A stretch of 64,000 bases of DNA from Archaeoglobus neptunius (GTDB taxonomy: Archaea > Halobacteriota > Archaeoglobi > Archaeoglobales > Archaeoglobaceae), in NCBI RefSeq assembly GCF_016757965.1, contig NZ_JAEKIW010000002.1, forward strand, positions 124,001 through 188,000, read 5' to 3'. The notes below the pieces were generated by a model. It saw nothing but the letters and a program-made list of their open reading frames with translations. It made no database searches and was not told the DNA's origin. Of the stretch, positions 1 to 64,000 are shown piece after piece. Position 1 is the first letter of the stretch, and the number at the start of each line of letters is the position of its first letter. The position numbers and the translations under genes were made by a program.

Positions 1-467
1 GAGGGGATGAAAGGGTTCTTTATCTTGGGGCCGCAAGTGGTACCACCATCAGCCATCTTGCGGATATTCTCGATGAAGGAATAATCTATGGCGTTGAGTA
101 CTCTGCAAAGCCTTTTGAGAAGTTCCTTTCCCTTGCCAGAGAGCGCGACAACATCATTCCATTGCTTTTTGATGCCTCCAGGCCGTGGAAGTACAGCGGT
201 ATAGTGGAGAAGGTCGACTTCATCTATCAGGACATCGCCCAGAAGAATCAGATTGAAATTCTCGAGAGCAATGCCAGATTCTTCTTGAAAAAAGGTTGTG
301 AGGTTCTGATAATGGTCAAGGCCAGGAGCATAGATTCAACTGCAGAGCCCGAAGAGGTATTTCAGGAGGTTATAAGCCGTATAAGCAGAAACTTTGAAAT
401 CTTAAGGTATGACGACCTCCTGCCTTACCACAAGGATCACATTTTTGTTCACGCTAAAATTTTTTAA
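1..467 (+). CDS. flpA: Fibrillarin-like rRNA/tRNA 2'-O-methyltransferase, 3' part
   Basis: The reading frame is open from base 3 to the TAA at 465-467, so only the C-terminal ~154 residues are present and the start lies outside the window. Near the edge is the SAM-binding loop LYLGAASGTT, followed by the fibrillarin signature region around YGVEYS and the YQDIAQKNQ stretch, and the protein ends in HIFVHAKIF. The family is the catalytic subunit of archaeal C/D box RNPs, working with Nop5, L7Ae and guide RNAs to methylate rRNA and tRNA. The gene order upstream cannot be seen; nop5 is the usual neighbour. The 3' end carries the promoter of the next gene. Confidence 0.95.
   Translation, partial: GDERVLYLGAASGTTISHLADILDEGIIYGVEYSAKPFEKFLSLARERDNIIPLLFDASRPWKYSGIVEKVDFIYQDIAQKNQIEILESNARFFLKKGCEVLIMVKARSIDSTAEPEEVFQEVISRISRNFEILRYDDLLPYHKDHIFVHAKIF
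459..467 (+). promoter_or_regulatory. TATA box for the decarboxylase operon
   Basis: A T-rich box (ATTTTTTAA) sits inside the last codons of fibrillarin. Its centre is about 28 bases before the ATG at 492, and no Shine-Dalgarno sequence precedes that ATG, so transcription probably starts at or just before the start codon (leaderless mRNA). Confidence 0.5.
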
Positions 468-491
468 TCTCTCTGACTTGCCCACTTCGGG

Positions 492-767
492 ATGAATGAA
501 CTTGGCATAATGCTGACCGCATCTGGAATGGGTGGTGTTTTCGTAGTTCTATCAATACTTGCGTTTGTCATGTGGGCTATGGGCAGATTTTTTGGGAAAA
601 AAGCAACTTCTGAAGAAAGTGACAATTTCAGCAGCCTGACGGATCTCGAAGTACTGGCGGTGACGGCAGCGATTCTTCAGTATGAGGGTACTTCAGTAGT
701 GGAGGTGCATGGGCCGGAAAACTGGAAGAGACTTGCGAAGATTTATGCCGGGAGGTGGTTGGAGTGA
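492..767 (+). CDS. oadG: Sodium-pumping decarboxylase gamma subunit (OadG-like)
   Basis: 91 residues. One N-terminal membrane helix (residues ~8-30) is followed by a short hydrophilic tail, the usual layout of OadG/MmdD subunits, which anchor and assemble the membrane decarboxylase. It starts a three-gene operon with the biotin carrier and the beta subunit; its TGA overlaps the GTG of the next gene by three bases. The sequence of small gamma subunits is poorly conserved, so the assignment rests on layout and neighbours. The substrate (oxaloacetate, methylmalonyl-CoA or other) is not decided by this gene. Confidence 0.8.
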   Translation: MNELGIMLTASGMGGVFVVLSILAFVMWAMGRFFGKKATSEESDNFSSLTDLEVLAVTAAILQYEGTSVVEVHGPENWKRLAKIYAGRWLE

Positions 768-1180
768 AGTTTTACAGGATCAGAATTGACGGTGCGGATT
801 TCAAGGTTGGGGTTGAGAAGCTGAGGGATGGGGTTTACAGGGTAAAGGTTGGCGAGAAAGAGGCCGAAGTCGTTGTTGAGGATGTTTATGAGAGGGCAGA
901 AACGATCTCAGAAAGACGTGAGCCGGTAACACCATCGGCAGGGCCTTCTGAGGTAAGAGAGGAGTTGAAGGATGCTGTAACTTCTATGCTGCCCGGTGTC
1001 GTTCTGAAAATACTCGTTAAGTCCGGTGACAGGGTTAAGGCGGGTGATCCGATAGTAATAATAGAATCTATGAAAATGGAGAATGAAATAGTCAGTCCGA
1101 AGGATGGTGTCGTTTCAGAAATTTTGGTAAAGGAAGGGCAGAGAATAGAGGCGGGTGACATCCTTGCGGTGATCAGATGA
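764..1180 (+). CDS. Biotin carboxyl carrier subunit of membrane decarboxylase
   Basis: About 138 residues. The C-terminal half (residues ~70-138) is a biotinyl domain with the attachment motif ESMKMEN, the biotinylated lysine being about K104. The preceding segment is a short Pro/Ser/Glu linker. The GTG at 764 is chosen because GGAGGTG at 751-757 sits six bases upstream and the start overlaps the oadG stop; a GTG at 755 would lie within two bases of the ribosome site. The carrier moves the carboxyl group from the carboxyltransferase to the beta subunit, where decarboxylation drives Na+ export. It overlaps the next gene by ATGA. Confidence 0.9.
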   Translation: MKFYRIRIDGADFKVGVEKLRDGVYRVKVGEKEAEVVVEDVYERAETISERREPVTPSAGPSEVREELKDAVTSMLPGVVLKILVKSGDRVKAGDPIVIIESMKMENEIVSPKDGVVSEILVKEGQRIEAGDILAVIR

Positions 1181-2241
1181 TTGAGAACCTTCTGATGATT
1201 GCCGTAGGGTTGGGCCTTGTTTATCTCGGCATATACAGAAAAATGGAGCCATTACTTCTTGTTCCTATCGGCATAGGCGCAATTCTCGTGAATATACCTG
1301 GCGGCGGACTGGGGGAGGAAGGGAGCATTTTTGATTATTTTCTCAGGTACCTTATCCACACCGAAATCGTTCCTCTCCTGATATTTCTTGGTTTGGGGGC
1401 TTTGACCGATTTTTCACCTCTTCTGGCCAATCCGAAGACTTTTTTACTTGGTGCAGCCGCTCAAATTGGAATTTTTGCAGCTCTGCTGGCAGCCCTATTT
1501 CTTGGCTTTACTCCACAGGAGGCAGCCTCCATAGGGATAATTGGAGGCGCTGACGGCCCGACAACGATTTACACGACAACAATTCTCGCCCCCCATCTAC
1601 TCGCAGCAACTGCTGTGGCTGCGTACAGCTACATGTCTCTCGTCCCGATAATACAGCCCCCCGTGATTAAAGCTCTGACTTCAAAGGACGAGAGAAGAAT
1701 AAAGATGAGACAGCTTAGAGTTGTTTCAAAAAAGGAAAAGGTAATATTTCCAATTGCCACCATGCTGGTTACGGGATTTCTGGCTCCGGAGGCCCTGCCA
1801 CTTGTCGGGATGCTTATGACCGGCAATCTGTTCAGGGAAAGCGGCGTTACTGACAGACTCGCAAAGGGGGCAAGTGAGGAACTGATGAATATTATGACTA
1901 TAATTCTTGGTCTCAGCATCGGTAGTACAATGAAGGCGGAGAGTTTCCTGACATACAAGACGATACTAATCCTCATGCTCGGAGTCCTGGCCTTTGCTTC
2001 AGCCACGGCTGGAGGTGTTTTACTGGCGAAGTTCATGAATCTGTTTTTGAAAGAGAAGATCAACCCGATGATCGGTGCAGCCGGAGTTTCTGCCGTCCCC
2101 ATGTCTGCGAGAGTTGTGCAAAGGATGGCTATTGAGGAAGACCCCCAGAACCACATCCTGATGCATGCCATGGGGCCAAATGTTGCGGGCGTTATTGGCT
2201 CTGCGGTTGCTGCTGGAATTCTGATAAGCATTCTCGGTTAA
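1177..2241 (+). CDS. oadB: Sodium ion-translocating decarboxylase, beta subunit
   Basis: 354 residues, very hydrophobic with ~9-11 membrane segments. The conserved GGADGPT motif (residues ~123-129) holds the Asp that family members use for Na+ and proton movement, and the GPNVAGVIGS motif lies near the C-terminus. This is the membrane pump of the oxaloacetate / methylmalonyl-CoA / glutaconyl-CoA decarboxylase family: it removes CO2 from carboxybiotin and exports Na+. The ATG overlaps the biotin carrier stop (ATGA 1177-1180). No carboxyltransferase alpha subunit lies in this operon, so it must be encoded elsewhere. Confidence 0.95.
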   Translation: MIENLLMIAVGLGLVYLGIYRKMEPLLLVPIGIGAILVNIPGGGLGEEGSIFDYFLRYLIHTEIVPLLIFLGLGALTDFSPLLANPKTFLLGAAAQIGIFAALLAALFLGFTPQEAASIGIIGGADGPTTIYTTTILAPHLLAATAVAAYSYMSLVPIIQPPVIKALTSKDERRIKMRQLRVVSKKEKVIFPIATMLVTGFLAPEALPLVGMLMTGNLFRESGVTDRLAKGASEELMNIMTIILGLSIGSTMKAESFLTYKTILILMLGVLAFASATAGGVLLAKFMNLFLKEKINPMIGAAGVSAVPMSARVVQRMAIEEDPQNHILMHAMGPNVAGVIGSAVAAGILISILG

Positions 2242-2285
2242 AGCTGAATTGCAGGAGTGGAAATGATGTGCTCGTATGGCCGAGG

Positions 2286-2298
2286 TTAAATTTTTAAG
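2286..2298 (+). promoter_or_regulatory. TATA box upstream of the ferredoxin/AOR operon
   Basis: TTAAATTTTTAAG centred near 2292. The expected transcription start, ~26 bases downstream, coincides with the ATG at 2319 rather than with the ferredoxin start at 2372. Confidence 0.5.
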
Positions 2299-2318
2299 AA
2301 CTTGTGACAATTTTCTTC

Positions 2319-2375
2319 ATGAACTGTCGTTATGATTTGAAAGCCGCTCACCGCAAGTACGGGGACAGTGTATGA
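2319..2375 (+). CDS. Possible 18-codon leader ORF before ferredoxin
   Basis: A mini-ORF starting at the predicted transcription start encodes 18 residues beginning MNCRYDLK and ending KYGDSV. Its TGA (2373-2375) overlaps the ferredoxin ATG (2372-2374) as ATGA, the coupling geometry seen between real genes in this window. No similar protein is recognised. It could be a leader peptide that couples translation, a small protein, or chance. The placement is seen; the function is unknown. Confidence 0.3.
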   Translation: MNCRYDLKAAHRKYGDSV

Positions 2376-2572
2376 TGGTCGTACATCCTGAGAACTGTAC
2401 GGGGTGCATGCGCTGCATGCTCATCTGCTCTTACACCTTCACACGAAAATTCAGCCTCTCTTCAGCAAGAATCAGAGTGACTGACTGCGACATCAAATTT
2501 CTTGAGAACTGCAACAGTTGCGGGAAATGTGCGGAGCAGTGCTTTTACTCTGCTCTCAGGGTGGTAAAGTGA
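2372..2572 (+). CDS. 4Fe-4S ferredoxin-type electron carrier
   Basis: 66 residues with two Cys clusters: CTGCMRCMLIC near the N-terminus and CNSCGKCAEQC near the C-terminus, consistent with two [4Fe-4S] clusters. It probably carries electrons released by the AOR-family enzyme encoded immediately downstream, as in HycB-like or ferredoxin-partnered AORs. Its TGA overlaps the next start codon (GTGA at 2569-2572). The start is ATG 2372, which overlaps the stop of a mini-ORF. Confidence 0.88.
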   Translation: MMVVHPENCTGCMRCMLICSYTFTRKFSLSSARIRVTDCDIKFLENCNSCGKCAEQCFYSALRVVK

Positions 2573-4305
2573 GTTTTGGAGTTGCCGGTAAACTGGCCAC
2601 CATCGATTTGAGCAGCGGTGATATCGAGGTTGAAAATCTCAATCCGGAGCTTGTGAAGAGATATCTGGGTGGATTTGGCCTTTGTGTTAGAATTGCTTAT
2701 GACCACATCCGTCCCGGAGTTGATCCACTCTCACCCGAAAATCCCGTCATCATAGGTACCGGAGTTCTGGTTGGTACCAACGTTCCGGCAGCGTCGAGAG
2801 TTTATACCTTTACAAAGCTGCCTGCTAACAACGCCGTTGGGTGGGGCGGAGGTGGAGGAGTTACGTTCGGCTGCAATCTGAAATTTGCAGGTTATGATTG
2901 TCTTGTGATCAGGGGAAAGGCCGAATCGCCCGTCATCATTAAAATTGAGGACGAAAATGTGGAGATATGCAAGGCAGAAGATCTGTGGGGTTTGGGTGTT
3001 GGAGAAACGACTGAAAATCTCCGAAGCAGATTCGGGCAGGGTGGGGTATTGTCAATCGGTCAGGCGGGTGAGAATCTTGTTAGATTTTCGATGGCATACA
3101 TCGACAGACTATCTACTGTTGGGAGGGGAGGAATAGGTGCTGTACTGGGATCTAAAAAGCTGAAAGCGATATTCGTCATGGGCAACGGAGAGATAGGAGT
3201 TGCGGATAGGGAAAGATTCAACCGAATTTGCGCGAATTTACTTGAGCGGATGAGGAAGTATCCCCATCTAAAGGAGTGGCAGGAACTCGGACTTTTGAAA
3301 TCTCTTCCAGCATTGCCGGAAGACGAGTACTTCAGAATCAGAAAAAAGAGAATTGCATGCGTATCATGTCCTGTTGGGGATAAGGACGAAATAGAAATCG
3401 ATGGAAACAGAATCCATACTACCTCGGTGGTCAATCTTCTGACACCGGTAATGATGGGGATGAAGGACTACAGAAAGGCGATGAAACTCACCGCAATCCT
3501 CGACGATTACGGGATGGATATGTTCGAGTTCTTTGGTGTTTTGAGCTTCGCAAAGGAGCTTGAAGAGGAGGGAATAATTGAGCTTGAGGAGAAAATAGAT
3601 CTTTCATCCTTTGAGTCATTGTCGGGGTGGGCAGAAAGGGTATGTTTAAGGGAAGGAATGGGAAACCTGCTTGCAGAAGGGATTGGTGGGATGGAGAGAA
3701 AATTTGGGGAGGCGAAGAACAGTATCAAGGGAATGATGGCATACGTCACTCCCAAAGGACCCCTTGTCTGGGATCTTTTTGGTACCATGGAGCTCGGCCA
3801 GGTCATCGATCCCAGAGGCCCTCACGTTGCGGCTCACGGCTCTCCAACCTACTTTGCAAGAAGACCTTCAGAAAGCTTCGTAAAGCATCTCAGACGAATG
3901 GGTCTGGATGATGAAAAGATAGGGGAGATTCTGGAGGGAGGTTTGAGGGTTGGTAAGCTTTTGTGCTACTCCAACCTCTGGTTTGTGATCCTTGCATCAC
4001 TTGGCATCTGTGCGAGAGCTCAGATAAACAGATTTTACAGTGCTGAACTTTGTGCAGAGCTGTATTCTGCTGTGACCGGAATGGAGGTTACGAAAGAGGA
4101 AATGATGGGGAGAGCAAAGGAAATCTGGACTTTACTCAAGCTTGCCAACGTCAGAGAGGGTTTCAGGCGAGAACACGACTCTCCACCAGATGACTGGTTT
4201 GAGGATGGATTCAGGGATTACGTTACGGGCAAACCTCTTGCCAAAGAGGATGTTGAGAGGATGGTGGATGAGTACTACAGAGAAATGGGATGGGATTTCA
4301 TGTGA
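2569..4305 (+). CDS. Aldehyde ferredoxin oxidoreductase family enzyme (tungsten type)
   Basis: 578 residues, the usual AOR length. The N-terminal domain (KLATIDLSSGDIEV, then the YLGGFGL, AASRVYTFTKLP and GGGVTFGC pterin-binding segments) is typical of bis-tungstopterin enzymes. The cluster region reads CVSCPVGD near residue 263, where the family normally has C-x2-C-x3-C; the third Cys is replaced by Asp. The last ligand is probably the Cys in LGICAR near residue 483. GTG 2569 is the start because it overlaps the ferredoxin stop and AGGGTGGT lies just upstream. The substrate is unknown: aldehyde oxidation or acid/CoA-ester reduction are both possible. A tungstate importer lies 4.2 kb downstream. 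Confidence 0.88.
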   Translation: MSFGVAGKLATIDLSSGDIEVENLNPELVKRYLGGFGLCVRIAYDHIRPGVDPLSPENPVIIGTGVLVGTNVPAASRVYTFTKLPANNAVGWGGGGGVTFGCNLKFAGYDCLVIRGKAESPVIIKIEDENVEICKAEDLWGLGVGETTENLRSRFGQGGVLSIGQAGENLVRFSMAYIDRLSTVGRGGIGAVLGSKKLKAIFVMGNGEIGVADRERFNRICANLLERMRKYPHLKEWQELGLLKSLPALPEDEYFRIRKKRIACVSCPVGDKDEIEIDGNRIHTTSVVNLLTPVMMGMKDYRKAMKLTAILDDYGMDMFEFFGVLSFAKELEEEGIIELEEKIDLSSFESLSGWAERVCLREGMGNLLAEGIGGMERKFGEAKNSIKGMMAYVTPKGPLVWDLFGTMELGQVIDPRGPHVAAHGSPTYFARRPSESFVKHLRRMGLDDEKIGEILEGGLRVGKLLCYSNLWFVILASLGICARAQINRFYSAELCAELYSAVTGMEVTKEEMMGRAKEIWTLLKLANVREGFRREHDSPPDDWFEDGFRDYVTGKPLAKEDVERMVDEYYREMGWDFM

Positions 4306-4356
4306 AATAGCATCATTTATCAATCGTCAAGCTCTCAAATCATAAATTACGAAAAA

Positions 4357-4366
4357 TTTTTTAAAA
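4357..4366 (+). promoter_or_regulatory. TATA box for the Fe-S/FAD dehydrogenase operon
   Basis: TTTTTTAAAA centred near 4361, in the 134-base gap after the AOR gene. The predicted start of transcription falls at about 4385-4387, on the ATG of a mini-ORF. Confidence 0.45.
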
Positions 4367-4384
4367 TCTCTGCCAATTTTAATC

Positions 4385-4459
4385 ATGATTTGTGAGTGTC
4401 ACCATTTTAGGAGAGTAAATTTGGATATGCGGAGGTGGTGTGGTGGAGCTGAAATTTGA
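4385..4459 (+). CDS. Possible 24-codon Cys/His-rich leader ORF
   Basis: A second mini-ORF at a predicted leaderless position encodes 24 residues starting MICECHHFRR and ending RRWCGGAEI, with three Cys and two His. It runs through the ribosome site of the next gene and overlaps its first codons out of frame. It may couple or attenuate translation of the Fe-S/FAD operon, or be chance. There is no recognised homology. Confidence 0.27.
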   Translation: MICECHHFRRVNLDMRRWCGGAEI

Positions 4460-5474
4460 CCCTGAACTATGCTTCAACTGCGACAGCATAGCCTGTTTGA
4501 TGAAATGTCAGTATTTGAACTACGATCTTGAGTCTGCAAGGGAAGAGAGAGTGAAGATTGCGAAAGGAGATTACAGCAGGGTTCTCGAAGAGTGCAAAAC
4601 CTGTTATTCATGTGAGGAATACTGTCCCTACGACAATCACCCCTTCTACCGTATTGTGGAGCTGCAGGAGAACTATGGTATTAACCTTGCTCCAAAGCCT
4701 ATTGCGAAGCAACTCGTCAGAATGTATGGTGCGAAAAAGAAGGACCTTGCTAATATATCGGATGTTGGAGAGAAGGCGCTCTCTCTCTGTCTTTTCCCGG
4801 ATCTTGTGGATAATGTCAGAAGCAGGATTTTCGAGGGGCTCCCGATCATTTTGGGCAGACAGGTGTTCTGCAATCTGGTTTACCTGCATTTCGCCAACAT
4901 GTCTGTGATAAAGGAAAGGGCAAAGCAGACAATAGAGAACGTGAAAAAGTACGGTATTGAAGAACTTGTTTGTTTCCATGACGAGTGTTATGGCTTTTTC
5001 AATTCATATGCGAGGGCTTACGGTATAGATGTACCGTTCAAAACCGTTCACCTTTATGAGTACCTCTATGACTGGCTTAAGAAGAATGAGGACAGAATAC
5101 GGAAGCTGAACGTGAAAGTAGCATATCAGCGAAACTGCTCGAACAGACTCAGCCCCGAGACTGACAAGATGCTCGACAGAGTGTTCGAGTTGATCGGGGT
5201 GGAAAGGGTTGAAAGGGAGTACGATAGGGAGAACGGAATCTGCTGTGGAGCTGTGTTTGAAATGTGGGGAGAGTACGAACTGGCTGAGAAACTGCAGAAA
5301 AATAACATTGAGGACATGGCCAGATCGGGAGCAAGATTTGCAGTGTTCAACTGTCCGATGTGCTATGTGGCACTTGCGGAGAGAGCAGCCAAGGCGGGCT
5401 TAATGCCCGTTCTTGTGAGCGATCTGTGCAGGCTGGCAATCGGCGAGATGCCGAAGATCCCGGGGCGTGGTTGA
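4440..5474 (+). CDS. Fe-S oxidoreductase, ferredoxin + CCG domains (HdrB-like)
   Basis: 344 residues. N-terminal Cys sets (CFNCDSIACLMKC and CKTCYSCEEYC) can hold two [4Fe-4S] clusters. The C-terminal part has cysteine-rich CCG-type motifs: CFHDEC, GICCGAVFE and FNCPMC. CCG domains bind the noncubane clusters of heterodisulfide reductase HdrB and of lactate/glycolate oxidase subunits. The GTG at 4443 fits the ribosome site GGAGGTG (4431-4437) better than the GTG at 4440. The gene overlaps the FAD subunit by eight bases, so the two probably form one complex. It is not preceded by an HdrA-like gene. Confidence 0.85.
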   Translation: MVELKFDPELCFNCDSIACLMKCQYLNYDLESAREERVKIAKGDYSRVLEECKTCYSCEEYCPYDNHPFYRIVELQENYGINLAPKPIAKQLVRMYGAKKKDLANISDVGEKALSLCLFPDLVDNVRSRIFEGLPIILGRQVFCNLVYLHFANMSVIKERAKQTIENVKKYGIEELVCFHDECYGFFNSYARAYGIDVPFKTVHLYEYLYDWLKKNEDRIRKLNVKVAYQRNCSNRLSPETDKMLDRVFELIGVERVEREYDRENGICCGAVFEMWGEYELAEKLQKNNIEDMARSGARFAVFNCPMCYVALAERAAKAGLMPVLVSDLCRLAIGEMPKIPGRG

Positions 5475-6855
5475 AGTGACTGACGTTTACAGCGAGCTGA
5501 AAGGTATTGTTGGTGAAAATTACGTTTCGAAGGAGCCCGAAGAACTCTACATATATTCCTCCGATCCCGGAACGATGCCACCCGTCATGCCGGACTATGT
5601 AGTAATGCCGGGCACTACCGAGGAAGTTCAGAAGATCGTAATTCTCGCAAACAGGTACAGAATCCCAGTTGTCCCCATGGGTGGTGCTCTGTCTCTGAGC
5701 GGTTTGGTCAGACCGCTTAAGGGAGGGATTGTTGTTGACATGAAGAGGATGGACAGGATAGTGGAGGTCAACGAGAGGGCAAGGTACGCTGTGATCGAGG
5801 CGGGAGTTAGCGAGGGGAAGCTCAAGGCGTATCTGAAAAAGAACCATCCCGGTCTACGCCTCTCCACACCGGACGCTCCACCGATTGCAACGGTTACAGC
5901 AAATGCGCTCATACATGGCTCGGGGAGGTTATCGCAGATCTATGGTTTTCATTCCGAGATGGTTAACGGTATGGAGGTTGTTCTGCCCACAGGTGATATT
6001 TGCAGGGTTGGGTCATGCAGCATCTCGCCCTACTGGTTCTCCCGATCACCACTGCCCGATCTTGCCGGTTTGTTCCTCGGATGGTTTGGCAGAACTGGAA
6101 TCGTGACAAAGCTGGGAATAAAGCTGTTTCCGAAGCATCGCTACAGGGATGTGATGATCTTTGTCACCGAAAACCCATCTCATGTCAGCGATGTGATATG
6201 GAGGGTTACCCACACCGAGATGGCCGAGGACATTACAGTATGGGCTCAGCCGAAACCGGACTGGGCAGAGGGGTTTCAGCACACAACTATTTACATTACA
6301 GCAGACAGTGAGGAAGAGCTGGAGTTCAAGAGGAAAATAATCCGCAATGCCCTGAAGGATTACATAAAGCAGAAGGACGGGGGATTTCTGTATCTGACTC
6401 CGGGGATGAAGTCAGCATTCCTTGAGGAACCAATGTCACAGCTTGTTAGATTTGCAGACGTCAGAAAGGGTGGAGGATTCGAGTATGTTGGGGCAATTCT
6501 GCCGGTTTACCTGTTTGATGAGGCCTACAGGAGAGGACTTGAGATCGTAAAAAGGCTGGGCGTTGACTGGGCGTTCAGCATACGCATTATCGGCCGATCC
6601 CACTGCATGATGTTTGCCTATGCATATCCCTTCAACAGGGCCGATGAGGAAGATGTTGAGAGAGCGAAAAAAGCTCTCCACGAAACGAATAAGGCCGTGC
6701 TTGAAATGGGGGGAATTCCGTGGAAGGCTGAAGAGCCGGCACAGCAGATGATTCTGGAGAGGATGGATGAAGGGACAAAAATGCTGATGAAAAGGGTGAT
6801 CGATTTGCTGGATCCGAACGGCATAATGAACCCTGGAAACTGGGAGGTGGAATGA
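5467..6855 (+). CDS. FAD-linked dehydrogenase, GlcD/D-lactate dehydrogenase family
   Basis: 462 residues. The N-terminal FAD-binding PCMH-type domain (VVMPGTTEEVQKIV, VPMGGALSLSG, GGIVVDMKRMDRIV) is followed by the GlcD C-terminal domain, ending in LLDPNGIMNPGNWE, the usual terminal motif of this family. Such enzymes oxidise 2-hydroxy acids (lactate, glycolate) or alkylglycerone-type substrates and pass electrons to Fe-S partners. Here the partners are the CCG proteins on each side (overlap of eight bases upstream, ATGA downstream). An alternative start is GTG 5476. The substrate cannot be set from sequence alone. Confidence 0.9.
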   Translation: MVEVTDVYSELKGIVGENYVSKEPEELYIYSSDPGTMPPVMPDYVVMPGTTEEVQKIVILANRYRIPVVPMGGALSLSGLVRPLKGGIVVDMKRMDRIVEVNERARYAVIEAGVSEGKLKAYLKKNHPGLRLSTPDAPPIATVTANALIHGSGRLSQIYGFHSEMVNGMEVVLPTGDICRVGSCSISPYWFSRSPLPDLAGLFLGWFGRTGIVTKLGIKLFPKHRYRDVMIFVTENPSHVSDVIWRVTHTEMAEDITVWAQPKPDWAEGFQHTTIYITADSEEELEFKRKIIRNALKDYIKQKDGGFLYLTPGMKSAFLEEPMSQLVRFADVRKGGGFEYVGAILPVYLFDEAYRRGLEIVKRLGVDWAFSIRIIGRSHCMMFAYAYPFNRADEEDVERAKKALHETNKAVLEMGGIPWKAEEPAQQMILERMDEGTKMLMKRVIDLLDPNGIMNPGNWEVE

Positions 6856-7964
6856 TGGAGAAAATAAACTACGCCGAAATCGTTCACCGCTGCTTCAGAT
6901 GCGGGTACTGCAAGTTCTCATCGGACTACTCGGAGATAAACTGTCCGAGTTACGCAAAGTACAGGTTCGAGACGTACTTTTCCGGTGGAAGGATGTGGCT
7001 TATCAGGGCGTGGATGAACGGAAATGTGAAATGGAGCGAACATCTTGGAGAGATAATTTACTCCTGTTCAGCATGCAGAAACTGCGTGGAGCACTGCGTT
7101 TTCAAGTTCAGCGAACAGCTTGTTGATGTGTTCATCGCAGCGAGAAGTGACATGGTGGAGAAAGGGCAGGCACCAAAGAAGGTCGTAGAATTCTTCAGAA
7201 ACCTCGCCAAGTTCGGAAATCCGTGGGGTTATGCGGCGAAGGTGGAGGTTGCGAGAGAATACGTCGGAAATGAGTTCCTGCTGCATGCAGGATGCGTAGC
7301 TGCTTATGACGAAAGGGCAAAGATGGCATTGAAGGCGTTAACAGAAATTCTCGATCTTGCCGGTGTGGACTACGGTATGTTCAGTGATGAAACGTGTGAG
7401 GGAAATGAGGCTTTGATAATGGGTGAATTTGGGCTATTCGAACATTTAATGGACAAAAACAAACGGAAATTTGAGGAAAGGGGAGTGAGAAAAGTGCTGA
7501 CCCCTGATCCGCACTCATTCAACGCACTCAGGAACTACTACCGAATGGATGTTCTGCACCACACCCAGTTCCTCTGGAGCTTGATGAAGGATAGAGGGCT
7601 GAAAACCTCCAGAATCGACCAGAAAGTCACATACCACGATCCGTGTTTTCTGGGGAGGTGGAATGCAGTTTACGAGGAGCCGAGGAAAATTCTTTCGAAA
7701 ATTTCGACCCTTTACGAAATGCCCAGGAACCGCAAAAATTCATTCTGTTGTGGAGGCGGAGGAGGAAACTTTTACACAGACTATCTGGGTGGTAAAGAAA
7801 GTCCGGCGAGAATCAGGGTCAGGGAGGCTGCTGAAACCGCCGACATCCTGGTTACCGCCTGTCCCGCATGTCTCATGATGCTCGACAACGCTGCGAGGGA
7901 CGAAAAGGTTGGGGTGGAAGTTAAGGACATCGCCGAAATTTTACTTGAAGCTCTGAAAAGATAA
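6852..7964 (+). CDS. Fe-S protein with ferredoxin and CCG domains (GlcF/HdrD-like)
   Basis: 370 residues. Two N-terminal Cys sets (CFRCGYC and CSACRNCVEHC) are followed by two CCG-type regions: the first has HAGCVAAYDE, the second HDPCFLGR, SFCCGGGGG and ACPACL. The layout matches glycolate oxidase GlcF and HdrD, which accept electrons from an FAD subunit. It overlaps the FAD dehydrogenase by four bases (ATGA), so the HdrB-like, FAD and HdrD-like proteins form a three-subunit dehydrogenase candidate. The electron acceptor is probably a membrane carrier, a disulfide or ferredoxin. Confidence 0.9.
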   Translation: MMEKINYAEIVHRCFRCGYCKFSSDYSEINCPSYAKYRFETYFSGGRMWLIRAWMNGNVKWSEHLGEIIYSCSACRNCVEHCVFKFSEQLVDVFIAARSDMVEKGQAPKKVVEFFRNLAKFGNPWGYAAKVEVAREYVGNEFLLHAGCVAAYDERAKMALKALTEILDLAGVDYGMFSDETCEGNEALIMGEFGLFEHLMDKNKRKFEERGVRKVLTPDPHSFNALRNYYRMDVLHHTQFLWSLMKDRGLKTSRIDQKVTYHDPCFLGRWNAVYEEPRKILSKISTLYEMPRNRKNSFCCGGGGGNFYTDYLGGKESPARIRVREAAETADILVTACPACLMMLDNAARDEKVGVEVKDIAEILLEALKR

Positions 7965-7981
7965 AACCTTATGGAGCTTTC

Positions 7982-8041
7982 ATCGGGGATACTGAGGCAA
8001 GTCCCCAACGGTCCTCCTCCTGCAGACCCCTCTGCCCCGAT
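7982..8041. other. GC-rich island closed by a 7-bp inverted repeat
   Basis: ATCGGGG (7982-7988) is the exact reverse complement of CCCCGAT (8035-8041), and the 46 bases between are GC-rich with a smaller GGG...CCC pairing. It lies between two convergent genes (stops at 7964 and 8060). It could be a bidirectional terminator structure or a small RNA. There is no T-tract directly after either arm. Confidence 0.35.
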
Positions 8042-8059
8042 CCCCCTTTATTTTACGTT

Positions 8060-8410
8060 TTAAAAATCTTGCGGTGTGTTGTCAACCATTTCAAGAAACT
8101 CGACCCACCGCGTTCTGCACCCTTTCACAAAACTGAGAATTATATCACCTTCTATCCTTTCGACTCTTGCGAGATGCAGACCAAATCTCTTCAAAACCTT
8201 TTCGAGCCTGTAAACCCGAAGTCTTCCGGGGTGTGTAGAGGTGTGCACTTTGACAATTTTTCCCAGATCCCTGAGGGTTGGGAACTCGAGTCCGAGATTC
8301 ACGAACAGTCTCTCGAAAGCTCTCATGTTAATTTTCCATTCTTTGGCACATTCTATCATTTTATCAACTTTTTCGTTAACATATATTGTTCTGTGATGGA
8401 ACTTGTACAT
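8060..8410 (-). CDS. Hypothetical protein, 116 residues
   Basis: Not recognised. It is basic and mainly helical by eye, with no membrane segment and two isolated Cys. The strand is chosen because a TATA-like CTTAAATTA (centre ~8434) lies about 25 bases before its ATG, giving a leaderless transcript, while the overlapping plus-strand frame has poor composition. It is divergent from the tungstate importer, a position often held by a regulator, but no clear helix-turn-helix is visible. Confidence 0.6.
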   Translation of the reverse strand: MYKFHHRTIYVNEKVDKMIECAKEWKINMRAFERLFVNLGLEFPTLRDLGKIVKVHTSTHPGRLRVYRLEKVLKRFGLHLARVERIEGDIILSFVKGCRTRWVEFLEMVDNTPQDF

Positions 8411-8499
8411 GGTCGTGAGCGAGCAATGCGTAATTTAAGTTTTGCTGTGGATGGCAAAGTTTTTATTCAATATGCATGGCTGAACATATCGGTGATTGG

Positions 8500-9480
8500 A
8501 TGAAGAAGTTGCTAATTGTTGTTGCTGCCGTCATCGTGGCCGGGCTGGTGTGGTATGGTTTAACTCCAAAGGAGAGGGTTTTGACGATATCAACAACAAC
8601 AAGCCTTTATGACACGGGATTGCTTGAAGATGCGATTGCTCCAGCATTCAAAGAAAAAACAGGAATAACGTTGAGGTTCATTCCAAAGGGAACCGGAGCT
8701 GCGATTCAGGATGCAAAGCATGGGCTGGCTGATGCGATAATGGTGCATGCCAGAAGCAAGGAGGTGGAGTTTCTTAAGGAAGGCTACGGTGTGAACAGAA
8801 AGGTATTTGCCTACAACTTCTTTGTGATAGTCGGTCCCTCAGATGACCCCGCTGGCATCAGGGGACTCAATCCGATTGACGCCATGAAGAAAATTGCTGA
8901 GGCTGGAAGGGAGGGTAAGGCGATATGGGTCTCGAGAGATGATGGTTCGGGAACAAACGTAAAGGAAATATGGTTATGGGAATCAGCAGGTTTTAATTAC
9001 AAATCGCTCAGAAATGAGAGCTGGTTTAGGGCAACAGGTACGGGAATGGGAAAGACTCTGCTGTACACCAGCAACACAAAGGCCTATACGCTCTCAGATA
9101 TTGGCACCTATCTTAAATACAGGAAAGACGGGCTGATAAATCTGGAAGCTCTTGTAAACAGGGGAGAGGAGCTGATCAACGTTTACAGCATAATTATAGT
9201 TAATCCGGAAAAGTTCAGTAAGGATTACAGTGGAGCGGTCATGCTTGCCAAGTGGTTGACCAGTCAGGAGGGGCAGAAAATAATCGGTCAGTATGGAAAG
9301 AAGGAGTATGGTACCCCTCTATTCTATCCGGCGGTTGACGTCCTAAAAAAAGGTAGCGGTACGGCGTTTGAGTGGATAGTGAAGTACGGATTCATCAAGG
9401 ATGATGGTTATATGACAGAGTGTCCGAAAGACTACAGATATAAATCGGATCTGAGCTTCTTTGAAGTGCCATGGAGCTGA
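8500..9480 (+). CDS. tupA: Tungstate ABC transporter, substrate-binding protein
   Basis: About 326 residues. An uncleaved anchor or signal helix (residues ~3-18) is followed by a TupA-type periplasmic binding fold: STTTSLYDTG, the GTGAAIQ oxyanion loop, DAIMVHARSKE and FVIVGPSDDPAGI, which recur in TupA proteins. These bind tungstate outside the membrane. ATG 8500 is preferred over 8476 because GGTGAT ends four bases upstream and it puts the hydrophobic segment at the N-terminus. It overlaps tupB by ten bases. A TATA-like element lies at ~8459-8467. It probably feeds the AOR-family enzyme upstream. Confidence 0.92.
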   Translation: MKKLLIVVAAVIVAGLVWYGLTPKERVLTISTTTSLYDTGLLEDAIAPAFKEKTGITLRFIPKGTGAAIQDAKHGLADAIMVHARSKEVEFLKEGYGVNRKVFAYNFFVIVGPSDDPAGIRGLNPIDAMKKIAEAGREGKAIWVSRDDGSGTNVKEIWLWESAGFNYKSLRNESWFRATGTGMGKTLLYTSNTKAYTLSDIGTYLKYRKDGLINLEALVNRGEELINVYSIIIVNPEKFSKDYSGAVMLAKWLTSQEGQKIIGQYGKKEYGTPLFYPAVDVLKKGSGTAFEWIVKYGFIKDDGYMTECPKDYRYKSDLSFFEVPWS

Positions 9481-10184
9481 TTGTGTCCGGTGTCCAGCAG
9501 GCTCTGAAGCTCATCATTACGGCAAATCCTGATGTAGTGGATATTGCGATGAGGTCGATAAGGGTTTCCGGATTTGCAACGGTCTTGGCAACAATATGGG
9601 GCCTTCCGATAGGTGTTGCCGTTGGTCTCTACAATTTTCCCGGAAAAACTACCGTGAAAGGACTCTTCAATGCACTTCTGGGTATACCGACTGTTGTGCT
9701 CGGCCTCATACTCTATCTGATACTCGCACCTACCGGTCCACTCGGATTTCTCGGCCTGATTTACACGGAAGCTGGAATCAGTCTCGGGCAGGCGGTGCTG
9801 ATAACCCCAATCATCATTAGCTTTTCTGCCAGCTCTGTTGAGTTCATCGAAAGAGAGATAAGGGAGCTGGCCCTCACTCTGGGAGCAGGCGATATTGAAG
9901 CATCGTTTGCTGTAATAAGGGAAGCTTCAAGCGGGATTTTTCTTGCACTGATAGCAGCCTTCAACAGAGCTGTTGCTGAGCTGGGAATTGCAATAATAAT
10001 TGGAGGGAACGTATTTGTTAAAGGCAGTGCCCTGAACACAAGAGTCCTCACAACTGCGATACAAATGTACACAAGCCGTGGTGAACTTGACATGGCAATC
10101 GCACTCGGGATAATTCTTATCTCAATTGTTTTTGCAGTCAACCTGTTCTCGAATCTGCTACAGCGGAAACTGGTGAGAATGTGA
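9471..10184 (+). CDS. tupB: Tungstate ABC transporter, permease
   Basis: 237 residues with about five or six membrane helices and the inner-membrane component EAA-like loop (ELALTLGAGDIEASFAVIREA) that contacts the ATPase. The sequence is of the TupB type (VVLGLILYLILAPTGPLGFLGL; RAVAELGIAIIIGGNV). The gene starts inside the end of tupA and overlaps tupC by GTGA, so the three are one operon. Confidence 0.93.
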   Translation: MELIVSGVQQALKLIITANPDVVDIAMRSIRVSGFATVLATIWGLPIGVAVGLYNFPGKTTVKGLFNALLGIPTVVLGLILYLILAPTGPLGFLGLIYTEAGISLGQAVLITPIIISFSASSVEFIEREIRELALTLGAGDIEASFAVIREASSGIFLALIAAFNRAVAELGIAIIIGGNVFVKGSALNTRVLTTAIQMYTSRGELDMAIALGIILISIVFAVNLFSNLLQRKLVRM

Positions 10185-10879
10185 TTGAACTTGAAGGAAT
10201 TTCGAAAAAATACGGAGACACCAGAGCTCTTGAGGACATCACCTTGAGAATTGAAAAGGGTGAGATATTCACGATAGTTGGCCACAGTGGAGCAGGCAAA
10301 ACGACATTACTGAGAATACTCGCTCTTCTTGAAAAGCCGGACAGCGGAAAATATTACTACAAGGGGAAGATCGCTGATAACAACTGCAGGAGGGAAATAA
10401 CAATGGTATTTCAGAAACCCGTGATGTTCAACAGCAGCGTTTATTCAAATGTGGCGTACGGTTTGAGGATAAGGAAGTCCAGGAAAATTGAAGACAGGGT
10501 GAGGACAGCTTTGAAACTTGTAAATCTCGAGGGCTTTGAAAAATACAATGCGAAGAGGCTGTCGGGGGGAGAGCAGCAGAGGGTGGCCATAGCAAGAGCC
10601 ATTGCGATTGAACCGGAAGTTCTCATAATGGACGAGCCAACGGCAAATCTCGATCTCGTGAATGCAGCAATTGTTGAAAAGGTTATCACGGAAATTGCAA
10701 AAAAAGGGACAACTGTTGTTCTTGCAACTCACAATCTGTTTCAGGCAAAAAGACTGTCTGACAGGATTGCCCATATATTTGGCGGGAGGGTGGTTGAAGT
10801 CTCAAAGACAGAGGAATTTTTTGAACGCCCCAAGAGCGAGATATCAAGAAGGTTTGTCACCGGTGAGCTTCAATACTAA
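10181..10879 (+). CDS. tupC: Tungstate ABC transporter, ATP-binding protein
   Basis: 232 residues, a full ABC ATPase: Walker A GHSGAGKTT (~35-43), Q-loop VFQKPVM, signature LSGGEQQRVAIARA, Walker B VLIMDEPTANLD and switch His in ATHN. It has no C-terminal TOBE/MOP regulatory domain, as is usual for TupC. GTG start overlapping tupB. The gene ends beside an AT-only inverted repeat shared with the convergent ferredoxin. Confidence 0.94.
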   Translation: MIELEGISKKYGDTRALEDITLRIEKGEIFTIVGHSGAGKTTLLRILALLEKPDSGKYYYKGKIADNNCRREITMVFQKPVMFNSSVYSNVAYGLRIRKSRKIEDRVRTALKLVNLEGFEKYNAKRLSGGEQQRVAIARAIAIEPEVLIMDEPTANLDLVNAAIVEKVITEIAKKGTTVVLATHNLFQAKRLSDRIAHIFGGRVVEVSKTEEFFERPKSEISRRFVTGELQY

Positions 10880-10902
10880 TAAAAATTAAAAATATTTTTA
10901 TT
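10878..10902. terminator. AT-only inverted repeat between convergent genes
   Basis: AATAAAAAT (10878-10886) and ATTTTTATT (10894-10902) form a perfect 9-bp stem with a 7-base loop and T-tracts in both directions. It overlaps the stop codons of tupC and of the convergent ferredoxin, so it suits a bidirectional terminator. Confidence 0.45.
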
Positions 10903-11089
10903 CACATACGTCAACATAAATGGCCCCGGTCGGACAGACCTCGACGCAGGAACAGCATTCAATACAGTCTTCAGGTCTTACAGGTTCAGATTTTCCGTCA
11001 TCATCGAATTCATAGACGGATCCGGGGCAGACGCTTATGCACTCTCCGCAACCATCACATTTTTCCTTATCCACTCTGATCTCCACCAT
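10898..11089 (-). CDS. 2[4Fe-4S] ferredoxin
   Basis: About 63 residues starting MVEIRVD. Two classic CxxCxxCxxxCP-type motifs are seen: CDGCGECISVCP and CIECCSCVEVCP. An acidic loop (FDDDGKSEP) lies between them. The start is ATG 11089, with an AGGTG ribosome site just upstream; an upstream extension to 11140 would run through the promoter. A low-potential electron carrier, monocistronic and divergent from the DUF432 gene. Confidence 0.9.
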   Translation of the reverse strand: MVEIRVDKEKCDGCGECISVCPGSVYEFDDDGKSEPVRPEDCIECCSCVEVCPTGAIYVDVCE

Positions 11090-11172
11090 TGCACCTATTT
11101 GGATGTTTAATTTAAAAAGTTTCTTCTCAGGCAAATACAAAAGCTTTTATCCAAGTCAATCTAAAAATAAAT

Positions 11173-11880
11173 GTGTTCGGTTACCACGAGCTTAAAGACT
11201 TCTCTGCGGAGATCGGGGAGTACAGAATTAAAATTGAGAAAGAAGGTGTTTTCTACAGATACATAAGGGAAAACGGTGGAAGAAAGGAGAAGAACGTCTT
11301 TACCGATTCAGGAAGACTGATTGTAAATCCTGTTGAGCCTGTAAATCTTCCTAAGGAGATTACCAACTTCCTTCAGATCAGGTTCAGGAAGCCATTTGTT
11401 TCAGAACCGAAATCGACGGTTGAGGTTTATGCCACATTTCCGATTGAAATTGCCGTTTTTGTTGCGGCAAAAAAGAGTGTTGGACTTGTTGATGTTTTCT
11501 CAATGCAAAGGCCAAAGTACACCCTTTACGGAAACCCGAGAGAGGGTATAATATGCAGGTACTGGGAGAGCGACCTGCATGCGGATGTTCCATCGGTGGA
11601 CAGGTACAGAGAGGGAGTGATCAGACTGAGGATCGTCAACAGCGACGATGAGTGGATCGAGATAAGCAATGCAGTTTTTGACATCTATGGGATGAAAATA
11701 TTCTACGACGATGAGATGGTCTGCTCATCAGCATCGGTAAACATACTCTCTCCTAAAGTAGCAGAAACAAGATTCACGAATAAACCCTTGAGGGACAAAA
11801 TGAAGAAGTCGCTGGAGCTATACACTGCCAGAAGGATATCTATTGCCGGAGTAAAGTTTGTTATGGAGTGGGGACTATGA
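11173..11880 (+). CDS. DUF432 family protein
   Basis: 235 residues, soluble, beta-rich by eye. It matches the DUF432 archaeal family, whose genes commonly lie next to MscS channels, as here. Its function is unknown. GTG start; a T-rich box around 11146-11152 would place transcription at the start codon. Its TGA overlaps the MscS ATG (ATGA 11877-11880), so the two are translated together and may act together in osmotic response (inference from context). Confidence 0.8.
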   Translation: MFGYHELKDFSAEIGEYRIKIEKEGVFYRYIRENGGRKEKNVFTDSGRLIVNPVEPVNLPKEITNFLQIRFRKPFVSEPKSTVEVYATFPIEIAVFVAAKKSVGLVDVFSMQRPKYTLYGNPREGIICRYWESDLHADVPSVDRYREGVIRLRIVNSDDEWIEISNAVFDIYGMKIFYDDEMVCSSASVNILSPKVAETRFTNKPLRDKMKKSLELYTARRISIAGVKFVMEWGL

Positions 11881-12722
11881 TCGATATTCTGGACTACAGA
11901 ATCTATCAGGATGTAACGGTCTTTGACCTGATATTTGTAATTCTGGTGATGGCTGTCGCCACCGTATTTGCCAAAATAGTCACAACCAATCTCAGAAGAG
12001 CTCTGATTGACAAAATGAAGAGAGATCAGCTTGAACTGATGCTTAAAATAATTTACTTTGGAATAATTATCGTTGCGTTTATCGGAGTGCTTCCCTCCCT
12101 TGGACTTGATCTGTCCGGTTTACTGGTGGCTGGAGGGATTGTAGGTATTGTTATTGGTTTTGCGAGCCAGAGCGTTGTAGCAAACCTGGTTTCCGGGATA
12201 TTTTTGATTTCAGAGAAGCCCATAAAGATAGGGGATCAGATAAGCATTGAGGGTGTTGCTGGCTTTGTGGAGGACGTGAACATTCTTTCAACCATCATCA
12301 GAACTTACGATGGATTGTATGTCAGGATTCCAAATGAGAAGGTTTTCACTTCAAGTATAACGAACTATGTTACTCATGTGGCCAGGAGATTTGAGTACTC
12401 AATCGGAATACGCTACAGTGATGATGCCGAGAGAGCAGTAGAAATTATTAAAAGACTGATTGATGAACATCCTTTTGCCCTGAAAAACCCGGAGCCACAG
12501 GTTTTCGTTGACAGCCTCGGTGACAATTCGGTAAATCTTACGGTGAGAATCTGGGCCCCATCAAATGAATGGTACTCTGTTAAAATGGATCTTCTCTGGA
12601 AAATAAAGACCGAGCTTGAAAGAAACGGAATTGAAATCCCATTCCCTCAGAGAGTTGTGTGGTTCGCAAATGAATTGAGGGCTGATTTGGGTGAGGGTGA
12701 GGAAAAGAGACGGGAGACTTGA
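11877..12722 (+). CDS. mscS: Small-conductance mechanosensitive channel (MscS family)
   Basis: 281 residues. Three membrane helices are seen in the N-terminal third. The pore-lining Gly/Ala-rich helix (LLVAGGIVGIVIGFASQSVVANL) leads into the MscS beta domain (GDQISIEGVAGFVEDVNILSTIIRT, then VRIPNEKVFTSSITNY). It opens under membrane tension to release solutes. ATG 11877 overlaps the DUF432 stop and is preferred over 11868. The 3' end overlaps the next gene by about 30 bases. Confidence 0.93.
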   Translation: MIDILDYRIYQDVTVFDLIFVILVMAVATVFAKIVTTNLRRALIDKMKRDQLELMLKIIYFGIIIVAFIGVLPSLGLDLSGLLVAGGIVGIVIGFASQSVVANLVSGIFLISEKPIKIGDQISIEGVAGFVEDVNILSTIIRTYDGLYVRIPNEKVFTSSITNYVTHVARRFEYSIGIRYSDDAERAVEIIKRLIDEHPFALKNPEPQVFVDSLGDNSVNLTVRIWAPSNEWYSVKMDLLWKIKTELERNGIEIPFPQRVVWFANELRADLGEGEEKRRET

Positions 12723-13485
12723 GGAGTTCAGCAGGGAGAAGATAATGAGGACCTGCCAGAGGGCGGGAGCTAGCAGAAGAATTGCTGAAAAGGTGGCACG
12801 AGAGGTAGAAAGCAGGATTTATGACGGAATCTCAACTGATGATGTGCTCGAACTCGTCATTGAATCTCTGCTGAAGTACGAGTACTCAAAGGGGGCAAGA
12901 TACGATCTCAAACGTTCTATTCTTCGTTTGGGTCCAGCGGGCTTCGGTTTTGAGAAATTTGTTGCCAGATTGCTTGAGGAGTATGGATACAGGGTTGAAA
13001 CAAACGTCGTGGTTGAAGGAAGGTGTGTGAAACAGGAAATAGATGTAATTGCTGAGAACAGAGAGGGCAGGTACATGATTGAATGCAAGTTCCACAACCT
13101 GCCCCTATACACGGGGCTTAAAGAGGCGATGTACACCTATGCCAGGTTTCTGGACGTTAAAGACAGAGAGAACTTCACCAGACCGTGGATGGTGACAAAC
13201 ACGAAGTTCTCTGAAGATGCAAAGAAGTATGGGGCCTGCATGGGTATAAAGCTCACAGGCTGGAGTTATCCCGAAGAAAATGGAATAGAACAGCTTCTTG
13301 AGTATAAAAATCTTTATCCAATTACCATATTGAGAATAGACAAAGAAACAATAGATTCTGCTGTGAATGCGGGCTTAGTGTTCTGCAGGGATGTTCTGGA
13401 TGCAAGTGAAAATGAGCTTAAAAGGAAGGGGATCAAAAAGGCTGGAGAACTGATAGAGGCCGCAAGATCATTTCACCGGCAGTAG
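12691..13485 (+). CDS. ATP-cone domain fused to Mrr-type restriction nuclease-like domain
   Basis: 264 residues. Residues 1-80 are an ATP-cone (VRKRDGRLEEFSREKI, SKGARYDLKRSILRLG), the nucleotide-sensing module known from ribonucleotide reductases and NrdR. Residues ~88-190 look like a PD-(D/E)XK nuclease: EIDVIAENREGRYMIECKFH gives the D...ECK catalytic pattern. The C-terminal ~60 residues contain a short helix-hairpin-like stretch (LKRKGIKKAGELIEAAR). The function is unknown; nucleotide-gated DNA cleavage or repair is a reasonable inference. The start (GTG 12691 or 12697) lies inside mscS. Confidence 0.8.
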   Translation: MRVRKRDGRLEEFSREKIMRTCQRAGASRRIAEKVAREVESRIYDGISTDDVLELVIESLLKYEYSKGARYDLKRSILRLGPAGFGFEKFVARLLEEYGYRVETNVVVEGRCVKQEIDVIAENREGRYMIECKFHNLPLYTGLKEAMYTYARFLDVKDRENFTRPWMVTNTKFSEDAKKYGACMGIKLTGWSYPEENGIEQLLEYKNLYPITILRIDKETIDSAVNAGLVFCRDVLDASENELKRKGIKKAGELIEAARSFHRQ

Positions 13486-13529
13486 TTTGGGTACAGACCG
13501 TACAGTGAGTCCACTCGTAAGTTTTGGAG

Positions 13530-13817
13530 TCAGTCCTGCTCCGTTCTTACGGATTCAACGACGATTTTTCCTGCAACGACCTCATCAATGCTGTGAATAA
13601 CCCCACCAAGATCCTCTATCAGTCTCTTGATCTCGTCAAAATCGAGATCATTACCTAAAATTGTTATTTTTATATTTTCCGTTGCCTGATCTATTTCGGA
13701 GAGGTGGATGTTGACCCCATCAACATTGTTGAGCTCGCTCAATCTCAGGGCAAAAACAGTAGTCCTTGGTTCGTGTGGCTTTAAAACATCAAGGACTAAC
13801 CTTCTCAATCCCTTCAC
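13530..13817 (-). CDS. DUF211 family protein
   Basis: 95 residues. KGLRRLVLDVLKPHEP at the N-terminus and LSELNNVDGVNIHLSEID match the archaeal DUF211 family, small ferredoxin-fold proteins for which metal or phosphate-compound binding has been discussed. It is short, acidic and soluble. The gene is monocistronic and divergent from the PHP phosphatase; the spacer of 37 bases must hold both promoters. Confidence 0.85.
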   Translation of the reverse strand: MKGLRRLVLDVLKPHEPRTTVFALRLSELNNVDGVNIHLSEIDQATENIKITILGNDLDFDEIKRLIEDLGGVIHSIDEVVAGKIVVESVRTEQD

Positions 13818-13854
13818 AGTAAAAGCTTATTAGCACCTTATTTAACGTTTTTGC

Positions 13855-14496
13855 ATGTTCGATTTGCATGTCCATTCCGTGTTCAGCGATGGGGAGCTAA
13901 TCCCTTCAGAGATAGCGAGAAGGATGTTTGCTGCAGGAAATCGTGGATTTGCAATCACGGACCACGCAGATTTCTCCAACATATCCGATATTCTTTCAAA
14001 ACTGGCGAAAATGAGAGAGTACATTGATTTTTATGATTCCCAGTTTTTGATTGGTGTTGAGATAACGCACGTACCTCCGGAATTAATTGGAAGGGCGGTC
14101 GAAGCTGCATGGAAAGAAGGGGCCGATATAGTTGTTGTGCATGGTGAAACTATTGCAGAGCCGGTTAAAGAGGGGACGAATCTTGCAGCACTCAGTGAAG
14201 AGGTATCCGTTCTGGCCCATCCTGGAATAATGAGCGAGAGGGAAGCGGAGCTTGCCAGAGAAAACGGAATTCATATTGAAATCAGCACCAGAAAGGGTCA
14301 CTGCCTATGCAACGGCAGAGTTGCCAGGCTAGCGGAAAAATTCAGATTTCAGCTCGTGATAAACACGGACTCTCACTCTCCGTCAGACATAATCAATGAC
14401 AGCGGGGCGGCTAAAGTCCTCAGGGGAGCAGGGATTGAGGACTGGAAAAGGGTTCTGGAAAACAACGAGAGGCTTTTCAGGAAGCTTAGAAAATAA
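13855..14496 (+). CDS. PHP-domain phosphoesterase
   Basis: 213 residues. Metal ligands of the PHP fold are visible: DLHVHSVFSDG at the N-terminus, ITDHADF, a later VLAHPG and NTDSHSP near the C-terminus. It is close to archaeal histidinol-phosphatase-like proteins, but the substrate is not proven and there is no his operon nearby. The gene overlaps the convergent prenyl synthase end by 11 bases. Confidence 0.87.
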   Translation: MFDLHVHSVFSDGELIPSEIARRMFAAGNRGFAITDHADFSNISDILSKLAKMREYIDFYDSQFLIGVEITHVPPELIGRAVEAAWKEGADIVVVHGETIAEPVKEGTNLAALSEEVSVLAHPGIMSEREAELARENGIHIEISTRKGHCLCNGRVARLAEKFRFQLVINTDSHSPSDIINDSGAAKVLRGAGIEDWKRVLENNERLFRKLRK

Positions 14497-15364
14497 CCCT
14501 CTTTCCGGAATGTCTTTTTATCATATCGTAGGTCATGTAATTCACAATCTGCTCCAGTTTCTCTCTCTCGACACCATCTTCAAAATATTCAAGAGAACCC
14601 AAACTTTTTTCGGCGAAATAACCCATCTTCTCAATTGTTCTGGAGATCACCTCGCTCTTTCCGTATTTTTCCTCGTAAATTTGGGGCAGGGTTCGTGATT
14701 CAAACTCAGAGTGCTTGTCTTCAAGTATTTTCATGTACTCAAGCATATCATCAACTATCTGGTACGCCAGACCAAGGTTCAGACCATACTGGTAAAGTTT
14801 TTCTGCGGCCTTCTTGTCATCACTGACGATTTTACATGCACTTCTTGCGGAGTAGGCAAAAAGTGCGGCAGTCTTTTTCTCTATACACTCGAAATAATCT
14901 TTCTCATCGAATGGTTCCTTTATGCTGTAGAAATCGAGCACCTCTCCCTCCGACATCATCATTCCGACCTTGGAAAAATCTCTGATAATCTCTTCTCCGT
15001 ATTCCGAGGTGAGCTCCACGGATTTTGATATAAGCCAGTCCCCAAGCACAATCGCAAGAGTTATGTCGTATTTCTTGTGCAAGGCATCCTTTTTTCTCCT
15101 TTTCTCCGCTCTGTCTATCACGTCATCATGAACAAGACTGGCCGTGTGTATGAGTTCAACAGAGATGGCCAGATTCATAACGTCACCGTAGTCTCCACCG
15201 CACAGTTTCCCACATAGGAGTACTATCAGCGGTCTGCTTCGCTTACCACCTGCGGAAATTGCATAAGACAAAGCCCTCTTTATTTTAGGAGCGGCAACTA
15301 CTGTTTCAATGAATTTGGCAAGATTGTCCTCGAAAATCCTGTACTCCGGCCAGTATTCGATCAC
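14486..15364 (-). CDS. idsA: Polyprenyl (geranylgeranyl) diphosphate synthase
   Basis: 292 residues. GGKRSRP and the first Asp-rich motif LVHDDVID (~77-84) are followed by the second motif VDDMLEY (~204-210), where Glu replaces the usual last Asp. The enzyme condenses IPP with allylic diphosphates to make the C20 (or longer) chain for archaeal ether lipids. The CDP-archaeol synthase gene lies divergently next door, giving a small lipid locus. The role fits GGPP synthase, though a longer-chain product is possible. Confidence 0.9.
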   Translation of the reverse strand: MIEYWPEYRIFEDNLAKFIETVVAAPKIKRALSYAISAGGKRSRPLIVLLCGKLCGGDYGDVMNLAISVELIHTASLVHDDVIDRAEKRRKKDALHKKYDITLAIVLGDWLISKSVELTSEYGEEIIRDFSKVGMMMSEGEVLDFYSIKEPFDEKDYFECIEKKTAALFAYSARSACKIVSDDKKAAEKLYQYGLNLGLAYQIVDDMLEYMKILEDKHSEFESRTLPQIYEEKYGKSEVISRTIEKMGYFAEKSLGSLEYFEDGVEREKLEQIVNYMTYDMIKRHSGKRVIF

Positions 15365-15516
15365 TTTTCCAGCTTTATGGATATGAACTTATAACTGTTT
15401 CGAGATATTTTCAGACATTTAAATATGCCCCCGAATTTCTCTCAAAAAATGTATGGTTGATATATAATGCCCAGCTCTGTTTGAAAAACTTTAAAAATTT
15501 TGGTATGACTGGATGT

Positions 15517-16056
15517 ATGCTCGATTTAATCCTCAAGACAATCTGGCTTCTTCTTCCTGCTTATACTCCCAACAATTTTGCAGTGCTGGTTGGTGGTGGC
15601 ACTCCAATCGATTTCGGGAAGAACTTTTTTGATGGCAGAAGGATCCTGGGTGACGGAAAGACCTGGAGAGGGTTTGTGGGAGGAATTGCCGGGGGTGTTC
15701 TGACGGCAAACCTTCAGTATGCTGTTGAAACCCTTTTTGCCTTTAAAATTTACAGTTCTTTGCCTTATGCAGAATTTTTCACACTGACCATGCTTCTGGC
15801 AGCAGGTTCGATGATCGGTGACTCTGTGGGGAGCTTTTTCAAAAGGAGACTGGGATATGAAAGAGGGGCAAGATTTCTCATCGTCGACCAGCTTACGTTT
15901 CTCATCGTAACTTTGTTTATTTCTGCCCTTTACGCTCCCTTCTGGAAGCTTTTTTCGGTGGAGATCATATTGACGGCCATCCTGCTTACCCCTGCACTGC
16001 ATCTTGGAATAAATTATATTGCCTTCCGCATAGGTTTCAAGGAAGTTCCATGGTGA
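15517..16056 (+). CDS. carS: CDP-archaeol synthase
   Basis: About 179 residues with four or five membrane helices. The family signature is GGTPIDFGKNFFDGRRILGDGKTWRGFVGG, of which the IDFGKNFFDG and ILGDGKTWRG blocks are characteristic of CarS (former DUF46). It transfers CMP from CTP to 2,3-di-geranylgeranyl glycerol phosphate. The start may be ATG 15517 or 15505; a TATA-like TTTAAAAA at 15490-15497 suits a near-leaderless start at 15517. It is followed four bases later by pyrE. Confidence 0.92.
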   Translation: MLDLILKTIWLLLPAYTPNNFAVLVGGGTPIDFGKNFFDGRRILGDGKTWRGFVGGIAGGVLTANLQYAVETLFAFKIYSSLPYAEFFTLTMLLAAGSMIGDSVGSFFKRRLGYERGARFLIVDQLTFLIVTLFISALYAPFWKLFSVEIILTAILLTPALHLGINYIAFRIGFKEVPW

Positions 16057-16060
16057 TAGT

Positions 16061-16591
16061 ATGAATGCCGAGAGACTTGTCAGAAGGATGATAGACGTTG
16101 GTGCTCTCAGGTTCGGGGATTTCCTGCTCTCATCCGGAAAAAGGAGCAGGGTCTATGTTGATGTCAAGCTGGCATCCACGTTTCCGGATATACTTGAGAT
16201 GATTGCAGACGGGATTGCGGAGAAGCTGAGCGGTGTGGAATTCGACAGAGTTGCCTGTGTGGAGCTTGGTGGCGTGGCGATTGCAGTTGCCACATCCCTG
16301 AAGCTCAAAAAGCCGCTGGTAATATTCAGAAAGGAGGAAAAAAGCTACGGAGTTGGGGGAGACAGGATAGGAGAGATACGGAAAGGAGAGAGAGTCGTTG
16401 TGGTGGAAGACGTTATAACCACAGGCAGGTCTGCTCTTTCGGCAGCAAGGAGGGTGGAGAAAAGCGGAGGAGTTGTCGGGGCAATAATAGCGGTGGTTGA
16501 CAGGGAGGAATCGGGGAGAGAGTTCATGAGTCTTTTAAAGCTCAGCGATTTAATCAAGGCGTATGATTCCTTCGATACCACCAAGTCTTAG
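16061..16591 (+). CDS. pyrE: Orotate phosphoribosyltransferase
   Basis: 176 residues. The PRPP-binding motif VVVVEDVITTGRSA (~109-122) and the FLLSSGKRSRVYVDVK segment are typical of OPRT, which makes orotidine 5'-phosphate in pyrimidine synthesis. The length fits archaeal PyrE. The 3' end overlaps the convergent regulator gene by 42 bases, a long overlap for convergent genes. Confidence 0.93.
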   Translation: MNAERLVRRMIDVGALRFGDFLLSSGKRSRVYVDVKLASTFPDILEMIADGIAEKLSGVEFDRVACVELGGVAIAVATSLKLKKPLVIFRKEEKSYGVGGDRIGEIRKGERVVVVEDVITTGRSALSAARRVEKSGGVVGAIIAVVDREESGREFMSLLKLSDLIKAYDSFDTTKS

Positions 16592-17500
16592 CTCTTCAAG
16601 CTCTTTTTTACTAAATTTTTGTTCAGGATATAACTCGTAGTTTTCAAACGATTTCAAAATCAGATTGCTCTCAAAGCCCGTCACATCTGCCAGAATTTTT
16701 GCTTCCCTCCTGCCAGCCCTCGCCCTGTCGAACTCACGAAGAAAGGTCTCTTCAATGTCAGGGTTAACTTCGAGAAAGCTGTTGTTGAAAGCCAGAGTGC
16801 AGCAGAGGTAGTCACCAAGGACGTCACAGAATCTCTCTTTTCTGAGATTTTCGAGCATCGTGAAGTAGGGTTCCCAGATGGCAATTGCCCTCAGCTCAGG
16901 TAGGGAGTTTATCATACTCTCCGGAGACCTGAAATACCTTATTTTTCCGTCAATACCGTGCATATCCATATATTTTCTCAGATTACGCTCCATTGTGGAG
17001 AACTCGGAGCAACCCCACCACTGTGAGTCCGTTCTGGAGAAAACAAGTCCGCTGCCGTTAAGCGCCACCTTCCGCACTATTGTTACTGTTTTCATCAGTA
17101 CCCCAAAAAAAGCCTGTGTTATGAATGGCGAGGCGGCAGCATCGACGTATCCGTGAACCAAATCTTTTGTGAGTTCAATGCTGCTGTCGTAAACTCTAAT
17201 AAAGGCGTTTAGACTCTCAGCAGCGGCAACTACTTTCGGATACTCACTGGCTCGCAGAATTCCGATTCTCAACACGCCTTCAACGGGTTCGGGGGAGTAT
17301 CTGGTAAGCCAGACCCTGTACGATTTGCCTGATATTTTCTTTCTCACAACCTCTTTTTCGTACTCAAGTGTGGTGAGGATCTCTGAAACCGTAGATTTCG
17401 AGAGGTTCAGCCTGTTGTGAATTTCACTCTGCAGAATTCCGTCTTCCCTCACAGATTCGAGCAGTCGCCTTATCCTCTGTTCAGCGTCCACACTTATCAT
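16550..17500 (-). CDS. Transcriptional regulator, winged HTH + binding-protein-like domain
   Basis: About 316 residues. The N-terminal ~65 residues are a winged helix-turn-helix (GILQSEIHNRLNLSKSTVSEILTTLE). The rest resembles a periplasmic-binding-protein fold of the NMT1/TauA kind (VLRIGILRASEYPKVV; AIAIWEPYFTML), which would serve as an effector sensor. The ligand is unknown. ATG 17500 is chosen since it precedes the HTH directly; the longer form to 17542 runs into the divergent promoter region. It is divergent from an RHH protein gene and may control it. Confidence 0.78.
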   Translation of the reverse strand: MISVDAEQRIRRLLESVREDGILQSEIHNRLNLSKSTVSEILTTLEYEKEVVRKKISGKSYRVWLTRYSPEPVEGVLRIGILRASEYPKVVAAAESLNAFIRVYDSSIELTKDLVHGYVDAAASPFITQAFFGVLMKTVTIVRKVALNGSGLVFSRTDSQWWGCSEFSTMERNLRKYMDMHGIDGKIRYFRSPESMINSLPELRAIAIWEPYFTMLENLRKERFCDVLGDYLCCTLAFNNSFLEVNPDIEETFLREFDRARAGRREAKILADVTGFESNLILKSFENYELYPEQKFSKKELEELRLGGIEGIIRLD

Positions 17501-17576
17501 CTGAATTATTGTTTTAAAACATTTTATGCCTTTGAAACGCAATTTTTTAAAAATTTTAAGTGAAAGTTATTGTAAA

Positions 17577-18125
17577 ATGAAGAGGCACATTCACACAACC
17601 CTGAACCCCGGAGTTCACAGCATGCTTGTTAGGGCAGCGAGAGAAAGGGGTAAGAATTTGAATGAAATAATTGAGGAGGCAATCGAATTCTATCTGGGGA
17701 GCAATTCGAAGAATCCAGATGAGATAGAGATGTTACGTTCGGAGGTTTTCAAGGTCATGGATCTCTGTGTAATAAGCAAGGAGCAGCTTCGAGCAATTGT
17801 TGAGGAGGGAATGGAGTCCTCAATTCGCAATAATGCCAATGAGCTGGCCGTTGAGTGGATCACTTCCAAACCGCTTGATAGGGTAACTCTTGAGGAGGCG
17901 ATTGAAGCGATCAGGAAGATCTGGCTTGTTTGTGACAGAGCAAGGGAGGTGGAGGTTGTTGAAGATGAAGGCGGCATTTCAATATTCTTTTTCTCAAAGA
18001 TGGCAAGTCTGAAGGTAGATGAGATGTGGGGAAGACAGTTAAAGCACTTTTTCGAGAAACGATATGGTATGGATGTTCTGCTTGAATTAAGGTCTCAGGG
18101 CTTCGTTCTTAAAATTCTCAAATGA
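17577..18125 (+). CDS. Ribbon-helix-helix domain protein
   Basis: About 182 residues. The first 45 residues look like an RHH DNA-binding fold (HIHTTLNPGVHSMLVRAARE, then LNEIIEEAIEFYLG). The remaining part is acidic, mainly helical and not recognised. It may be a transcription factor sensing through its C-terminal domain. ATG 17577 is used because the upstream codons to 17526 lie in AT-rich promoter-like DNA. It is similar in layout to the RHH protein at 52706. Confidence 0.7.
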   Translation: MKRHIHTTLNPGVHSMLVRAARERGKNLNEIIEEAIEFYLGSNSKNPDEIEMLRSEVFKVMDLCVISKEQLRAIVEEGMESSIRNNANELAVEWITSKPLDRVTLEEAIEAIRKIWLVCDRAREVEVVEDEGGISIFFFSKMASLKVDEMWGRQLKHFFEKRYGMDVLLELRSQGFVLKILK

Positions 18126-18189
18126 TGTTCATACTCTGTTCACAGAAAGCCGGTCAAGAGTAAAATAAATGTTCATGATTAAAAATTTT

Positions 18190-19050
18190 ATGCGTTATGA
18201 AAATATAGTGGTAAAAAGGCAGGACAGGATTTTGACCATTGCAATAAACCGTCCTGATGTGCTGAACTGCATCGATCCAGAGACAAACTTTGAGCTTGCA
18301 GATGCATGGAGAATGTTCAGGGATAACGATGATCTGTGGGTTGCGATAATTACAGGGATGGGGGACAGGGCATTTTGTACGGGAGCAGATCTGAAGGCGT
18401 GGCACAGGTTCATTCTGGAACAGAAAACAAGTTTTCCGAGAACTTCGGCTTACGCAGGTCCCGGGTTTGGCGGCATCACGAGAGGTATTGAGGTCTTCAA
18501 ACCCGTAATAGCTGCGATAAATGGTCTGTGCTATGCAGGGGGACTTGAAATAGCGCTGGCCGCTGACATAAGAGTGTGTTCGGAAGACGCAAGGTTTGGA
18601 GTTCTCAATCGCAGGTGGAATGTTGGCTTGGGAGACGGCGGCACGCAGAGGTTGTGGAGGATCGTGGGTCTCGGAAGGGCAATGGAGCTGATTTTAACAG
18701 GTAGGGAGATTGATGCAGAGGAAGCTTACAGAATAGGTCTTGTTAACGAGATTGTTCCGAAAGACAAAGTGCTGAAACGTGCAGTGGAGATTGCAGAAAG
18801 GATATGCTCGTTTCCTCAGGGGTCGGTGAGAACTGACAAAGAGGCCCTCATTCGGGGGATAGGCAGACCGCTTGAGGATGGATTGAGGATTGAAAGTATG
18901 CTTTTCTGGAATCTTTTGCTTAACAGAGATTTTTACGAAGGTCCGGCGGCCTTCAGAGATAAACGGGATCCGGAATACACAAACGAGCAGGAAAGGATAA
19001 TGGATGTTTTAAATCCCGATCTGGTTGGGAGGTGGATAAAGGATGAGTGA
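18190..19050 (+). CDS. Enoyl-CoA hydratase/isomerase family protein
   Basis: About 286 residues, a crotonase fold: ITGMGDRAFCTGADLK (oxyanion hole) and AAINGLCYAGGLEIALAADIRV (second oxyanion hole and CoA pocket), then LILTGREIDAEEAYRIGLVNEIVP. The usual catalytic Glu pair is not complete (GDGGTQRLWRIVGLGRAMEL), as in many subfamilies. ATG 18190 is placed ~26 bases after a TAAAATAAA box, so a leaderless start is likely; ATG 18169 is the alternative. It overlaps the CoA-transferase-like alpha gene by eight bases. Confidence 0.9.
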   Translation: MRYENIVVKRQDRILTIAINRPDVLNCIDPETNFELADAWRMFRDNDDLWVAIITGMGDRAFCTGADLKAWHRFILEQKTSFPRTSAYAGPGFGGITRGIEVFKPVIAAINGLCYAGGLEIALAADIRVCSEDARFGVLNRRWNVGLGDGGTQRLWRIVGLGRAMELILTGREIDAEEAYRIGLVNEIVPKDKVLKRAVEIAERICSFPQGSVRTDKEALIRGIGRPLEDGLRIESMLFWNLLLNRDFYEGPAAFRDKRDPEYTNEQERIMDVLNPDLVGRWIKDE

Positions 19051-20011
19051 TAAAATTGTTACGCTTGAAGAGGCTGTAAAGGAGATCAATAATGGAGACA
19101 TCGTTGCTTTTGGAGGAGTTCTGGACTCAAGGTTTCCAATGGCAGCCGTTTATGAAATAATGAGGCAGGAGAAAAAGAATTTGGTCACCCTTTCGATAAT
19201 GTCTCTCCACGATCCTGCGGTGGGGGCAGGATGCATCAGGGGATTCATCGGTTGTTACAACTACCTCGGGGCGTTCGGAAAGGCTCCGTGCATCGAGAGG
19301 GAGTATAACAGGGGAAACCTGGTTATCGAAGATCTCGGCCACAACGACTCCCTTCTGATTCTCATGGCCCCGGCATTTGGTCTGAGCTTTGTGGCGTCAG
19401 ACTACACCAGGGGGTCGGACATTCTCAACCCGAAGTACTCAGGGCTCGATAAGATCAGGGAATTCGTGAGAAACAAGGAGAAGATACCGGAAAAGAAGTA
19501 CGTTCTGGCGGAGGACCCCTTTACACGTGAGAGAGTGCATAGAGTGCTTTTGCCCGGTATAAAGCCTGATGTGGCGATAATCCATGTTCAGCAGGTTGGA
19601 ATGGAGGGTACGTGCAGAGTATTCGGTGTGGAGGGTGTGGATCAGTTTGCAGCGTTTGCAGCGGATAAGGTAATTGTTACAGCCGAAGAAATAGTTCCGG
19701 AGGAGTATCTTAGGGAAGATCCAAACAGGAACATGTTGCCATCAACGGTTGTCGACAGAATAGTCCCGCTTCCGTGGGGTGCACATCCCACTGTCGTGTC
19801 CCACTACTACGAGCTTGATGCGGAATTTATAATGGAGTATGCTATGGCCGCTCGGACGGAGGAAGGGTTCAGAAAATGGGCTGAGGAGTGGGTGTACGGT
19901 GTGGATGATCACTTTCAGTACCTCAGGAAACTTGGGGTTGACAGGCTGCAGAGTTTGAGGACAGTAAAAGGTCTGGGCTTCAGGCCCAGAGCCTGGCCAA
20001 AATGGGGGTGA
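19043..20011 (+). CDS. CoA-transferase family I, alpha-type subunit (IpdA-like)
   Basis: 322 residues. It has the CoA-transferase alpha fold (IVTLEEAVKEINNGDIVAFGG, PDVAIIHVQQVGMEGTCRVFG, ADKVIVTAEEIV). The C-terminal region with AARTEEGFRKWAEEWVYG resembles IpdA of the mycobacterial steroid-ring hydrolase IpdAB, as well as glutaconate CoA-transferase A. It forms a pair with the next gene. Whether it transfers CoA or hydrolyses a ring cannot be told by eye. Confidence 0.87.
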   Translation: MSDKIVTLEEAVKEINNGDIVAFGGVLDSRFPMAAVYEIMRQEKKNLVTLSIMSLHDPAVGAGCIRGFIGCYNYLGAFGKAPCIEREYNRGNLVIEDLGHNDSLLILMAPAFGLSFVASDYTRGSDILNPKYSGLDKIREFVRNKEKIPEKKYVLAEDPFTRERVHRVLLPGIKPDVAIIHVQQVGMEGTCRVFGVEGVDQFAAFAADKVIVTAEEIVPEEYLREDPNRNMLPSTVVDRIVPLPWGAHPTVVSHYYELDAEFIMEYAMAARTEEGFRKWAEEWVYGVDDHFQYLRKLGVDRLQSLRTVKGLGFRPRAWPKWG

Positions 20012-20016
20012 TCGGG

Positions 20017-20790
20017 ATGGAGTGCACCCGGCTTGAGATGGCAGTAATTTTTGCGGCAAGGGAGCTTGCTGAACATAACGGCAAGAACCTTATTGCGGGT
20101 ATAGGTCTGCCTGTCCTCGTTACGAAGCTTGCAAAGGAGATGTATGCTCCGGATCTTACCATAAACATTGAAAGTGGGTCATTTGATGTTACCATACCGG
20201 AGGTACCGATATCCCTTTTTGGCCCACGAATAAGCTACCGATGCTCCGCGCAGCTCAGCAACCTGCACTCGCTGGCCGGGACAGGGAGGGGAGACTACGA
20301 TATAGGGTTTATTGGAGGGGCACAGGTTGACAAGTACGGCAACGTCAACTCGACAGTGGTTGGTGAATATCTCGGTGAACACAAAAGGCTGGCAGGAAGT
20401 GGCGGAGCTGTTGACATAGGCTGTTTCACGAACACGATCATAATTATTCCCCACGATAGAAGAAAACTCGTTGAGATGGTGGACTACATAACGACTCCCG
20501 GATGGATGGTGAGAAAACCGTTTTCGGATGAGCTGATAAGGAGGGAGGAACTGGGACTGCCCGGAGGTCCGATGATGATCGTTACGAACCTCTGCATAAT
20601 GAAGTTCGACAAAATGACAAAGGAGGCCTACGTCGAAAAGATCTATCCCGGTGTATCAAAGGAAGAAATCATACAGAAAACCGGATTTGATGTGGATATG
20701 TCGAGAGCCAAGATCGGTGAGGAAATAAAAGAGGAGGAGATAGCAGCCCTGAGAAAGATAGATCCGTTCAACGTCTACAGAACTCGTTAA
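20017..20790 (+). CDS. CoA-transferase family I, beta-type subunit (IpdB-like)
   Basis: 257 residues. GFIGGAQVDKYGNVNST and GSGGAVDIG are the beta-subunit landmarks of glutaconate CoA-transferase/IpdB, and LCIMKFDK and VYPGV-like segments follow. ATG 20017 is preferred because GGTGATC (20007-20013), a near-complete anti-16S match, lies just upstream; GTG 20008 and ATG 20002 are alternatives. The gene order hydratase, alpha, beta copies echA20-ipdA-ipdB. A T8 tract follows the stop. Confidence 0.87.
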   Translation: MECTRLEMAVIFAARELAEHNGKNLIAGIGLPVLVTKLAKEMYAPDLTINIESGSFDVTIPEVPISLFGPRISYRCSAQLSNLHSLAGTGRGDYDIGFIGGAQVDKYGNVNSTVVGEYLGEHKRLAGSGGAVDIGCFTNTIIIIPHDRRKLVEMVDYITTPGWMVRKPFSDELIRREELGLPGGPMMIVTNLCIMKFDKMTKEAYVEKIYPGVSKEEIIQKTGFDVDMSRAKIGEEIKEEEIAALRKIDPFNVYRTR

Positions 20791-20791
20791 A

Positions 20792-20799
20792 TTTTTTTT
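20792..20799 (+). terminator. T8 tract after the CoA-transferase operon
   Basis: Eight T residues start two bases after the stop codon at 20788-20790, the usual form of an archaeal oligo-T terminator. Confidence 0.55.
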
Positions 20800-20940
20800 A
20801 ACCAACTATGCAGAGAAGCATCGATGGACTGCAATTTCGGATCGTAAGCTTGGCCAGTCTGGGTCATGGGTTCACAAAATTGATATTTTCGATAAAGCCA
20901 ACAGCAAGGTTTAAGTACAAACTTGCAGTAATTCTACCAG

Positions 20941-21012
20941 GCCAGGGTGGCAGAGGGGCTATGCGGCGGACTGCAGATCCGCTTTACCCCGGTTCGAATC
21001 CGGGCCCTGGCT
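20941..21012 (+). tRNA. tRNA-Cys (GCA)
   Basis: The cloverleaf is complete: acceptor GCCAGGG/CCCTGGC, anticodon stem GCGGA/TCCGC around loop CTGCAGA with anticodon GCA, T-stem CCCGG/CCGGG with TTCGAAT. The discriminator is U (21012). CCA is not encoded and there is no intron. A TATA-like TTTAAGTA lies ~25-30 bases upstream. The 150 bases before it contain no supportable gene. Confidence 0.96.
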
Positions 21013-21264
21013 CTCCATGAACCTCCCACTGCAATAAGTCCCGTCCCGCTCCAGGTCGTGGAAAAAGGACTCTGGGTCTTCCGCACATGGCGGTTACAGT
21101 TCTGTTGTTGGGATCGGCATTTTTGAGGTTGGACAAAGGATCCTCGGATCTTGATTCTGGTATAGGCAGGGTCACTGCTTTCTCATTCAATCTCAGTGGA
21201 TTGTATTTTTAGAATCTGTTCTCTGATGGTTGTCTTCAACACCTGAAATTTATGGAATAAGGGA
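21013..21264. other. 252-base gap between two tRNA genes, no gene seen
   Basis: Neither strand holds a supportable gene. A 68-codon minus-strand frame (20984-21190) runs back into the tRNA-Cys T-arm and has no promoter or ribosome site. The composition is closer to coding or RNA DNA than to AT-rich spacer, so a decayed gene is possible. Confidence 0.5.
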
Positions 21265-21337
21265 TGCGCCGACCGGGATTTGAACCCGGGGCGGGGGCGT
21301 GGCAGGCCCCAGTGTTTCCAGGCTACACCATCGGCGC
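21265..21337 (-). tRNA. tRNA-Gly (GCC)
   Basis: On the minus strand: acceptor GCGCCGA/TCGGCGC, anticodon stem GGGGC/GCCCC around loop CTGCCAC with anticodon GCC, T-loop TTCAAAT within CCGGG/CCCGG. CCA is not encoded. A TATA-like CTTATTAAG at ~21362-21370 lies about 28 bases upstream of the mature 5' end. Confidence 0.96.
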
Positions 21338-21396
21338 TTGATTTAAGTTTGTAGCGGGTTGCTTAATAAGACTTTCGTCTTGAGTTCTTAATAAAA

Positions 21397-21558
21397 TTAA
21401 TAATAGAGCACCTTAACGGCAATTGATTCCTCTTCTTTCCTTCTGAAAAGCTCGCACGAATGTGGTGCAGGCGTGGTTGCACTTTTTGCATTGCAGTATC
21501 CAATACCATCGGGAAAGGAAAAGTCTCTGAGCCAGAATCTACACATTCTGCATTCCAT
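21397..21558 (-). CDS. Small Cys-motif protein, 53 residues
   Basis: An intact frame from ATG 21558 to TAA 21399-21397. It begins MECRMCRFWLRDFSF and has C3, C6, C22 and C35 plus H33, a plausible zinc or Fe-S site (C-x2-C-x15-C-x12-C). GGTGA at 21564-21568 is well spaced from the ATG, and a TATA-like TTTAAA lies at ~21591-21602. The combination of ribosome site, promoter and Cys spacing supports a real gene. The function is unknown; it may be a rubredoxin-like or zinc-knuckle protein. Confidence 0.72.
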   Translation of the reverse strand: MECRMCRFWLRDFSFPDGIGYCNAKSATTPAPHSCELFRRKEEESIAVKVLYY

Positions 21559-21653
21559 GGTATTTCACCAGAATAATTTCAGTTTTGAAAGTATTTAAAT
21601 TTTTCCTTTTTTATCTAACTATCTAATAATTATGATATGAGTGATTATAATAA

Positions 21654-22817
21654 TCACACACTGGAAACAATTTTGATAACATCGTTGTTTTTCAGCTCGT
21701 AATCCTCTGCAACTCTCATTTTGGTTCTTGCGTCCAGAGCGTAAATGAAATGCTTTCCTATATCTGTGTGTACTTTGTAGGCCAGTTCTCTCGCAGTGGT
21801 ACCTTTCTTTACAAGCAGGGCATCAGGCAAGACGTTTCCCCTGCTGTCCGTAAACCTGTTCTCATCCTCAACCGGATAGACAACGATGTAGCCAAGAAGG
21901 TCGAAAACGACTTTATTTATGGTCTCCTGCACTCCGGTACTTCCGAATTCACGTAGGAACTCTCTTATTTTCTCAAGAGCTCTCATCTGTTTCTCATTCA
22001 GCTCTTTGATGATTTCGAAATCACTGTCACCGGGCAGATATTTTATGTATCCGTTCTTGGCTGCGGTTCTCAAAACCATCTCATAGGCCGCTGAGGTTGG
22101 AATAACAATTTCCTGAATGTTCAGCAAACTCCTCATCAGGTCTTCTGGAGCCTTATCTGCCTTGTTTGCTGCTATCACCATCCTCATCCTTCTTTTTCTC
22201 AGTTCCCGTGCGAATTCCATCAGACCATTCTCATCCAAAGTCGAAACATCGCCAAAGCCCTTAATGGCATCTCTGACCATCCATTCCTCAAATCCGAGTC
22301 CTGCAAGCTGTTCAGTAAGAAATTTGGATGCATCTTTTTTCTCTGCCTTCATTTTTCGTGTAATCTTGTCCCAGTTCCTCTTGAGAATGCCGTAAAGCCA
22401 CATGTCTATCTCATGGTAGAGAAATTTCACGTCATCTCTCGGATCCCTCTCGCCAACTCCTATCTCGTTTCCCTCTTCATCCGTGGAGCCAGAAGCGTCA
22501 ACAACGTGAATGATAGCTTCGCTCTGTCTCAGATTGTCAAGAAACTCGTTACCAAGTCCCCTACCCTTGTGGGCGTCTGGGACCAGGCCTGCGACATCTA
22601 TCAGCTTTACCGGAATGAATCTCCACCCGTCAATACACTCGTTGCACTTCACTCCAAGCTCTTGGCAGATGCACCTCACCCTCACATGGCCGACACCGAT
22701 GTTGGGCTTGATCGTGGTGAATGGGTAGTTTGCTATTTCAGCATCTGCAAGAGTGGCAGCTTTGAAAAAAGTTGATTTTCCGGCGTTGGGCTTTCCAGCG
22801 ATTCCTATCTCAATCAC
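21654..22817 (-). CDS. ychF: OBG/YchF-type GTPase with TGS domain
   Basis: 387 residues. G1 GKPNAGKST, G2-region NYPFTTIKPN, G3 DVAGLVPDAHKGRGLGN and G4 NKADKAP are all present; the C-terminal TGS domain begins around DRFTDSRGNVLPDALLV-like residues (~315). It is the archaeal member of the YchF/OLA1 group, thought to act on the ribosome or in stress response. The start is GTG 22817, overlapping the end of the DUF2095 gene, with a GGAGG site just upstream. Confidence 0.93.
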   Translation of the reverse strand: MIEIGIAGKPNAGKSTFFKAATLADAEIANYPFTTIKPNIGVGHVRVRCICQELGVKCNECIDGWRFIPVKLIDVAGLVPDAHKGRGLGNEFLDNLRQSEAIIHVVDASGSTDEEGNEIGVGERDPRDDVKFLYHEIDMWLYGILKRNWDKITRKMKAEKKDASKFLTEQLAGLGFEEWMVRDAIKGFGDVSTLDENGLMEFARELRKRRMRMVIAANKADKAPEDLMRSLLNIQEIVIPTSAAYEMVLRTAAKNGYIKYLPGDSDFEIIKELNEKQMRALEKIREFLREFGSTGVQETINKVVFDLLGYIVVYPVEDENRFTDSRGNVLPDALLVKKGTTARELAYKVHTDIGKHFIYALDARTKMRVAEDYELKNNDVIKIVSSV

Positions 22818-23073
22818 CTAAACCCCTCCTGGTGTATTCTCCCCTTTCTCTGGTTCCTATCAGGCTTTTAAGAAGTGATGGGTTACTCCTCAAAAAATTC
22901 GCATACTCTCTGCTGATCTCACCCTTACGTTCAAAAAAATCGATTACCTCCACCGCTTCATCAACAGTCTTGCATACCTCAAGGTGATCCACGACTGTTG
23001 GCATGGTTCTGCCCTCGATCTCGTGAAACAGATCAGGAAACATCTTTTTGAACTTCTCCTTTTTCCACTCCAT
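22810..23073 (-). CDS. DUF2095-like conserved archaeal protein
   Basis: 87 residues, basic at both ends, helical. FKKMFPDLFHEI and VVDHLEVCKTVDEAVEVIDFFERKGEIS resemble the small archaeal DUF2095 family, of unknown function. The start is uncertain: ATG 23073 (MEWKKEKF) follows purine-rich DNA, ATG 23106 would extend it further into the preceding gene. It overlaps the 3' end of the bactofilin-like gene in another frame and overlaps ychF by eight bases. Confidence 0.72.
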   Translation of the reverse strand: MEWKKEKFKKMFPDLFHEIEGRTMPTVVDHLEVCKTVDEAVEVIDFFERKGEISREYANFLRSNPSLLKSLIGTRERGEYTRRGLGD

Positions 23074-24010
23074 CTTCCTCTTCCTCTTTTGCTCCGCTCT
23101 CATCAATCACCGGTTCTTCACTTCCTTCGGTAGTGTTCTCACTCTCCCCGAGTTCGGTGTTTTCTCCAGCTCTTTCCTCGACGTCTTCAGTTTCGGAAGC
23201 CTCCTCATCCATTCCGGGCAATTCAACCCTTTCTTTAATCCACACTCCTTCTCTACCGACTATTCCTCCCTCCACGCTGCATCCATCTTCCATATAGACT
23301 TTATCGGCCCTTATATGGCCAAATACTTCTGTTGAGTTCACCAGGTAAACGACTTTACCCTCTATAGCACCATGAACCCTGCATTTATCGACAATGATTT
23401 CTCTCCCTCTCAGGCTGCCAAAAATCTCACTCTCGCTCACGTACACATCCCTTGCCCTCACGTTCCCGAGAACTCTGCTTCCGATGATTTCTGCATTCTT
23501 TCTGGTAACAATTCTGTCAATGCTTACCTGGGAGTTCTCCGGGATGACAAGGGGCGAGTCGAATTCTTCAACCTCTTCAAGAAGCTTTTCCGCCTCCTCA
23601 AGCCGTCCAAGCCTTAGCAGAATCATCAGATACAGGAATATGAAAAACAGTGCTGGTGTGGGGTCCTGAATTGTTATCAGCCCCTTGGCCTCAAAACCGT
23701 TTTTAATTCTCACATTTCTGCCTATCTCCAGATCGCCATAAACTGTGAGTTTTCCACCAATGGAGGCGAACTCACCTATGTACGCATCGTTCTTTGAAGT
23801 TACGTCTCCACTTACACTGCACCAGGCGTCCAGTCTTATCTCTTCGCCCAGAAGGTCACCATCTATGGAGGCCCTTTCACCCACCAGTATTTTCTTGGCT
23901 ATTACCCCGTAGCTGAGTTTGGAGTTCGGTCCGATTATCACATCACCGCTTGCTACTATATTCCTCTCTTCAAATCTTGTGTTGGAGGGAATCACGAGTT
24001 TTTCCAGCAT
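23033..24010 (-). CDS. Bactofilin-like polymer-forming protein
   Basis: 325 residues. Short repeated strands with Gly and turn residues (GDVIIGPNSKLSYGVIAKKILVG; DGDLLGEEIRLDAWCSVSGDV; VYGDLEIGRNVRIKNG) form a right-handed beta-helix like bactofilins (COG1664). They occur in two blocks (~1-110 and ~150-265), split by a hydrophobic helix (ALFFIFLYLMILLRLG, ~120-135). The last ~55 residues are a very acidic Glu-rich tail. It is probably a scaffold or membrane-associated filament; the role is unknown. The tail overlaps the next gene. Confidence 0.78.
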   Translation of the reverse strand: MLEKLVIPSNTRFEERNIVASGDVIIGPNSKLSYGVIAKKILVGERASIDGDLLGEEIRLDAWCSVSGDVTSKNDAYIGEFASIGGKLTVYGDLEIGRNVRIKNGFEAKGLITIQDPTPALFFIFLYLMILLRLGRLEEAEKLLEEVEEFDSPLVIPENSQVSIDRIVTRKNAEIIGSRVLGNVRARDVYVSESEIFGSLRGREIIVDKCRVHGAIEGKVVYLVNSTEVFGHIRADKVYMEDGCSVEGGIVGREGVWIKERVELPGMDEEASETEDVEERAGENTELGESENTTEGSEEPVIDESGAKEEEEDGVEKGEVQKDVS

Positions 24011-24111
24011 CTATTCCCTTTTGAATTTCTAACTTTTAAAGCTTTGCCAACCTCGCACTCTGACGTGTGGGTCTGCATGACAGGAGGAGTTAAATACACC
24101 CGGTATAACTC

Positions 24112-25350
24112 ATGAAAGTGAAGATCGAGAGACCGAGGGGTACGAGAGACTTTTTGCCGGATGAGATGGAGAAGAGGAGAGAGATAGAAAAAAGAATGAG
24201 AAGGATTGCTGAGCGTTTTGGTTACAGGGAAATTGCAACACCTACCTTCGAACATCTTGAACTGTTCACAGTAAAGTCTGGAGAAGGTATTGTTGAGGAA
24301 ATGTACGTCTTTGAGGACAAGTCTGGCAGAAAACTTGCCCTTCGGCCGGAGCTTACAGCCCCCGTCATGAGAATGTTCGCTAACGAATGCAGCGTAATGC
24401 CCCGCCCACTCAGATTTTACTACTTCGCCAACTGCTTCAGATACGAGAGACCACAAAAGGGCAGGTACAGAGAGTTCTGGCAGTTTGGTGTTGAGCTGAT
24501 AGGTTCAGATTCTCATCTGGCTGATGCCGAGGTCGTTCTCCTTGCCTATAGAATACTGGACAGTCTTGGGATCGATTTCGAACTTCAAATAGGTCATGTG
24601 GGAATTTTGAGGTCTCTGCTGTCTCCACTTGGAGATGAAATGGCGTCAAAAATTATGAGACTCATAGATAAAGGTGATAGGGAGGGATTGCTGGACTACA
24701 TGGAAGCGGCTGGCGTGGACGGAGAAATGAGAGAAACGATTCTCGCAATCATAGATCTGAAAGGGGATGAGGGGGTAATAGATGAGGCGAAGGAAATAAT
24801 GGATTACGATTTCGAGAGGCTGGAAAAGCTGTCGTCAATTCTGCGAGAGACAGAGGTTAAATTTGAGCTTAATCTCGGGATTGCAAGGGGACTTGACTAC
24901 TACACAGGTGTTGTGTTTGAATGTTACGCCGAGGGGCTTGGGGCGCAGAAGCAGGTTTGCGGTGGAGGTAGTTACGAATTGTCGTCACTCTTTGGAGGCC
25001 CGAAGACGCCATCAACCGGGTTTGCGATAGGATTTGACCGTGTTTGTGAAGTTTGTAAGATTTCTCCAAAATCGGAGAGAACTGTGGTAATTGCATCGTT
25101 CAGAGGGCTGGAAGGACATGCTTTCAGAATTGCCGATAAGCTGAGGGCTGAGGGTGTGAGGACTGTGGTTGACGTGATGGAGAGAAGCCTGAAAAAGCAG
25201 ATGAGTTTTGCAAGTGAGGTGAACGCTGACTATACCGTAATTATTGGCCCTGAAGAGGTAGAAAAGGGTTTGGTTGCGGTGAAAAACATGAAAACGCAGG
25301 AACAAATTTTGCTGACCGAGAAAGAAGCGATCCGATTTCTTGCTGGATGA
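24112..25350 (+). CDS. hisS: Histidyl-tRNA synthetase
   Basis: 412 residues. Class II motifs are complete: PRGTRDFLPDE at the N-terminus, motif 2 CFRYERPQKGRYREFWQFGVE, the HisA loops GLDYYTGVVFE, and motif 3 GFAIGFDRV. The C-terminal anticodon-binding domain runs from ~320. It charges tRNA-His. Monocistronic, divergent from the bactofilin-like gene and convergent with trkH. Confidence 0.96.
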   Translation: MKVKIERPRGTRDFLPDEMEKRREIEKRMRRIAERFGYREIATPTFEHLELFTVKSGEGIVEEMYVFEDKSGRKLALRPELTAPVMRMFANECSVMPRPLRFYYFANCFRYERPQKGRYREFWQFGVELIGSDSHLADAEVVLLAYRILDSLGIDFELQIGHVGILRSLLSPLGDEMASKIMRLIDKGDREGLLDYMEAAGVDGEMRETILAIIDLKGDEGVIDEAKEIMDYDFERLEKLSSILRETEVKFELNLGIARGLDYYTGVVFECYAEGLGAQKQVCGGGSYELSSLFGGPKTPSTGFAIGFDRVCEVCKISPKSERTVVIASFRGLEGHAFRIADKLRAEGVRTVVDVMERSLKKQMSFASEVNADYTVIIGPEEVEKGLVAVKNMKTQEQILLTEKEAIRFLAG

Positions 25351-25354
25351 AAGA

Positions 25355-26791
25355 CTACCACCTCTCTCTCCAGAAGGAGGGGATGAAGAGGGAGAGTACG
25401 GTAAATATCTCAAGTCTGCCAACCCACATGTTGAGAGAGAGTAAAATTTTGGCGTGATGTGGAAAGGCTGCATAGTTCTCCATCGCTCCGGCCAAACCCA
25501 TACCCGGACCGACATTTCCGAGTGTTGCCGCACACGCTGAAATTGACGTAACGATGTCGTAGCCAGATAGGGAGATGAGAATGGAGGAGATGGTAAACAT
25601 AAAAATGTAGAGAATGAAAAATGCGGCAACGTCGGCAAGCAACTCTTTTTTAACACCTTTACCCTCAAACTTCACGGCTCTCACGGTTCTCGGCTCAGCA
25701 GCCCTCAGAATTTGCTGCAGTGAGTATTTGATAAGGAGGTATATTCTGACAACCTTGATTCCCCCACCTGTTGAACCGCTTGACCCACCTATGAACATGA
25801 GTGTGAGAAGTATTAGCTTGGCAGAATCGCTCCAGGTGTCGAAGTCTGCTGTTGTGAAACCGGTCGTCGTCATGATGGATACCGCCTGGAATGCAGAGAA
25901 TCGCAGAGAATCAATTAAACCGTACTTTTCAAGATTCAAGACTGTAAGAAATAGTGTTGCAATGGCGAGAAATCCAGTGTAAGCTCTGAATTCGGAATTT
26001 CTGAATATTTCGGGTTTTCCTCTGAAGGTGTAATAAAGCAGAGCGAAGTTTGAACCGCCGAGAAATGCGAAGAATGCGATTATCGCCTCAACCTTCGGGT
26101 TTGAGAAGTAAGCTATACTCTCTGAATGCGTTGAGTACCCTCCGGTGGAGAGGGTTGTAAAGGTGTGGTTGATCGCATCGAAAACTGAGAGTCCGGATAG
26201 GTATAGAAGGGCAATTTCGGCAATTGTGAGAGTCAGATAAACTTTGTAAAGCGTCATTGCCGTCTCCCTGATTCTGGGCTTAATTTTTGAGATGGCCACA
26301 CCGGGATACTCCGCATGAAACAGTGCAGAACTCCTCTTTACCACATTCGGGAATATTGCAAGAAAGAGCACGATTATCCCCATCCCCCCGATCCACTGGG
26401 TCATACTCCGCCACATCAGAAGTGAAGCGGGCAGGTCTTCAGGAATCAGCACAGAAGCTCCAGTTGTTGTGAATCCCGACATGGACTCGAAAAAAGCATC
26501 AACTGGATGTATGCCGAAGGATATGTAGGGTATAGCGCCTATTATGGATATCAAAAGCCAGATAAGCGCAACAATGGCGAAACTCTCCTTATGTCTCAGA
26601 GATTCGAACTCTTCGCTGGACTTAAAGCCTGATGCGATCGCAGCACCCAGCAAAATTGCCAGAAAGGCCGATACCAGGTACGGCCAGACCGGTTCGGAGT
26701 ATATGGCTGCGGTTATTGCCGGTACCGTGAAGGAGACAGAGAACATCAAGAGAAGCTTTCCGAGAAGGCTGAGAACGAGTTTAACGTTCAT
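25355..26791 (-). CDS. trkH: Potassium uptake protein TrkH
   Basis: 478 residues with ~10 membrane helices. Selectivity-filter-like loops of the TrkH/KtrB fold are seen: SMSGFTTTGASV, TTLSTGGYSTHSES, IMTTTGFTTADFDTW and ACAATLGNVGPGM. It is the membrane channel-transporter for K+. Its ATG overlaps the trkA stop by four bases, so the regulatory and membrane subunits are co-translated. Confidence 0.95.
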   Translation of the reverse strand: MNVKLVLSLLGKLLLMFSVSFTVPAITAAIYSEPVWPYLVSAFLAILLGAAIASGFKSSEEFESLRHKESFAIVALIWLLISIIGAIPYISFGIHPVDAFFESMSGFTTTGASVLIPEDLPASLLMWRSMTQWIGGMGIIVLFLAIFPNVVKRSSALFHAEYPGVAISKIKPRIRETAMTLYKVYLTLTIAEIALLYLSGLSVFDAINHTFTTLSTGGYSTHSESIAYFSNPKVEAIIAFFAFLGGSNFALLYYTFRGKPEIFRNSEFRAYTGFLAIATLFLTVLNLEKYGLIDSLRFSAFQAVSIMTTTGFTTADFDTWSDSAKLILLTLMFIGGSSGSTGGGIKVVRIYLLIKYSLQQILRAAEPRTVRAVKFEGKGVKKELLADVAAFFILYIFMFTISSILISLSGYDIVTSISACAATLGNVGPGMGLAGAMENYAAFPHHAKILLSLNMWVGRLEIFTVLSLFIPSFWRERW

Positions 26792-28098
26792 TCAAAAATC
26801 TCCTCTATCTTCTCGATTTCTTCCCATCTTGCGAAAACCAGAAGTCTATCCTCCGGTTCGATTTTTGTGTCTCCTCTAGGTATCAGACACCCCTCTCCCC
26901 TCACGACCGCACCTATTATTGCATCCCTGGGCAGGTTTATCTCTCTGAACGTTTTGCCTACGAGTTTCGGGTTTTTAACAACAACTTCAATTATTGCTGT
27001 GTCCTCAATTTCTGCCACCGTTTCCACCTGCATCCTTCTCAGCAGTTTGGAAACCTCATGGTAAGTTACGCTTCTCGGGTTTAGGGCCACATCCACCCCT
27101 ACAGCCTCAAAAAGTTTAACATATTCTCTTTTCTCAACCTTTGCTATCGCCGTTCTCGCTCCAAGATTCTTTGCGAGCAGTGATATCAGAAGGTTCTTCT
27201 CGTCACTCTCAGTGGTTGCAACAACAGCATCAGATTTCCCAATTTCTTCCTCAATCAGAAACTCAAGGTCTGTTGCATCTCCACAGATAATTTTTACCCC
27301 CTCAAGAGATTCGCTGAGCATCTCGCACCTGTCCAGCCTGGACTCGATAAGCTTCACGCTAATTCTACCTTTTTCGAGTATTTTTGCGATATAGCTGCCT
27401 ATGGTTCCGGCTCCAAAAATAGTAACCTTTCTTGTCACAGGAGGACCGAAAACTCCTTTAAGAGCCTCTATATCTTTTGTCCTGCCCACAATCGCAATCC
27501 TGTCCCCTGCTTTTAAAACAGTGTCTCCTCTGGGTATTACAACCTCGCCATTTCTGTAAACAGAGGTTATGACGACATTTGGAGGCAAATGCAGGTCTTT
27601 CACAGCTCTGCCATCTGCCTTGGAGTTCTTCATCACCTGCAGCTCGATCATCTCCACCCTCCCACCACTGAAGGTAACGATCTCAATGGCCCCCGGAATA
27701 CCTATGAGCCTCGCAGCTTCCTGGGCGAGGGCAAGCTGGGGGCAAATCACAACATCATATCCAAGAGGATGATCCTTCACAATTGGTCTCTCGACGTAGT
27801 CAGGATTTTCAACCCTGACGATCACGTTTCTTGCCCCAACCTTTCTGGCGGCGAGCCCTGAAAGCAGGTTAACCTCATCGTTGCCGGTCACTGCCAGAAA
27901 AACATCTGCCCTGTCCACCTCAGCCTGCTTCAGAATTCTCATATTTGCTGCATTACCCTGAATCGCATGAACATCAAGTTCTGAAACACGCCCGTATCTG
28001 GAAGCGTCACTTTCAATTACACACACATCGTGTTTCAGTGCCAGAGATGTGGCGAGGCTGTATCCGACCTCACCAGCACCGGCGATGACGATTCGCAT
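26788..28098 (-). CDS. trkA: Trk system potassium uptake regulator TrkA
   Basis: 436 residues: two RCK units, each an NAD-binding fold (GAGEVGYSLATSL at the start; FGAGTIGSYIAKIL at ~225) followed by a TrkA-C domain ending in VIPRGDTVLKAGDRI and LIPRGDTKIEPEDRL. It gates TrkH in response to nucleotides. First gene of the trkAH operon. Confidence 0.95.
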   Translation of the reverse strand: MRIVIAGAGEVGYSLATSLALKHDVCVIESDASRYGRVSELDVHAIQGNAANMRILKQAEVDRADVFLAVTGNDEVNLLSGLAARKVGARNVIVRVENPDYVERPIVKDHPLGYDVVICPQLALAQEAARLIGIPGAIEIVTFSGGRVEMIELQVMKNSKADGRAVKDLHLPPNVVITSVYRNGEVVIPRGDTVLKAGDRIAIVGRTKDIEALKGVFGPPVTRKVTIFGAGTIGSYIAKILEKGRISVKLIESRLDRCEMLSESLEGVKIICGDATDLEFLIEEEIGKSDAVVATTESDEKNLLISLLAKNLGARTAIAKVEKREYVKLFEAVGVDVALNPRSVTYHEVSKLLRRMQVETVAEIEDTAIIEVVVKNPKLVGKTFREINLPRDAIIGAVVRGEGCLIPRGDTKIEPEDRLLVFARWEEIEKIEEIFE

Positions 28099-28133
28099 AG
28101 AGCAATCCTCTCCCTTATTTATTTAAACTTGGC

Positions 28134-29165
28134 TCAGGAAATGGAGAATCTCAACAATGCTGCAATCCCTCCGAGACTCATGAGCCTTTTCCCGGGCTCA
28201 AACTCAGTGCTCATAATCACGACTTTGCCTGCAGACTCCTCGACTTCCCGCATAAAGCCATCCACATCCCATTTTTCTCTCTCAATCATTAAAAATTCAT
28301 CGGCCACAAGCAAAATTTCAATTGCCCTGTAGTTATGGGCTTTTTTTACCTCTTCAAGACCGTAAGCAACCTTTTCTCCTCTGGAAATCCCTTCAAGCAA
28401 CCTGTCTATGTATTCTGCCTCTTCTGAAAGCCTTATTTCCCCCACAATTTTGTCAACTACCTTCCGCTTCAGAATTTCAATAAATCCTCTTGATCCAACG
28501 GATGACACATCCACAACTATCGCCTTTTTGGCCATCTCGGGATTTCTGGACTTCAAAAACTCATAAAAGTCATTTTTGGCGAATCCGGGTCCGGCAATAA
28601 TCAGGTATCTGAAATCCACATTTTCGAGCTTTGATACAACCTTCCCGAAGAATTCCCCTCTCCCGTCACCCATCCCTTTGCCGTACCCCATTCTCTCCTC
28701 GAATACTTCCTCAACACCCCACTGTCTCAGCACTCCCGCAACTGCATACCCTTCTTCCAGGGTTAGCATCACTATTTCAGGTCGATTGGACTCCTCAACT
28801 GCCCGACGAAGTCTTTCAAGCTGCTCATCCTTCCAGTTCTTAATGATACTTATCTCCTTGTTGACGGTAATGTTCAACGTATGATAACCAGATTCCTCAA
28901 TTCCCGCAACGATTTTCCCCGAGATTCTCAGTCTGTTGGCGAATTTGTGAAACTCAACCTTTTCAACCTCGATTCCGAGTCTCACGGTTATCATTTCCTT
29001 ATCACTTCTCAGTTTATCGCTGCTCTGGCTCGCCCTCTTTGTTGTGGCGAAAACTATGTCACCCTTTTCGATTATGTACTTCAAATGCCACAGATCGTCC
29101 AGCGTTTCAGGAATGATCTTTATCTCTCCCTCGTTTCCTCTCAGGTTTTCTTCAACAATCTGCAC
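28134..29165 (-). CDS. pelA: Pelota homologue (mRNA surveillance, ribosome rescue)
   Basis: About 343 residues. N-terminal eRF1/Dom34 domain (IKIIPETLDDLWHLKYIIEKGDIVFATTKR), central and C-terminal eRF1-like domains (KNDFYEFLK; GLEEVKKAHNYRAIEILLVAD). It has no GGQ motif, as expected for pelota. With aEF1A it splits stalled ribosomes. GTG 29165 (VQIVEEN) is chosen: AGGTTGG precedes it and a TATA-like TTTTTAAAA lies ~26 bases upstream; the longer frame to 29285 would run across that promoter. Confidence 0.92.
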   Translation of the reverse strand: MQIVEENLRGNEGEIKIIPETLDDLWHLKYIIEKGDIVFATTKRASQSSDKLRSDKEMITVRLGIEVEKVEFHKFANRLRISGKIVAGIEESGYHTLNITVNKEISIIKNWKDEQLERLRRAVEESNRPEIVMLTLEEGYAVAGVLRQWGVEEVFEERMGYGKGMGDGRGEFFGKVVSKLENVDFRYLIIAGPGFAKNDFYEFLKSRNPEMAKKAIVVDVSSVGSRGFIEILKRKVVDKIVGEIRLSEEAEYIDRLLEGISRGEKVAYGLEEVKKAHNYRAIEILLVADEFLMIEREKWDVDGFMREVEESAGKVVIMSTEFEPGKRLMSLGGIAALLRFSIS

Positions 29166-29459
29166 ACCCAACCTAAGATCACAGTTTTTAAAAGTGTTGG
29201 CGCGTTGTAAGATGTGCCCATTTAACACAAACACCACCCCAAACGATTGTAATACGGAATAAACGGCTTGCAAAATAAATTTCATTTTTAACAGTTCTTA
29301 CTCGTAATCGAGCAAAAGAATGTTTTTTATCTTGTTGCTATTGGCAACCTCTCTTATTTTTATCTCCCTAACAATTTCTTTTACGGATTGCAAATTTTCA
29401 GTTATGTTAAATATTTTTATTTTGAATAATGGAGTACATGATAACGGAGAAGAGAAACT
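29166..29459. other. Gap upstream of pelota with a start-less minus-strand frame
   Basis: Contains the pelota promoter on the minus strand near 29185-29200. Between 29300 and 29459 a minus-strand frame stays open for ~50 codons after the stop of the next gene, in the same frame, and reads like protein (VKEIVREIKIREVANS), but it has no start codon. No gene is called. Confidence 0.4.
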
Positions 29460-30029
29460 CTAAAACCCTGTGTTCAATGCTGTAATAATTATACCGGCTG
29501 CTACCAAAAGCCTCGTGTCTATGCATTGCTCGGTGATTGTCATCGTATATTTGAAGTTTAGAATCTCTCTATGCTGTTCGAATGTGCCAACTTCCCTCCC
29601 ATCTTGGGCGATAATTTTGTACTTTCTTGGCCAAATTAAACTGTGAAGCCAGTACCGTATAGATTTTAGCCTGCCAACAGTTATTCCTCTGGAAATTAAA
29701 AGCCAATCATCTCTGGTAATCCTTATCCTACTCTTCTGAACGATGCTTCCTACATCTTCTTTTGCTGCGACATCGGTTACGTGGTACTCCCAGTTTGGAG
29801 GGGTGATGGGCCAGGAAATATATACCGATTCTTTCCATATCTTCGGTGACGAGATCGTTAAAAGCTCCTTGGTACGATACTTGCTTGTATAAACGTGTAT
29901 CGGCTTTCCGATTTTACTTACTCCTTCTCTCTCAGCATACATTATGGAATTCCCATCTCCGTCAAAAACTCCGACCGCTCCGGCATACTTGTAGAAAATG
30001 TACTCGCTATGGTTAAATGGATCTGCCAT
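29460..30029 (-). CDS. LURP-one-related/scramblase-like (tubby-fold) protein
   Basis: 189 residues. The pattern of short strands with GVFDGDGNSIMYAER, VYTSKYRTKELLTI and REVGTFEQHRE resembles the LOR/scramblase beta-barrel fold. The C-terminal segment (LLVAAGIIITALN) is hydrophobic like the buried helix or lipid anchor of that fold. The function in archaea is unknown. A TATA-like TTTAAATTTAAA centred near 30053 gives a leaderless start. The gene is isolated and more AT-rich than its neighbours. Confidence 0.68.
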   Translation of the reverse strand: MADPFNHSEYIFYKYAGAVGVFDGDGNSIMYAEREGVSKIGKPIHVYTSKYRTKELLTISSPKIWKESVYISWPITPPNWEYHVTDVAAKEDVGSIVQKSRIRITRDDWLLISRGITVGRLKSIRYWLHSLIWPRKYKIIAQDGREVGTFEQHREILNFKYTMTITEQCIDTRLLVAAGIIITALNTGF

Positions 30030-30127
30030 ATATCTCGATATGTTTCTTGATTTAAATTTAAAATATTTACCTTCCTGCAGCTTGCAGGGGCCACCTTTAG
30101 GTATTAAGAATTAAAGCATCCAGAGCA

Positions 30128-30337
30128 ATGGCATTTCATGCTTGCAGTGAGGGAATGATGGCAAAAGGCGTTTTTATCGTTAGAGAAAATAACACTCTGC
30201 TTGAAGCTGCTCAGAAAGAATAAGATTTCGGAACAGTTTTGAACGAAAACAGTGATTTTGCAATCATCAGCGAAGCGGATGTGCTGAAAGTTATTTCTGA
30301 GTATAACAAAGTTATTCTTTGTTATACTCCGTTTTAG
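30128..30337 (+). pseudogene. Gene remnant interrupted by an in-frame TAA
   Basis: ATG 30128 opens 31 codons (MAFHACSEGMMAKGVFIVR...) to TAA 30221. The same frame then continues for 37 more codons (VLNENSDFAIISEADVLKV...) to TAG 30335. Both halves read like one protein, and the frame is protein-like upstream of the ATG back to a TAG at 30098. This suggests a small gene broken by a nonsense mutation and probably N-terminally cut. The family is not recognised. The last codons lie in a perfect inverted repeat. Confidence 0.45.
30301..30327. repeat. Perfect 11-bp inverted repeat
   Basis: GTATAACAAAG (30301-30311), loop TTATT, CTTTGTTATAC (30317-30327). It can form a strong hairpin at the end of the gene remnant. 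It may be a terminator stem, an operator, or the edge of a lost element. Confidence 0.6.
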
Positions 30338-30562
30338 TTCTCGTATCGTTTAAATGACTTTTATTTGATATTTTAATTTTTATGTGGATTTCCTGAGTGG
30401 CTGCGCTGTTCAGATTTTAAGGCCGGCGATCTCATCCGGGATTAATCAGGCTTGTTTTTAACAAACAGGCGGAGATTTGGGGAGAGGATGATGTTAAAAG
30501 GGAAAGTTTAAGTCACATAATTACATATTAAGTTATGAAATATATGTCTCTGGATTTGACGT
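30338..30562. other. Non-coding spacer before the histidine kinase
   Basis: No gene on either strand. It holds a G-U tolerant hairpin (GCTTGTTT...AAACAGGC, ~30450-30471) and an AT-rich stretch at ~30505-30545 likely to contain the kinase promoter. Confidence 0.45.
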
Positions 30563-30583
30563 GATTCCGGGAAGGGCGGAATC
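30563..30583 (+). promoter_or_regulatory. Hairpin abutting the kinase start, purine loop
   Basis: GATTCCG (30563-30569) and CGGAATC (30577-30583) pair perfectly around the loop GGAAGGG, and the ATG begins at the next base (30584). The only Shine-Dalgarno-like purines are in the loop. The structure could hold translation down until opened. Confidence 0.45.
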
Positions 30584-33298
30584 ATGAAAATAAAGGTTGA
30601 TGTCTCAAGAAGCAGGAAAGTACTCGAGGATTTTCTCTCGGAAAGGTATGAGGTAGTGGATGATGGCTTCGACCTGCTCATCGTCGACCTGATTAAGCTG
30701 AAGGAGAAGTACAGGGAAATAGAACGGATGAAGGCCAAGAACAGACTCCTACCGGTATTGCTTGTTACCACGAGACAGGAGATCGTGAATGCAGAAAAGC
30801 ACCTGAAGGTGGTGGATGATATAATACTGGAGCCTTTAGAAAGGATTGAGTTCCTGAAAAGGGTTGAGGTTCTGCTGAGGTTGAGAAGACAGTCCATCGA
30901 AAGGCATGCAGAAATGCCTGAGCTCGCCAAAATTTTCGAGTCCATTCCACATCCGGTTATTGTTGTAAATTCAAGCTTCGATATAATATATGTAAACAGA
31001 AAAGCAAAGGATATACTGAAATCAAAAGGAATTCGGAAAGTTGTTGGGGAGAAGTGCTACAGAATATTTCACGGACGAGATGAGCCTGCAGAAAACTGTC
31101 CCTGTGTAAAGGCCCTTCAAGACGGAGAACCAAAAACGGTTGAGGTCGAGATGGAGGTGCTGGGAAATACGTACTTCGTCTCAACTACCCCCATCGGCCA
31201 TGAAGATGAGATCTCAAGAATAATCCACATCGCAGTGGATATAACGGAGCAAAAAAAGGCAAGAAAAAGAATTGAGATGCTTTACAGAGCAAACAGAATT
31301 CTGAATGAGGTCAGGAGATCGATTCTTTCGGCAGAAGATGTTGGTGAAATTCTCAGGACAGTTGCAAAGAAGCTTCCGGATCTGCTACCGCTTAAAGGGA
31401 TTGGAGTAACTCTGTATGAAGGGGAGAGGGCGAGGGTTGTTTTCGTAGAAGGTTCGGACATTTTCAATTACGTTCTGAGATTTAAAAAACTTGGAGAGAT
31501 TATAAAGATTCTCAAGGCTGGAAGGCCGTGGGTTGTGAATGAGGTCAGGGGGGAGGGTGAGGGGGAAAGACGTCTGACGGATGAGGGGATAAAATCCTAC
31601 GCATTTATTCCTGTGGTCGCAGACGATCTGCTGGGTTCGATAAATCTCACTTCAATCGAGAAGGGAGTTTTTACGGATGATGTTGTGAATTTCCTGATGG
31701 AAATTGCAAGTTCCGTGGCTCTCGCCATAAAGAGCCATCAGACCAGAGAAAAACTAAGAGAGAGCGAGGAAATATTTGTGAAGATGGCAGAACACTCACA
31801 GGTGGGCATAGACATAATCAGGGATGGTGTGTTCGTTTATGTCAACAGAAAACTTGCAGAGATTCTTGGTTACAGTCCAGAAGAGCTGATAGGGAGAGAT
31901 CCGGTTGAGTTCATCCATCCCGAGGACAGGGGGACTTTTACCAGATACTACAGAGACAGGATACTGGGAAGGAAAGACCACGTAAATTACAGGCTAAGAG
32001 TCGTTAGACGGGATGGAGAAGTGAGAATTCTGGACACTTACGGGTCGAGAGTTGAGGTTGGAGGTAAGCCTGCCATTGTGGGAATATCCGTCGATGTGAC
32101 TGAGGAAGAGAGGCTGAAGGAGGAGCTTAAAAACTATACCAAAAATCTTGAGAGGATGGTTGAGGAGAGGACGAGACAGCTTGCTGAAAGCGAGGCGAGG
32201 TATCGCAGTCTTGTGGAATCTCCCATCGTTGCCTTCTGGGAGGCAGATGCTAATGGCACCATCACATTTGTAAACGACAGACTGCTCGAGATGCTGGGCT
32301 ATGGGAGGGATGAGGTTGTGGGGAAAATGACGATGCTGGATCCCGTAGTTCCGGAGCAGAAAGAGCCGCTGACCGAGAGATTAAGGCTGTATAGAGAGCG
32401 CAAGCTTTACGCTGATGTTGTGGAGGCAGAGCTTGTTAGGAAGGATGGGTCACGCATCAGCGTTATTGCATCTCCCTCGCCAATCTATGACGGGGAGGGC
32501 AATCTCTCTAAAATTGTGGGGGCGATGATAGACATAACCGACAGAAAGGTTGCCGAAGAGAAACTGAGGCATACTCTTGATGAGCTCAGGAAGGCAAACG
32601 AGGAGCTTGAGGCGTACGTGAACGCAATATCTCACGATTTGAAGGCTCCTCTGCGCAACATTCGGGGTTATATCAACGCCCTGATTGAGGATTACGGCGA
32701 GAATGCTGATGAAACAATGAAATTTTATTTAAGCAGAATTGAGAAACTCTCCGAAAAAATGGACTCTCTGGTCAACGATCTGCTCGATTATGCGAAAATT
32801 TCGAAATATTCCTTCACTGCTGGTAGAATATCCGTTAATTCGATAATTGAAGACGTTCTTGAATATCTCAAGGAGGAAATCGGTACTAGAGATGCCAGGA
32901 TAGAGGTGGCGGATATACCTGCGGTCAGAGGAGATGGTAAACTCCTTTTCAGTGTGATGCTCAACCTGCTTTCCAATGCTCTCAAATTCGTGAAAAAGGG
33001 TGTAAGGCCTGAAATAAAAATCTGGAGCGAAACAGCTAACGGTAAGGTTAGAATTTTTGTTCGGGACAACGGAATAGGCATACCGGGGCAGTATCAGAGG
33101 AGGATATTCAACATATTCGAGCGGCTGCACGGAGAGGAGGTTTATCCCGGAACTGGCGTTGGTTTGGCCATAGTCAAGAAGGCGATGGAGATCATGGGTG
33201 GTGAATACGGCGTCAAATCCAAACCCGGGGAGGGATCCACATTCTGGATTGAGCTGGAGGTGTGGGCTGATGAAAACGGAAAGAATCCTTCTGGTTGA
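30584..33298 (+). CDS. Multi-sensor histidine kinase (REC-like, PAS, GAF, PAS, PAS, HisKA, HATPase)
   Basis: 904 residues, no membrane segment. Order: degenerate receiver-like region (~1-105), PAS (~115-225) with a Cys-containing CYRIFHGRDEPAENCPC stretch, GAF (~235-395), two PAS domains (~400-520 and ~535-665), coiled coil, HisKA (~670-740) with AISHDLKAPLRN holding the phosphorylated His, and HATPase with N-box NLLSNALKFVKKG and G-boxes DNGIGIP and GTGVGLAIVKK. It is a cytoplasmic sensor, the Cys pair possibly binding heme or metal. It is followed by its response regulator, overlapping by 29 bases. Confidence 0.93.
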   Translation: MKIKVDVSRSRKVLEDFLSERYEVVDDGFDLLIVDLIKLKEKYREIERMKAKNRLLPVLLVTTRQEIVNAEKHLKVVDDIILEPLERIEFLKRVEVLLRLRRQSIERHAEMPELAKIFESIPHPVIVVNSSFDIIYVNRKAKDILKSKGIRKVVGEKCYRIFHGRDEPAENCPCVKALQDGEPKTVEVEMEVLGNTYFVSTTPIGHEDEISRIIHIAVDITEQKKARKRIEMLYRANRILNEVRRSILSAEDVGEILRTVAKKLPDLLPLKGIGVTLYEGERARVVFVEGSDIFNYVLRFKKLGEIIKILKAGRPWVVNEVRGEGEGERRLTDEGIKSYAFIPVVADDLLGSINLTSIEKGVFTDDVVNFLMEIASSVALAIKSHQTREKLRESEEIFVKMAEHSQVGIDIIRDGVFVYVNRKLAEILGYSPEELIGRDPVEFIHPEDRGTFTRYYRDRILGRKDHVNYRLRVVRRDGEVRILDTYGSRVEVGGKPAIVGISVDVTEEERLKEELKNYTKNLERMVEERTRQLAESEARYRSLVESPIVAFWEADANGTITFVNDRLLEMLGYGRDEVVGKMTMLDPVVPEQKEPLTERLRLYRERKLYADVVEAELVRKDGSRISVIASPSPIYDGEGNLSKIVGAMIDITDRKVAEEKLRHTLDELRKANEELEAYVNAISHDLKAPLRNIRGYINALIEDYGENADETMKFYLSRIEKLSEKMDSLVNDLLDYAKISKYSFTAGRISVNSIIEDVLEYLKEEIGTRDARIEVADIPAVRGDGKLLFSVMLNLLSNALKFVKKGVRPEIKIWSETANGKVRIFVRDNGIGIPGQYQRRIFNIFERLHGEEVYPGTGVGLAIVKKAMEIMGGEYGVKSKPGEGSTFWIELEVWADENGKNPSG

Positions 33299-33677
33299 GG
33301 ATAACCCCGATGATATATTTATGATAAAACGTGCTTTTGAGAAAGCGGGAATAGTCAATCCGGTTGATGTTGTAGAGGATGGAGAGAGGGCTATTGAGTA
33401 TTTGAATAGCTATTCACCGGTTTTAATTCTGCTTGATCTTAAACTTCCCAGGATTTCCGGTTTTGAAGTCCTTGAATGGATTAAGACGAGAGAGAAGCTG
33501 AGGAGGATTCCTGTTGTGGTGCTTACCTCCTCACGGAATGGAAGGGATGTAAACAGAGCCTATGACCTGGGGGCAAACTCCTATATCGTCAAACCCGTCC
33601 GGTTTGAGGACTTGCTGGATCTTACCAAACACATAAATATTTACTGGCTGATGTTAAATGAAAAACCAGAGGTGTGA
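33270..33677 (+). CDS. Single-domain response regulator (Rcp1-like)
   Basis: 135 residues, a receiver only: acidic pocket LLVEDNPDD, phospho-Asp in LILLDLKLP (~58), Thr in VVLTSS and Lys in SYIVKPVR. There is no output domain, so it probably relays phosphate to the next protein, which lacks an ATPase, or acts by protein contact. ATG 33270 follows GGAGGTG within the kinase gene. It overlaps the next start by three or four bases. Confidence 0.92.
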   Translation: MKTERILLVEDNPDDIFMIKRAFEKAGIVNPVDVVEDGERAIEYLNSYSPVLILLDLKLPRISGFEVLEWIKTREKLRRIPVVVLTSSRNGRDVNRAYDLGANSYIVKPVRFEDLLDLTKHINIYWLMLNEKPEV

Positions 33678-36232
33678 TGTTGAGGCTGCTGATCGCCGAC
33701 GACAATCCGGACGACAGGTATCTGGCCATAAGAGAGATGAGAAAGTACTTTGGTGACGTGGAGGTAGTTGAAATTCTGTCAGAAGATGACCTCAAAAGGG
33801 CACTGGAAGACTTCGATTTTGACGTTGTTGTGACGGACTACAGGCTCAGATGGGGTACGGGATTCGATGTGTTGAATGCTGTTCGAAGAATTTCCCCTCA
33901 CATACCCGTCATCATGCTCACGCATACGGGTGATGAGACCACGGCGGTTGAAGCGATGAAAGCAGGATTTGATGACTATGTGTTGAAATCACCCAAGCAC
34001 ATCATCAAGCTTCCCGTAGCGGTGGAGGTGGCAATCGAGAAAAAGAAAAAGGAAAGGGAAGCCAGTGAATATCTGAGTAAACTGCAGGAGTACGAGAGAT
34101 TCTTCAAAAATGCGAAGGATCTCTTCTTCATTCTGGATACGAAAGGCAGGTTTATTGAGGTAAACCCGAAGTTTGCCGAAATGCTGGGATACGAGCTGAA
34201 AGAGGTAATGGGCAGTAATTCCAGAAAGCTCGTGCATCCGGAGGATCTGGACAGGCTGAGGGAATTTTTCAGAAGCGTGCTGAGGGGCGAGACGAAAAGA
34301 GATGAGTTCAGGTTTGTTACAAAGGACGGCAGAACACTCTGGCTGGAGATTCTGGAGTGGGCAGTATTCGAAAACGGCAGGCTGGTGAGGGTGGAGGGGG
34401 TCATCAGGGACATAACAGAGAGAAAGCAGATGGAGGACAGGCTGAAAGAGAGCGAGGAGAGATACAGAAGCGTTTTTGAAAACGTCGTTGCAGGAGTTTA
34501 CCGTACAACTCCGGATGGAAAGATAATTCTTGCCAATCCGTACATAGCGAAACTGCTTGGATACGAAAGCATCGAGGAACTTAAGGATAGAGATCTGAAC
34601 AAGGTGGAATTCTTCTGTCCCGGTTATGAGAGGGAGAAGTTCATCCGAGAACTTGAGGAGAAAGGGTATTATCTGGGCGAATCGTGCTGGATAAGAAAAG
34701 ACGGTTCCAGGGTATGGATACTTGAGAATACCGTTGCAATCAGGGATGAGAATCGAAGGACGAAATATTACGATGGGGTGGTTGTGGACATAACCAAGCT
34801 GAAGGAAAGCGAGGAGATGTTCAGGGTTCTGACGGAAAAATCGCTGGTTGGGGTGTATCTGATACAGGATGGAGTTTTCAAGTACGTTAACCCTAAAATG
34901 GCCGAGTTCTGGGGTTACAGCGTTGAGGAGCTGATAGGTAAATCTCCTCTCGAATTCATACACCCGGAAGATAGAGATCTCGTAAAAAGAAACATTGAGA
35001 GGAGAGTTAGAGGGGAGATAGATGCGGTAAACTACAAGATCAGAGTGGTAAGGAAGGATGGAGAGATCAGACTCAACGAGGTTTTTGGCGCCAGAATTAT
35101 CTACAGGGGCAGACCAGCAGTTATAGGAACTCTTATAGATATCACGGAGAGAGAAGAGCTCACCCGAAAGCTGAGGGAGAGTGAGAGAAAATACCGGGAG
35201 CTCTGGGACAATGCAAATGACAACTTTTTCATAATCACACCCGACGGTGTTTTCCTGGATGCAAATCAGGCTACGCTGAGCACGCTTGGTGTTTCCGCTG
35301 AAGATATCGGGAAGATAAAAGTGCAGGATGTGGTTGATGAGGACTTCGTGGAGCTTGTCAACAGAAGAATTAAGAGAATTCTGGAAACAAAAGAGCCACT
35401 GGAACCGATAGAGATGAGAGTCAAGAGAAGAGACGGCAGAAAACTCTGGATGGAGCTGCGTTCCCGTCCGATTATCGAGAATGGGAGGGTTGTGGCGATA
35501 CATGGAATTGCGAGAGACATAACGAAGAGGAAGGAATACGAGGAGGAGATAAAGAGGTTGAACAGACTCCTCAGAATAGTTAACGAGATAAACAACTTGC
35601 TGGTCAGAGAGAAGGATGAAGATGGTTTGATAAGGGCCATCGGAGAAAATCTCTCCAAGTTTTACACGCTGGTTTTTGTGGGTATTGCTAAAAATGGTGA
35701 GCTGAAATTCTATCCCTCTCTGGATAAACCCGCATGTGTGGAAGTGGCTTTATCCAGAAGAGAGGTTCTGAAGCTCAGTCCAAACAAACACGTCGCCGGA
35801 TGCAGATATCTGTCCATTCTGGGGCACCTCTTTGCCCTCGTGATACCGATGATTTATGATGAGAAAATTATGGGGATCATAACAATCCACTCGGACAGAC
35901 CCTTCACGGATGACGAGGTTGAGATTCTGACAACGCTGGCCAGAGATATCGCCTTTGCTATGAATGCGTTAAGGCTTGAGGAGGAGAAATTTCTCGCTTA
36001 CACCCAGATTGAAAGCAACATAGAGCAGTTTGCAATTCTTGTCGACCACATCCGCAATCCACTCGCAGCCTTAAGTCTGATTGCGGAGATTGAAATTAAG
36101 GATGAAAACGTTAAGGAAAAAATTTTGTCCCAGCTAAGGAGGGTTGAGGAAGTTCTGAAGAGACTTGATGAGGGGTGGCTGGAGTCGGAGAAGGTACGGG
36201 AGTTTCTGAGAAAAACATGGGAAAAAAGTTAG
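33674..36232 (+). CDS. REC-PAS-PAS-PAS-PAS-GAF protein with HisKA-like end but no ATPase
   Basis: 852 residues. Receiver (~1-125; IADDNPDD, VVVTDYRL, MLTHTGDE, DYVLKSP), four PAS domains (~135-255, 260-380, 385-500, 510-625), a GAF domain (~640-770) and a C-terminal helix pair with LVDHIRNPLAAL, an H-box like that of histidine kinases. The protein ends there: no HATPase domain follows. It may be a phosphotransfer or dimerisation partner of the upstream kinase. Start GTG 33674 or ATG 33677. The stop overlaps that of the convergent CoA-transferase gene. Confidence 0.88.
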   Translation: MMLRLLIADDNPDDRYLAIREMRKYFGDVEVVEILSEDDLKRALEDFDFDVVVTDYRLRWGTGFDVLNAVRRISPHIPVIMLTHTGDETTAVEAMKAGFDDYVLKSPKHIIKLPVAVEVAIEKKKKEREASEYLSKLQEYERFFKNAKDLFFILDTKGRFIEVNPKFAEMLGYELKEVMGSNSRKLVHPEDLDRLREFFRSVLRGETKRDEFRFVTKDGRTLWLEILEWAVFENGRLVRVEGVIRDITERKQMEDRLKESEERYRSVFENVVAGVYRTTPDGKIILANPYIAKLLGYESIEELKDRDLNKVEFFCPGYEREKFIRELEEKGYYLGESCWIRKDGSRVWILENTVAIRDENRRTKYYDGVVVDITKLKESEEMFRVLTEKSLVGVYLIQDGVFKYVNPKMAEFWGYSVEELIGKSPLEFIHPEDRDLVKRNIERRVRGEIDAVNYKIRVVRKDGEIRLNEVFGARIIYRGRPAVIGTLIDITEREELTRKLRESERKYRELWDNANDNFFIITPDGVFLDANQATLSTLGVSAEDIGKIKVQDVVDEDFVELVNRRIKRILETKEPLEPIEMRVKRRDGRKLWMELRSRPIIENGRVVAIHGIARDITKRKEYEEEIKRLNRLLRIVNEINNLLVREKDEDGLIRAIGENLSKFYTLVFVGIAKNGELKFYPSLDKPACVEVALSRREVLKLSPNKHVAGCRYLSILGHLFALVIPMIYDEKIMGIITIHSDRPFTDDEVEILTTLARDIAFAMNALRLEEEKFLAYTQIESNIEQFAILVDHIRNPLAALSLIAEIEIKDENVKEKILSQLRRVEEVLKRLDEGWLESEKVREFLRKTWEKS

Positions 36233-37530
36233 ATGATCCCGGCCTTTCTGAGATCTTCCAGATCCTCCCTCCCAAGTCCCAGCAGATTGTGGTAGACAAG
36301 ATAGTTGTTCTCTCCCTTCTCCTTCCCGAGCCATTTGAGCTTGTAGGGAGTTTTGCTCAATCTCCAGGGAGTGACAGGAACTAGCAAGTTCTGGTATTTT
36401 GCATCCCGGTAGATGCGGAACAGGTATTTATCCCACCAGAACCCGTCCTCAAGCACCTCTCTGGGTGTCATGACCTTGGCGTAGATCGCTACACCCTCCC
36501 TGCCCTCATCCTTCCACCTGACCATTCTCTCTGCCAGCTCCCTGAATGTGAACTTCTTTATTGCGTTCTGTACATCCCTGTAGGCCTGTTTCTGCTTTTC
36601 AAGTGGAATCCTGTCGAAAACTGTGGGGTACTTTTCCATCAGATGCTCAGCTTCGATCTGCGTAACCAGAGCTTTGAAGTTCGCATCCGTGTAGCCCGAG
36701 GCAAAGGCGTACCCGTCTTTGATCTCATAAAATGCATAGCTGAATACTCCGGAATCGAGAGGGAGAAAACCTTCAAGAGGCTCATTGAAGGCGTGGGGAA
36801 ATATAAGATGCATTCCTATCTTGTTAATTGCCTCGGTTGAGGTTACGTCAATCATCTGTCCCTCTCCCGTTCTGGCACGGTAAATCAGGGCAAGCAAAAC
36901 ACCACATGCCCCCCACATTCCGGCATAGTGGTATGCCATCCAGAAGCCGGGAGCTGTGGGCAGATTGTATGGCTCTCCGGCTTCGGGCAGCTCTTTGGTC
37001 ATGTACATGTATCCGGATTCGGCAAGACCGAGAAGATTTGAATCCGGAATGTTGGCGAACTCCCTCGCTCTAGGCCCGAACTGACCGTGGGATGAGAATG
37101 CCAGATAGATCAGTCCGGGATTTATTTCTCTAAGCTGCCTGTACCCCAGCTCGTTCTCATCCATCCAGCCCGGCGGGAAGGACTCAATCAGAACGTCCGC
37201 TCTGCTTACCATTTTCTTTAAAAGTTCTCTACCTTCTTCTTTTTCCAGATTCAGCGTTATGAACATCTTATTTCTCGTTTCAATAAGAAAATCGAGTCCT
37301 GTATTCCTGAAATAAAATTCTCCGAAAGGTGTTACCTCCCTCAGGGGGTCCCCGTCTGGAGGCTCTATCTTTATAACCTCCGCTCCAAGCTCGGCGAGAA
37401 TGGATGAGGCAAACATCGCTGATGGACTTGCCACACTCACATCCAGAACTCTCAGCCCATCGAGTGCATCATCCTTAAATTTTGCCTCCTCGGGGTTGGT
37501 AATCATCCTTGCGTATTCCCTCCAGTCCAT
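36229..37530 (-). CDS. CaiB/BaiF family III CoA-transferase
   Basis: About 433 residues. Family landmarks: LDGLRVLDVSVASPSAMFASSILAELGAEVIKIEPPDGDPLR at the N-terminus, the catalytic-Asp region of family III near SNLLGLAESGYM, and RTGEGQMIDVTSTEA. ATG 37530 is preferred because GGTGAT precedes it at the right distance; ATG 37536 overlaps the previous stop. Together with the next-listed paralogue it probably forms a heteromeric transferase moving CoA between organic acids (inference, as in BbsEF). Confidence 0.9.
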   Translation of the reverse strand: MDWREYARMITNPEEAKFKDDALDGLRVLDVSVASPSAMFASSILAELGAEVIKIEPPDGDPLREVTPFGEFYFRNTGLDFLIETRNKMFITLNLEKEEGRELLKKMVSRADVLIESFPPGWMDENELGYRQLREINPGLIYLAFSSHGQFGPRAREFANIPDSNLLGLAESGYMYMTKELPEAGEPYNLPTAPGFWMAYHYAGMWGACGVLLALIYRARTGEGQMIDVTSTEAINKIGMHLIFPHAFNEPLEGFLPLDSGVFSYAFYEIKDGYAFASGYTDANFKALVTQIEAEHLMEKYPTVFDRIPLEKQKQAYRDVQNAIKKFTFRELAERMVRWKDEGREGVAIYAKVMTPREVLEDGFWWDKYLFRIYRDAKYQNLLVPVTPWRLSKTPYKLKWLGKEKGENNYLVYHNLLGLGREDLEDLRKAGII

Positions 37531-37535
37531 ATTCA

Positions 37536-38885
37536 TCACCATATGAACACGGGGTCTTTTTCGTAATCGAAGTCCTTCGGGGGCCTTCTTCCGATGAAAT
37601 CTGCCCAGTAACAGATCACACCCTCTCTGATAAGCTCTTCAATCTCTTCCTCGCTCAGGCCAAGAAGTTTTTTGAAAATGTATCTGTTGTGGTATCCGAC
37701 AGGTGTGCCAACCCATTTTATCCTTCCCGGCGATTTGCTGAGCTTTGCCGGGCTTCCTGCGGCAACCATTTTCCCGTACACCGGATCATCAAAGACCCAG
37801 ACACTTCTTCTTGCTCTGAGATGCTCATCCTCGTAAACCTGCTTGCTGTCTCTCACCTCTCCGGCAGAAAAGCCGTATTCCCTCGCCATCCGTAGTATCT
37901 CATCAAGGTTTTTCTGTTTGCACCACTCGGCAACCATTCTGTCTATCTCATCTGCATTCTCCTTCCTCAGCCTCTGAGAGGTTCTGGAGAACCTTTCATC
38001 CTCCATAAGGTCCTCCCTGTCCATCGCTCTGCAGAGTCTTCTGAACTCCTCCGTTGTCAGGGTTGAGATTACGACAAGCCTTCCATCGGCGGTTCTGTAC
38101 ATGTTTGCCGGAGCTATACTCGGATCTCTGTTTCCCATCCGTTTTCTATCCTTTCCCTTCAGGTGTGTGTACGTGAAGACCGATCCCATAACCCTCAGGA
38201 AAGTTTCGACCTGAGCAACATCGATGTACTGCCCTTCTCCGGTCTTCTCCCTGTAGTACAGTGCCGCAAGAACGGACATGAATCCGGCGGTTGCGGCAAT
38301 CAGGTCTCCGGGATATGAAGGCAGTCTAAGCGGAACTCTACCTTCATAACCGCTCACCGCAGCGGCACCACTCATTGCCTGTCCGCTTGCATCAAAACTC
38401 GGCCAGTTCCATCTCTCTCCCCACTGCCCGTAACCGCTGAGTGACAGGTAAATCAGGCGTGGATTCACCTCCTTCAGGTGTCTGTAGCTGAGTCCAAGCC
38501 TGTCCATGGTTCCCGGCACAAAATTTTCGAGAACGACATCACTCTTTTTTACGAGCCGCAGAAACAGATCTTTTCCCCTGGGATGCTTGAGGTTGAGAGA
38601 TGTGAAGTATTTGTTTCTCTGGCACCAGAGCACAGCACTTGATGCATCTTTCCAGAATCTCGCCCATGCATCCACACTCCTGACAAAATCGCCCATACCC
38701 GGTGGACTTCCGGGCATCTCAATTCTTATTACCTCAGCACCAAATTCTGCCAGAAGAGATCCAGCTTCAGGTCCAAAGAGGACCACGGTTAAATCCAGAA
38801 CCCGTACACCTTCAAGAGGTTCGGGCTTCTCGAATATTTTTTCCGGATCAAACTCCCTCTCTGCCCACTCAAAATATTCTAACAT
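37536..38885 (-). CDS. CaiB/BaiF family III CoA-transferase
   Basis: 449 residues. LEGVRVLDLTVVLFGPEAGSLLAEFGAEVIRIE, ENFVPGTMDRLGLSY, LIYLSLSGYG and KTGEGQYIDVAQVE are all typical. The catalytic Asp probably lies near WPSFDASGQAMSG. It is the first gene of a two-gene operon with the paralogue downstream (stop TGA shares bases with the next ATG). A TATA-like box on the minus strand at ~38900-38912 gives a near-leaderless start. Divergent from a symporter operon. Confidence 0.91.
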   Translation of the reverse strand: MLEYFEWAEREFDPEKIFEKPEPLEGVRVLDLTVVLFGPEAGSLLAEFGAEVIRIEMPGSPPGMGDFVRSVDAWARFWKDASSAVLWCQRNKYFTSLNLKHPRGKDLFLRLVKKSDVVLENFVPGTMDRLGLSYRHLKEVNPRLIYLSLSGYGQWGERWNWPSFDASGQAMSGAAAVSGYEGRVPLRLPSYPGDLIAATAGFMSVLAALYYREKTGEGQYIDVAQVETFLRVMGSVFTYTHLKGKDRKRMGNRDPSIAPANMYRTADGRLVVISTLTTEEFRRLCRAMDREDLMEDERFSRTSQRLRKENADEIDRMVAEWCKQKNLDEILRMAREYGFSAGEVRDSKQVYEDEHLRARRSVWVFDDPVYGKMVAAGSPAKLSKSPGRIKWVGTPVGYHNRYIFKKLLGLSEEEIEELIREGVICYWADFIGRRPPKDFDYEKDPVFIW

Positions 38886-39017
38886 GATTGAATATTCTCA
38901 GTATTTAATATAAGGTTTATTGAAGATTGGGAGAAATATGCATTTTATATTTGACACACTTCAAATTTGACGAAAATTTTTTAAAGTAATGATTATTTTA
39001 TTAAATTGGTGGTTGGT

Positions 39018-39452
39018 ATGGGTGTTAGAGACTTGGCCTTTCCACTTCAGGCCCTGCTACTTTTGCTGATGCTGGCAACCGCACTGACAAATCAGTGGAT
39101 GGCTTTCGGTTACGTCATGGGCCTACACCTCGCAGTATGGTTTGTGATAGGGCTGTCCAGAAACGGGGGGCTGAAGAAGGGGATGGCGATAGCGATCCCG
39201 ACATTCGTCATCTGGACGGTCTGTTTTACGGCCATAGTATATTTCTGGCAGCTATTCAGGGGAAGATTTCCGGATTTCACCATTGCAGGAATGCATCCTG
39301 GATTCTTTGTACTGTTTCCGGTGATGTGGCTGCTGCTGTTCGTGGTGACAACTCTCACGTATCCTCTGGTTTTCGAGAGATGGGTTTTGAGCGATGAAGA
39401 TTGGGAGAAATTTGTGAAGGAGGCGAAGAAGGGGGTGGAGGAGTATGAGTGA
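39018..39452 (+). CDS. Small membrane protein paired with a sodium:solute symporter
   Basis: 144 residues, four membrane helices and a charged tail (DEDWEKFVKEAKKG). The family is not firmly recognised. It overlaps the symporter gene by eight bases, resembling small accessory subunits that accompany some SSS carriers (DUF4212- or YhdT-like arrangement, by position only). ATG 39018 follows GGTGGTT. A TATA-like TTTTTTAAAG lies at ~38976-38986. Confidence 0.75.
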   Translation: MGVRDLAFPLQALLLLLMLATALTNQWMAFGYVMGLHLAVWFVIGLSRNGGLKKGMAIAIPTFVIWTVCFTAIVYFWQLFRGRFPDFTIAGMHPGFFVLFPVMWLLLFVVTTLTYPLVFERWVLSDEDWEKFVKEAKKGVEEYE

Positions 39453-40911
39453 TCCGCTTGTGGTAGCAGTGGTTGTACTTTACTTCATCGTGACATTTTT
39501 GATTGGCGTTTATGGTGTGAAAAAGATAAAGAGTGCGGAACATTATTATGGTGCAAGAAAACTCTTTGGAGCATTTATAACATCCATAGCTATTTTTGCA
39601 TCAATAATGAGCGGTTTCGGATTCGTTGGCGGTCCTGGACTGGTCTACGCACTTGGAGCCACATCCCTGTGGATTACACTGACTGCTGGTATGGGCTACG
39701 GCTTTATGTGGTACGTAATCGGCAAGAGGATTAGGGCGATAGCTGAGGTGAGGCCGATTGCAACACTTCCGGATCTCGCCGAGGCGAGGTTTAAGAGTGG
39801 AGCTGCAAGGGGTTTGCTTGCGATAAGTCTCGTCCTGGGTGTAATAGCCTACCTCGGAACTCAGGTTATGGCTGGAGGTTATGTGGTTTCCGGTCTGCTG
39901 GGCATACCTCTTGAAACGTCCATACTGATAATCTTCGGAATAACGATGGCCTATACAGCTATAGCAGGAATGGTTGCCAGCATTCTGACGGACTTTTTCC
40001 AGGGGCTCATAATGCTGATTGCCGCAGCAGTCGTGTTCATTCTTGCCCTCGTAATGACCGGTGGGACAGGGCCGATGTTTCAGACCATTGGTCAGGAGAA
40101 TCCGATACTCATTGACCCCCTCGGCAGGGGAACGTGGATGCTCGTATTGATGTGGTGGTTCGTTTTCACAATAGGCTCTCAGCCTCACAGCGTGACGAAG
40201 TTCTATGCACTCAAGAGTCACAAGGACTTGAAGTGGGGAGCGGTGATCAGCGGTGGAGCATATATGCTCTCAAGTCTGCTCTGGATTTTCGTTGGTTATG
40301 CTGCCCTCTGGCTGGTTATAAGTGGCAGAATCCCCGCCCTTCAAAAACCCGATCAGGCAGCGATTGCATTTCTGACACAGGTTCCACCTGTAATCTCTGC
40401 ATTGGTTTATGCAGGTCTGCTTGCAGCAATAATGTCAACCTCAAGCGGCTTCATTTCAGTGGGTACGGCCGCACTGGTTAGAGATCTACCGAGAGCCTTT
40501 GGCAGGGATCTCGACTACAGAAAGCAGATTTGGTGGGGCAGAGTGGTCACGATAATTCTCACAGTATTCGCCCTGATATTCGGCTACTTTGGGGGATATC
40601 TGGTGGCGATTCTCGGAGCTCTGGGGTGGGGATACTTTGCTTCTGCAATAGCCCCTCTTGTGCTTGTTGGCCTCAACTGGAAGAGGGCAACGCGGGAGGG
40701 ATATGTTACGGCCCTGGTTCTTGCCCTCGTGCTGAACATTGGATTTCTGATTTACGAGAAAGGTCTGGGGATGAAAATACCCTACGGCATCCCGAGCTAC
40801 GGAATAAGCATAATAGTGGCTCTGCTTGCAATGATCCTCGTCTCGATGGTTACCAAGGGGGCTGCAGAGGAAGAGCTGGATCCGGACATTAGAGCGGCGA
40901 TGGATCTGTAA
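39445..40911 (+). CDS. Sodium:solute symporter (SSS family)
   Basis: 488 residues with ~13 membrane helices. SSS landmarks: FLIGVYGVKKIKSAEHYYGARK, the broken first core helix around SIMSGFGFVGGPGLVY, and IMSTSSGFISVGTAALVRDL. These carriers import organic acids, amino acids or sugars with Na+. The substrate is unknown; the divergent CoA-transferase pair suggests a carboxylic acid (inference). The stop is two bases from the stop of the convergent radical SAM gene. Confidence 0.92.
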   Translation: MSDPLVVAVVVLYFIVTFLIGVYGVKKIKSAEHYYGARKLFGAFITSIAIFASIMSGFGFVGGPGLVYALGATSLWITLTAGMGYGFMWYVIGKRIRAIAEVRPIATLPDLAEARFKSGAARGLLAISLVLGVIAYLGTQVMAGGYVVSGLLGIPLETSILIIFGITMAYTAIAGMVASILTDFFQGLIMLIAAAVVFILALVMTGGTGPMFQTIGQENPILIDPLGRGTWMLVLMWWFVFTIGSQPHSVTKFYALKSHKDLKWGAVISGGAYMLSSLLWIFVGYAALWLVISGRIPALQKPDQAAIAFLTQVPPVISALVYAGLLAAIMSTSSGFISVGTAALVRDLPRAFGRDLDYRKQIWWGRVVTIILTVFALIFGYFGGYLVAILGALGWGYFASAIAPLVLVGLNWKRATREGYVTALVLALVLNIGFLIYEKGLGMKIPYGIPSYGISIIVALLAMILVSMVTKGAAEEELDPDIRAAMDL

Positions 40912-40913
40912 TC

Positions 40914-42143
40914 CTATTTTTTAATTTCGTATATTTTCCTGAGATTTTCAAGTTTCAGCACGTGCTCAACGTCTCCTCTCTCAATGACTCTGAAGGCATG
41001 CCTTACCATTTCCTTGTAGAACTCACAGTAGGGGCTTTTTGCATACATGGTTTTGTGCTCAGCATAGATTTCTGCAGGGCATGGAGAACCGCAGAGATGT
41101 CTGAATGTGCAGTCCATGCATTCCGGAATTTTTTCAACGATTCTTTCCCTGATGGGGCAGAAGATATCCAAAATTTCTTCCAGGTTGGATAGCATTGAAA
41201 TATCAGCCCTGAACTCATCCATGCCTATGAATTCGCCACATGGATAGATTCCATCAACACTTATGGCGAAAAACCTTCTTCCGGCGCCACAGGGAGAGAT
41301 GTCGCACTGAAGAACTCTGGAAGTTGGGGCGAACAACCCAAGGAGAACGTTTGCAAAATCTCCTATTACTATTCTTTCGCCTTCTCTGGTGTGCTCAATG
41401 GCCCGGTCAACAGCTTTTATGTAATACCTTTCAAAACCCTCAGGAGGTCTGAGCTCCCTACCACCCTCACTTGTCCCTCTTACCGGATTTGCAAGCAGTA
41501 TCTCAACCTTTCCTGCAAGAAAGTCGACCAGTCCATCGAGATGTCTGTAGTTGTACACGTTTACCGTTGCTATGATGTTCAGGTTCCTGTACCCATTGAA
41601 ATACTCCAGTGCATTTAAAACAGCCCTGTAGTGTCCCTCACCTCTGGTTGTTTCGTCAACCTCTCTGATGTGGCTGTCAAAGGAGATTCCCACACTCACG
41701 TTGTTTTTCATCAGAAATTCCGCATCCTCCTCGCTAAGAAGCGTTGCATTCGTCTGTATGCCGAATTTAAAATTGAACTCCTCAATTGCTTTGAAAATGA
41801 TATCTTTTACAATTAGAGGCTCCGCACCGTGAAATATCACCCACTCCACGTTCTCCAGCCTGTTAAGGATATCCTCGAGAGTTTCATAATCAAAACTTCT
41901 CCCTCTGGCCCTGATCTCACCGGGAATGTAACAGTAAGGACAGTTTCGGTTGCACTTCTCTGTGGGGTTGATGTAAACGGTGGTTGGATTGATGGCGAAT
42001 CTGTATCTCTCCATTTCCTTCAAAAACTTGTCTCTGTTCTTCTCAAAGAGTTTTTCTGCAATTTCGCTTCTATCTATAACCCAGAAACATGTGTTGGGGT
42101 CAAGATAAGCCTTAAAACTTCCAAGATCTATTTCCTCCAGCAT
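40914..42143 (-). CDS. Radical SAM/SPASM peptide maturase-like enzyme
   Basis: 409 residues. The radical SAM triad is CNRNCPYC (C64, C68, C71), followed by an unusual GAEPL motif (HGAEPLIVKD) also found in archaeal peptide-modifying radical SAM groups of the AF1577/Mhun_1560/CbpB kind. The C-terminal SPASM region has CDISPCGAG, DGIYPCGEF, CMDC and CGSPCP, enough Cys for two auxiliary clusters. ATG 42143 follows GGTGAT; the longer frame to 42218 would run through the upstream mini-ORF. It is the second gene after a 27-codon ORF, which is its candidate substrate. Confidence 0.88.
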   Translation of the reverse strand: MLEEIDLGSFKAYLDPNTCFWVIDRSEIAEKLFEKNRDKFLKEMERYRFAINPTTVYINPTEKCNRNCPYCYIPGEIRARGRSFDYETLEDILNRLENVEWVIFHGAEPLIVKDIIFKAIEEFNFKFGIQTNATLLSEEDAEFLMKNNVSVGISFDSHIREVDETTRGEGHYRAVLNALEYFNGYRNLNIIATVNVYNYRHLDGLVDFLAGKVEILLANPVRGTSEGGRELRPPEGFERYYIKAVDRAIEHTREGERIVIGDFANVLLGLFAPTSRVLQCDISPCGAGRRFFAISVDGIYPCGEFIGMDEFRADISMLSNLEEILDIFCPIRERIVEKIPECMDCTFRHLCGSPCPAEIYAEHKTMYAKSPYCEFYKEMVRHAFRVIERGDVEHVLKLENLRKIYEIKK

Positions 42144-42157
42144 GCCATCACCAAAAA

Positions 42158-42241
42158 TTAAAATGGTGAACTTTCGTCCAGAGCCACGTAATGCGTGAGC
42201 CCACCTTCCGGTTTGCACTCGTATCTTGCTGCTATCACCAT
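42158..42241 (-). CDS. 27-residue candidate precursor peptide for the radical SAM enzyme
   Basis: ATG at 42241-42239, TAA at 42160-42158. The peptide starts MVIAARYECKPEGG, ends DESSPF and has one Cys (C9), two Tyr (Y7, Y18) and two adjacent Gly. A TATA box at 42262-42270 is centred 25 bases from its ATG, so the transcript should begin exactly at this ORF. The radical SAM gene starts 14 bases after its stop. Position and size fit a RiPP-type precursor. The link is inferred; the peptide family is not recognised by eye. Confidence 0.6.
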   Translation of the reverse strand: MVIAARYECKPEGGLTHYVALDESSPF

Positions 42242-42261
42242 GATCGGGAGTATTCTGACCG

Positions 42262-42270
42262 CTTAAAAAT
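42262..42270 (-). promoter_or_regulatory. TATA box for the mini-ORF/radical SAM operon
   Basis: On the minus strand, ATTTTTAAG, centred 25 bases before ATG 42241. It fits a leaderless transcript that begins with the mini-ORF. Confidence 0.55.
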
Positions 42271-42312
42271 TGTTGCTTTTGTTATACACATGTAATACAA
42301 AAAAAGTTGAAT

Positions 42313-42612
42313 TTAAATAGCTCTTGAAACCTCTGAACTAAACCCGGCGCTCAGTGTTGCGAGTGCCACTGATATCAGCAGGCTTATATAGGTTAAGGGC
42401 AGGCCGATAAACCGTGAAAAGTCAAAAATGAAGAATGCGTAGGCGATGAACAGTGCCCACACCGTAACACCAAAGACGAAGCCCATGAGCATCCCTTTTC
42501 TCAGATTCTCGGTAGACCAGCCAATCAGTGCTGCGCCAAGCACTATTCCGGCCCAGTGGAGAATCGACAGTACTATACCTGCAGCAAATGCGACAATTCT
42601 AGCCAAATTCAA
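42313..42612 (-). CDS. Small membrane protein, 99 residues
   Basis: Three membrane helices by eye (residues ~5-30, 40-65, 70-95) with charged turns. Not recognised. It overlaps the 3' end of the penicillin-acylase-like gene by 14 bases, so it is in that operon and may be expressed with it. The role is unknown. Confidence 0.65.
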   Translation of the reverse strand: MNLARIVAFAAGIVLSILHWAGIVLGAALIGWSTENLRKGMLMGFVFGVTVWALFIAYAFFIFDFSRFIGLPLTYISLLISVALATLSAGFSSEVSRAI

Positions 42613-44890
42613 TTACATCACCTCTCAGAGAGAAATCACACACCTTGTACTCACCACTGGCCCACAAATCAAGTTGATCGCTGTAGTGTTTCGAGAGGAA
42701 AAATCCGGAGTTGCCGCCGGGGATAACGCAGTAATTTTTGTCAAAAGTGACGATCATTCTCCAGCTACTTCCGGCCTGCGTCCCCTCCCACCCGGTACGG
42801 CGGAAGTTGAAAACCGTGTAGTCAGAACCACTCATCGGCATCCGTCTGTAGTCAAAGAAGTTAACCACACCGCTGAACGCATGCTTTATGTTTAGAACAT
42901 TTAGATCGCCGTAAGTCTTGTAACCTTTCTCTTTTATCTCCTTAACAGCCATTTTCAGTGCCCTGGCTGCGATGTCGTCTCTATTTTCAACGGCTTCTGT
43001 TCTCTTGTCGTCGTACCACGGGCTATCGGGCGGGAGATTCTGAAGCACATAGAGTCGGGGATAAAAGCTATCATCAAGACCAGCGGAGTAGAATTCATCT
43101 CCGAATGTCTCGTTAACGAAGTACTTCAGCCACAGTGAGAATATCAGGGCCCCTTCCGAATCTTTCTCCATTCTGTAGTCCCAATTTTCAAGTTTTTCAA
43201 CGTAGTCCTTCAGACCAACCATTTTGTCCTTGGCTTCCAGTATGAACGGTACAAAGTTCTCTGCAACCTTGGAGTAGGTATCTCTTTGCATTTTCATGAA
43301 GTAGTTCGCATCAACTTTGTCTGCCGAGTCTAACATCTCGTAAATCCTCATTGCTCTGTAGGGATCGGCGAAGTACATGGAGTCTCCGAGGTAGTGTCTG
43401 TATCCGAAAACAACTCTCTGATTGGCTGTAGCCACGTAATCTGGATTTATAAGATGTGGAATCTCCTCGAATGGGATGAATCCCTCCCAGCTTGAAATTC
43501 CGTAGGGTTTGAATCCTTTCCACTCTCCATCACCATTGGAGCCGTTGAATATGATATTTCCGGGCACTTCTTTACCGTTTATGGTTCTTATGGGGTATTT
43601 TCCTGCCGGATAGTACATCGTGTTGCCGTAAATATCGGCGTAAACAACGTTCTGTGCGGGAACGTAGAATTCCTTCAGGCCCTTAATGAAATCCGACATG
43701 TTCCTCGCATAGTTGTAGTGATATATGGCCACCGCTTCCGGTGTTGCAGCCAGCCCCGTCCAGCTTACAGCAACCTTAATTCCGTACTTCTCCAAAACAG
43801 GTCCGTGAACTGTTTTCTCGACGATGACTTTCCTTTCCTCAAATCCATGGTCTGTTTTTACCCTTACCGTCTTCACAACTCTCTCGGGCTCAACCCATTT
43901 CCCCTTGTACAGGTACTTGCTTCCGTTCCAGACGTACTGGTAGAAATCAATGACATCTGCCCCTACATTTGTGAACCCCCAGGCGACGTTGTCGTTCCAT
44001 CCAATTACAATTACCGGGATTCCCGGAAAAGTCACTCCCCTGACGTTCCATCCTCTTAGCTGCGTGTGCATTTCGTACCAGATCGGTGGTGCGAAAAGGA
44101 GAAGATGCGGATCGTTTGCCAGCATGGGTTTGCCCGTTGTGGTCTTGTTACCACTGACTACCCAGTTGTTCGAACCGCCTGTCCCCTCAAACTTTGAAAC
44201 GTAATCAACAAACTTCTTGCTCAGGTTTGTTCGGATTATCGGGTAGTCATGTTTCAGTGATGGAGGGTAAAGTTCCAGTGCTTTTTCTCCGAGTTTTTGA
44301 ACTATCAGGGCTCTTTTCAGATCCCAGAAGTTTCCGGTCAAGCCCCAGGCTATAGATTTGCTTATCAACAGGGTATCCACCGGGGTCCAGTTGTAGGGTC
44401 TGTAATTTGCAAGCTTGAACTCTGGAGCTGGCTCACAGGTTCTGATGCAGTAATTTACACCATCGCTGTAAGCTTCGAGCAGTTCAGCGACTTTCGGATC
44501 CTTCTTCTTTATAAGCTTCCATGAAGCTTCTGCTGAGCTGATAAAGTCCATTTTAACGTGAAACTCATCGGAATCAAAGAATTTTTCCCCAAAAACCTCG
44601 CTCAGCTCGCCCTTCATCATTCTACGGTAGAGGTCCATCTGGAACATCCTGTCCTTTGCCTGAACGTAGCCGACGGCAAATGCAAGAGCTTTCTCGTCAT
44701 CCGCTGTTATGTGTGGAACGCCGTATTCATCGTAATAAACGGTTGCCCTTCCATAGGGACTGTTAACGTGCTTTACTGATGTTGTTTTCCATATACTACC
44801 GCTAAACGGTGCCAGGAGAGATATGTAGCTGTGGGCAATGGCGAAGAACACGAGGAGGAACACAAAAATTGCTACCGGCTTAAACTTCAT
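42599..44890 (-). CDS. Penicillin acylase family (Ntn-hydrolase) protein
   Basis: 763 residues, made as one chain. An N-terminal membrane anchor (~5-25) points it outside the cell. The alpha-chain region has GRATVYYDEYGVPHITADDEKALAFAVGY-type residues. The autoproteolysis site and N-terminal nucleophile Ser lie in TGGSNNWVVSGNKT (~235), followed by LANDPHL. The family cleaves amides such as beta-lactam side chains, acyl-homoserine lactones or other N-acyl compounds; the natural substrate here is unknown. A TATA-like box at ~44914-44922 gives a leaderless start. Confidence 0.9.
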   Translation of the reverse strand: MKFKPVAIFVFLLVFFAIAHSYISLLAPFSGSIWKTTSVKHVNSPYGRATVYYDEYGVPHITADDEKALAFAVGYVQAKDRMFQMDLYRRMMKGELSEVFGEKFFDSDEFHVKMDFISSAEASWKLIKKKDPKVAELLEAYSDGVNYCIRTCEPAPEFKLANYRPYNWTPVDTLLISKSIAWGLTGNFWDLKRALIVQKLGEKALELYPPSLKHDYPIIRTNLSKKFVDYVSKFEGTGGSNNWVVSGNKTTTGKPMLANDPHLLLFAPPIWYEMHTQLRGWNVRGVTFPGIPVIVIGWNDNVAWGFTNVGADVIDFYQYVWNGSKYLYKGKWVEPERVVKTVRVKTDHGFEERKVIVEKTVHGPVLEKYGIKVAVSWTGLAATPEAVAIYHYNYARNMSDFIKGLKEFYVPAQNVVYADIYGNTMYYPAGKYPIRTINGKEVPGNIIFNGSNGDGEWKGFKPYGISSWEGFIPFEEIPHLINPDYVATANQRVVFGYRHYLGDSMYFADPYRAMRIYEMLDSADKVDANYFMKMQRDTYSKVAENFVPFILEAKDKMVGLKDYVEKLENWDYRMEKDSEGALIFSLWLKYFVNETFGDEFYSAGLDDSFYPRLYVLQNLPPDSPWYDDKRTEAVENRDDIAARALKMAVKEIKEKGYKTYGDLNVLNIKHAFSGVVNFFDYRRMPMSGSDYTVFNFRRTGWEGTQAGSSWRMIVTFDKNYCVIPGGNSGFFLSKHYSDQLDLWASGEYKVCDFSLRGDVIEFG

Positions 44891-44990
44891 GGTGTGACAT
44901 TTGAAACAACATATTTATCATTTTCTATTCATAACGACTTGCTGCCCGGAGTCACGAAAAATTTTAATCTGAACCTGCAAATCAAAACCA

Positions 44991-45800
44991 ATGCCGGTTG
45001 AGTTCACGCTGCAAACTGACGACGGCCTTCGGCTTTATGGGAGAAGATGGGACGTAAGGTCTCCAAAAGCAGTAATCTGTCTCATCCACGGTTTGGGTGA
45101 ACACTCCGGTAGGTATCAGCATGTTGCCGAGTTTTTTAACAGGCATGGTTACTCATTTGCCGCTTTCGATCTCAGAGGACACGGGAAGTCTGATGGAAAG
45201 AGAGGTCATGCGGAATATGAGAGGATTATGGAAGACATTGCATTGTTTCTTTCCAGCCTCGATTATGAATGTCCCAGATTTGTTTATGGACACAGTATGG
45301 GGGGAAATCTGGCCATTAACTTCATTCTGAGAAGAAGACCAAAAATCGCAGGAGCTGTGATATCTGCACCGTTTCTGGCATTGCACAAGGATCTGTCCAC
45401 AGGTCTTAAGTTTCTTCTCAAATTCCTGAATGCTGTGGCACCGTCAATTTTGATTTCCAATGGCATCAATCCTGAATATCTCAGCAGAGATTTAAGGGTG
45501 GTGGAAGAATACGTAAATGACCCGCTCGTACACAACAAGATATCTCCGAGGCTTGTGTATCAGTTGATAGAGGCCGGAAAATGGGCTGTTGAAAATGCAG
45601 CTTCAGTTGACATCCCAGTTCTTCTTCTTCACGGTGATGAGGACAGAATCGTTTCGTATGGAGCGAGCAGGAGGTTTGCTGAAAGAGCAGGTTGCAAATT
45701 TATCTCATACAGGGGTTTTTATCATGAGCCCCACAACGAGGTTGAGAGGGAAAGGGTGCTGAAAGACATTCTGAGCTGGATTGAAGAGGTTCTGGGGTGA
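44991..45800 (+). CDS. Alpha/beta hydrolase, monoacylglycerol lipase-like
   Basis: 269 residues. Oxyanion segment CLIHGLGEHSGRYQH, nucleophile elbow GHSMGG (Ser ~98), acid in LLHGDEDRIV, and a late His (YHEPHNE). This is the lysophospholipase/monoglyceride-lipase branch. A TATA-like AAATTTTAA at ~44958-44966 suggests a leaderless start at 44991. The FGGY kinase gene starts five bases after its stop, so an esterase-kinase pair is likely. Confidence 0.9.
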   Translation: MPVEFTLQTDDGLRLYGRRWDVRSPKAVICLIHGLGEHSGRYQHVAEFFNRHGYSFAAFDLRGHGKSDGKRGHAEYERIMEDIALFLSSLDYECPRFVYGHSMGGNLAINFILRRRPKIAGAVISAPFLALHKDLSTGLKFLLKFLNAVAPSILISNGINPEYLSRDLRVVEEYVNDPLVHNKISPRLVYQLIEAGKWAVENAASVDIPVLLLHGDEDRIVSYGASRRFAERAGCKFISYRGFYHEPHNEVERERVLKDILSWIEEVLG

Positions 45801-45804
45801 TTGC

Positions 45805-47268
45805 ATGTATGTACTCGGTATAGACGCTGGAACAACCGGAGTTACTGTTGGGGTTTATGATACAGAGGGCAATATTGTTGCCAAAAGCTATTCCGAGTTT
45901 GAAACTTACTATCCCAAACCCGGTTGGGTTGAACAGGATGCGGAACACTGGTGGAACAGCGTTCTGGATGCATGCAGACAGGCGGTGAAGATAGCCAGAG
46001 CCGGGGATCAGGTTGAGGCAATATCGATAGCCAATCAGAGGGAGACTGTTGTACCCGTGGGAAAAGATGGTGAGGCGATTTCAAGAGCAATAGTCTGGCA
46101 GGACAGGAGATGCAGAGAGGAAGTAGGGATGATAACGAGGGAGATGGGTGAGGAGAGATTGGCGGAGATTACGGGTTTGAAACCCGACCCCTATTTTACA
46201 TTACCAAAAATTCTGTGGTGGGCAAGAAATAAGCCAGAAATCCTCAAAAAGGCGTGGAAACTCATGCTGGTCCATGACTATCTTGTTTACAGGTTAACAG
46301 GAGAAGTTGTTACCGACCACTCCAACGCATCGAGGACCATGCTCCTTGACTTGACCACAAGAAAATGGAGCGATGAAATAGCATCCGTATTCAGCATAGA
46401 TCTCGATCTGATGCCGGATTTAAGGGCTTCCGGAGAGTACGTGGGTGAGACGAGGGGGAATGTGGCTGAAAAGCTCGGTATCAGGGGCAGACCTTCGGTG
46501 ATTGTCGGTGGAGGCGATCAGCAATGCTCTGCTCTCGCCCAGGGTGTGGTTGAGGAGGGAAAGGTTAAGTCCACAACTGGCACCGGTACGTTCATGGTCG
46601 CTCCGGTAGAGCGGATCAGCGAATTTGGAGAGATAATATATTCAGCCCACGTCATTCCTGATGTGAATGTGGGGGAAGTCAGCATCTTCACCACAGGGAG
46701 TTTGCTGTCGTGGATTAAGAGATCTTTCTATCATGGAGAGGGTTACGATGTCCTGAACGTTGAGGCGGAAAGATCAGGAGCCGGAGCGAGAGGGCTGTTC
46801 GTCCTTCCCTTCTTCTCGGGAGCAGGATGCCCGCACTGGAATTCTGAGGCAAAAGGGCTAATAGGTGGTCTGACCCTTGCCCATACAAGGGGAGATATAG
46901 CAAGGGCTGTGATGGAGGCGGTAGCATTTGAGGTCAGGACGAACATTGAGGTCATGGAGAGAGGGGGAATAGTCGTGGAAGAGCTGAGACTGGATGGGGG
47001 TGCGGCAAATAGCAGACTGTGGAATCAGATTTTTGCTGATGTTACGGGCAAGAGGTGTCTGGTATCTTCTGATGTTGAGGCAACCGCTAGAGGAGCGGCA
47101 ATTCTTGCTGCCGCAGGCACGGAAAATTTTAGTGGAATTTTCGATGCATTAAATTCGTTCATTCCTGATTTTTCAGAGGTTCTGCCGGATGAAAATGGGG
47201 TGAGGGTATATTCAGAGATTTATTCCGAGTACGTGAGGGTGAGGAATATGTACATCGGGAGGTGTTAG
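45805..47268 (+). CDS. FGGY-family carbohydrate kinase, glycerol kinase-like
   Basis: 487 residues. N-terminal ATPase fold GIDAGTTGVTVGVYD, WQDRR, the TDHSNASRTMLLDL segment also found in glycerol kinases, GGGDQQCSALAQG with the catalytic Asp, TTGTGTFM, and GGAANSRLWNQIFAD at the C-terminal lobe. Glycerol, a sugar or a sugar alcohol are possible substrates. ATG 45805 follows GGGGTGAT and is preferred over 45781. Placed directly after a lipase-like hydrolase, glycerol use is an attractive inference. Confidence 0.88.
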   Translation: MYVLGIDAGTTGVTVGVYDTEGNIVAKSYSEFETYYPKPGWVEQDAEHWWNSVLDACRQAVKIARAGDQVEAISIANQRETVVPVGKDGEAISRAIVWQDRRCREEVGMITREMGEERLAEITGLKPDPYFTLPKILWWARNKPEILKKAWKLMLVHDYLVYRLTGEVVTDHSNASRTMLLDLTTRKWSDEIASVFSIDLDLMPDLRASGEYVGETRGNVAEKLGIRGRPSVIVGGGDQQCSALAQGVVEEGKVKSTTGTGTFMVAPVERISEFGEIIYSAHVIPDVNVGEVSIFTTGSLLSWIKRSFYHGEGYDVLNVEAERSGAGARGLFVLPFFSGAGCPHWNSEAKGLIGGLTLAHTRGDIARAVMEAVAFEVRTNIEVMERGGIVVEELRLDGGAANSRLWNQIFADVTGKRCLVSSDVEATARGAAILAAAGTENFSGIFDALNSFIPDFSEVLPDENGVRVYSEIYSEYVRVRNMYIGRC

Positions 47269-47269
47269 G

Positions 47270-48493
47270 ATGCCGGTACTGCTGGTCATTATAGATGGCC
47301 TTTCAGACAGGCCTGTTGAAGGAAAAACACCGCTGAGCGTGGCGAAAAAGCCAAATCTTGATAGTATCGCTGAAATGGGGATAAACGGGATAATGGACAC
47401 GATCGCACCGGGAATAAGACCCGGTAGCGACACAAGCCATCTTGCACTTCTTGGATACGATCCGCACAGATACTACACCGGGAGGGGGCCGATAGAGGCT
47501 GCTGGAGTTGGAATTGATGTTAAACCGGGAGACGTTGCATTTAGGGTCAACTTTGCGACTGTTGAAGGAGAGGGGAGTATTTTTGATAAAGTGGTCACTG
47601 ACAGAAGGGCGGGTAGGATACAGAACACAGAGGAACTCATTATGGCGATTAGGGAGAACGTCAGTCTTCCGGTGGAATTCCTTATCGAAAGGGGAACGGG
47701 ACACAGGGCAGCACTTGTTTTGAGGGGTGAAGGACTTTCAGACAGAATAACGGATACGGACCCGAAAACAGTGGGGAAGAGGGTGAAAAGATGCAAAGCT
47801 CTTGATACTGCTGCAGAGAGAACTGCGGAAATTGTCAACGAGTTCATGCAGAAGGCCCATGAGGTTTTGGACAGGCATCCGCTTAATGAGAAAAGAGCGG
47901 AGATGGGGTTGCCCAAAGCAAACGCTCTGCTTATACGTGGGTCCGGAGTTACACCGCATGTACCAAGCTTTAGCGAGAAATTCGGGTTAAGGCTGGCGGT
48001 TATAGCTGCAACCGCCCTCATAAAAGGGGTTGGTAGAATTGTCGGAGGAGAGGTTATAACACCCGAAGGGGCAACCGGAAACAGATATACGGACATCGGA
48101 GCAAAGATCAGGGCTGCTAAGGAAGCGGTCAAGAGGTATGACGTCGTTCTGCTGCATTTCAAGGCAACCGACGAGCTGGGTCATGATGGGGATTTTGAGG
48201 GCAAAAGGGATTTCATTGAGAAGCTTGATAGGCACATTTCCGATCTGCTGGAGCTTGACAGGGATGAGAACTGCCTGATTATCACAGCAGACCACTCAAC
48301 ACCGGTTAAGGTTGGGGAGCACACGGCCGACCCCGTTCCAGTTGTAATTCTGCACGAGGATGTAAGGGTGGATGAGGTAAGACATTTTTCAGAGTTCGAG
48401 GCTTACAAGGGTGGTCTGTGCAGGATAAGAGGCGGTGACCTGCTGAACATTGCTCTGGATCTGCTGAACATTGTGAAAAAATTTGGTGCATAA
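47270..48493 (+). CDS. apgM: Cofactor-independent phosphoglycerate mutase, archaeal type
   Basis: 407 residues. It belongs to the alkaline-phosphatase-like ApgM group: LLVIIDGLSDRPVEGKTPL at the start, PGSDTSHLALLGYDP with the catalytic Ser, YTGRGPIEA, HFKATDELGHDGD and LIITADHSTP metal ligands. It interconverts 3- and 2-phosphoglycerate. It starts one base after the kinase stop, ribosome site GGGAGGTG. Third gene of the hydrolase-kinase-mutase run. Confidence 0.95.
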   Translation: MPVLLVIIDGLSDRPVEGKTPLSVAKKPNLDSIAEMGINGIMDTIAPGIRPGSDTSHLALLGYDPHRYYTGRGPIEAAGVGIDVKPGDVAFRVNFATVEGEGSIFDKVVTDRRAGRIQNTEELIMAIRENVSLPVEFLIERGTGHRAALVLRGEGLSDRITDTDPKTVGKRVKRCKALDTAAERTAEIVNEFMQKAHEVLDRHPLNEKRAEMGLPKANALLIRGSGVTPHVPSFSEKFGLRLAVIAATALIKGVGRIVGGEVITPEGATGNRYTDIGAKIRAAKEAVKRYDVVLLHFKATDELGHDGDFEGKRDFIEKLDRHISDLLELDRDENCLIITADHSTPVKVGEHTADPVPVVILHEDVRVDEVRHFSEFEAYKGGLCRIRGGDLLNIALDLLNIVKKFGA

Positions 48494-48516
48494 ATTCCTA
48501 TTTTTCGGAAAAAATT

Positions 48517-50009
<1,493 letters not shown>

Positions 50010-50112
50010 GTACTCAGAAAATCTGGCTCATATTAAAAAGATATTTAACAAAAACTCATAACTTTTCATAATTTCTCAGTATTGAACAAAATTTTCTAAA
50101 AAATTTTCAGTT

Positions 50113-50817
50113 CTATGACAAACCAAACATTTCGGCCAGATACTTGGCGTCGGGAAAAGCTCCTATCGTGTTTTCAATGGTTTTCTCGATGTCCATCTCA
50201 GCATTTCCAGAAATCCTGCCATGACCGGGTAATAGCAGATCAATCTTCATTGTTTTTATTCTCCTCAGGGAGTTGAAATATTCTCCAAGACTTCCGGATC
50301 TGTAAATTGTGGACAGAGTTCCACTTGAAAACAGGGTATCTCCTGAGAACAGAATTCTGTTTCTCGGCTCGTAGAGACAGATGGAGCCTGAGGTGTGTCC
50401 GGGGGTATGCAGAACTCTGAGAAACGAGCTGCCCAGATCTATCGCATCCCCGTTGTTCAGCCATACGTGAACCCTGTAGCCTACTGGCTTCTGGCCGTGG
50501 GTTCTACACATCATAACCTCATCGTCTCCATAGATTATTTTAACCGCTGCATGCCTGTGAGCCATGATTACGGAGTTCTCTTGGAGGAAGAGGTTTCCAC
50601 CGATGTGGTCAAAGTGCTCATGTGTGTTGATAACAATATCAATATCCTTCACCTTCATACCAATCTCGCTCAACTCTCTCTCGAGTTTCGGGAAATCCCT
50701 TGCCGTTCCTGAATCTATAAGAACGTTAAGATCCGCAGTTATCAGGTAGCAGTGGCTGGAAAGCCTTCCCGGTTTTATCTGATAGATATTTTTATGGATT
50801 CTTCTGTACATAGGCAT
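50113..50817 (-). CDS. Metallo-beta-lactamase fold hydrolase
   Basis: About 234 residues. Metal motif NTHEHFDHIGG (HxHxDH), then HTPGHTSGS, FSGDTLFSSG and a late LPGHG His. The family includes glyoxalase II-like, persulfide dioxygenase-like and quorum lactonase enzymes; the substrate is unknown. ATG 50817 or 50811 rather than the TTG at 50820. It lies between the two amt-glnK operons, in the same orientation and eight bases after glnK-2, so it is probably co-transcribed with them. Confidence 0.88.
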   Translation of the reverse strand: MPMYRRIHKNIYQIKPGRLSSHCYLITADLNVLIDSGTARDFPKLERELSEIGMKVKDIDIVINTHEHFDHIGGNLFLQENSVIMAHRHAAVKIIYGDDEVMMCRTHGQKPVGYRVHVWLNNGDAIDLGSSFLRVLHTPGHTSGSICLYEPRNRILFSGDTLFSSGTLSTIYRSGSLGEYFNSLRRIKTMKIDLLLPGHGRISGNAEMDIEKTIENTIGAFPDAKYLAEMFGLS

Positions 50818-50824
50818 CAAAAAA

Positions 50825-52575
<1,751 letters not shown>

Positions 52576-52705
52576 GTTCTCACACTCTCAGAAATACCGA
52601 AGTATTTTAAAAATTTTTTAATATTTTGTTGAATTTTCTAAGATTTTTTCACAAATGTTGTGAGTTACTCATAAAATTTTTAAACTACTCGATGCTTGAG
52701 TGATT

Positions 52706-53230
52706 ATGCGAAATCCAGTAAGGGTAACAATTGCATTTGATGATGAAAGCTTCAGCATCTTTGAAGAGCTGAAGAGGAAACTGGGCGTGTCGCAGAGTGA
52801 GATTATCAGGCGTGTAATAAAATTCTACAGTGAATACATGTTTCTGGAAAGATTGGATAGGGAGAGGGTAGCAACATATGTTGAAATGCTTGCTGAAGGA
52901 GAGCACGTGATACTGGATATTGATCACTGGGTCTCATTTCTTGAGTTTCTGGAAACTCATCCGAATGAAAAGGAGTTCTGGAGATTGCACAAGGAGATTG
53001 CAGAAGCACATGCTGAGGAATTTAAAGGAAAAGATATGGAATACATTCTTAAGCGACTTGAAGCATGCAATTTTTTCAGATTGCAAATTAAGGAGAGGGA
53101 ATACGTTCTGTTACTAAACCATGAGAAGACAAAAAAATTTGTAAGGGAAATGCTGGAGGTTGTTCTGGAGAAGATGGGATTCGAATATGAAATGAAGGAG
53201 GATCTGATGAAGCTCAGAATAAGAATTTAG
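52706..53230 (+). CDS. Ribbon-helix-helix domain protein
   Basis: 174 residues. N-terminal RHH (RNPVRVTIAFDDESFSIFEE, then LGVSQSEIIRRVIKFYSEY). The remainder (VILDIDHWVSFLEFLE...FRLQIKEREYVLLLNHEKTKKFVREML) is an unrecognised sensor or dimer domain. TTTTTAAA at 52677-52684 is ~26 bases before ATG 52706, giving a leaderless start. It is divergent from the amt operon and may regulate it (inference). Confidence 0.75.
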   Translation: MRNPVRVTIAFDDESFSIFEELKRKLGVSQSEIIRRVIKFYSEYMFLERLDRERVATYVEMLAEGEHVILDIDHWVSFLEFLETHPNEKEFWRLHKEIAEAHAEEFKGKDMEYILKRLEACNFFRLQIKEREYVLLLNHEKTKKFVREMLEVVLEKMGFEYEMKEDLMKLRIRI

Positions 53231-53793
53231 GATTTTTCTTCTCTCATCTTGAAGTAGGTGTAGCCGACCCTGTGCACAGCAGTGATGTGACTTAAAACCG
53301 CAATTACCAGCACAGCCTCATAGATGTATCCCGTCAGCATTCCGATCAGGAGTATCAACAGCCTTTCACTTCTTTCCGCTATCCCGACATCACATTTCGG
53401 AATCACGTTCTCGGCTCTGGCCCTGGTGTAGCTTACAAGCAAAGCACCGCTCAGGGCCGCTGCTATGACGACCCAGTCCACACCGTAAATTCCGAGAGAA
53501 ATGAAAAGCAGAACGTCAACGTATCTGTCAGTTACAGAATCCAGATACGCTCCAAAGTCCGTTTTCATGCCGGCAGTTCTTGCCAGAGCGCCATCAAGGA
53601 GATCGCAGATGCTGCTGATCATCACCAGGATGGCAGCAAAAAAGATCCTGCCCTGTACAATGTAGTATGCTGCAGCAAATCCAAAAATAAGTCCCAGTGC
53701 AGTGAGATGGTTGGGTTTGACACCTGCGCGCCCAAGCAGCGTTGCAACTGGCTTTGCCAGCTCGGTGGTGAGAGGTTTAATTTTGCTCAACAT
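53227..53793 (-). CDS. CDP-alcohol phosphatidyltransferase (archaetidylinositol phosphate synthase-like)
   Basis: 188 residues, about six helices. The family motif is complete: CDLLDGALARTAGMKTDFGAYLD gives D-x2-D-G-x2-A-R-x8-G-x3-D, and the last D follows as SVTDR. It joins a polar head group to CDP-archaeol; inositol phosphate is the most likely head group by similarity of length and layout. The stop overlaps that of the convergent RHH gene. Confidence 0.88.
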   Translation of the reverse strand: MLSKIKPLTTELAKPVATLLGRAGVKPNHLTALGLIFGFAAAYYIVQGRIFFAAILVMISSICDLLDGALARTAGMKTDFGAYLDSVTDRYVDVLLFISLGIYGVDWVVIAAALSGALLVSYTRARAENVIPKCDVGIAERSERLLILLIGMLTGYIYEAVLVIAVLSHITAVHRVGYTYFKMREEKS

Positions 53794-53794
53794 T

Positions 53795-54373
53795 TCATTT
53801 CCAGATTTTGCCCTTGTAGTGCCCTGTAACAGGGCAACCCAGGCAGAGGTCTATTCTCCAGTATTCGCAAGTTGTGCAGTTGACCTCTTCTCCGCAGGGT
53901 ACGTTCCTGGACTTCTCAATGTACATTTTAACGGGCATTACCGCATCTTTCTCTGACCTTACAATTATCCCCGCTTCGACGTTGTACACTTCCGGTTCTG
54001 CCCTTATGTGCTTGTCAACTATCGCCTCGAGAGTTGTGAGGTCCTCGCCACTGAGGAAAAGGGTAAGATTTTTGTCTCCGGCAACAATAAAGCCGTTAAG
54101 GAAAAAAGGACACTTGGAAAGCTTTGAAAGTATCTCACTTGGTTTTTTGCACTTTACGTCCACCTTCAGCACGTAGAGTCCCGACTTTTTGATGTTCAGT
54201 CCGTATGCGTGACTTATAACTCCAAGCTCTTTCAGTTTCTTAATCCTGCTACCTACCGATGGCTGTGAAAGTCCCACCACCTTTGCAATTTCGCTCTGGG
54301 ACATCTCAGGATCTTTTTCGAGCAGTTCAAGAATCATCCTGTCCTTTTCATCAATGTCTATAATCTTTGTCAT
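53795..54373 (-). CDS. Lrp/AsnC-type regulator with C-terminal Cys cluster
   Basis: About 192 residues. HTH in the first 60 residues (DRMILELLEKDPEMSQSEIAKVVGLSQPSVGSRIKKLKELG), then a RAM-like ligand domain, then a Cys-rich end (CGEEVNCTTC...CLGCPVTG) with five Cys that could bind a metal or Fe-S cluster. ATG 54373 lies just after a TATA-like TTTTATAAG at ~54401-54409. It may sense redox state or metal as well as an amino acid (inference). Confidence 0.82.
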   Translation of the reverse strand: MTKIIDIDEKDRMILELLEKDPEMSQSEIAKVVGLSQPSVGSRIKKLKELGVISHAYGLNIKKSGLYVLKVDVKCKKPSEILSKLSKCPFFLNGFIVAGDKNLTLFLSGEDLTTLEAIVDKHIRAEPEVYNVEAGIIVRSEKDAVMPVKMYIEKSRNVPCGEEVNCTTCEYWRIDLCLGCPVTGHYKGKIWK

Positions 54374-54482
54374 TTTAAGACACCGAATAAATGTCGGTGA
54401 CAACTTATAAAAAATTAGCGGAAATGCCAGAATATGAACAAAAAATTTAATAATTAAATACGTCCTGTAATTTTGTCCTGAA

Positions 54483-55607
54483 CTACTCGAACCTCAGTGC
54501 CTCAATTGGCTCAAGTCTGCTTGCCTTCCACGCAGGATAGAGGCCGCTGATAATCGACGTTGCGACTCCTACCGAGAATCCCAGGATGATGTATAGGAGT
54601 GTTGAGGGCTGGAAAACGTAGGTCACATCCTTGAGTATGGCGTAGTCTATCAGATATCCCGCAATTATACTCAGCATACCACCGGTCACGCTCCCAATAA
54701 TCCCGAGAATTAAAGCTTCAAGGAGAAATATTCTGAGAATTGTAGTTCTGTAAGCGCCGATTGCCCTCATAACTCCTATCTCCTTCGTCCTCTCGATGGT
54801 TGACATCAGCATTATGTTCAGTATGCTGACCCCGGCAACAAGAAGTGAGATTGAAGCAATTGCCATGAGGAATGTGTTAATCTGAGAAAATGCTTCCTCT
54901 ATCCTGTCCAGAATTATTTTGAGATCGAAAACAACCACTTTTTCATCTCTGCTGTTCAACCTTTTTTCTATTTCCTTCTTCAGCTTCTCCACCTTTTCAA
55001 TACTCTCAGCCCTTACGATCACCATGGTGTACCCTGCGTTGGAAACCTTTTCGAAGTCTTTGGGGGAGAGGAAAATGGCCGAGTTCGGATTTATGTCGAA
55101 TCTTGCTCCGCTGTCCTCAAGTATGGCAGAAACTCTGAATTCTCTCCCGTTGATAGCGATCTTGGAGTTAACTCTGATTTTGGCAGCATCTGCAATCCTT
55201 TTTCCAATAACACAACTGCCCTTCAGCCTTATGACTCCCTTCTCAGCCTTGAACATTTCACCAACATCTTTCTCGTCCATCCCGTAAACGACCATGTATG
55301 CCCTTCTTTTTTTGGCCTCAACAAGTAAATAGTCAGATTTGATGGCGATGGCAGTATCGACATACGGGAGTTTTTTTATTGCGTTGATATCCTTCTCGGC
55401 AATGTACCTGTAGCCCTCCTGAGCATTGGGAGATACTATCAGCTCATTGGCCACATCCTCGAAATTGGAGAGGACAGTGGCCTTCAAACTCTCTCCAAAA
55501 ATTCCAATTGCAGAAACAGCCATCACACCGATGAATATTCCAACTACAGCAAGCAAACTCCTGACCTTTGCCCTTTCAAGGTTTCTTTTAGCCAGCTCGA
55601 AGTACAT
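54483..55607 (-). CDS. MacB/FtsX-type ABC transporter permease
   Basis: 374 residues. One N-terminal helix (RSLLAVVGIFIGVMAVSAIGIFG), a large outside domain (~50-240), then three helices near the C-terminus with the FtsX signature region KEIGVMRAIGAYRTTILRIFLLEALILG. ATG 55607 starts one base after the ATPase stop and is better than 55622. This is a lipoprotein/peptide-release or tension-type ABC system, not a classical exporter. Confidence 0.9.
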   Translation of the reverse strand: MYFELAKRNLERAKVRSLLAVVGIFIGVMAVSAIGIFGESLKATVLSNFEDVANELIVSPNAQEGYRYIAEKDINAIKKLPYVDTAIAIKSDYLLVEAKKRRAYMVVYGMDEKDVGEMFKAEKGVIRLKGSCVIGKRIADAAKIRVNSKIAINGREFRVSAILEDSGARFDINPNSAIFLSPKDFEKVSNAGYTMVIVRAESIEKVEKLKKEIEKRLNSRDEKVVVFDLKIILDRIEEAFSQINTFLMAIASISLLVAGVSILNIMLMSTIERTKEIGVMRAIGAYRTTILRIFLLEALILGIIGSVTGGMLSIIAGYLIDYAILKDVTYVFQPSTLLYIILGFSVGVATSIISGLYPAWKASRLEPIEALRFE

Positions 55608-55608
55608 G

Positions 55609-56289
55609 TTATCTCTCCACACTATCTATTTTCCCGTCCTTCAACCTGATAATGAGGTTTCCGAATTTAGCAAGACTCGGGTCATGAGTTACAAGTATTA
55701 CCGTAACGCCTCTATCCTCGTTCTGCTCCTTGATTATTTTCAAAACCTGCTCACCGGACTTTGTGTCGAGGTTTCCGGTTGGCTCATCGCAGAGAAGTAT
55801 TTTTGGATCGTTTGCTAATGCTCTCGCAATCGCCACCCTCTGCTGCTGCCCTCCGCTCAGCTCGTTGGGTCTCCTGTTCATACCATCTTCAAGTCCAACA
55901 ATGGTTAGAAGTTCTTTGGCCTTTCTCTCCCTCTCACCTCTGCCAACACCTCTGAATATCATAGGGAGTTCCACATTTTCAAGAGCCGTTAGAGTGGGAA
56001 TGAGGTTGTAGCTCTGAAAAACAAACCCGATTGTATCTCTCCTCAGCTCTGTAAGTCTATTATCATCGAGATTTGCCGTTTCGACTCCATTTATCAGCAC
56101 TTTTCCCGAAGTGGGTCTGTCAAGACACCCAATGAGGTGAAGGAGTGTTGATTTTCCGCTTCCCGAAGGGCCCATCACGATGACGAATTCACCGCTTTCA
56201 ACTTCCATAGAAATTCCATCAAGCGCTCTAACCTCGTAGTATTCCGTTTTGTATATTTTGTACACGTCAAGAAGCTCAACAACCATCAT
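55609..56289 (-). CDS. MacB/LolD-type ABC transporter ATPase
   Basis: 226 residues. Walker A GPSGSGKST, Q-loop FVFQSYNLIP, signature LSGGQQQRVAIARA, Walker B ILLCDEPTGNLDT, switch His VTHDP. It overlaps the secreted protein gene by ATGA and is one base ahead of its permease, so the three are one operon. Confidence 0.95.
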   Translation of the reverse strand: MMVVELLDVYKIYKTEYYEVRALDGISMEVESGEFVIVMGPSGSGKSTLLHLIGCLDRPTSGKVLINGVETANLDDNRLTELRRDTIGFVFQSYNLIPTLTALENVELPMIFRGVGRGERERKAKELLTIVGLEDGMNRRPNELSGGQQQRVAIARALANDPKILLCDEPTGNLDTKSGEQVLKIIKEQNEDRGVTVILVTHDPSLAKFGNLIIRLKDGKIDSVER

Positions 56290-57647
56290 TTCTTTAGCTG
56301 TCTGTATACTATGTACCCAACCACAGTTACCACGGCAACAGCGGCGATGGCCGATATTATAAGTGGTAGATTACTTGTTTCGACCTCACCTGGAAGCTCC
56401 TCTGCCAGATCTACGGTTTTATGGATTTCAAAGCTTTCCCCTATCGCATTTGACCAGCTAACCGTAATCAGCACACTCCTGTTACATTTCACCGGTAGAT
56501 CAAAGCTCTGAAAGTCGGAAGGATCTATATTACCAATGAAATAGTCTGTCCGGTATTCACCACATTTTGCCACAGCATAGGCGTTGTAAACCGTGCTCCT
56601 ACCATTATTGCTGACATCACCCGAAACACTCGTCTGCAGACCCTCTCTGTTAACCTTGATGTTTGTCAGCTTTACAGCGTAGGAATCAACTACATTAACG
56701 GAAAAACTTCTTTTTGTGGTGTAAACATTTCCAAACTGGTCACTGTAAGTCAGTATGAAGGTTATATTCCCGTTGCCGCTTTTTGATGGGCTGAATTTGA
56801 AATCCACCGTTTTACTCTCTCCAGGCTGCAGCATTGCAATCTCTGCAGGATAGGTGAAGGTTCCAAGCTCACTTTTCGCCCTGACTGTAAGGCCAGAAAT
56901 TTCGTCATTTCTGAGATTGGTGATTTCAACGGGAATCGTTATTGAATCTCCAATGAAAAGTGATCTGTATGGTGGAGTTACGTTTAGCTCAACGTCCTTC
57001 GCCTTCAGCAGGTTTATTTTAACTACCTTCACAACCTCATGAAAGTTCCTCCCATTGTAGAATGATATCCTGAACCTGAGGGTATCACTGGTTGGAATGA
57101 ACTTGAATGTGCCCTCTGCCCCACCATATACCGTGCCTATATAGGCAATTTTCGGAACGGCATTAAAGAGCGCCTCAACCTTAACGTCCTTCAGCTCAAC
57201 GGGTGAAGAAACGTAGAATTTTAGATCATTGACCTCTCCTTCGTAGAGAGGGGATGTGATGACGAGGGAAGGAAAACTATCGTCAACCACAATCTGTATG
57301 TTCTGCGTTAAGCTACCGTTTTCCAGTGAAACGTCAACCTCAAGGTTGTACCGTCCTTTTTCATTGGCCTTTACGGAGAAGGATAGGGAATAACTGCCTC
57401 CAGGAGGAATTGTTCCAACACTGTAGATTGATTTCGGTTCAACTTTTAAATCATTTGACTTCAGAACCACTGAATTGACCGTTACGTCCTTTGTTGTGGG
57501 ATTTGTGAGCGTAAGAGTAATGTCAGCGTAGTCTCCCGGCAGGAGGACTTCTGGTGTGATTGTATAGCTAACAGAAACACTGGCGGCGTATGTGCAGTGA
57601 ATTACAGTCACAAAGAGCACGAATAGAGCAAGTATTAATTTTCGCAT
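56286..57647 (-). CDS. Secreted membrane-anchored protein with NEW3/CARDB-like repeats
   Basis: 453 residues. Signal peptide (~1-21), then Ig-like repeats with phrases of the NEW3/CARDB kind (LLPGDYADITLTLTNPTTKDVTV; SIGDSITIPVEITNLRNDEI-like; LQPGESKTVDFKFSPSKSG), and a C-terminal helix (ISAIAAVAVVTVVGYIVYRQ) with a short basic tail. It probably sits outside and delivers substrates to the MacB-like ABC pair. GGTGAT precedes ATG 57647; TATA-like AATTTAAAC at ~57710-57719. Confidence 0.85.
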   Translation of the reverse strand: MRKLILALFVLFVTVIHCTYAASVSVSYTITPEVLLPGDYADITLTLTNPTTKDVTVNSVVLKSNDLKVEPKSIYSVGTIPPGGSYSLSFSVKANEKGRYNLEVDVSLENGSLTQNIQIVVDDSFPSLVITSPLYEGEVNDLKFYVSSPVELKDVKVEALFNAVPKIAYIGTVYGGAEGTFKFIPTSDTLRFRISFYNGRNFHEVVKVVKINLLKAKDVELNVTPPYRSLFIGDSITIPVEITNLRNDEISGLTVRAKSELGTFTYPAEIAMLQPGESKTVDFKFSPSKSGNGNITFILTYSDQFGNVYTTKRSFSVNVVDSYAVKLTNIKVNREGLQTSVSGDVSNNGRSTVYNAYAVAKCGEYRTDYFIGNIDPSDFQSFDLPVKCNRSVLITVSWSNAIGESFEIHKTVDLAEELPGEVETSNLPLIISAIAAVAVVTVVGYIVYRQLKK

Positions 57648-57773
57648 GACGTATCACCTTCGTGGCGTTCATCTGGCCCTTCAGATCCGGGCTGGTAAAA
57701 TGCAGACGGGTTTAAATTACTCGGTTTCATGCTATCAAGTGGATATGCTGCAATAAAACTTTTCTCTTTTTCG

Positions 57774-57990
57774 TCATTTGCCCCCAGAGTAACACCACTC
57801 TTCATCGCAGGCTCTGCCATCTCAGAGTGGCTGACCTCTGGGGGCCATGTCCCATGTCCGGGTTGCCCCATGCTCATCGTAAGGCCTTCGCCTCACTCCC
57901 AAGGGGACCTATCGACATGGTTTATCCCCGAGCTCGCAGAGAAGCTTCATCGTCGGCGCTGCCACCTCAGCCCCTTCCCCGATCGGGGAC
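57774..57990 (-). ncRNA. Three-hairpin H/ACA guide RNA
   Basis: On the minus strand, three tandem hairpins share one plan. Unit 1 (57925-57989): stem TCCCCGA/TCGGGGA, then one base and AAA. Unit 2 (57852-57920): CCATGTC/GACATGG, then one base and ACA. Unit 3 (57781-57844): CCCCCAGAG/CTCTGGGGG, upper stem CCACTCT/AGAGTGG around pocket GTCAG/TGTTA, then one base and AAA. Each hairpin tip has a kink-turn with TGAG and CGATGA flanking GGC...GCC, and CGATGA lies 22-23 bases from the ANA box in all three. This is the archaeal H/ACA pseudouridylation-guide design. GC content is well above that of the neighbouring spacers. Confidence 0.85.
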
Positions 57991-58003
57991 ATTAATATAT
58001 CAT

Positions 58004-59173
58004 CTAATGAACTATTAATACCTTCACTCGGCGGAGAATGTAGATGACGGCTCCACTCACCAGCCATGCGATGGAGAGAAGAAGAGTGCTTGGATCTGCC
58101 CATGCGGCAAACATGATCGGTAGCAGCAGAAACGGGAGCAGAGCAGGATCTCTGAAAAGCTTAATGTAAGACATATTGGCTGCAACGATCATGAGTATGA
58201 AAAACAGACTGGAAACCTGAGCGAGAGACGAAACAGATGGAATTATGAGTATCAGGAAGGATACGATCACACCGGCGATAACGGCAGTAATTTTAACCTC
58301 GCAATCAAGCATGGCTGATGCAACTCTCGAAATGAGCAGTATCTGCCCGTTTACAACAGACATCGATCCGAGAACGACTGCAAGAATCACTAAGGGTGCC
58401 AGAGGTGGAAACAGCATTCTCGCAACCCTCTCGATGGGTGCAGAAGTTGTAGCGATATCTGCACTCGCAATTGCGATGGTTGTGAGCAGGAAGTAGATGG
58501 CTGTTGCAATCAGAACGGTAAACACCATCGCCGCCGGCAACATTTTCTCAGGGTTCTTCACTTCCCCGGCAACACTGCCCACAACCTCGAAGCCAGCAAA
58601 TAATGTGTATATCAAAAAGGAACCTGCAAGAATGGGAGAGAATTCATCAACTGTCGGTAGTGGGATCGAAAATGTACTTTTAAAAATGCCTGCAAGAATC
58701 ACGGAGAGAAAGGTTAAGACCACGAAGGATGTTAGCAGTTTCTGAGCCTTTGCAACGGACTCGATACCCACAACATTAAGGACTGTGAACAGGAAAATGA
58801 GAGCGAGAGATGTCGGCATGCGTGATAGCGGGACTAAAACGCTCAGGTAGTCTGCAAAGCCGAGTGATACGAAAGCTGCCGCAGAAGCTGCTGAGAGACA
58901 GAAGCTCCACCCCACAATGAAAGCTACTCCACTACCAAAAGCCCTCTCAACGAAAACGTAAAATCCCCCGGTTTCTGGAAAAGATTGGGCGAGTCTTGCA
59001 TGGGCAACCACCGTGAACAGAAGGATTAACCCGGTAATCAGAAAGGAAATCGAAGCGAATTTACCCGATGTTTTTACAAGCGGTGCGATAACGGTGAATA
59101 TCCCCGGCCCGATTGTTGATCCCACGCCAATTGCTATTGCATCCCAGAACCCAAGCACTCTCTTTTCAGTCAA
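58004..59173 (-). CDS. APC-family amino-acid permease
   Basis: About 389 residues with 12 membrane helices. LGFWDAIAIGVGSTIGPGIFTV is the first broken helix with the substrate-binding Gly motif; GGFYVFVERAFGSGVAFIVGW is typical. TTG 59173 is chosen as start: GGAGGAGA lies just upstream and it overlaps the stop of the preceding frame as TTGA; ATG 59200 has no ribosome site. The substrate is unknown. The last codons hold the promoter of the H/ACA RNA. Confidence 0.85.
   Translation of the reverse strand: MTEKRVLGFWDAIAIGVGSTIGPGIFTVIAPLVKTSGKFASISFLITGLILLFTVVAHARLAQSFPETGGFYVFVERAFGSGVAFIVGWSFCLSAASAAAFVSLGFADYLSVLVPLSRMPTSLALIFLFTVLNVVGIESVAKAQKLLTSFVVLTFLSVILAGIFKSTFSIPLPTVDEFSPILAGSFLIYTLFAGFEVVGSVAGEVKNPEKMLPAAMVFTVLIATAIYFLLTTIAIASADIATTSAPIERVARMLFPPLAPLVILAVVLGSMSVVNGQILLISRVASAMLDCEVKITAVIAGVIVSFLILIIPSVSSLAQVSSLFFILMIVAANMSYIKLFRDPALLPFLLLPIMFAAWADPSTLLLSIAWLVSGAVIYILRRVKVLIVH
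58013..58020 (-). promoter_or_regulatory. TATA box for the H/ACA RNA
   Basis: TATTAATA on the minus strand, within the last codons of the amino-acid permease, centred ~26 bases before the first base of hairpin 1 (~57990). A second TATA-like stretch (57991-58001) is too close to be the promoter for this RNA. Confidence 0.5.
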
Positions 59174-59989
59174 TGTAATCTCCTCCAGACATCGTAACAC
59201 TCACAGTACGGTCGATTTTCAAATATACTCCACAACCACGGTGGCCTGTATTCTCCTAAGGACCACAGGTAGTGTAGCAGAGTATCCTCCTGAATCGTGG
59301 CCGGCTCCAGAGATGCTGTGTCAACGCCCACACTGAATGTATACCTAATGGAAGAGATGGCATCGTTGATCGATTCTTTTTCACTTATGAACGGTGGTTT
59401 AAGTAGTACGTAAGCTTGCAACTTCTAATTTTTTGCCTCCTAAAATTTCTACCGCTGATCGTATTTTATACTCTGAGATATACTCGGGTCTGGACTCCAC
59501 AACAACCACTTTTAATTTTTTACAACAACTAAGCTTTTCAAGTATTTTTAATCGTATGTGCTCCGGTAGTTCTCGGTCGTTGAAGAAGGACCCATTGTTA
59601 TAGAGATTTATAACGGAATATCTGTCCAACCTGTATTTTTTGTAAGTTTTGATAAACGCAGTAAATATTTCCTCGGGTGTTAAAACAACACTAAAACCTT
59701 GAGAAAGGTAATGCCCGCACATGTTACATCCAGCGCCCCAAAATGCCCATTCGCACCCTAAGGAGGGGAGATAGACTACCAGCCTTTTAACACAATCTCC
59801 ATCATAAAATTCTTCTCTTATATCAACTACACACTCCATCTCTCGTTTATTTGTGCTCGATACGCTCGACAACCTACCCGCTCTCAGTCTTCTGAATTCT
59901 TGGATTCGTTTCAGCGCTGAAGATACTTGCACACATAACTCACGGCAGAATGGCTTATATATTTTGCTGTGAAACCTCAAGTAACACAA
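59170..59989 (-). pseudogene. Broken archaeosine-type radical SAM gene (RaSEA-like)
   Basis: Two frames together resemble RaSEA. Frame 1 (59989-59399) has the radical SAM Cys set in GCEWAFWGAGCNMCGHY, NLYNNGSFFNDRELP, VVVESRPEYIS and GGKKLEVA, then goes off into SLRTT and stops. Frame 2 (59421-59170) resumes with AYVLLKPPFISEKESINDA and YRPPWLWS, then ends after a few non-family residues. About 40-50 family residues are missing between LEVA and AYVLL, with a frameshift, and the C-terminus is cut short. It therefore looks like a deletion-bearing remnant. RaSEA with ArcS makes archaeosine at tRNA position 15. Confidence 0.75.
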
Positions 59990-60025
59990 TTTAGCAATTC
60001 TCTGAACAAAGGTCAGCTTTGTGTA

Positions 60026-60766
60026 TTACTCAATATTCCTGACCTTCCTGAACAGCTCTGAAATTCTCAATTCTTTTTTGAAAAAGACTGCCGGATGATC
60101 AGATTTGCGGATTTGAACATTGCCTCTCACCTCCACACTGCTCTGTCCATCTGCAATCAGTATGGCCTCCTCGATGCTGATCTCAATCTTTCTGTTCATA
60201 CTCACAACAAAGGGCTTCCAGCCGAACCTGAAGGGTGCAATCGGCACGATAATGATGGAATCGAGGTAGGGATCCACAACCGGCCCCCCTGCTGAGAAAG
60301 CATAGCCGGTGGAGCCGATCTGAGTTGCAACAATCATACCATCACACCTCAGCCTGTCAACCTCAACTCCATCAAGACGGATTTTGACATCCATCATCTT
60401 ACCCGGTTGTCTGCTTAATATCGCAAATTCGTTTAGTGCGAGAGTATCATGGCAGACAAGTCTCGGAAACTCCTCTATTTCAAAATTTTTTACAGCCTCG
60501 TGCAGCTTCTCTTCAAAGTTGTCGGGTGTTGAATGTGTCAGCAGTCCAATTTTACCCGTGTTTATTCCGAAAATTGGAGGACAGTTCTTAATTTTCTGAA
60601 GAATTCTTAGAATTGTTCCGTCTCCACCAATGCTGACGATGAAGTCGTAACTTTCCAGCTCCTTTGAAGGTGAGCTGAATGATTTAAAGGAGATATCCAT
60701 TTCTTCAATAGCCTTCTCCACCCTGCTGAGAATCCCATCAGTCTTGTAAACAATTGCAGCCCTCAT
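60026..60766 (-). CDS. nadK: NAD kinase
   Basis: 246 residues. GGDGTILRILQ (catalytic Asp), FGINTGKIGLLTH, and the nucleotide-binding GSTGYAFSAGGPVVDP are all present. It makes NADP+ from NAD+. Its ATG overlaps the end of the inositol-phosphatase-like gene (60763-60766), so the two are an operon, a pairing also known as a fusion in some archaea. Confidence 0.95.
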   Translation of the reverse strand: MRAAIVYKTDGILSRVEKAIEEMDISFKSFSSPSKELESYDFIVSIGGDGTILRILQKIKNCPPIFGINTGKIGLLTHSTPDNFEEKLHEAVKNFEIEEFPRLVCHDTLALNEFAILSRQPGKMMDVKIRLDGVEVDRLRCDGMIVATQIGSTGYAFSAGGPVVDPYLDSIIIVPIAPFRFGWKPFVVSMNRKIEISIEEAILIADGQSSVEVRGNVQIRKSDHPAVFFKKELRISELFRKVRNIE

Positions 60767-61521
60767 CTTATCAGCTCCAGAAGCTTGGGGTGAAGCTTCT
60801 CGTTTGCTGCCACGATCTTAAGTCGTTCCTGCATATCAAATTTTTTATCTCCGAGGTCTTTTCCGGTATCGTCAGTAACCTTTGCCCCAGCTCTCTCCGC
60901 TATGAAGATTCCTGCTGCGGCATCATATATTCTCAGCATTCCGTTCTGCCTGATATCTATAAAGCAGTCAAAAGATCCTTCGGCGAAAAAGCAGAGTTCT
61001 GTGGCAGCACTCCCGAAAATTCTCATTCTTCTGAAGGGATACCTTTTATCCGGATAGTAGATTATTGCATTGCAGTAAAGGGAATTCTCGTCGCTTACAG
61101 CGATCTTTTCTCCGTTCCTGTAAGCTCCGCTAAAATCTGCGTAATATTCATCTCCCGTTGCCAGGTTGAAAACGTATCCGAAGAACGCATCTTTAAGTCT
61201 GTCTGATCTGGAAAAGCACAGGCTGATCGAATAGATCGGTACCCCCCTAGTGGCATTGAAGGTGCCATCAAGAGGGTCAAGGGCGACGAAGATGCTTCCG
61301 CTTCCGATCACTCCTGACTCTTCTGTTACCACCGTTACGTCCTCTTCTTTGAGAATCTCAATGGCTATTTCCTCAGCGACTCTGTCAGCAGCCTTTGTTG
61401 GTGTGCCATCTTTACCCATTCCAACGGTTTTCCTTCTTTCGTTCAGCGGGAGAGATCTCAGGGCATCCCTCACTCTCCCTGCAATATCTCTTGAAATTTT
61501 CAGCGCCCAATCTTCATCCAT
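60763..61521 (-). CDS. suhB: Inositol monophosphatase / fructose-1,6-bisphosphatase family
   Basis: 252 residues. Metal-binding EESG (VVTEESGVIG), DPLDGT (ALDPLDGTFN) and the later AAAGIFIAERAGAKVTD. Archaeal members act on both inositol-1-phosphate and fructose-1,6-bisphosphate. The partner gene is NAD kinase. Confidence 0.93.
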   Translation of the reverse strand: MDEDWALKISRDIAGRVRDALRSLPLNERRKTVGMGKDGTPTKAADRVAEEIAIEILKEEDVTVVTEESGVIGSGSIFVALDPLDGTFNATRGVPIYSISLCFSRSDRLKDAFFGYVFNLATGDEYYADFSGAYRNGEKIAVSDENSLYCNAIIYYPDKRYPFRRMRIFGSAATELCFFAEGSFDCFIDIRQNGMLRIYDAAAGIFIAERAGAKVTDDTGKDLGDKKFDMQERLKIVAANEKLHPKLLELIR

Positions 61522-61535
61522 AAGGCCAGTAATTT

Positions 61536-62102
61536 TCAGGGCAAGAAATAGTTTACTGAATAGTAGGCAACTGCGGCTGTTATTGGAACCGTGATATTGT
61601 CCTGAAGATAGTGCCCTCTGACCCTCTCTATCCTCTCAACCATGGCTCCGGCAGAACATGCTACCAGGGAGGGGAAAGGCTTCAGTAAGAGTAAAGAGAC
61701 GAGAAATGGCAATAGAAACATTACGATCGTTGCTGAGAGTCTGGAGTGGGGGAAATTGAGCCTCTTAATTATCCCACCAACCCCATCTCCCAGAATTGAA
61801 ACAAGGATGGAAGCAAAACAGGCATCCACCGGAAAGAACAGAGTAACGAAAAATGCCGCAATACCAAAATATATGTATGCTCCAATTTTGTTTCTTTCGT
61901 ATTCCCTGGCGATTGCTCCAAGAAGTCCGTATTTAAGCCTTAAAACTTCAAATACGGCAGAAAAAGTTAGTGCAGCAAAAATTCCGAGCAATACGACCTC
62001 TCTGCCAAGGTAAATGTATGCAGGTATATAGATAAGACCGGTAAAATGAATTGATTTACGGGCAATCTCTTTTTTAATCTCACTCAACTGAAATCCTCTC
62101 AA
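61536..62102 (-). CDS. Polyprenol/dolichol kinase-like membrane protein
   Basis: 188 residues, about six helices. EIARKSIHFTGLIYIPAYIYLG, VFEVLRLKYG and LGDGVGGIIKR match the SEC59/DGK1/VTE5 CTP-dependent kinase family. It could phosphorylate archaeal dolichol or geranylgeraniol. It overlaps UPF0147 by 23 bases. Confidence 0.87.
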   Translation of the reverse strand: MRGFQLSEIKKEIARKSIHFTGLIYIPAYIYLGREVVLLGIFAALTFSAVFEVLRLKYGLLGAIAREYERNKIGAYIYFGIAAFFVTLFFPVDACFASILVSILGDGVGGIIKRLNFPHSRLSATIVMFLLPFLVSLLLLKPFPSLVACSAGAMVERIERVRGHYLQDNITVPITAAVAYYSVNYFLP

Positions 62103-62334
62103 GCTGACTCGTGAGGTTCCATATCATTGTTCTAACGTGCATCGGCAGGTTCGGATCTGCCGATATGTCTTCCAGAATCGAGATTGCTGTTGCCGCTTCA
62201 AGGGAAACTTCATCCGTAGCGGTCAGTTTCTCTCTAATCTCGCTTGCCACTTTCCTAACATTTCTCGGCACGGTTTCATCATGGATGATTCTATCAAGCG
62301 TTTCCAGAACCTCTCCAAGCTCCTTCTTCGCCAT
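62080..62334 (-). CDS. UPF0147 family protein
   Basis: 84 residues, all-helical. GEVLETLDRIIHDETVPRNVRKVASEIRE and ISADPNLPMHVRTMIWNLTSQLERI match the archaeal UPF0147 family, function unknown. ATG 62334 follows GGTGGTGAGC; the longer frame to 62421 would cross the divergent promoter. Divergent from the zinc-ribbon protein. Confidence 0.92.
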   Translation of the reverse strand: MAKKELGEVLETLDRIIHDETVPRNVRKVASEIREKLTATDEVSLEAATAISILEDISADPNLPMHVRTMIWNLTSQLERISVE

Positions 62335-62389
62335 GCTCACCACCTCGCAGAACTGGAAAGTTTTAATAGCTCGGACACGAAGTGATATC

Positions 62390-62746
62390 GTGAGTGATAA
62401 AAAAATTTCGGAAAAGGGCATTTCGGATGCAGCAGAATTGCTTTATAAAGGAGCAAAGATGCTTGCCTATAACTGTCCTGACTGCAAGCTACCACTTTTC
62501 GAGTTGAACGGAAAAATATTCTGTGCTTCGTGCGGGAAAGAAGCAGTTATCGAGGAAAAAGAAGAGGCAGAGGAGAATATTAAAGAAGAAACACCCGTTT
62601 CCGTCCACTCTGACATAACCAAGAAAATAGAGATGGCAATGTCAAAAATATGCGATATGATTGTAGAGTCGAAAGATGTCGGGGAGGTTAAGGAGCTTGC
62701 AGATTCTCTCGAAAAGCTTGCAGAGGTAGTTAAAAAACTGAGGTAG
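62390..62746 (+). CDS. Zinc-ribbon protein, autoantigen p27 family
   Basis: 118 residues. AAELLYKGAKMLAYNCPDCKLPLFELNGKIFCASCGKE gives two CxxC pairs, the zinc ribbon of the archaeal Sjogren/scleroderma autoantigen 1 (p27) family. An acidic linker and a C-terminal helix follow. The start is GTG 62390, ~26 bases after a TTTTAATA box (62361-62368), so it is leaderless. The function in archaea is unknown. Confidence 0.88.
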   Translation: MSDKKISEKGISDAAELLYKGAKMLAYNCPDCKLPLFELNGKIFCASCGKEAVIEEKEEAEENIKEETPVSVHSDITKKIEMAMSKICDMIVESKDVGEVKELADSLEKLAEVVKKLR

Positions 62747-62781
62747 AAAAATATTTTATTCTCTGTATTTCTACTTGACTC

Positions 62782-63765
62782 ATGGACAGAGTGACTGCTG
62801 GTATAATTGCGGTTGTCGCCTTAATTATTGTAATTGCGGGGTCGATTTGGTATTATTTCGGTTTACTGGCCTTGGTACGGTTGATACTCTTTACAGGATT
62901 CTTTGGACTGGCAGCCCTTTCCGCAATTTTTTCCGCAGTTTTAATCTACGCCAGATCAAAATATCTGATTCCAGCTCTAATTTCTCTGGTTTTTTCCGCT
63001 TACGCAGCCTACCAGTGCTATGCATGGCAGCATCCATATCACGTCGCAGTCATCGCCATCGGATACATCCTGGTTTTTCTTGCCGGTCTGTGGTGGATAT
63101 CGGAGCCGGATCTGAGCCTTTACGAGAGGTTAAGGGGTGCACACTCTCTTGAAAAGGCCGGCAGGTTCAGAGCAGCGGCAAGAAAATACGAAAAAAAGGC
63201 CGATTACACCAGAGCAGCAGAATGCTACCTGAAAGCAGGACTGGCCGAGTCGGCGGCATGGTGCTATGAAAAAGCTGAAAAGTATGAGAAAGCTGGAGAG
63301 ATTTACGAGAGACTTGCAGTCGAAAAAGGGGACAGTTACTACTGGAAGGAAGCTTATGAGATGTACAGAAAGGCAGGGGAGAATCTGAAAGCTGCGAAAT
63401 GTCTTGAAAGATATGCCGAAGATGAACCCTGGTTCTGGGAGGATGTTGCCAGGATTTATGAAGAAAACGGAGATGAGGAAAACGCCAGAAGAGCGTGGAT
63501 GAGGGCTCTGGAATACTACAGGAAGGAGGCCGAGGAGGACGGGGTATTCTGGGAGGATGTCGCCAAGATCTACGAAAAGATGGGTGATGTGGAAAGGGCA
63601 AGAGATGCAATGACTAAATTTGCAGAATACTGTGAAAACGAGGCTAAAAACGATCCAGCATGGTGGAAACACGTGGCAGAGGCATACGAACATCTTGGAG
63701 AAAAGGAAAAAGCCGAAAATGCCATGAAAAGATACAGCGAGTACAGGAGTAAGACAGAAGGCTGA
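62782..63765 (+). CDS. Membrane-anchored TPR-like repeat protein
   Basis: 327 residues. Four N-terminal membrane helices (~5-110), then repeats of 30-40 residues rich in Ala, Tyr and Glu: ARKYEKKADYTRAAECYLKAGLAESAAWCYEKA..., later Trp-marked repeats WFWEDVARIYEENGDEENA, FWEDVAKIYEKMGDVERA, AWWKHVAEAYEHLGEKEKA. These are TPR-type helical pairs facing the cytoplasm. A scaffold role is likely; the partner is unknown. Confidence 0.85.
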   Translation: MDRVTAGIIAVVALIIVIAGSIWYYFGLLALVRLILFTGFFGLAALSAIFSAVLIYARSKYLIPALISLVFSAYAAYQCYAWQHPYHVAVIAIGYILVFLAGLWWISEPDLSLYERLRGAHSLEKAGRFRAAARKYEKKADYTRAAECYLKAGLAESAAWCYEKAEKYEKAGEIYERLAVEKGDSYYWKEAYEMYRKAGENLKAAKCLERYAEDEPWFWEDVARIYEENGDEENARRAWMRALEYYRKEAEEDGVFWEDVAKIYEKMGDVERARDAMTKFAEYCENEAKNDPAWWKHVAEAYEHLGEKEKAENAMKRYSEYRSKTEG

Positions 63766-63777
63766 AATTTTTAAAAA

Positions 63778-64000
63778 TTACATGAGTTTGAATCCGAAAA
63801 GTATGCTGAAACCGACGTAGGCTATAACGAGCATTATAAAGGAGTGCTTTGCTCCGGAACTCAGGCTCCCCTCACCCATAACACCTGCAACCATTCCTGC
63901 GAATATTCCCTGGAATACAGCAGCGTGGAGGAACACATTTCTGTAGAGATTTACATCTACGCTTTGTAGCATGGTAAAACTCTGGCCGGTTGCCTGAACT
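63778..64000 (-). CDS. Type II secretion/pilus platform protein F (TadC/FlaJ), C-terminal part
   Basis: Partial: the frame is open to the window edge, so the ATG at 63972 is internal. The last ~74 residues include NVFLHAAVFQGIFAGMVAGVMGEGSLSSGAKHS and a final helix (FIMLVIAYVGFSILFGF), the terminal segment of archaeal TadC/FlaJ membrane platforms. It points to a pilus or archaellum locus beyond the window. Confidence 0.8.
   Translation of the reverse strand, partial: VQATGQSFTMLQSVDVNLYRNVFLHAAVFQGIFAGMVAGVMGEGSLSSGAKHSFIMLVIAYVGFSILFGFKLM

Follow-up and report, generated by a model that had tools for sequence, protein, structure and literature searches.

Small conserved peptides that are modified by a SPASM enzyme and serve a cofactor, not a secreted product, are known from PqqA/PqqE and from the mycofactocin pair MftA/MftC. 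A two-gene layout of this kind, with a peptide gene ahead of a radical SAM/SPASM maturase gene, is also described by the NCBIfam models TIGR04164 (cobo_pep, peptide CbpA) and TIGR04163 (rSAM_cobopep, maturase CbpB). The abbreviation 'cobo' may be a reference to cobalamin operons, and our literature search, which was thin on subscription journals, turned up no study of CbpA/CbpB, whether experimental or analytical. The window (the whole stretch of DNA analysed here, 64,000 nucleotides) carries one such pair, with the following features:

42158..42241, minus strand: cbpA, 27-aa modified-peptide precursor MVIAARYECKPEGGLTHYVALDESSPF (TIGR04164 match, conserved upstream of orthologues, purifying selection)
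40914..42143, minus strand: cbpB, radical SAM/SPASM maturase of 409 aa (TIGR04163, PF04055, AlphaFold2 model, nearest solved folds)
42147..42152, minus strand: Shine-Dalgarno-like GGTGAT preceding cbpB (sequence; also before cbpB in 21/23 relatives)
42262..42269, minus strand: TATA-like box TTTTTAAG (sequence; TATA-like box also in 23/23 relatives)
42279..42300, no strand assigned: operator-like inverted repeat TTGTATTACatgtGTATAACAA, 37 nt ahead of the cbpA ATG (pattern search)

The peptide gene was found just as the earlier note had described it: 27 codons with a single Cys (position 9), two Tyr and a GG at positions 13-14, and a TAA stop (42160-42158) that lies 14 bases before the cbpB ATG at 42143. 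The peptide matched TIGR04164, 'modified peptide precursor CbpA', with 51.5 bits (E = 4.9e-14, residues 2-24 on model positions 1-24; curated cut-off 35 bits), and the maturase matched TIGR04163 with 506.6 bits (curated cut-off 375). The pair is thus a member of an already named family, and the idea that the system was undescribed had to be given up, since curated models cover both genes. Among the maturase relatives named earlier (AF1577/Mhun_1560/CbpB), the CbpB assignment was correct, while TIGR04083 (Mhun_1560 type; 83.4 against a cut-off of 300) and TIGR04084 (78.4 against 225) were rejected. The score against the mycofactocin model was 49.5, for a cut-off of 265.

CbpB contains the radical SAM motif CxxxCxxC (C64/68/71) and a full set of SPASM cysteines (C280, C285, C302, C342, C345, C351, C355 and C373). 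All of these residues were invariant among 44 CbpB sequences, except for C345, which was kept in at least 90% of them; CbpB therefore has both the CxxxCxxC and the auxiliary-cluster cysteines of a SPASM radical SAM peptide maturase. The AlphaFold2 model of CbpB had a mean pLDDT of 94.5, and the nearest solved folds were those of the thioether-forming maturase CteB and of anSME (anaerobic sulfatase maturase). Given these folds, a thioether to Cys9 is plausible.

We detected a cbpB orthologue in 23 genomes of a 60-relative sample, with cbpA just upstream in 23/23, a strongly favourable outcome of the test that the earlier note had set (a conserved short ORF upstream of the maturase orthologues). 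A model search found the peptide in 31 out of 295 genomes of the phylum, and a scan of GTDB species genomes returned 473 related loci, 80 of which were retained. The archaeal loci retained belonged to Archaeoglobales, Methanophagales, Hydrothermarchaeota and Bathyarchaeota, and the bacterial ones chiefly to Nitrospirota and Omnitrophota, with others in Thermodesulfobacteriota, Planctomycetota and further groups. Judging from the named loci, the genome of the window falls within Archaeoglobaceae. cbpA was present in nearly all loci of the scan, archaeal and bacterial, and lay directly upstream of cbpB on the same strand in all archaeal orthologues and most bacterial loci. A recognisable cbpA was lacking in L115, L133, L135 (where the contig starts close by), L148, L158, L141 and L150; in L141 and L150, both Thermodesulfobacteriota, none was recognised within 6 kb of cbpB. 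Separately, the cbpA of one Archaeoglobaceae MAG (L083, about 190-265; L056) has an apparent one-base frameshift between the Cys and GGLTH, as in a pseudogene or an assembly error.

Across 55 distinct CbpA peptides, the Cys, Gly, Leu, [ST] and His were invariant, the Tyr/Phe that follows was constant, and the Cys-to-His spacing was 8-11. In most close pairs pS was about 0.45-1.0 and pN 0.02-0.17; judging by this pattern, cbpA is under strong purifying selection. Since the peptide accompanies every orthologue in the 60 relatives, matches a curated model and has pN far below pS, cbpA is not a chance ORF, and these lines of evidence together support a genuine pairing of a peptide gene with a SPASM maturase. 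From adjacency and conservation, CbpA is very likely the substrate of CbpB. A short ORF immediately upstream of an enzyme gene might instead be an attenuator-type regulatory leader for a maturase that acts on another protein, but what is kept from archaea to bacteria is the amino-acid sequence, with its low pN, and a curated peptide family exists (TIGR04164); moreover, the distance between cbpA and cbpB ranges from about 5 to more than 300 nt among loci, unlike an attenuator. We regard a leader role as extremely improbable.

The signals around the two genes differ in a consistent way. The centre of the TATA-like box is about 25 nt ahead of the cbpA ATG, so a leaderless start of the cbpA mRNA is expected. 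Among the 23 Archaeoglobaceae copies, a TATA-like box was present 20-40 nt before the peptide ATG in all 23, a Shine-Dalgarno site was absent before the peptide gene in 21 and present before the maturase gene in 21. By these signals, cbpAB is arranged in the archaeal manner, with a leaderless gene in first place and an internal gene that has its own Shine-Dalgarno site, and both the TATA spacing and the Shine-Dalgarno pattern speak for the leaderless cbpA that had been suggested earlier.

The inverted repeat TTGTATTACatgtGTATAACAA sits upstream of the cbpA TATA box. A pattern search with the consensus TTGTAWTAC-N4-GTAWTACAA, allowing up to two mismatches, gave three occurrences in the genome of the window, before cbpA, cobT and an RHH regulator gene, and none for the control pattern. 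The sites and genes outside the window are:

L162:1501-1522: second operator site, before cobT on another contig; gap to the ATG 37 nt, identical to that of cbpA
L162:450-1463 (G000:C1), minus strand: archaeal cobT (TIGR00303, 425.9 bits)
L186:1971-1992: third operator site, before the RHH regulator gene, 2 nt ahead of the gene start
L186:1114-1968 (G000:C2), minus strand: RHH-type regulator, 285 aa (RHH domain; family with a sub-threshold AIRS-like domain)

The regulator family was spotted in Methanophagales, where its gene is divergent from cbpA; it combines an RHH domain with an AIRS match under the Pfam cut-off. The operator lies only 2 nt before the regulator gene, which suggests autoregulation. 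In the relatives, most operator sites again precede cobT, cbpA or the RHH regulator gene; sites without any of the three alongside were found in L168, L176 and once in G017, and a site in L166 is near a cobT frame. With up to three mismatches and a gap of 37-41 nt, the operator precedes cbpA in about 17 archaeal loci. Operator and regulator were both present in 13 of the 23 genomes with cbpB, both absent in 9 and in disagreement in one (Fisher 1.2e-5, with shared ancestry ignored). An archaeal cobalamin regulon predicted without a known factor has been mentioned (PMC10746257), and the RHH/AIRS-like protein may be an archaeal cobalamin regulator.

No B12 genes were found near cbpAB in the window itself or in most Archaeoglobaceae, and no neighbour other than the cbpA-cbpB pair was shared by 21 archaeal orthologue loci in up to 20 kb around. 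The penicillin-amidase-type, sodium symporter and CoA-transferase-like genes nearby were for this reason not counted as part of the system. Upstream of cbpA, window positions 42313-44890 (minus strand) hold a penicillin-amidase family gene (PF01804, 681 bits) and then a 99-aa hydrophobic ORF, which are not conserved beside cbpAB. At 36229-38885 (minus strand), two adjacent, mutually related ORFs of 437 and 449 aa look like family III CoA-transferases by sequence inspection.

The wider set of loci gave a different neighbourhood. We clustered the genes around 79 loci and scored cobalamin neighbours within 6 kb: at least one B12 gene was present in 34 out of 44 bacterial cbpAB loci and three or more in 31 out of 44, some of the neighbour identities being under the curated cut-off of their own best model. 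Neighbour representatives included CbiM, CbiQ, CbiO, CbiX/CbiC, CbiD, CbiE/T, CbiF, CbiG, CbiA and CbiB, as well as CobD, CobQ, CobS, CobT, CobU and CobC. The gene cbiD adjoins cbpB in 14 loci, cbiO is immediately upstream in 6 loci, and 9 loci from two groups far apart have cobT as the immediate neighbour of cbpB, 5 archaeal (Methanophagales and Methanolliviera-type archaea) and 4 from Omnitrophota. In Nitrospirota cbpAB adjoins the cobalt transporter genes cbiMNQO, and in two Archaeoglobus-type genomes it stands beside a CbiX-like gene. Lone CbiO matches in archaeal loci did not count as evidence, because this ATPase belongs to a large superfamily. The B12 neighbours vary by lineage (cobT, cbiD, cbiO, cbiA, cbiB), so gene order names no single B12 step. 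We also observed, near cbpB, a CbiX-like protein that is extended at its N-terminus by a Cys-rich stretch (L128:9245-9862) and whose cluster recurs in L113, L131, L144 and L158 and in the Archaeoglobus-type genomes L084 and L093.

Four bacterial loci without a B12 gene nearby, namely L114 (Syntrophobacterales), L120 (Oligoflexia), L138 (Planctomycetota) and L159 (Chloroflexi), have a cobalamin riboswitch (RF00174, 60-75 bits) directly upstream of a stand-alone cbpA, and additional cobalamin riboswitches were found in loci where cbpAB stands among B12 genes. cbpAB thus shares control or location with cobalamin genes through operons, RF00174 riboswitches and the operator common with cobT. The purpose, given as unknown in the earlier note, is narrowed by these observations to cobalamin metabolism, and a role of cbpAB in cobamide metabolism is well supported by genomic context. 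A SPASM maturase with a small precursor is also a common RiPP layout, and the product could be a secreted antimicrobial or signal near B12 genes by happenstance. Against this, nothing beyond cbpA-cbpB is conserved in the 21 archaeal loci, B12 genes, and not peptide transporters, proteases or immunity genes, are what recurs beside the pair in the wider scan, the CbpA core is strongly conserved and not diversified, and control is by a B12 riboswitch and operator; we consider secretion very improbable. The earlier remark that no dedicated transporter or protease is adjacent holds across the family, and an intracellular product fits this absence.

CbiC served to recognise genomes that make corrin de novo. 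It was present in 23/23 genomes with cbpB and in 17/37 without (Fisher 4e-6; p = 0.001 within the family), in a test that, like the other phyletic tests here, ignores shared ancestry. cbpB never occurred in genomes that have cobT/cobS without CbiC, and CobS had no association with cbpB. CbiD was misleading as a de novo marker, as three cbpB-containing genomes of one genus lack CbiD yet have CbiC; given this CbiC, we abandoned the notion of cbpAB in genomes limited to salvage.

The strict co-occurrence of cbpB with CbiC, together with the adjacency to cobalt-uptake genes (cbiMNQO in Nitrospirota) and to the CbiX-like gene in the two Archaeoglobus-type genomes, and with the invariant Cys and His of CbpA, favours a role in cobalt handling: the modified Cys/His peptide would bind Co(II) and hand it over to the cobaltochelatase CbiX, or guard against mis-metallation. 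The Archaeoglobaceae operator is, however, at cobT, none of the three sites found in the genome of the window belongs to a cobalt-uptake or chelatase gene, and the cobT adjacency recurs in unrelated lineages. Cobalt handling seems to us a doubtful reading, with somewhat less than a one-in-three claim on our belief.

CobT activates the lower-ligand base, and the modified peptide might provide, carry or help to make that base, in place of BzaF/BzaAB of other anaerobes. A second ThiC-family gene, a candidate BzaF, was found in none of the 23 relatives with cbpB and in 11 of the 37 without; restricted to CbiC-containing genomes, the counts were 0/23 and 6/17 (p = 0.003), ancestry being ignored in both comparisons. 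It was likewise found in 0/37 of the mostly bacterial cbpB-containing genomes reached via the loci (L112 is apparently the same genome as G057), and it was present in 32 out of 148 sampled Nitrospirota, an imperfect control as that sample was not sorted by cbpB status. The lower-ligand role is favoured by this apparent exclusion, by the operator that in the window's genome is common only to cbpA, cobT and the regulator gene, and by the cobT adjacency that recurs in Methanophagales, Methanolliviera-type archaea and Omnitrophota. The Methanocaldococcus jannaschii enzyme, an archaeal CobT of this class, can use either 5-hydroxybenzimidazole or adenine (PMC9561151). On the other side, the lineages are non-independent, the Archaeoglobaceae without cbpB also carry a single ThiC, and the confinement of cbpB to CbiC-containing genomes is not predicted by a pure lower-ligand role. 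The exclusion argument is weaker in bacteria because bza genes are rare overall (88/10,591 genomes; PMC6461909). The anti-correlation between ThiC copy number and cbpB is suggestive and supports the lower-ligand role rather than proving it; we hold that role as a tentative possibility, slightly favoured over cobalt handling, with the remaining probability given to some other cobamide-linked role.

Taken together, we think it probable that CbpB modifies CbpA to give an intracellular product that serves cobamide synthesis, with transcriptional control shared with cobT via the operator in the window's genome. In the proposed mechanism, a leaderless mRNA would begin at the ATG of cbpA and run on into cbpB, which would be translated from its own Shine-Dalgarno site. 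CbpB, through its radical-SAM cluster and SPASM auxiliary clusters, would act on CbpA in the region of the invariant Cys, of the invariant GL[ST]H[YF] segment or of both; a thioether or other ring joining the two would be the likeliest product. The modified CbpA would not be exported; its role would be intracellular, in the making of cobamide (vitamin B12). Transcription of cbpAB would be tuned jointly with cobT and the regulator's own gene through the common operator, which the RHH-type regulator probably binds. The most specific form of the proposal goes further: a ribosomally made peptide, modified by a radical SAM enzyme, would belong to the B12 biosynthesis machinery of archaea and bacteria and would take over from the ThiC paralogue (BzaF/BzaAB) in supplying or carrying the lower ligand. 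We judge this form unlikely.

The evidence places cbpAB in the cobamide metabolism of deep archaeal and bacterial branches, and not among secreted natural products. The pair is named in databases, and its functional link to B12 is the new content; an 'unknown RiPP' becomes a testable question on the role of a modified peptide in B12 synthesis. If the proposal is true, a gap would be filled in a much-studied cofactor pathway by a peptide that serves a vitamin, not attack or signalling. The findings also suggest an archaeal B12 regulator (RHH and AIRS-like domain) with a defined operator.

Compared with known systems, the pair of the window has the same two-gene layout as the TIGR04163/TIGR04164 family, with both cut-offs passed and no sequence difference, and it stands alone, leaderless and with an operator common with cobT. 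TIGR04083 and TIGR04084 share the superfamily and domain layout of CbpB, which scores far under their cut-offs and is not a member. CteB (SCIFF maturase; PDB 5wgg/5why) shares the radical SAM and SPASM architecture and a Cys-containing substrate, and it is the nearest solved structure to CbpB by sequence (E 5e-28, about 19% identical) and by fold (TM about 0.7). PapB, the ranthipeptide maturase (NF047865), is alike in radical SAM, SPASM and a Cys in its substrate but was rejected as an assignment, with 90.6 bits for CbpB against a cut-off of 340. Unlike the substrates of CteB and PapB, CbpA has one Cys and is without a long leader. Finally, in contrast to PqqA/PqqE and MftA/MftC, CbpA/CbpB are not accompanied by a protease or by further tailoring genes, and the cofactor linked to them, cobamide, has its own known pathway.
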